NCBI GenBank assembly: GCA_018713375.1
Contig: DVOV01000077.1
Coordinates: forward strand, 1 to 8,631
Direction of reading: 5' to 3'
Length of the DNA: 8,631 nucleotides
From: Candidatus Scatomorpha stercorigallinarum
GTDB taxonomy: Bacteria > Bacillota_A > Clostridia > Oscillospirales > Oscillospiraceae
In this document: one piece after another, positions 1-8,631 of the stretch
Numbering within the stretch: the first letter of the stretch is position 1
How the letters are laid out: each line of letters begins with the position of its first letter
Program-made: the position numbers and the translations under genes
The notes under the pieces: generated by a model
What the model was told of the DNA's origin: nothing
What the model saw: the letters and a program-made list of their open reading frames with translations, nothing else
Database searches by the model: none

Positions 1-9
1 GGGGGATTT

Positions 10-89
10 CGCTCGCTGCGGCGAGCGGCCAAGGGCGCTGCCCTTGGGACCCGCCGCCTTTTGAAAAAGGCGGGCGAAAACTTCAGATA
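10..89. repeat. Triple-hairpin palindromic repeat, copy 1
   Basis: Three perfect inverted repeats follow one another. The first is CGCTCGC/GCGAGCG (10-16 and 21-27, loop TGCG). The second is CCAAGGGC/GCCCTTGG (29-36 and 40-47, loop GCT). The third is the 20-base palindromic module CCGCCTTTTGAAAAAGGCGG (54-73). A tail containing GCGAAAACTTC follows (to 89). Module 54-89 recurs at 6633-6668 with 34 of 36 positions identical. I read this as a dispersed non-coding palindromic element of the REP/MITE-like kind. It could also act as a terminator for a gene left of the window. No protein-coding gene is visible in 1-146. Confidence 0.75.
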
Positions 90-136
90 TGGCCGCGATA
101 TGGGACGGGCTTATTTGCGCTTGAAGGGCGCTGTTT

Positions 137-141
137 GGAGG
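137..141 (+). promoter_or_regulatory. Ribosome binding site that sets the start of the UPF0210 gene
   Basis: GGAGG lies five bases before ATG 147. A TTG at 135 is in the same frame and would give four extra residues, but it overlaps this Shine-Dalgarno sequence and has none of its own. The ATG at 147 is therefore the better start. Confidence 0.8.
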
Positions 142-146
142 TTCTT

Positions 147-1505
147 ATGATAAACCGGGGAGAGATACTGGAGACCATTGAGATGATCGACCAGCAGCAC
201 CTGGATGTGCGCACGGTGACGATGGGCATATCGCTGCTGGACTGCTGCGACAGCAGCGCGGAGGCTGCCTGCCGCAAGATATACGACAAGATCACGCGCT
301 CGGCGAAGGACCTGGTGCGCGTGGGCGAGGAGATCGAGGCCGAATTCGGCATACCCATCGTGAACAAGCGGATCTCCGTCACGCCCATAGCGCTCGTCGC
401 CGCGGCGTCGGACGCGGAGGACTATGTCCCGTTTGCAAGGGCGCTGGACAGGGCGCGCGAGGCGACGGGCGTGAACTTCGTCGGCGGCTTCTCCGCCCTG
501 GTGCAGAAGGGCATGACCCCGGCTGATGAAAAGCTCATCCGCTCGATACCCGAGGCCCTGGCGGAGACGGAGCTCGTCTGCTCGAGCGTGAATATCGGCT
601 CCACCCGCGCGGGGATAAACATGGACGCCGTGGCGCTGATGGGCGAGACGGTGAAGCGCACTGCGGAGCTGACCGCCGCGCGCGGCGGCTTCGGCTGCGC
701 GAAGCTCGTGGTGTTCTGCAACGCCGTGGAGGACAACCCCTTCATGGCCGGGGCCTTCCACGGCGTGAGCGAGCCGGACACGGTGATAAACGTCGGCGTC
801 TCCGGCCCCGGCGTGGTGCATCACGCGCTGCGCGCCGTGCGTGGCGCGGACTTCGGCGTGGTGGCCGAGACGGTGAAGAAAACGGCCTTCCAGGTGACGC
901 GCATGGGCCAGCTCGTGGCGCAGGAGGCGTCCAGGCGGCTGGGCGTGCCCTTTGGCATAGTGGACCTCTCCCTCGCGCCCACGCCGGCCGTGGGCGACAG
1001 TGTGGCGCGCATACTCGAGGAGATGGGCCTTGAAAAGTGCGGCACGCACGGCACCACGGCGGCCCTCGCGCTGCTGAACGACGCCGTGAAAAAGGGCGGC
1101 GTGATGGCCAGCTCCTCGGTGGGCGGCCTCTCCGGCGCCTTCATCCCCGTCAGCGAGGACGAGGGGATGATCGCCGCCGCTGCGCGCGGCGCGCTCACCA
1201 TCGACAAGCTGGAGGCCATGACCTGCGTCTGCTCTGTGGGGCTGGACATGATCGCCGTCCCCGGCTCCACGCCGGCCAGCACCGTCGCCGCCATCATCGC
1301 CGACGAGGCGGCCATCGGCATGATAAACAACAAGACCACCGCCGTGCGCATCATCCCCGCCCCGGGCATGGAGGTGGGCGACACGGTGGAGTTCGGCGGG
1401 CTGCTGGGCAGCGCGCCGGTGATAGCGGTGCACAAGGCCTCCTCTGCGGACTTCATCGCCCGCGGCGGGCGCATACCCGCCCCGCTCAATTCCCTGAAGA
1501 ACTGA
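147..1505 (+). CDS. PFL family protein (UPF0210/DUF711)
   Basis: The 452-residue product matches the usual length of the UPF0210 (DUF711) family, often called 'PFL family protein' because its fold resembles the glycyl-radical pyruvate formate-lyase barrel. No enzymatic activity is firmly established for it. Hallmark stretches are [15 protein letters not shown] (about residues 147-161) and [18 protein letters not shown] followed by [11 protein letters not shown] (about 189-223). There is no signal peptide or membrane segment, so it should be cytoplasmic. It is the first gene of the operon and is followed after 10 bases by a DUF896 gene. In many Firmicutes a small ACT-domain protein (UPF0237) lies directly upstream. 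Here the upstream 146 bases hold only hairpins, so that partner is absent from this spot. The family call is secure; the function is unknown. Confidence 0.93.
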
Positions 1506-1515
1506 GGCGCTCAAG

Positions 1516-1716
1516 ATGACTGACGAGAAAAAAGCGCGCATTTCGGAGCTCACGCGCATCTCGCGCGAGCGGGAGCTCACGGAGGAGGAAAAAGCGGAGC
1601 GCGCCGCGCTCCGGGAGGAGTATCTTGCCGAATGGCGCCTCGGCGCGCGGCAGGTGCTGGAGAACACCTATATCGTCGATGAAAAGGGCAACAAGAGGAA
1701 GTTGAGGCAGAAATGA
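1516..1716 (+). CDS. DUF896 (YnzC/UPF0291-like) small protein
   Basis: A 66-residue, highly charged protein with the pattern RISELTRISRERELTEEEKAE near the start, then LREEYLAEWR and a basic tail. This matches the DUF896 family (Bacillus YnzC), which forms a short helical hairpin with a disordered tail. Its function is not established. GAGG at 1504-1507 lies eight bases before the ATG and overlaps the previous gene's stop codon. The stop (1714-1716) overlaps the ATG of thiI in an ATGA arrangement, so the two are probably translationally coupled. Cytoplasmic; no membrane segment. Confidence 0.88.
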   Translation: MTDEKKARISELTRISRERELTEEEKAERAALREEYLAEWRLGARQVLENTYIVDEKGNKRKLRQK

Positions 1717-2891
1717 AGGACATCATACTGCTGAAACAGGGCGAGGTGGTGCTCAAGGGCCTGAACAAGCGCTACTTTGAGCAAAAGCTGCTCACCAACG
1801 TCCGTAAACGGCTCAAGCCGCTGGGCAATTTCCACGTCTACTGCGTGCAGTCCACGGTGTATGTGGAGCCGGAGGACGACGCGGCGGACATGGACGCCGC
1901 CTTCGAGGCCATGAAGCACGTGTTCGGCATCATCGCCCTCACGCGCGCCGCCGCCTGCGAGAAGAATGAGGACGCGATATTTGAAAAGGCCCGCGAATAC
2001 CTCCGCGAGGACATGGAGAACGCCGCGAGTTTCAAGGTGGAGACCCGCCGCTCGGACAAGAGCTTCCACATGACGAGCATCCAGCTCAGCCAGTATGTGG
2101 GCGGCCTGCTGGCGGACGCCTTCCCCAACACGCGGGTGGACGTGCGCCACCCGGAACTGGTCGTCCACCTGGAAGTGCGCGACTACGCGGCCTATGTCCA
2201 CGCCGCGCCCACGCCCGGCGCGGGCGGGATGCCCGTGGGCTCCAACGGCCGGGCGGTGACGCTGCTCTCCGGCGGCATCGACTCGCCCGTGTCCAGCTAC
2301 ATGATCGCCCGCCGGGGCGTGAAGCTGGTGCCGCTGCACTTTTTCTCCTTCCCCTACACCTCGGAGGCCGCGAAGGAGAAGGTGATAGAGCTCGCGCGGC
2401 TGCTCGTGCCGGCCTGTGGGCCGATGTGCCTCGAGGTGGCGCCATTCACGCACATACAGGAGGAGATACGCGCCAAATGCCCGGAGGAGTATTTCACGCT
2501 GGTCATGCGCCGCTTCATGATGCGCATCGCCGACCGCGTGGCGCAGCGCAACTCCTGCCGTGCCATCGTCACGGGCGAGAACCTGGGCCAGGTGGCGAGC
2601 CAGACCATGGAGGCCATGGCGGTGACCCACTGCGTGACGGGCCTGCCGGTGCTCCAGCCGCTGGTGGGCATGGACAAGGAGGAGATCGTGCGCCACGCGC
2701 GCAATATCGGTACGTTCGAGACCTCGATACTCCCCTATGAGGACTGCTGCACCGTTTTCACCCCCCGCCACCCGCGCACCAAGCCGAAGCTCGCCGAGGT
2801 GGAGGCCGCCGAGGGCGCGCTGGACGTGGAGGCCCTGGTGGAGGAGTCCGTGAACGGCATCGAAAGGATATGGATAGACCTTGAAAGCTGA
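1713..2891 (+). CDS. thiI: tRNA 4-thiouridine synthase ThiI
   Basis: ThiI adenylates U8 of tRNA and inserts sulfur taken from a cysteine desulfurase, giving 4-thiouridine; in some bacteria it also serves thiamine thiazole synthesis. The 392-residue length is that of the Firmicutes form without the C-terminal rhodanese domain found in enterobacteria. A ferredoxin-like/THUMP region occupies about residues 1-165. The ATP-pyrophosphatase (PP-loop) motif SGGIDSP is at 186-192. Further family motifs are TGENLGQVASQT (287-298) and ILPYEDCCTVFTPRHP (339-354), whose cysteines 345/346 lie where the family often has conserved cysteines. The ATG overlaps the DUF896 stop, and GAGG (1704-1707) lies five bases upstream. 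The gene end overlaps the cinA start by 11 bases. No NifS/IscS-type sulfur donor gene, a common neighbour in Firmicutes, lies in the window. Confidence 0.96.
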   Translation: MKDIILLKQGEVVLKGLNKRYFEQKLLTNVRKRLKPLGNFHVYCVQSTVYVEPEDDAADMDAAFEAMKHVFGIIALTRAAACEKNEDAIFEKAREYLREDMENAASFKVETRRSDKSFHMTSIQLSQYVGGLLADAFPNTRVDVRHPELVVHLEVRDYAAYVHAAPTPGAGGMPVGSNGRAVTLLSGGIDSPVSSYMIARRGVKLVPLHFFSFPYTSEAAKEKVIELARLLVPACGPMCLEVAPFTHIQEEIRAKCPEEYFTLVMRRFMMRIADRVAQRNSCRAIVTGENLGQVASQTMEAMAVTHCVTGLPVLQPLVGMDKEEIVRHARNIGTFETSILPYEDCCTVFTPRHPRTKPKLAEVEAAEGALDVEALVEESVNGIERIWIDLES

Positions 2892-4128
2892 GATCATCTC
2901 CGTCGGCACCGAGCTGCTGCTCGGCAGCACGATAAACACGGATGCCGCGGATGTGGCTGTGCTGCTCAGCGAGTACGGCATAAACGTCTACTGGCAGACC
3001 GTGGTGGGCGACAACCCCGGCCGCGTGGCGGAGGCCGTGCGCCGCGCCCGAGAGCGGGCCGACCTCATCATCACCACCGGCGGCCTGGGCCCCACCTGCG
3101 ACGACCTCACCAAGAGCGCCCTGGCCGAGGGCTTCGGCATGGAGCTGAAGCTCGACCGCGGCGAGGAGGAGTGGCTGCGCGGCCTCTGGGAGAAGCGCGG
3201 CTACCGCGAGTTCACGCCCAACAACCTGCAGCAGGTGTACCTGCCGGAGGGCTCCGCGCCGCTGCGCAACGACTGGGGCACGGCCCCCGGCTGCTATTTC
3301 GAGCGCGAGGGCGTGCGCGTTATCATGCTCCCCGGCCCGCCCAGCGAGCTGCGGCCGATGCTCGAGCACCGCGTGCGGCCCATCCTCGCCGCCCTTTCGG
3401 ACGGCGTCATCGTCTCGCACAACGTGCACTTTTTCGGCATCGGCGAGAGCGAGATGGAGTACCGCCTGCGCGACTACATGGAGCGGCTCACCAACCCCAC
3501 GCTTGCGCCCTACGCCAAGCAGGGCGAGTGCCTGGTGCGTGTGACGGCCAAGGCCCCCACGCGCGAGGCTGCGGAGGAGATGATGAAGCCCGTCATCGAG
3601 CGCGTGCTCGCCGAGTTCGGCGACCTGGCCTATGCCGTGGACGGGGCCAACCTGGCCGAATTCACGGTCCGCCGGCTGCTGGAGGAGGGCGTCACCCTCG
3701 CCTGTGCGGAGAGCTGCACCGGCGGGGAGCTGCAAAAGCGCGTGACGGACATCCCCGGCGCCAGCGCCGCGCTGCTGGGCGGCGTGGTGGTGTACACAAA
3801 CGAGGCCAAGGAGAGGCTGCTGGGCGTCCCCCATGAGCTGCTGGAGGAAAAGGGCGCCGTCAGCCGCGAGGTGGCGGCGGAGCTCGCGCGGCGCGTGCGC
3901 GAAAAGTTGGGCTCCGGCCTCGGCGTGGGCATCACCGGCCTCGCCGGCCCGGATGGGGACGGCGTACACGAGGTGGGGACGGTGTTCATCTCCCTGGCGG
4001 ACGGGAGCGACGTCTGGGTGCGGGAGATACACGTCCCCGGTCGCGGCCGCGCCGGCGTGCGGCTCTATGCCTGCCAGCACGCCCTGGACATGATCCGCCG
4101 CCGCCTCGGCGGCCTCAGCGTGGGATAA
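2881..4128 (+). CDS. cinA: CinA, competence/damage-inducible protein with nicotinamide-nucleotide amidase domain
   Basis: CinA (415 residues) joins two domains. The N-terminal MoaB/MoeA-like molybdopterin-binding domain (about 1-170) contains the motif TTGGLGPTCDDLTK (65-78); in characterised homologues it has ADP-ribose pyrophosphatase activity. The C-terminal PncC-like domain (about 258-410) hydrolyses the amide of NMN and carries AESCTGG (276-282, with probable catalytic Ser278) and GITGLAGPDG (350-359). The start is a TTG: MKAEIISVGTELLLG fits the family N-terminus exactly and begins inside thiI. Possible weak ribosome sites are AAAGGA at 2863-2868 or GGA at 2872-2874. The loop after GPDG is short and lacks the usual GT-x-x-KPVGTV spacing, reading GDGVHEVGTV. 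Activity is otherwise expected. Cytoplasmic. Confidence 0.95.
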   Translation: MKAEIISVGTELLLGSTINTDAADVAVLLSEYGINVYWQTVVGDNPGRVAEAVRRARERADLIITTGGLGPTCDDLTKSALAEGFGMELKLDRGEEEWLRGLWEKRGYREFTPNNLQQVYLPEGSAPLRNDWGTAPGCYFEREGVRVIMLPGPPSELRPMLEHRVRPILAALSDGVIVSHNVHFFGIGESEMEYRLRDYMERLTNPTLAPYAKQGECLVRVTAKAPTREAAEEMMKPVIERVLAEFGDLAYAVDGANLAEFTVRRLLEEGVTLACAESCTGGELQKRVTDIPGASAALLGGVVVYTNEAKERLLGVPHELLEEKGAVSREVAAELARRVREKLGSGLGVGITGLAGPDGDGVHEVGTVFISLADGSDVWVREIHVPGRGRAGVRLYACQHALDMIRRRLGGLSVG

Positions 4129-4134
4129 GGAGGT
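4126..4134 (+). promoter_or_regulatory. Strong ribosome binding site overlapping the cinA stop
   Basis: TAAGGAGGT, a near-perfect anti-16S match, lies five bases before ATG 4140. Its first three bases are the cinA stop codon, so ribosomes finishing cinA are placed directly on the next gene's initiation site. Confidence 0.8.
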
Positions 4135-4139
4135 CACAT

Positions 4140-4721
4140 ATGAGATTATACCTTGCGCGGCACGGCGAATCCGAGGGGAACGTGAAGCGCCTGTTCTACG
4201 GCGTCACGGACCTGGCGCTGACGGAGCGCGGCCGCGCCCAGGCCCGCGAGCTGGGCGAAAAGCTCGCCGGCGTACATATCGCCCGCTGCTTTGTGAGCCC
4301 GCTCTCGCGCGCGGACGAGACGGCGCGCCTGGCCCTCGCCGGGCGGGACGTGCCCATCGTCACCCGCCGCGAGCTCATCGAGCAGGACATGGGGGACTTT
4401 GAAAACAAGGGCTATGAGCAGCTGCTCGCGGAGTACCCCGGGCTGGTGCAGGGGATGCTCGCCGACTGGTCGCTCTTCCCGCCGCCGGGCGGGGAGAGCT
4501 TTGAGCAGGTCAGCGCGCGCACACGCTCGCTGCTCGACGAGGTGCTCGCCGAAAACGAGGACACGCTGCTCGTGGGCCACAACGGCGCGCTGGCCACGCT
4601 GATCATCCAGCTGCTGGACATGCAGCCGCGGGCCGTGACGCACATCTGGATGCTCCACGGCTGCTACACGAGCGTGGACATCAGCCACGGCTTCGTGCGG
4701 CTGGAGTATTTCAACAAATAG
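4140..4721 (+). CDS. Histidine phosphatase family protein (phosphoglycerate mutase-like)
   Basis: A 193-residue single-domain member of the histidine phosphatase (branch 1) superfamily, which transfers phosphate to a catalytic histidine. The signature LARHGESEGN (residues 5-14) gives catalytic His8. Arg57 in SPLSRADETA, Glu81 in the E-x3-GDFE segment (81-88) and His147 in LVGHNGAL complete the usual phosphate pocket and acid. The length matches CobC/GpmB-like phosphatases rather than true phosphoglycerate mutase (about 230-250 residues). The substrate cannot be told from sequence; cobalamin-type CobC is unlikely, because no cobalamin genes are nearby. No signal peptide. It is separated by 14 bases from an aldolase gene. 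Confidence 0.9.
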   Translation: MRLYLARHGESEGNVKRLFYGVTDLALTERGRAQARELGEKLAGVHIARCFVSPLSRADETARLALAGRDVPIVTRRELIEQDMGDFENKGYEQLLAEYPGLVQGMLADWSLFPPPGGESFEQVSARTRSLLDEVLAENEDTLLVGHNGALATLIIQLLDMQPRAVTHIWMLHGCYTSVDISHGFVRLEYFNK

Positions 4722-4735
4722 GGCGGAGGCAAACT

Positions 4736-5509
4736 GTGAAAAACGCTATCCTGGAAAAATTCCGCCGCGGCGAGCCCAGCCTCGGCATCATCAGCCACCT
4801 GCTGAGCGCCCCGGCCATCGAGGTGCTGGCCTACACGGGCATGGACTACGTGCTCATCGACCTGGAGCACTCGCCCATCGGCGCCGAGCACGCGGCGCGG
4901 CTGGTGGGCGTGGCCCAGGGCGCGGGCCTGGCGCCGCTGGTGCGCGTGGACGGCATCGGCCGCAGCCAGATACTGAAAATGCTGGACGTGGGCGCGGCCG
5001 GCCTTGTCGTCCCCCAGCTGGAGACGGTGGAGCAGGCGCGCAAGCTGGTGAGCTACGCGAAATTCCCGCCGCTGGGCAACCGCGGCTACTGCCCCACGCG
5101 CGACGGCGGCTGGGGCAGCGGCAGCTGCTATGAGCGCGGCATGGACGGCTACATGGCCGAGGCCAACACCTCCACGCTGCTCATCCCCCAGTGCGAGACG
5201 GCGGGATGCCTGGAGCACATCGAGGAGATCGCGGCCGTGGAGGGCGTGGACGGCATCTTCATCGGCCCGTTCGACCTCTCCATCGCCCTCGGCATCCCCG
5301 GGCAGTTCGGCGACCCCCTGCTGACGGAGGGCATCGAGCGCGTGCGCCGCGCCTGCGCCGCCGCGGGCAAGCTCTGCATCATGTACGCAGGCAGCGGCGA
5401 GGCCGCGAAGCGCTACTTCGATCAGGGCTTCCCCAGCGTCGCCGCCGGGCTGGACATCGAGGTGCTGAAGCTCGCCGTGCGCGGCATCGCCTCCGCCGCC
5501 CGCCCCTGA
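4736..5509 (+). CDS. HpcH/HpaI-type class II aldolase (2-oxo-3-deoxy / 4-hydroxy-2-oxo acid aldolase)
   Basis: A 257-residue TIM-barrel protein of the HpcH/HpaI family, metal-dependent aldolases that reversibly split 4-hydroxy-2-oxo acids into pyruvate and an aldehyde. The catalytic layout matches E. coli HpaI: His45 in DLEHSP, Arg70 in PLVRVDG, and metal ligands Glu154 in PQCET and Asp180 in IFIGPFDLS. The segment PPLGNRGYCPTR (111-122) is the family's phosphate/carboxylate-binding loop region. The start is GTG with CGGAGG (4724-4729) six bases upstream. The true aldehyde partner is unknown, and no aromatic-degradation or sugar-acid genes are nearby to fix it. It sits between two histidine phosphatase genes, which may suggest handling of phosphorylated or sugar-acid by-products; that is inference only. 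Confidence 0.9.
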   Translation: MKNAILEKFRRGEPSLGIISHLLSAPAIEVLAYTGMDYVLIDLEHSPIGAEHAARLVGVAQGAGLAPLVRVDGIGRSQILKMLDVGAAGLVVPQLETVEQARKLVSYAKFPPLGNRGYCPTRDGGWGSGSCYERGMDGYMAEANTSTLLIPQCETAGCLEHIEEIAAVEGVDGIFIGPFDLSIALGIPGQFGDPLLTEGIERVRRACAAAGKLCIMYAGSGEAAKRYFDQGFPSVAAGLDIEVLKLAVRGIASAARP

Positions 5510-5554
5510 GCGGCGGCTCGAGCGCAAAAAACTGCTGAAAGGAGGCCGCCGGCG

Positions 5555-6643
5555 GTGCGGAACCTGTACTTCATACGCCACGGCGACGTGGAGATGCCCG
5601 GCGGCCAGCGCCGCTGCGTCGGCGCGTCGGATTACCCGCTCTCCGCCCTGGGGCGGCTGCGCGCCGTGCTGCTCGCGCCGGGCTTTGAGTCGCGCGAGCT
5701 GGGCGAAGTGTTCGTCAGCCCGCTCTCTCGCGCGCGGGAGACGGCGGAGCTGATGGGCGTGCGCGGCGTGGCCCTGCCCGGCCTGCGCGAAGCGGGCATG
5801 GGCGAGTGGGACGGCCTCACTTTCGAGGAGATACGCGAGCGCTGGCCGGAGCTGTTCGCGCGCCGGGGAAAGGAGCTGTGGCTGCTGCCGCCGGGCGCGG
5901 AGGAAGCCGCGGAGGTGCTCGCAAGATACATGCGCGCGGTGGAGGAGGCCCTCGCCTGCACGCACGGGGATCTCGCCTTCGTCGGCCACCGCTCGGCCAC
6001 GCGCCTCTTCCTGGGCCATGTCCTGGGCATGGACGCGGCCGCGGCGGCCAAACTCGAGCTCAAATACGGCTCCGTCACCCATCTGGAATACGAGGACGGC
6101 CGCTTTGCCCTGCACGGCCGCGCCGGACGCCGCCCGCGCCCAGAGCTGCTGCCCGCGCTCTGCCACAGGATGCTCGCCGCCGTGGCGCCGGAAAAAGTGG
6201 CCGCCCACTGCCGGGCCGTGGAGCGGGAGGCGCTGCGCCTCGTCTGCTCGCTGGCCGCGGCGGGCGTGTGGCTGGACGAATTCGCCGTCAGCGCCGGCGC
6301 GCTGCTGCACGACGTCGCCCGCACCGAGCCGCAGCACGCCCAGCGCGGCGCGGAGTACCTGACGGAGCTGGGCTATCCGCGCGTGGCGGACATCGTGCGC
6401 CAGCACCACGGCCTGGACGCCCCGGGCGAGCTCAACGAGGCGGCGGTGGTGTTCCTCGCCGACAAACTCGTGCAGGGGGAGCGTTTCGTGGGCGTGGAGG
6501 CGCGCTTCGCCGCCAGCGAGGCCAAGTGCCTCACGCCGGAGGCCAAAGCCGCCCACGCCGAACAGCTCGCGCAGGCGCGGCAGGTGGAAAAGCTCGTCCG
6601 CCAGGCCGCCCCCCGCGCCCGCATTGAGCCCACCGCCTTTTGA
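5555..6643 (+). CDS. Histidine phosphatase-HD domain fusion protein
   Basis: A 362-residue two-domain protein. Residues 1-190 form a histidine phosphatase: RHG at 8-10 (His9 catalytic), Arg60 in SPLSRARETA, Glu79 in REAGMGEWDG, and His145 in VGHRSATR. Residues about 195-350 form an HD-type metal phosphohydrolase: His218, the HD pair 252-253 in ALLHDVAR, His284/285 in QHHGL, and Asp303 in LADKLV. Both active sites look intact, so it may remove two phosphates, or hydrolyse a nucleotide and then the product; the substrate is unknown. The start is GTG with AAAGGAGG (5538-5545) nine bases upstream. It is the last operon gene, 45 bases after the aldolase. The final three codons and the stop come from a palindromic repeat (6633-6668), so the C-terminus may have been reshaped by it. 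No signal or membrane segment. Confidence 0.88.
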   Translation: MRNLYFIRHGDVEMPGGQRRCVGASDYPLSALGRLRAVLLAPGFESRELGEVFVSPLSRARETAELMGVRGVALPGLREAGMGEWDGLTFEEIRERWPELFARRGKELWLLPPGAEEAAEVLARYMRAVEEALACTHGDLAFVGHRSATRLFLGHVLGMDAAAAAKLELKYGSVTHLEYEDGRFALHGRAGRRPRPELLPALCHRMLAAVAPEKVAAHCRAVEREALRLVCSLAAAGVWLDEFAVSAGALLHDVARTEPQHAQRGAEYLTELGYPRVADIVRQHHGLDAPGELNEAAVVFLADKLVQGERFVGVEARFAASEAKCLTPEAKAAHAEQLAQARQVEKLVRQAAPRARIEPTAF

Positions 6644-6668
6644 AAAAGGCGGCCGAAAACTTCAAATA
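6633..6668. repeat. Palindromic repeat, copy 2
   Basis: CCGCCTTTTGAAAAAGGCGG at 6633-6652, followed by a tail containing CCGAAAACTTC, matches 54-89 at 34 of 36 positions (differences at 74/6653 and 86/6665). The inner part forms an 8-base-pair stem with loop TGAA. The TGA in the loop is the stop codon of the phosphatase-HD gene. Only the third hairpin of copy 1 is repeated here; the first two are absent. Confidence 0.85.
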
Positions 6669-6698
6669 GAGCGGCGCACAGCGCACGTAGCGTAGAAC

Positions 6699-6729
6699 AA
6701 AAGCCGCGGGGCACTGCCCCGCGGCTTTT
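6699..6729. terminator. Bidirectional intrinsic terminator
   Basis: GCCGCGGGGC (6703-6712) pairs perfectly with GCCCCGCGGC (6716-6725) around the loop ACT. The stem is flanked by four A on the left and four T on the right. It therefore has a T-run on each strand and sits between convergent genes, 56 bases after the plus-strand operon and about 85 bases after the minus-strand spoVT stop. It should end transcription from both sides. Confidence 0.9.
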
Positions 6730-6782
6730 CTGCTATAAGTTTCCGCAAACCTCACCGTAGACCAGGGCACAGCCCACTGCCT

Positions 6783-6815
6783 CCAGGCGCAGCCTGGCAG
6801 CGGCCGTTGGCCGCT
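6783..6815. repeat. Two small GC-rich hairpins at the end of spoVT
   Basis: CCAGGC-GCA-GCCTGG (6783-6797) and AGCGGCC-GTT-GGCCGCT (6799-6815) are perfect inverted repeats with three-base loops. The second overlaps the minus-strand stop codon (6814-6816). Neither has a T-run, so they are not classic terminators. They may protect the mRNA 3' end or be remnants of dispersed repeat modules. A weaker GGGC-ACAA-type pairing lies at about 6765-6775. The rest of 6644-6813 holds no gene that I can see. Confidence 0.55.
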
Positions 6816-7266
6816 AGGATTCCATTTGCTTGCCGAGGAAGGCGGCGACGGTCTGGGCGAGCTTGTGCTCCACCTCGCCCGGGGGCGGGGCGTTTTTGGG
6901 CGCGGCGAAGAGCACGCAGCCCATGATATCGCCCTCCGAGATGACGGGCGCGGCGACGGCCACGCAAAAGCCGCTCTCGCCCTCGGTGATGGGCACGGAG
7001 CAGATGCCGCCGTCCTGGCGGAAGAGCCGGCGCGACTCCATGATCTGCTCCAGCTCGGGGCTGATGCGCTTGTCGAGCAGCTCGCGCCGCCCGCCGCCGG
7101 AGACGGCGATGACCGCGTCGCGGTCGCAGACCGCCGCGACGGCGTCCGTGGACTTGTGCAGCGAGTCGCAGATCTGCGCGGCGAAATCGGAAAGCTCGCC
7201 AATGGGCGAGTATTTCTTGAATATGACCTCCCCGTCCTTGTCCGTAAATATCTCCAACGGGTCGCC
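6814..7266 (-). pseudogene. spoVT: spoVT, 3' part only (interrupted, possibly restorable)
   Basis: These 150 codons match stage V sporulation protein T from GDPLEIF to the end. Diagnostic pieces are DGEVIFKKYSPIGEL, AVCDRDAVIAVSG and GEVEHKLAQTVAAFLGKQME. Bacillus SpoVT is 178 residues, with GDPLEIF starting near residue 31. The missing first ~30 residues hold the AbrB-type DNA-binding loop (RRIDDLGRVVIPKEIRRTL region in the family). What remains is the last strand of the AbrB fold plus the GAF-like sensor domain. SpoVT is a forespore transcription regulator that tunes sigma-G genes and germination. No good internal start with a ribosome site is visible at the junction; only a GTG with no Shine-Dalgarno sequence lies at about 7291-7293. 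The fragment cannot act as a regulator unless the 5' part is rejoined or an intact copy exists elsewhere. Confidence 0.9.
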
Positions 7267-8631
7267 GTCACCGATAACATTGGCGCGGAGCACCTTGTCC
7301 GTGTGGTGCGCTGCGCTCTGCACTACGCTCACCGGCTCCGTACCGCCGTTTCCGCCGCCTTCGCCGCCCTCGCCGCCGTACGCATCGGGAAGCTCGCCGC
7401 GGCGCAGCAGCGTGTCTATGTCGGCCTTGAGCCTTATCTCGACGTGGTCCTCAAAGACGTAGATGCGCTCTATGATGAGCTCCAGATCCTGCTTTTCCAA
7501 ATGCGGCTTGGCGAGGATGTCGTCAAAGACGTCCATCGCCGTCTTGGCGGCGCGGTTGGTACGGATGATGGCGTTGCGCTTGTCCGTGACGCGCTCGAGC
7601 TGGTTTTGAAGCCCCTCTATGCGGCGCATGAGGTCGGCCTCCAGCTCGTCGTAGGTCTCTTCGAGCACGGCCTCGTTCTCCGGGTGGCGCATGATGTCGC
7701 GCACGCGCTGCCGCTTGGTGGCCTTCAGCTCCTCCTGCGCGTCGAGCAGCACGTCCTCTAAATTCGCCGCGCTGCGCTCCGTCTCCGCCACGTCCTCCGG
7801 CTCGCGGGCTATCTCCGCGTTCAGCTCGGCGAGCATCTCCGCGGAGTTGTCACGCACCTTTTTGAGGTAGAGCTTCACGAGCTCGTCCAGCTTGTCCACG
7901 CGGATATGGTGCGTGGTGCAGCCGGCAGTGCCGCGCCGGTGATAGGTGCCGCAGGTGTAGGCGGGCTTCAGGTCGCGCCGCCCGAGGGCGAACATGGGCG
8001 CGCCGCAGTCGCCACACTCCAGGAAGCCGGAGTAGACGTTGTCGTTTATCTTCACGCCGCGGTAGTTGTACTTCGCGCGCTTTTCGCGCAGCGAGCGCAC
8101 GGTGGCGAAGGTGCGGTAGTCGATGATGGGCTGGTGGTGGTTTTCTATAACTATCTGCTCCGTCTCGTCGCGCCTTACGTCGCGGCCGTTTATCTTCGCG
8201 CGCTGGTACTTACCCTGGCGCAGGGTGCCGATGTAGAAGTCGTTGTCGAGTATCGTCTGTATCGTGACTATGCTCCACGCGCTCTTGACGCTGCGGCGGT
8301 AGTCCTCGCCTTCGGCTATCTTGCGCTCGCGCTCGGTCATGCGCGGGGTGGGGATGCCGTCGTCAGTGAGGGAGTTCGCTATGCGCTTGTAGCCCCAGCC
8401 GTCGATGTAAAGCCGGTAAATGCGCCGCACTATCTCCGCCTCGGTGGGGACGACCTCGAACTGCTGCTGTTTGTTGACGATGTAGCCGTAGGGTGCGGCG
8501 CAAATCCATTTGCCGTCGGCCTGCCGGCGGCGTATGACGGACTTCACCTTGCGGCTCGTGTCCGTGACGGGCATCTCGTTCAGGAGGAACTGGAACTGAA
8601 TTTTCAGCCAGTCGTCGTCATTGGGGAAGTC
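6814..8631 (-). CDS. Large serine recombinase fused in frame to SpoVT C-terminal part (5' end off window)
   Basis: One open frame of 605 codons plus stop runs to the right edge without a true start. The ATG at 8574 is internal, because the 19 codons before it (DFPNDDDW then KIQFQFLLNE) continue the recombinase fold. Numbering from the edge, residues about 27-135 are the recombinase DNA-binding domain (APYGY, YRLYIDGWGYKRIANSL, ILDNDFYIGTLRQGKYQ). A zinc ribbon follows with Cys206, Cys209, Cys227 and Cys238. A long coiled coil spans about 255-375, then a family-type segment ERIYVFEDHVEIRLKADI and a glycine-rich linker (419-430). The catalytic serine domain, about 120 residues, should lie beyond 8631. 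From residue 456 onward the protein is SpoVT. It is likely a transposon or prophage integrase; the fusion marks its integration junction. It points toward, and converges with, the plus-strand operon. Confidence 0.92.
   Translation of the reverse strand, partial: DFPNDDDWLKIQFQFLLNEMPVTDTSRKVKSVIRRRQADGKWICAAPYGYIVNKQQQFEVVPTEAEIVRRIYRLYIDGWGYKRIANSLTDDGIPTPRMTERERKIAEGEDYRRSVKSAWSIVTIQTILDNDFYIGTLRQGKYQRAKINGRDVRRDETEQIVIENHHQPIIDYRTFATVRSLREKRAKYNYRGVKINDNVYSGFLECGDCGAPMFALGRRDLKPAYTCGTYHRRGTAGCTTHHIRVDKLDELVKLYLKKVRDNSAEMLAELNAEIAREPEDVAETERSAANLEDVLLDAQEELKATKRQRVRDIMRHPENEAVLEETYDELEADLMRRIEGLQNQLERVTDKRNAIIRTNRAAKTAMDVFDDILAKPHLEKQDLELIIERIYVFEDHVEIRLKADIDTLLRRGELPDAYGGEGGEGGGNGGTEPVSVVQSAAHHTDKVLRANVIGDGDPLEIFTDKDGEVIFKKYSPIGELSDFAAQICDSLHKSTDAVAAVCDRDAVIAVSGGGRRELLDKRISPELEQIMESRRLFRQDGGICSVPITEGESGFCVAVAAPVISEGDIMGCVLFAAPKNAPPPGEVEHKLAQTVAAFLGKQMES
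7246..7272 (-). other. Putative attachment-site junction (element/spoVT boundary)
   Basis: On the minus strand the reading frame changes from recombinase tail (KVLRANVIG) to SpoVT (GDPLEIF) here. Since serine recombinases cross over at a 2-base core inside a short shared sequence, the core should lie within the codons for GDPLEIF or just before it. The exact core cannot be set without the other element end, which is outside the window. Confidence 0.6.
7267..8631 (-). mobile_element. One end of a serine-recombinase element integrated in spoVT (partial)
   Basis: Everything from the SpoVT junction to the right edge is recombinase coding sequence, so the element begins at about 7267 and continues past 8631. 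Only the integrase is visible; cargo, size and the other end are unknown. The recombinase gene lies at the element border with its 3' end touching the attachment site. Base composition is similar to that of the host genes, so transfer is argued from gene content rather than from GC. Confidence 0.75.
7342..7377 (-). repeat. GGN codon tract encoding a glycine-rich linker
   Basis: A CCG/CCT-rich run on the plus strand encodes a linker of twelve residues, nine of them glycine, broken by Glu and Asn (GGEGGEGGGNGG). It lies between the recombinase body and the tail that reaches the attachment site. It is a low-complexity codon repeat that could vary in length, and it probably acts as a flexible tether. 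Confidence 0.7.

Follow-up and report, generated by a model that had tools for sequence, protein, structure and literature searches.

A serine recombinase that ends in SpoVT

How does a large serine recombinase come to end in the body of a sporulation regulator, and what has become of the spoVT gene that it meets? In the window, by which we mean the whole stretch of 8,631 nucleotides analysed here, one open frame on the reverse strand (6814-8631) encodes 605 residues and is still open at the right edge, which cuts off its 5' end. As the preliminary description had read it, this frame passes from a recombinase into SpoVT without a stop: it is the C-terminal 605 residues of a 723-residue large serine recombinase, running in frame into SpoVT residues 31-180, and the 723-residue database protein P0001 is identical to it over all 605. 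Pfam identifies a Recombinase domain (PF07508; residues 62-185, E 4e-26; positions 8077-8448), a recombinase zinc ribbon (PF13408; residues 200-255, E 2e-13; 7867-8034) and SpoVT_C (PF15714; residues 479-604, E 3e-40). The spore_V_T profile TIGR02851 aligns over residues 448-604 (profile positions 22-180) with 158 bits against a cut-off of 236, a shortfall to be expected because the SpoVT N-terminus is missing from the fused frame. The recombinase joins SpoVT at Gly31-Asp32-Pro33 (codons 7266-7258), and the host part (6814-7266, reverse strand), delimited with Pfam, TIGR02851 and the intact SpoVT P0241, comprises spoVT codons 31-180 and the stop, that is, SpoVT_C and the last part of an AbrB-type domain. 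The first 118 residues of the recombinase, and the far end of the element to which it would belong, lie beyond the window edge.

Among solved structures, the SPbeta integrase YokA, present in a YokA-YotN construct, comes closest to the recombinase part (residues 8-566). A model of the full fusion is poor overall (mean pLDDT 56, pTM 0.28), with a well-folded SpoVT_C part (pLDDT 82-92, residues 601-720). A database search with the window protein scored 8000 candidates, and the same four domains occur in at least 120 proteins, these being the matches listed. The left part of the window resembles ordinary chromosome, with DUF711, DUF896, ThiI, CinA, an HpcH/HpaI aldolase and two histidine phosphatases, one of them with an HD domain; none of these seven genes gave a synteny match at E 1e-30 in the four loci compared (L001, L002, L062, L063), so the neighbourhood is uninformative. 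Between the spoVT body and the convergent HD-domain phosphatase gene, a GC-rich inverted repeat recognised by eye (6700-6729), with runs of A and T on its flanks, is probably a terminator serving both genes.

The fusion is not a peculiarity of one assembly. In a sample of 300 genomes of the family to which G004 belongs (G004, a carrier, is one of the 300), we found the recombinase in 45 (E up to 1e-120); 39 of the 45 match through to the last residues of SpoVT, 38 of them without a stop, which argues that the fusion in the window is not a chance event. Stops interrupt the fused frame in G041 and G161. In a class-wide sample the recombinase occurs in 5 of 291 genomes (E up to 1e-150), G004 among them, and the named hosts among the loci fetched include Flavonifractor, Oscillibacter, Butyricicoccus, Agathobaculum, Dysosmobacter and Angelakisella. 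Isolates that carry the element include Butyricicoccus pullicaecorum DSM 23266 (L030), Agathobaculum butyriciproducens DSM 100391 (L040) and Flavonifractor sp. An100 (L003).

The 5' part of spoVT lies at the far end of the element in relatives

The preliminary description had placed a split of spoVT near codon 30 and predicted that the other end of the inserted element would carry a 5' fragment in the same orientation. Relatives bear out both. Loci were fetched with P0001 from the best 80 of the 95 genomes that encode a relative; most of these are fused and several are intact spoVT genes. When 12 genomes were searched with an intact SpoVT, 11 proved to be fused, and no second, intact spoVT was found in any of the 11 (G010 has a partial, stop-bearing match of 46%). 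Ten of the 11 carry instead a separate piece of about SpoVT residues 1-35 (9-35 in G006); none was found in the remaining one, G008. In 12 genomes (G004, G010, G011, G012, G089, G139, G156, G163, G191, G205, G212 and G260) the piece encoding residues 1-33 shares contig and strand with the fused gene and lies 12-81 kb upstream of it, as read from the sequence in 11 and from coordinates only in G191; in G089 and G139 the contigs measure 4.3 and 2.9 Mb. Thus both parts of spoVT are kept on one strand in relatives, the window itself displaying the 3' part. G043 was left out of the 12, as its two spoVT pieces stand in the opposite order.

Across the family sample, the far-end junction pattern was detected in 33 of 300 genomes: 23 of the 45 carriers and 10 genomes that lack a recombinase match, the latter counting against the integration model set out below. 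Three arrangements are unexplained by a single insertion: a 5' fragment 16 kb before an intact spoVT in G184 (L115 3230, L116 521), a 5' fragment downstream of the fused gene in G043 (L117/L118) and two 5' fragments in one genome in G007 (L095, L096). The fragment orders in G184 and G043 are not predicted by the model.

Junction sequences and a symmetrical attP

The two ends share a precise boundary. Twenty-four 5' pieces end in RRT(M/L)RIR(E/D)-GDP and continue for 23-28 residues, typically like SQTTLxxWxxFCFxMLxLxKRxGW (L091 and L115 diverge most), and the fused genes typically read KVFHANVISD-GDPLEI(Y/F). At the DNA level, GGYGACCC is common to both element ends and is read in the same frame on both sides; such core repeats are what site-specific integration would leave, presumably by the action of the element's own integrase. 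When attP was joined in silico from 15 genomes it proved near-palindromic, with 73% complementarity over 20-base arms when GA is taken as the centre; the 24 other integer centres tried give 9-40%, and attB gives 41%. This dyad symmetry locates the crossover without recourse to homology; for the window it predicts the GA at 7263-7262, within the att core (7258-7266, reverse strand) at the element/host junction. The adjoining P-type half-site of the element end (CCAATGTTATCGGTGACGG..., 7262-7286, reverse strand), recognised from the relatives' attP, codes for the last residues before GDP.

Over the native tail, pN/pS is lower when 24 sequences are read in the tail's own frame than in either alternative frame (19 stop-free sequences for each), although all-pairs pN/pS is near saturation and of little use. 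The 65 fused sequences were excluded as evidence for frame selection because the collecting script demanded an open frame.

A far-end junction also occurs inside an acetyltransferase-like gene of G209 (C52; L110 about 1051, reverse strand; ...DMD-GDPSQTT...), a possible secondary insertion site. Five database proteins (P0126, P0156-P0158 and P0211) likewise run into other sequences after GD.

Candidate circle forms and intact alleles

If the element circularises, its recombinase must end with the tail found on the 5' piece. A search scored on the predicted tail end only (136 proteins, the best 120 listed) ranked P0121-P0125 first, and four of these (P0121, P0123, P0124 and P0125) are recombinases of 597-616 residues with a native-type tail and no SpoVT domain. 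The fifth, P0122, has such a tail too, and its contig looks chimeric because the front of the protein belongs to another gene. The tail of P0124 (36 members) is identical to that at the far end of the element of G004 (L082). The counterpart, an empty allele, is represented by P0241, an intact SpoVT of 180 residues that is 99% identical to the body in the window, with the 5' part restored; given this allele, the insertion is probably not fixed in the species of the window. Assemblies contain sequences that match both predicted products of excision, although the circle-form proteins could alternatively stem from tandem copies or assembly joins.

In Angelakisella massiliensis (L051 9977-11846) a recombinase with a different C-terminus stands directly before an intact spoVT. 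No spoVT 5' fragment was found in that genome, which also counts against the integration model.

Recombinases and SpoVT bodies have partly separate histories

Among the 120 matches listed, the 320 pairs whose recombinases are at least 99% identical have SpoVT bodies that are 59-100% identical (median 77%), and at L044 and L046 recombinases 98% identical precede bodies 61% identical. For 57 full-length fused loci the distance matrices of the two parts correlate at 0.33; none of 999 permutations exceeded 0.18, which indicates some common history of element and host. Near-identical recombinases with divergent bodies nevertheless argue that the element moves between hosts, a transfer deduced from sequence comparison: the SpoVT body appears to be for the most part the host's, and the recombinase to belong to a mobile entity. 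The preliminary description had been prepared to give way if recombinases of this family carried a SpoVT-like tail of their own away from any insertion; this does not apply, since near-identical recombinases carry different bodies and separate 5' fragments accompany 10 of the 11 fused genomes.

In 13 chosen pairs of fused loci the SpoVT bodies have dN/dS of 0.03-0.34, indicating purifying selection. We did not accept this as a sign of long residence, as the recombinase and SpoVT parts give discordant synonymous distances for most of the 13 pairs; together with the existence of an intact allele 99% identical to that of the window, this disagreement suggests that SpoVT conservation may reflect element-free periods.

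A prophage was considered and rejected: no relative of P0001 was found among the viral contigs of IMG/VR at the sensitivity used. Among the ORFs read by eye no phage structural or packaging genes were obvious; a family scan, which covered the partner protein described below and two ORFs from the cargo of L098, found in one of the two ORFs DUF5906 and a sub-threshold match to D5_N, domains known also from phages.

Cargo, a small partner protein and the recombinase promoter

The cargo, read by eye, varies widely (transporters, a methyltransferase-like gene, symporters, polysaccharide genes). In the 48 loci with at least 1.5 kb upstream of the recombinase, many of them partial, two relaxase queries detected a MobA-like relaxase in nine, L051 included, suggesting mobilization for a minority; a RhuM-like gene stands upstream in six. 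Far more constant is a small protein of about 85 residues with a WLT motif, present upstream in 43 of the 48. It is a single copy on the recombinase's contig in 17 of 17 chosen recombinase-positive genomes. No copy was found in the 21 genomes chosen from those with no match to the recombinase; of these 21, five (G130, G184, G209, G223 and G272) display a far-end-type junction. The copies of G003 and G007 contain an in-frame stop, and the element of G011, a genome outside this comparison, has two copies. The protein has no match in Pfam, PHROG or NCBIfam; its model is locally confident (pLDDT 89, pTM 0.51), and a fold search with it returned no solved structure at E of 0.001 or less. Directionality factors are described, in the available part of one report, as mostly small and mutually unrelated (PMC5025042), which makes the partner protein a natural candidate for such a factor, a role proposed from co-occurrence.

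Of 54 regions upstream of the recombinase, 41 contain a promoter of vegetative type, in which a TTG -35 box precedes the TACAAT -10 by 16-18 bases. In 39 of 43 scored regions the hexamer that follows the -10 agrees with GTTATC in at least four positions, compared with 3.6% of all 6-mers in those regions, and the attP arm reads CAATGTTATC, comparable to this motif. Self-repression by binding of the integrase at its own promoter is plausible from this resemblance, while shared descent alone could conserve the motif. Strict patterns for sporulation sigma factors were found upstream of the partner protein in at most 1 of 38 regions for any sigma, and before the recombinase in at most 1 of 17: sigma F matched once in each set (expected 0.0) and sigma K once in the 17 (expected 0.2). 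The strict sigma A pattern of the same scan matched 0 of 38 and 0 of 17 and so missed an evident promoter, which makes the sporulation-sigma negatives weak.

An integrative element that probably uses spoVT as attB

We consider it very probable that this is a site-specific integrative element, sometimes mobilizable, for which spoVT is the attB and which has the C-terminus of its integrase rewritten at each recombination. The window would comprise the right end of such an element, which in relatives measures 12-81 kb. The element's large serine integrase would recombine an attP located inside its own 3' coding sequence with attB at spoVT codons 31-33; upon integration, the spoVT 5' piece (codons 1-33) would gain the integrase's native tail of 23-28 residues, and the 3' piece (codons 31-180) would become the new integrase C-terminus. 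Excision would reverse both swaps, rebuilding spoVT and returning to the circular element its native integrase. At the level of sequence, relatives provide both ends, the core, the attP symmetry, circle-form proteins, empty alleles and bodies that do not follow the recombinase; from these we infer that this recombinase itself performs the recombination, that excision requires the partner protein as its directionality factor and that carriers are without SpoVT until excision occurs. Excision would most likely follow the transfer cycle of the element rather than the sporulation programme, and most spores would arise in cells or lineages with a rebuilt spoVT. Empty alleles, element exchange and circle-form integrases fit repeated loss and regain.

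The preliminary description had favoured a skin-like element, and of this the splitting of spoVT stands; sporulation-timed excision does less well, given the vegetative-type promoter, the lack of a clear sigma signal in a scan of low sensitivity and an element that looks to be moving horizontally. A programmed excision before or in the forespore, turning spoVT on while the circle is kept and reinserts after germination, therefore seems to us rather unlikely. In its favour, spoIVA was matched in 249 of the 300 family genomes, with 44 matches among the 45 carriers and 205 among the 255 non-carriers (Fisher p 0.002), part of this difference being expected because genomes without spoVT cannot be hosts. 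Purifying selection on the SpoVT bodies points the same way, although it may date from element-free periods. In C. difficile, according to the available part of the report, a spoVT mutant makes no heat-resistant spores and spoVT is under sigma F and sigma G (PMC3789822); its skin integrase, again from the part available, is also expressed vegetatively, the directionality factor being the sporulation-controlled component (PMC5025042). The scarcity of strict patterns for sporulation sigma factors ahead of the partner protein (at most 1 of 38 for any sigma, in an insensitive scan) speaks against the switch. We find improbable the more elaborate arrangement of a two-state integrase, of which the native-tailed circle form would integrate and the SpoVT-tailed form would sense signals of sporulation and, together with the partner protein, excise in the forespore line. 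Each forespore would then inherit an uninterrupted spoVT along with a circle able to reinsert once the spore has germinated, which would make this a heritable and cyclic counterpart of skin in a forespore gene.

The same spoIVA counts, although from one marker only, weaken the other proposal of the preliminary description, a plain knock-out of spoVT in lineages that have stopped sporulating, as do the low dN/dS of the SpoVT bodies and the persistence of open spoVT pieces at both ends. The failure to find another intact spoVT in any of the 11 fused genomes, the wide separation of the 5' and 3' pieces, the one carrier without a spoIVA match (G267) and the two stop-bearing fused frames would agree with disruption, and we nonetheless hold it to be quite improbable. 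A stable functional fusion, in which the SpoVT sensory domain has been recruited to the recombinase, would explain why the joins are frequent and in frame and why the SpoVT_C part folds well; we rejected it as highly improbable, since the bodies track the recombinases weakly, recombinases with a different, conserved tail exist, and matching 5' fragments lie elsewhere in the same genomes.

Relation to known systems

The integrative element that we favour resembles skin, SPbeta-spsM, vfbin-spoVFB and yin-yabG in lying inside a sporulation gene with a short shared core and in an excision that would rebuild the gene. Some of these use a large serine recombinase, as the present element does. It differs from them in its target, a forespore regulator cut at one site in many species, in the swapped integrase tail, in having no relatives found among the viral contigs of IMG/VR and in yielding no clear sporulation-sigma signal in an insensitive scan. 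A further parallel is gin in gerE of Bacillus cereus, likewise an island without phage character that encodes serine recombinase and lies in the gene of a sporulation regulator; gin, in the available part of its description, has three recombinases and demonstrated excision at sporulation, and the present element has one recombinase (PMC5595907).

SSV-type archaeal integrases and Brujita-type mycobacteriophages also have attP in a coding gene whose product is changed by integration; there the gene is split or truncated, whereas the present integrase stays open and exchanges its tail. The serine-recombinase IMEs of Bacillota (the Tn4451 group, IME_Rho_tet and others), as far as the available parts of two reports describe them, share the single large serine recombinase, the specific site in a host gene, a relaxase in some members and spread among gut bacteria (PMC12904643, PMC5704250). 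Unlike them, the present element has its attP inside the integrase coding sequence and a host gene supplies the new integrase C-terminus, and a relaxase was seen in only nine of 48 loci.

At codon ~11, spoVT is also interrupted by a second element (L073 11682-11765; L097 around 7908; L121 1501), which is unrelated to the present one, has tandem serine recombinases and is closer to gin. In G166 the spoVT parts that it separates lie ~54 kb apart on one strand (C11 127307 and 182176), and in G006 spoVT is cut at codons 11 and 33, with three pieces on three contigs. When this second element is circularised in silico (L073/L124, L097/L121), TTGACA and TATAAT come to stand 17 bases apart across the joint in both genomes, so that excision would make a promoter; Tn4451 reportedly forms such a joint promoter for its recombinase.

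Implications for spoVT and sporulation

Three chimeras (P0151, P0220 and P0229) are annotated as 'stage V sporulation protein T' or 'stage V sporulation T C-terminal domain-containing protein', meaning that database proteins named SpoVT, such as P0220, can be integrase chimeras. Among the open-access papers listed for these subjects, judged by title and abstract opening, none describes this element.

The interrupted genes sigK, spsM, spoVFB, gerE and yabG are, as generally described, mother-cell genes, in which an excision dies with the cell. SpoVT, unlike the product of sigK, acts in the forespore, so that a rebuilding there would be inherited; the preliminary description was sound in remarking that excision before or in this compartment is heritable. 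How much depends on it may vary between hosts: deletion of SpoVT causes a severe sporulation defect in B. cereus and, in the available part of the report, none such in B. subtilis (PMC5061766). Should spoVT be as necessary here as in C. difficile, carriers would have to rebuild it in order to sporulate. Related bacteria thus carry a spore gene either whole or cut in two, and an element in a forespore regulator offers a clean test between sporulation only after its loss and a managed, reversed excision in the germ line; the finding also offers a candidate directionality factor together with its integrase and sites. More speculatively, such an element might explain the uneven sporulation of some gut commensals.
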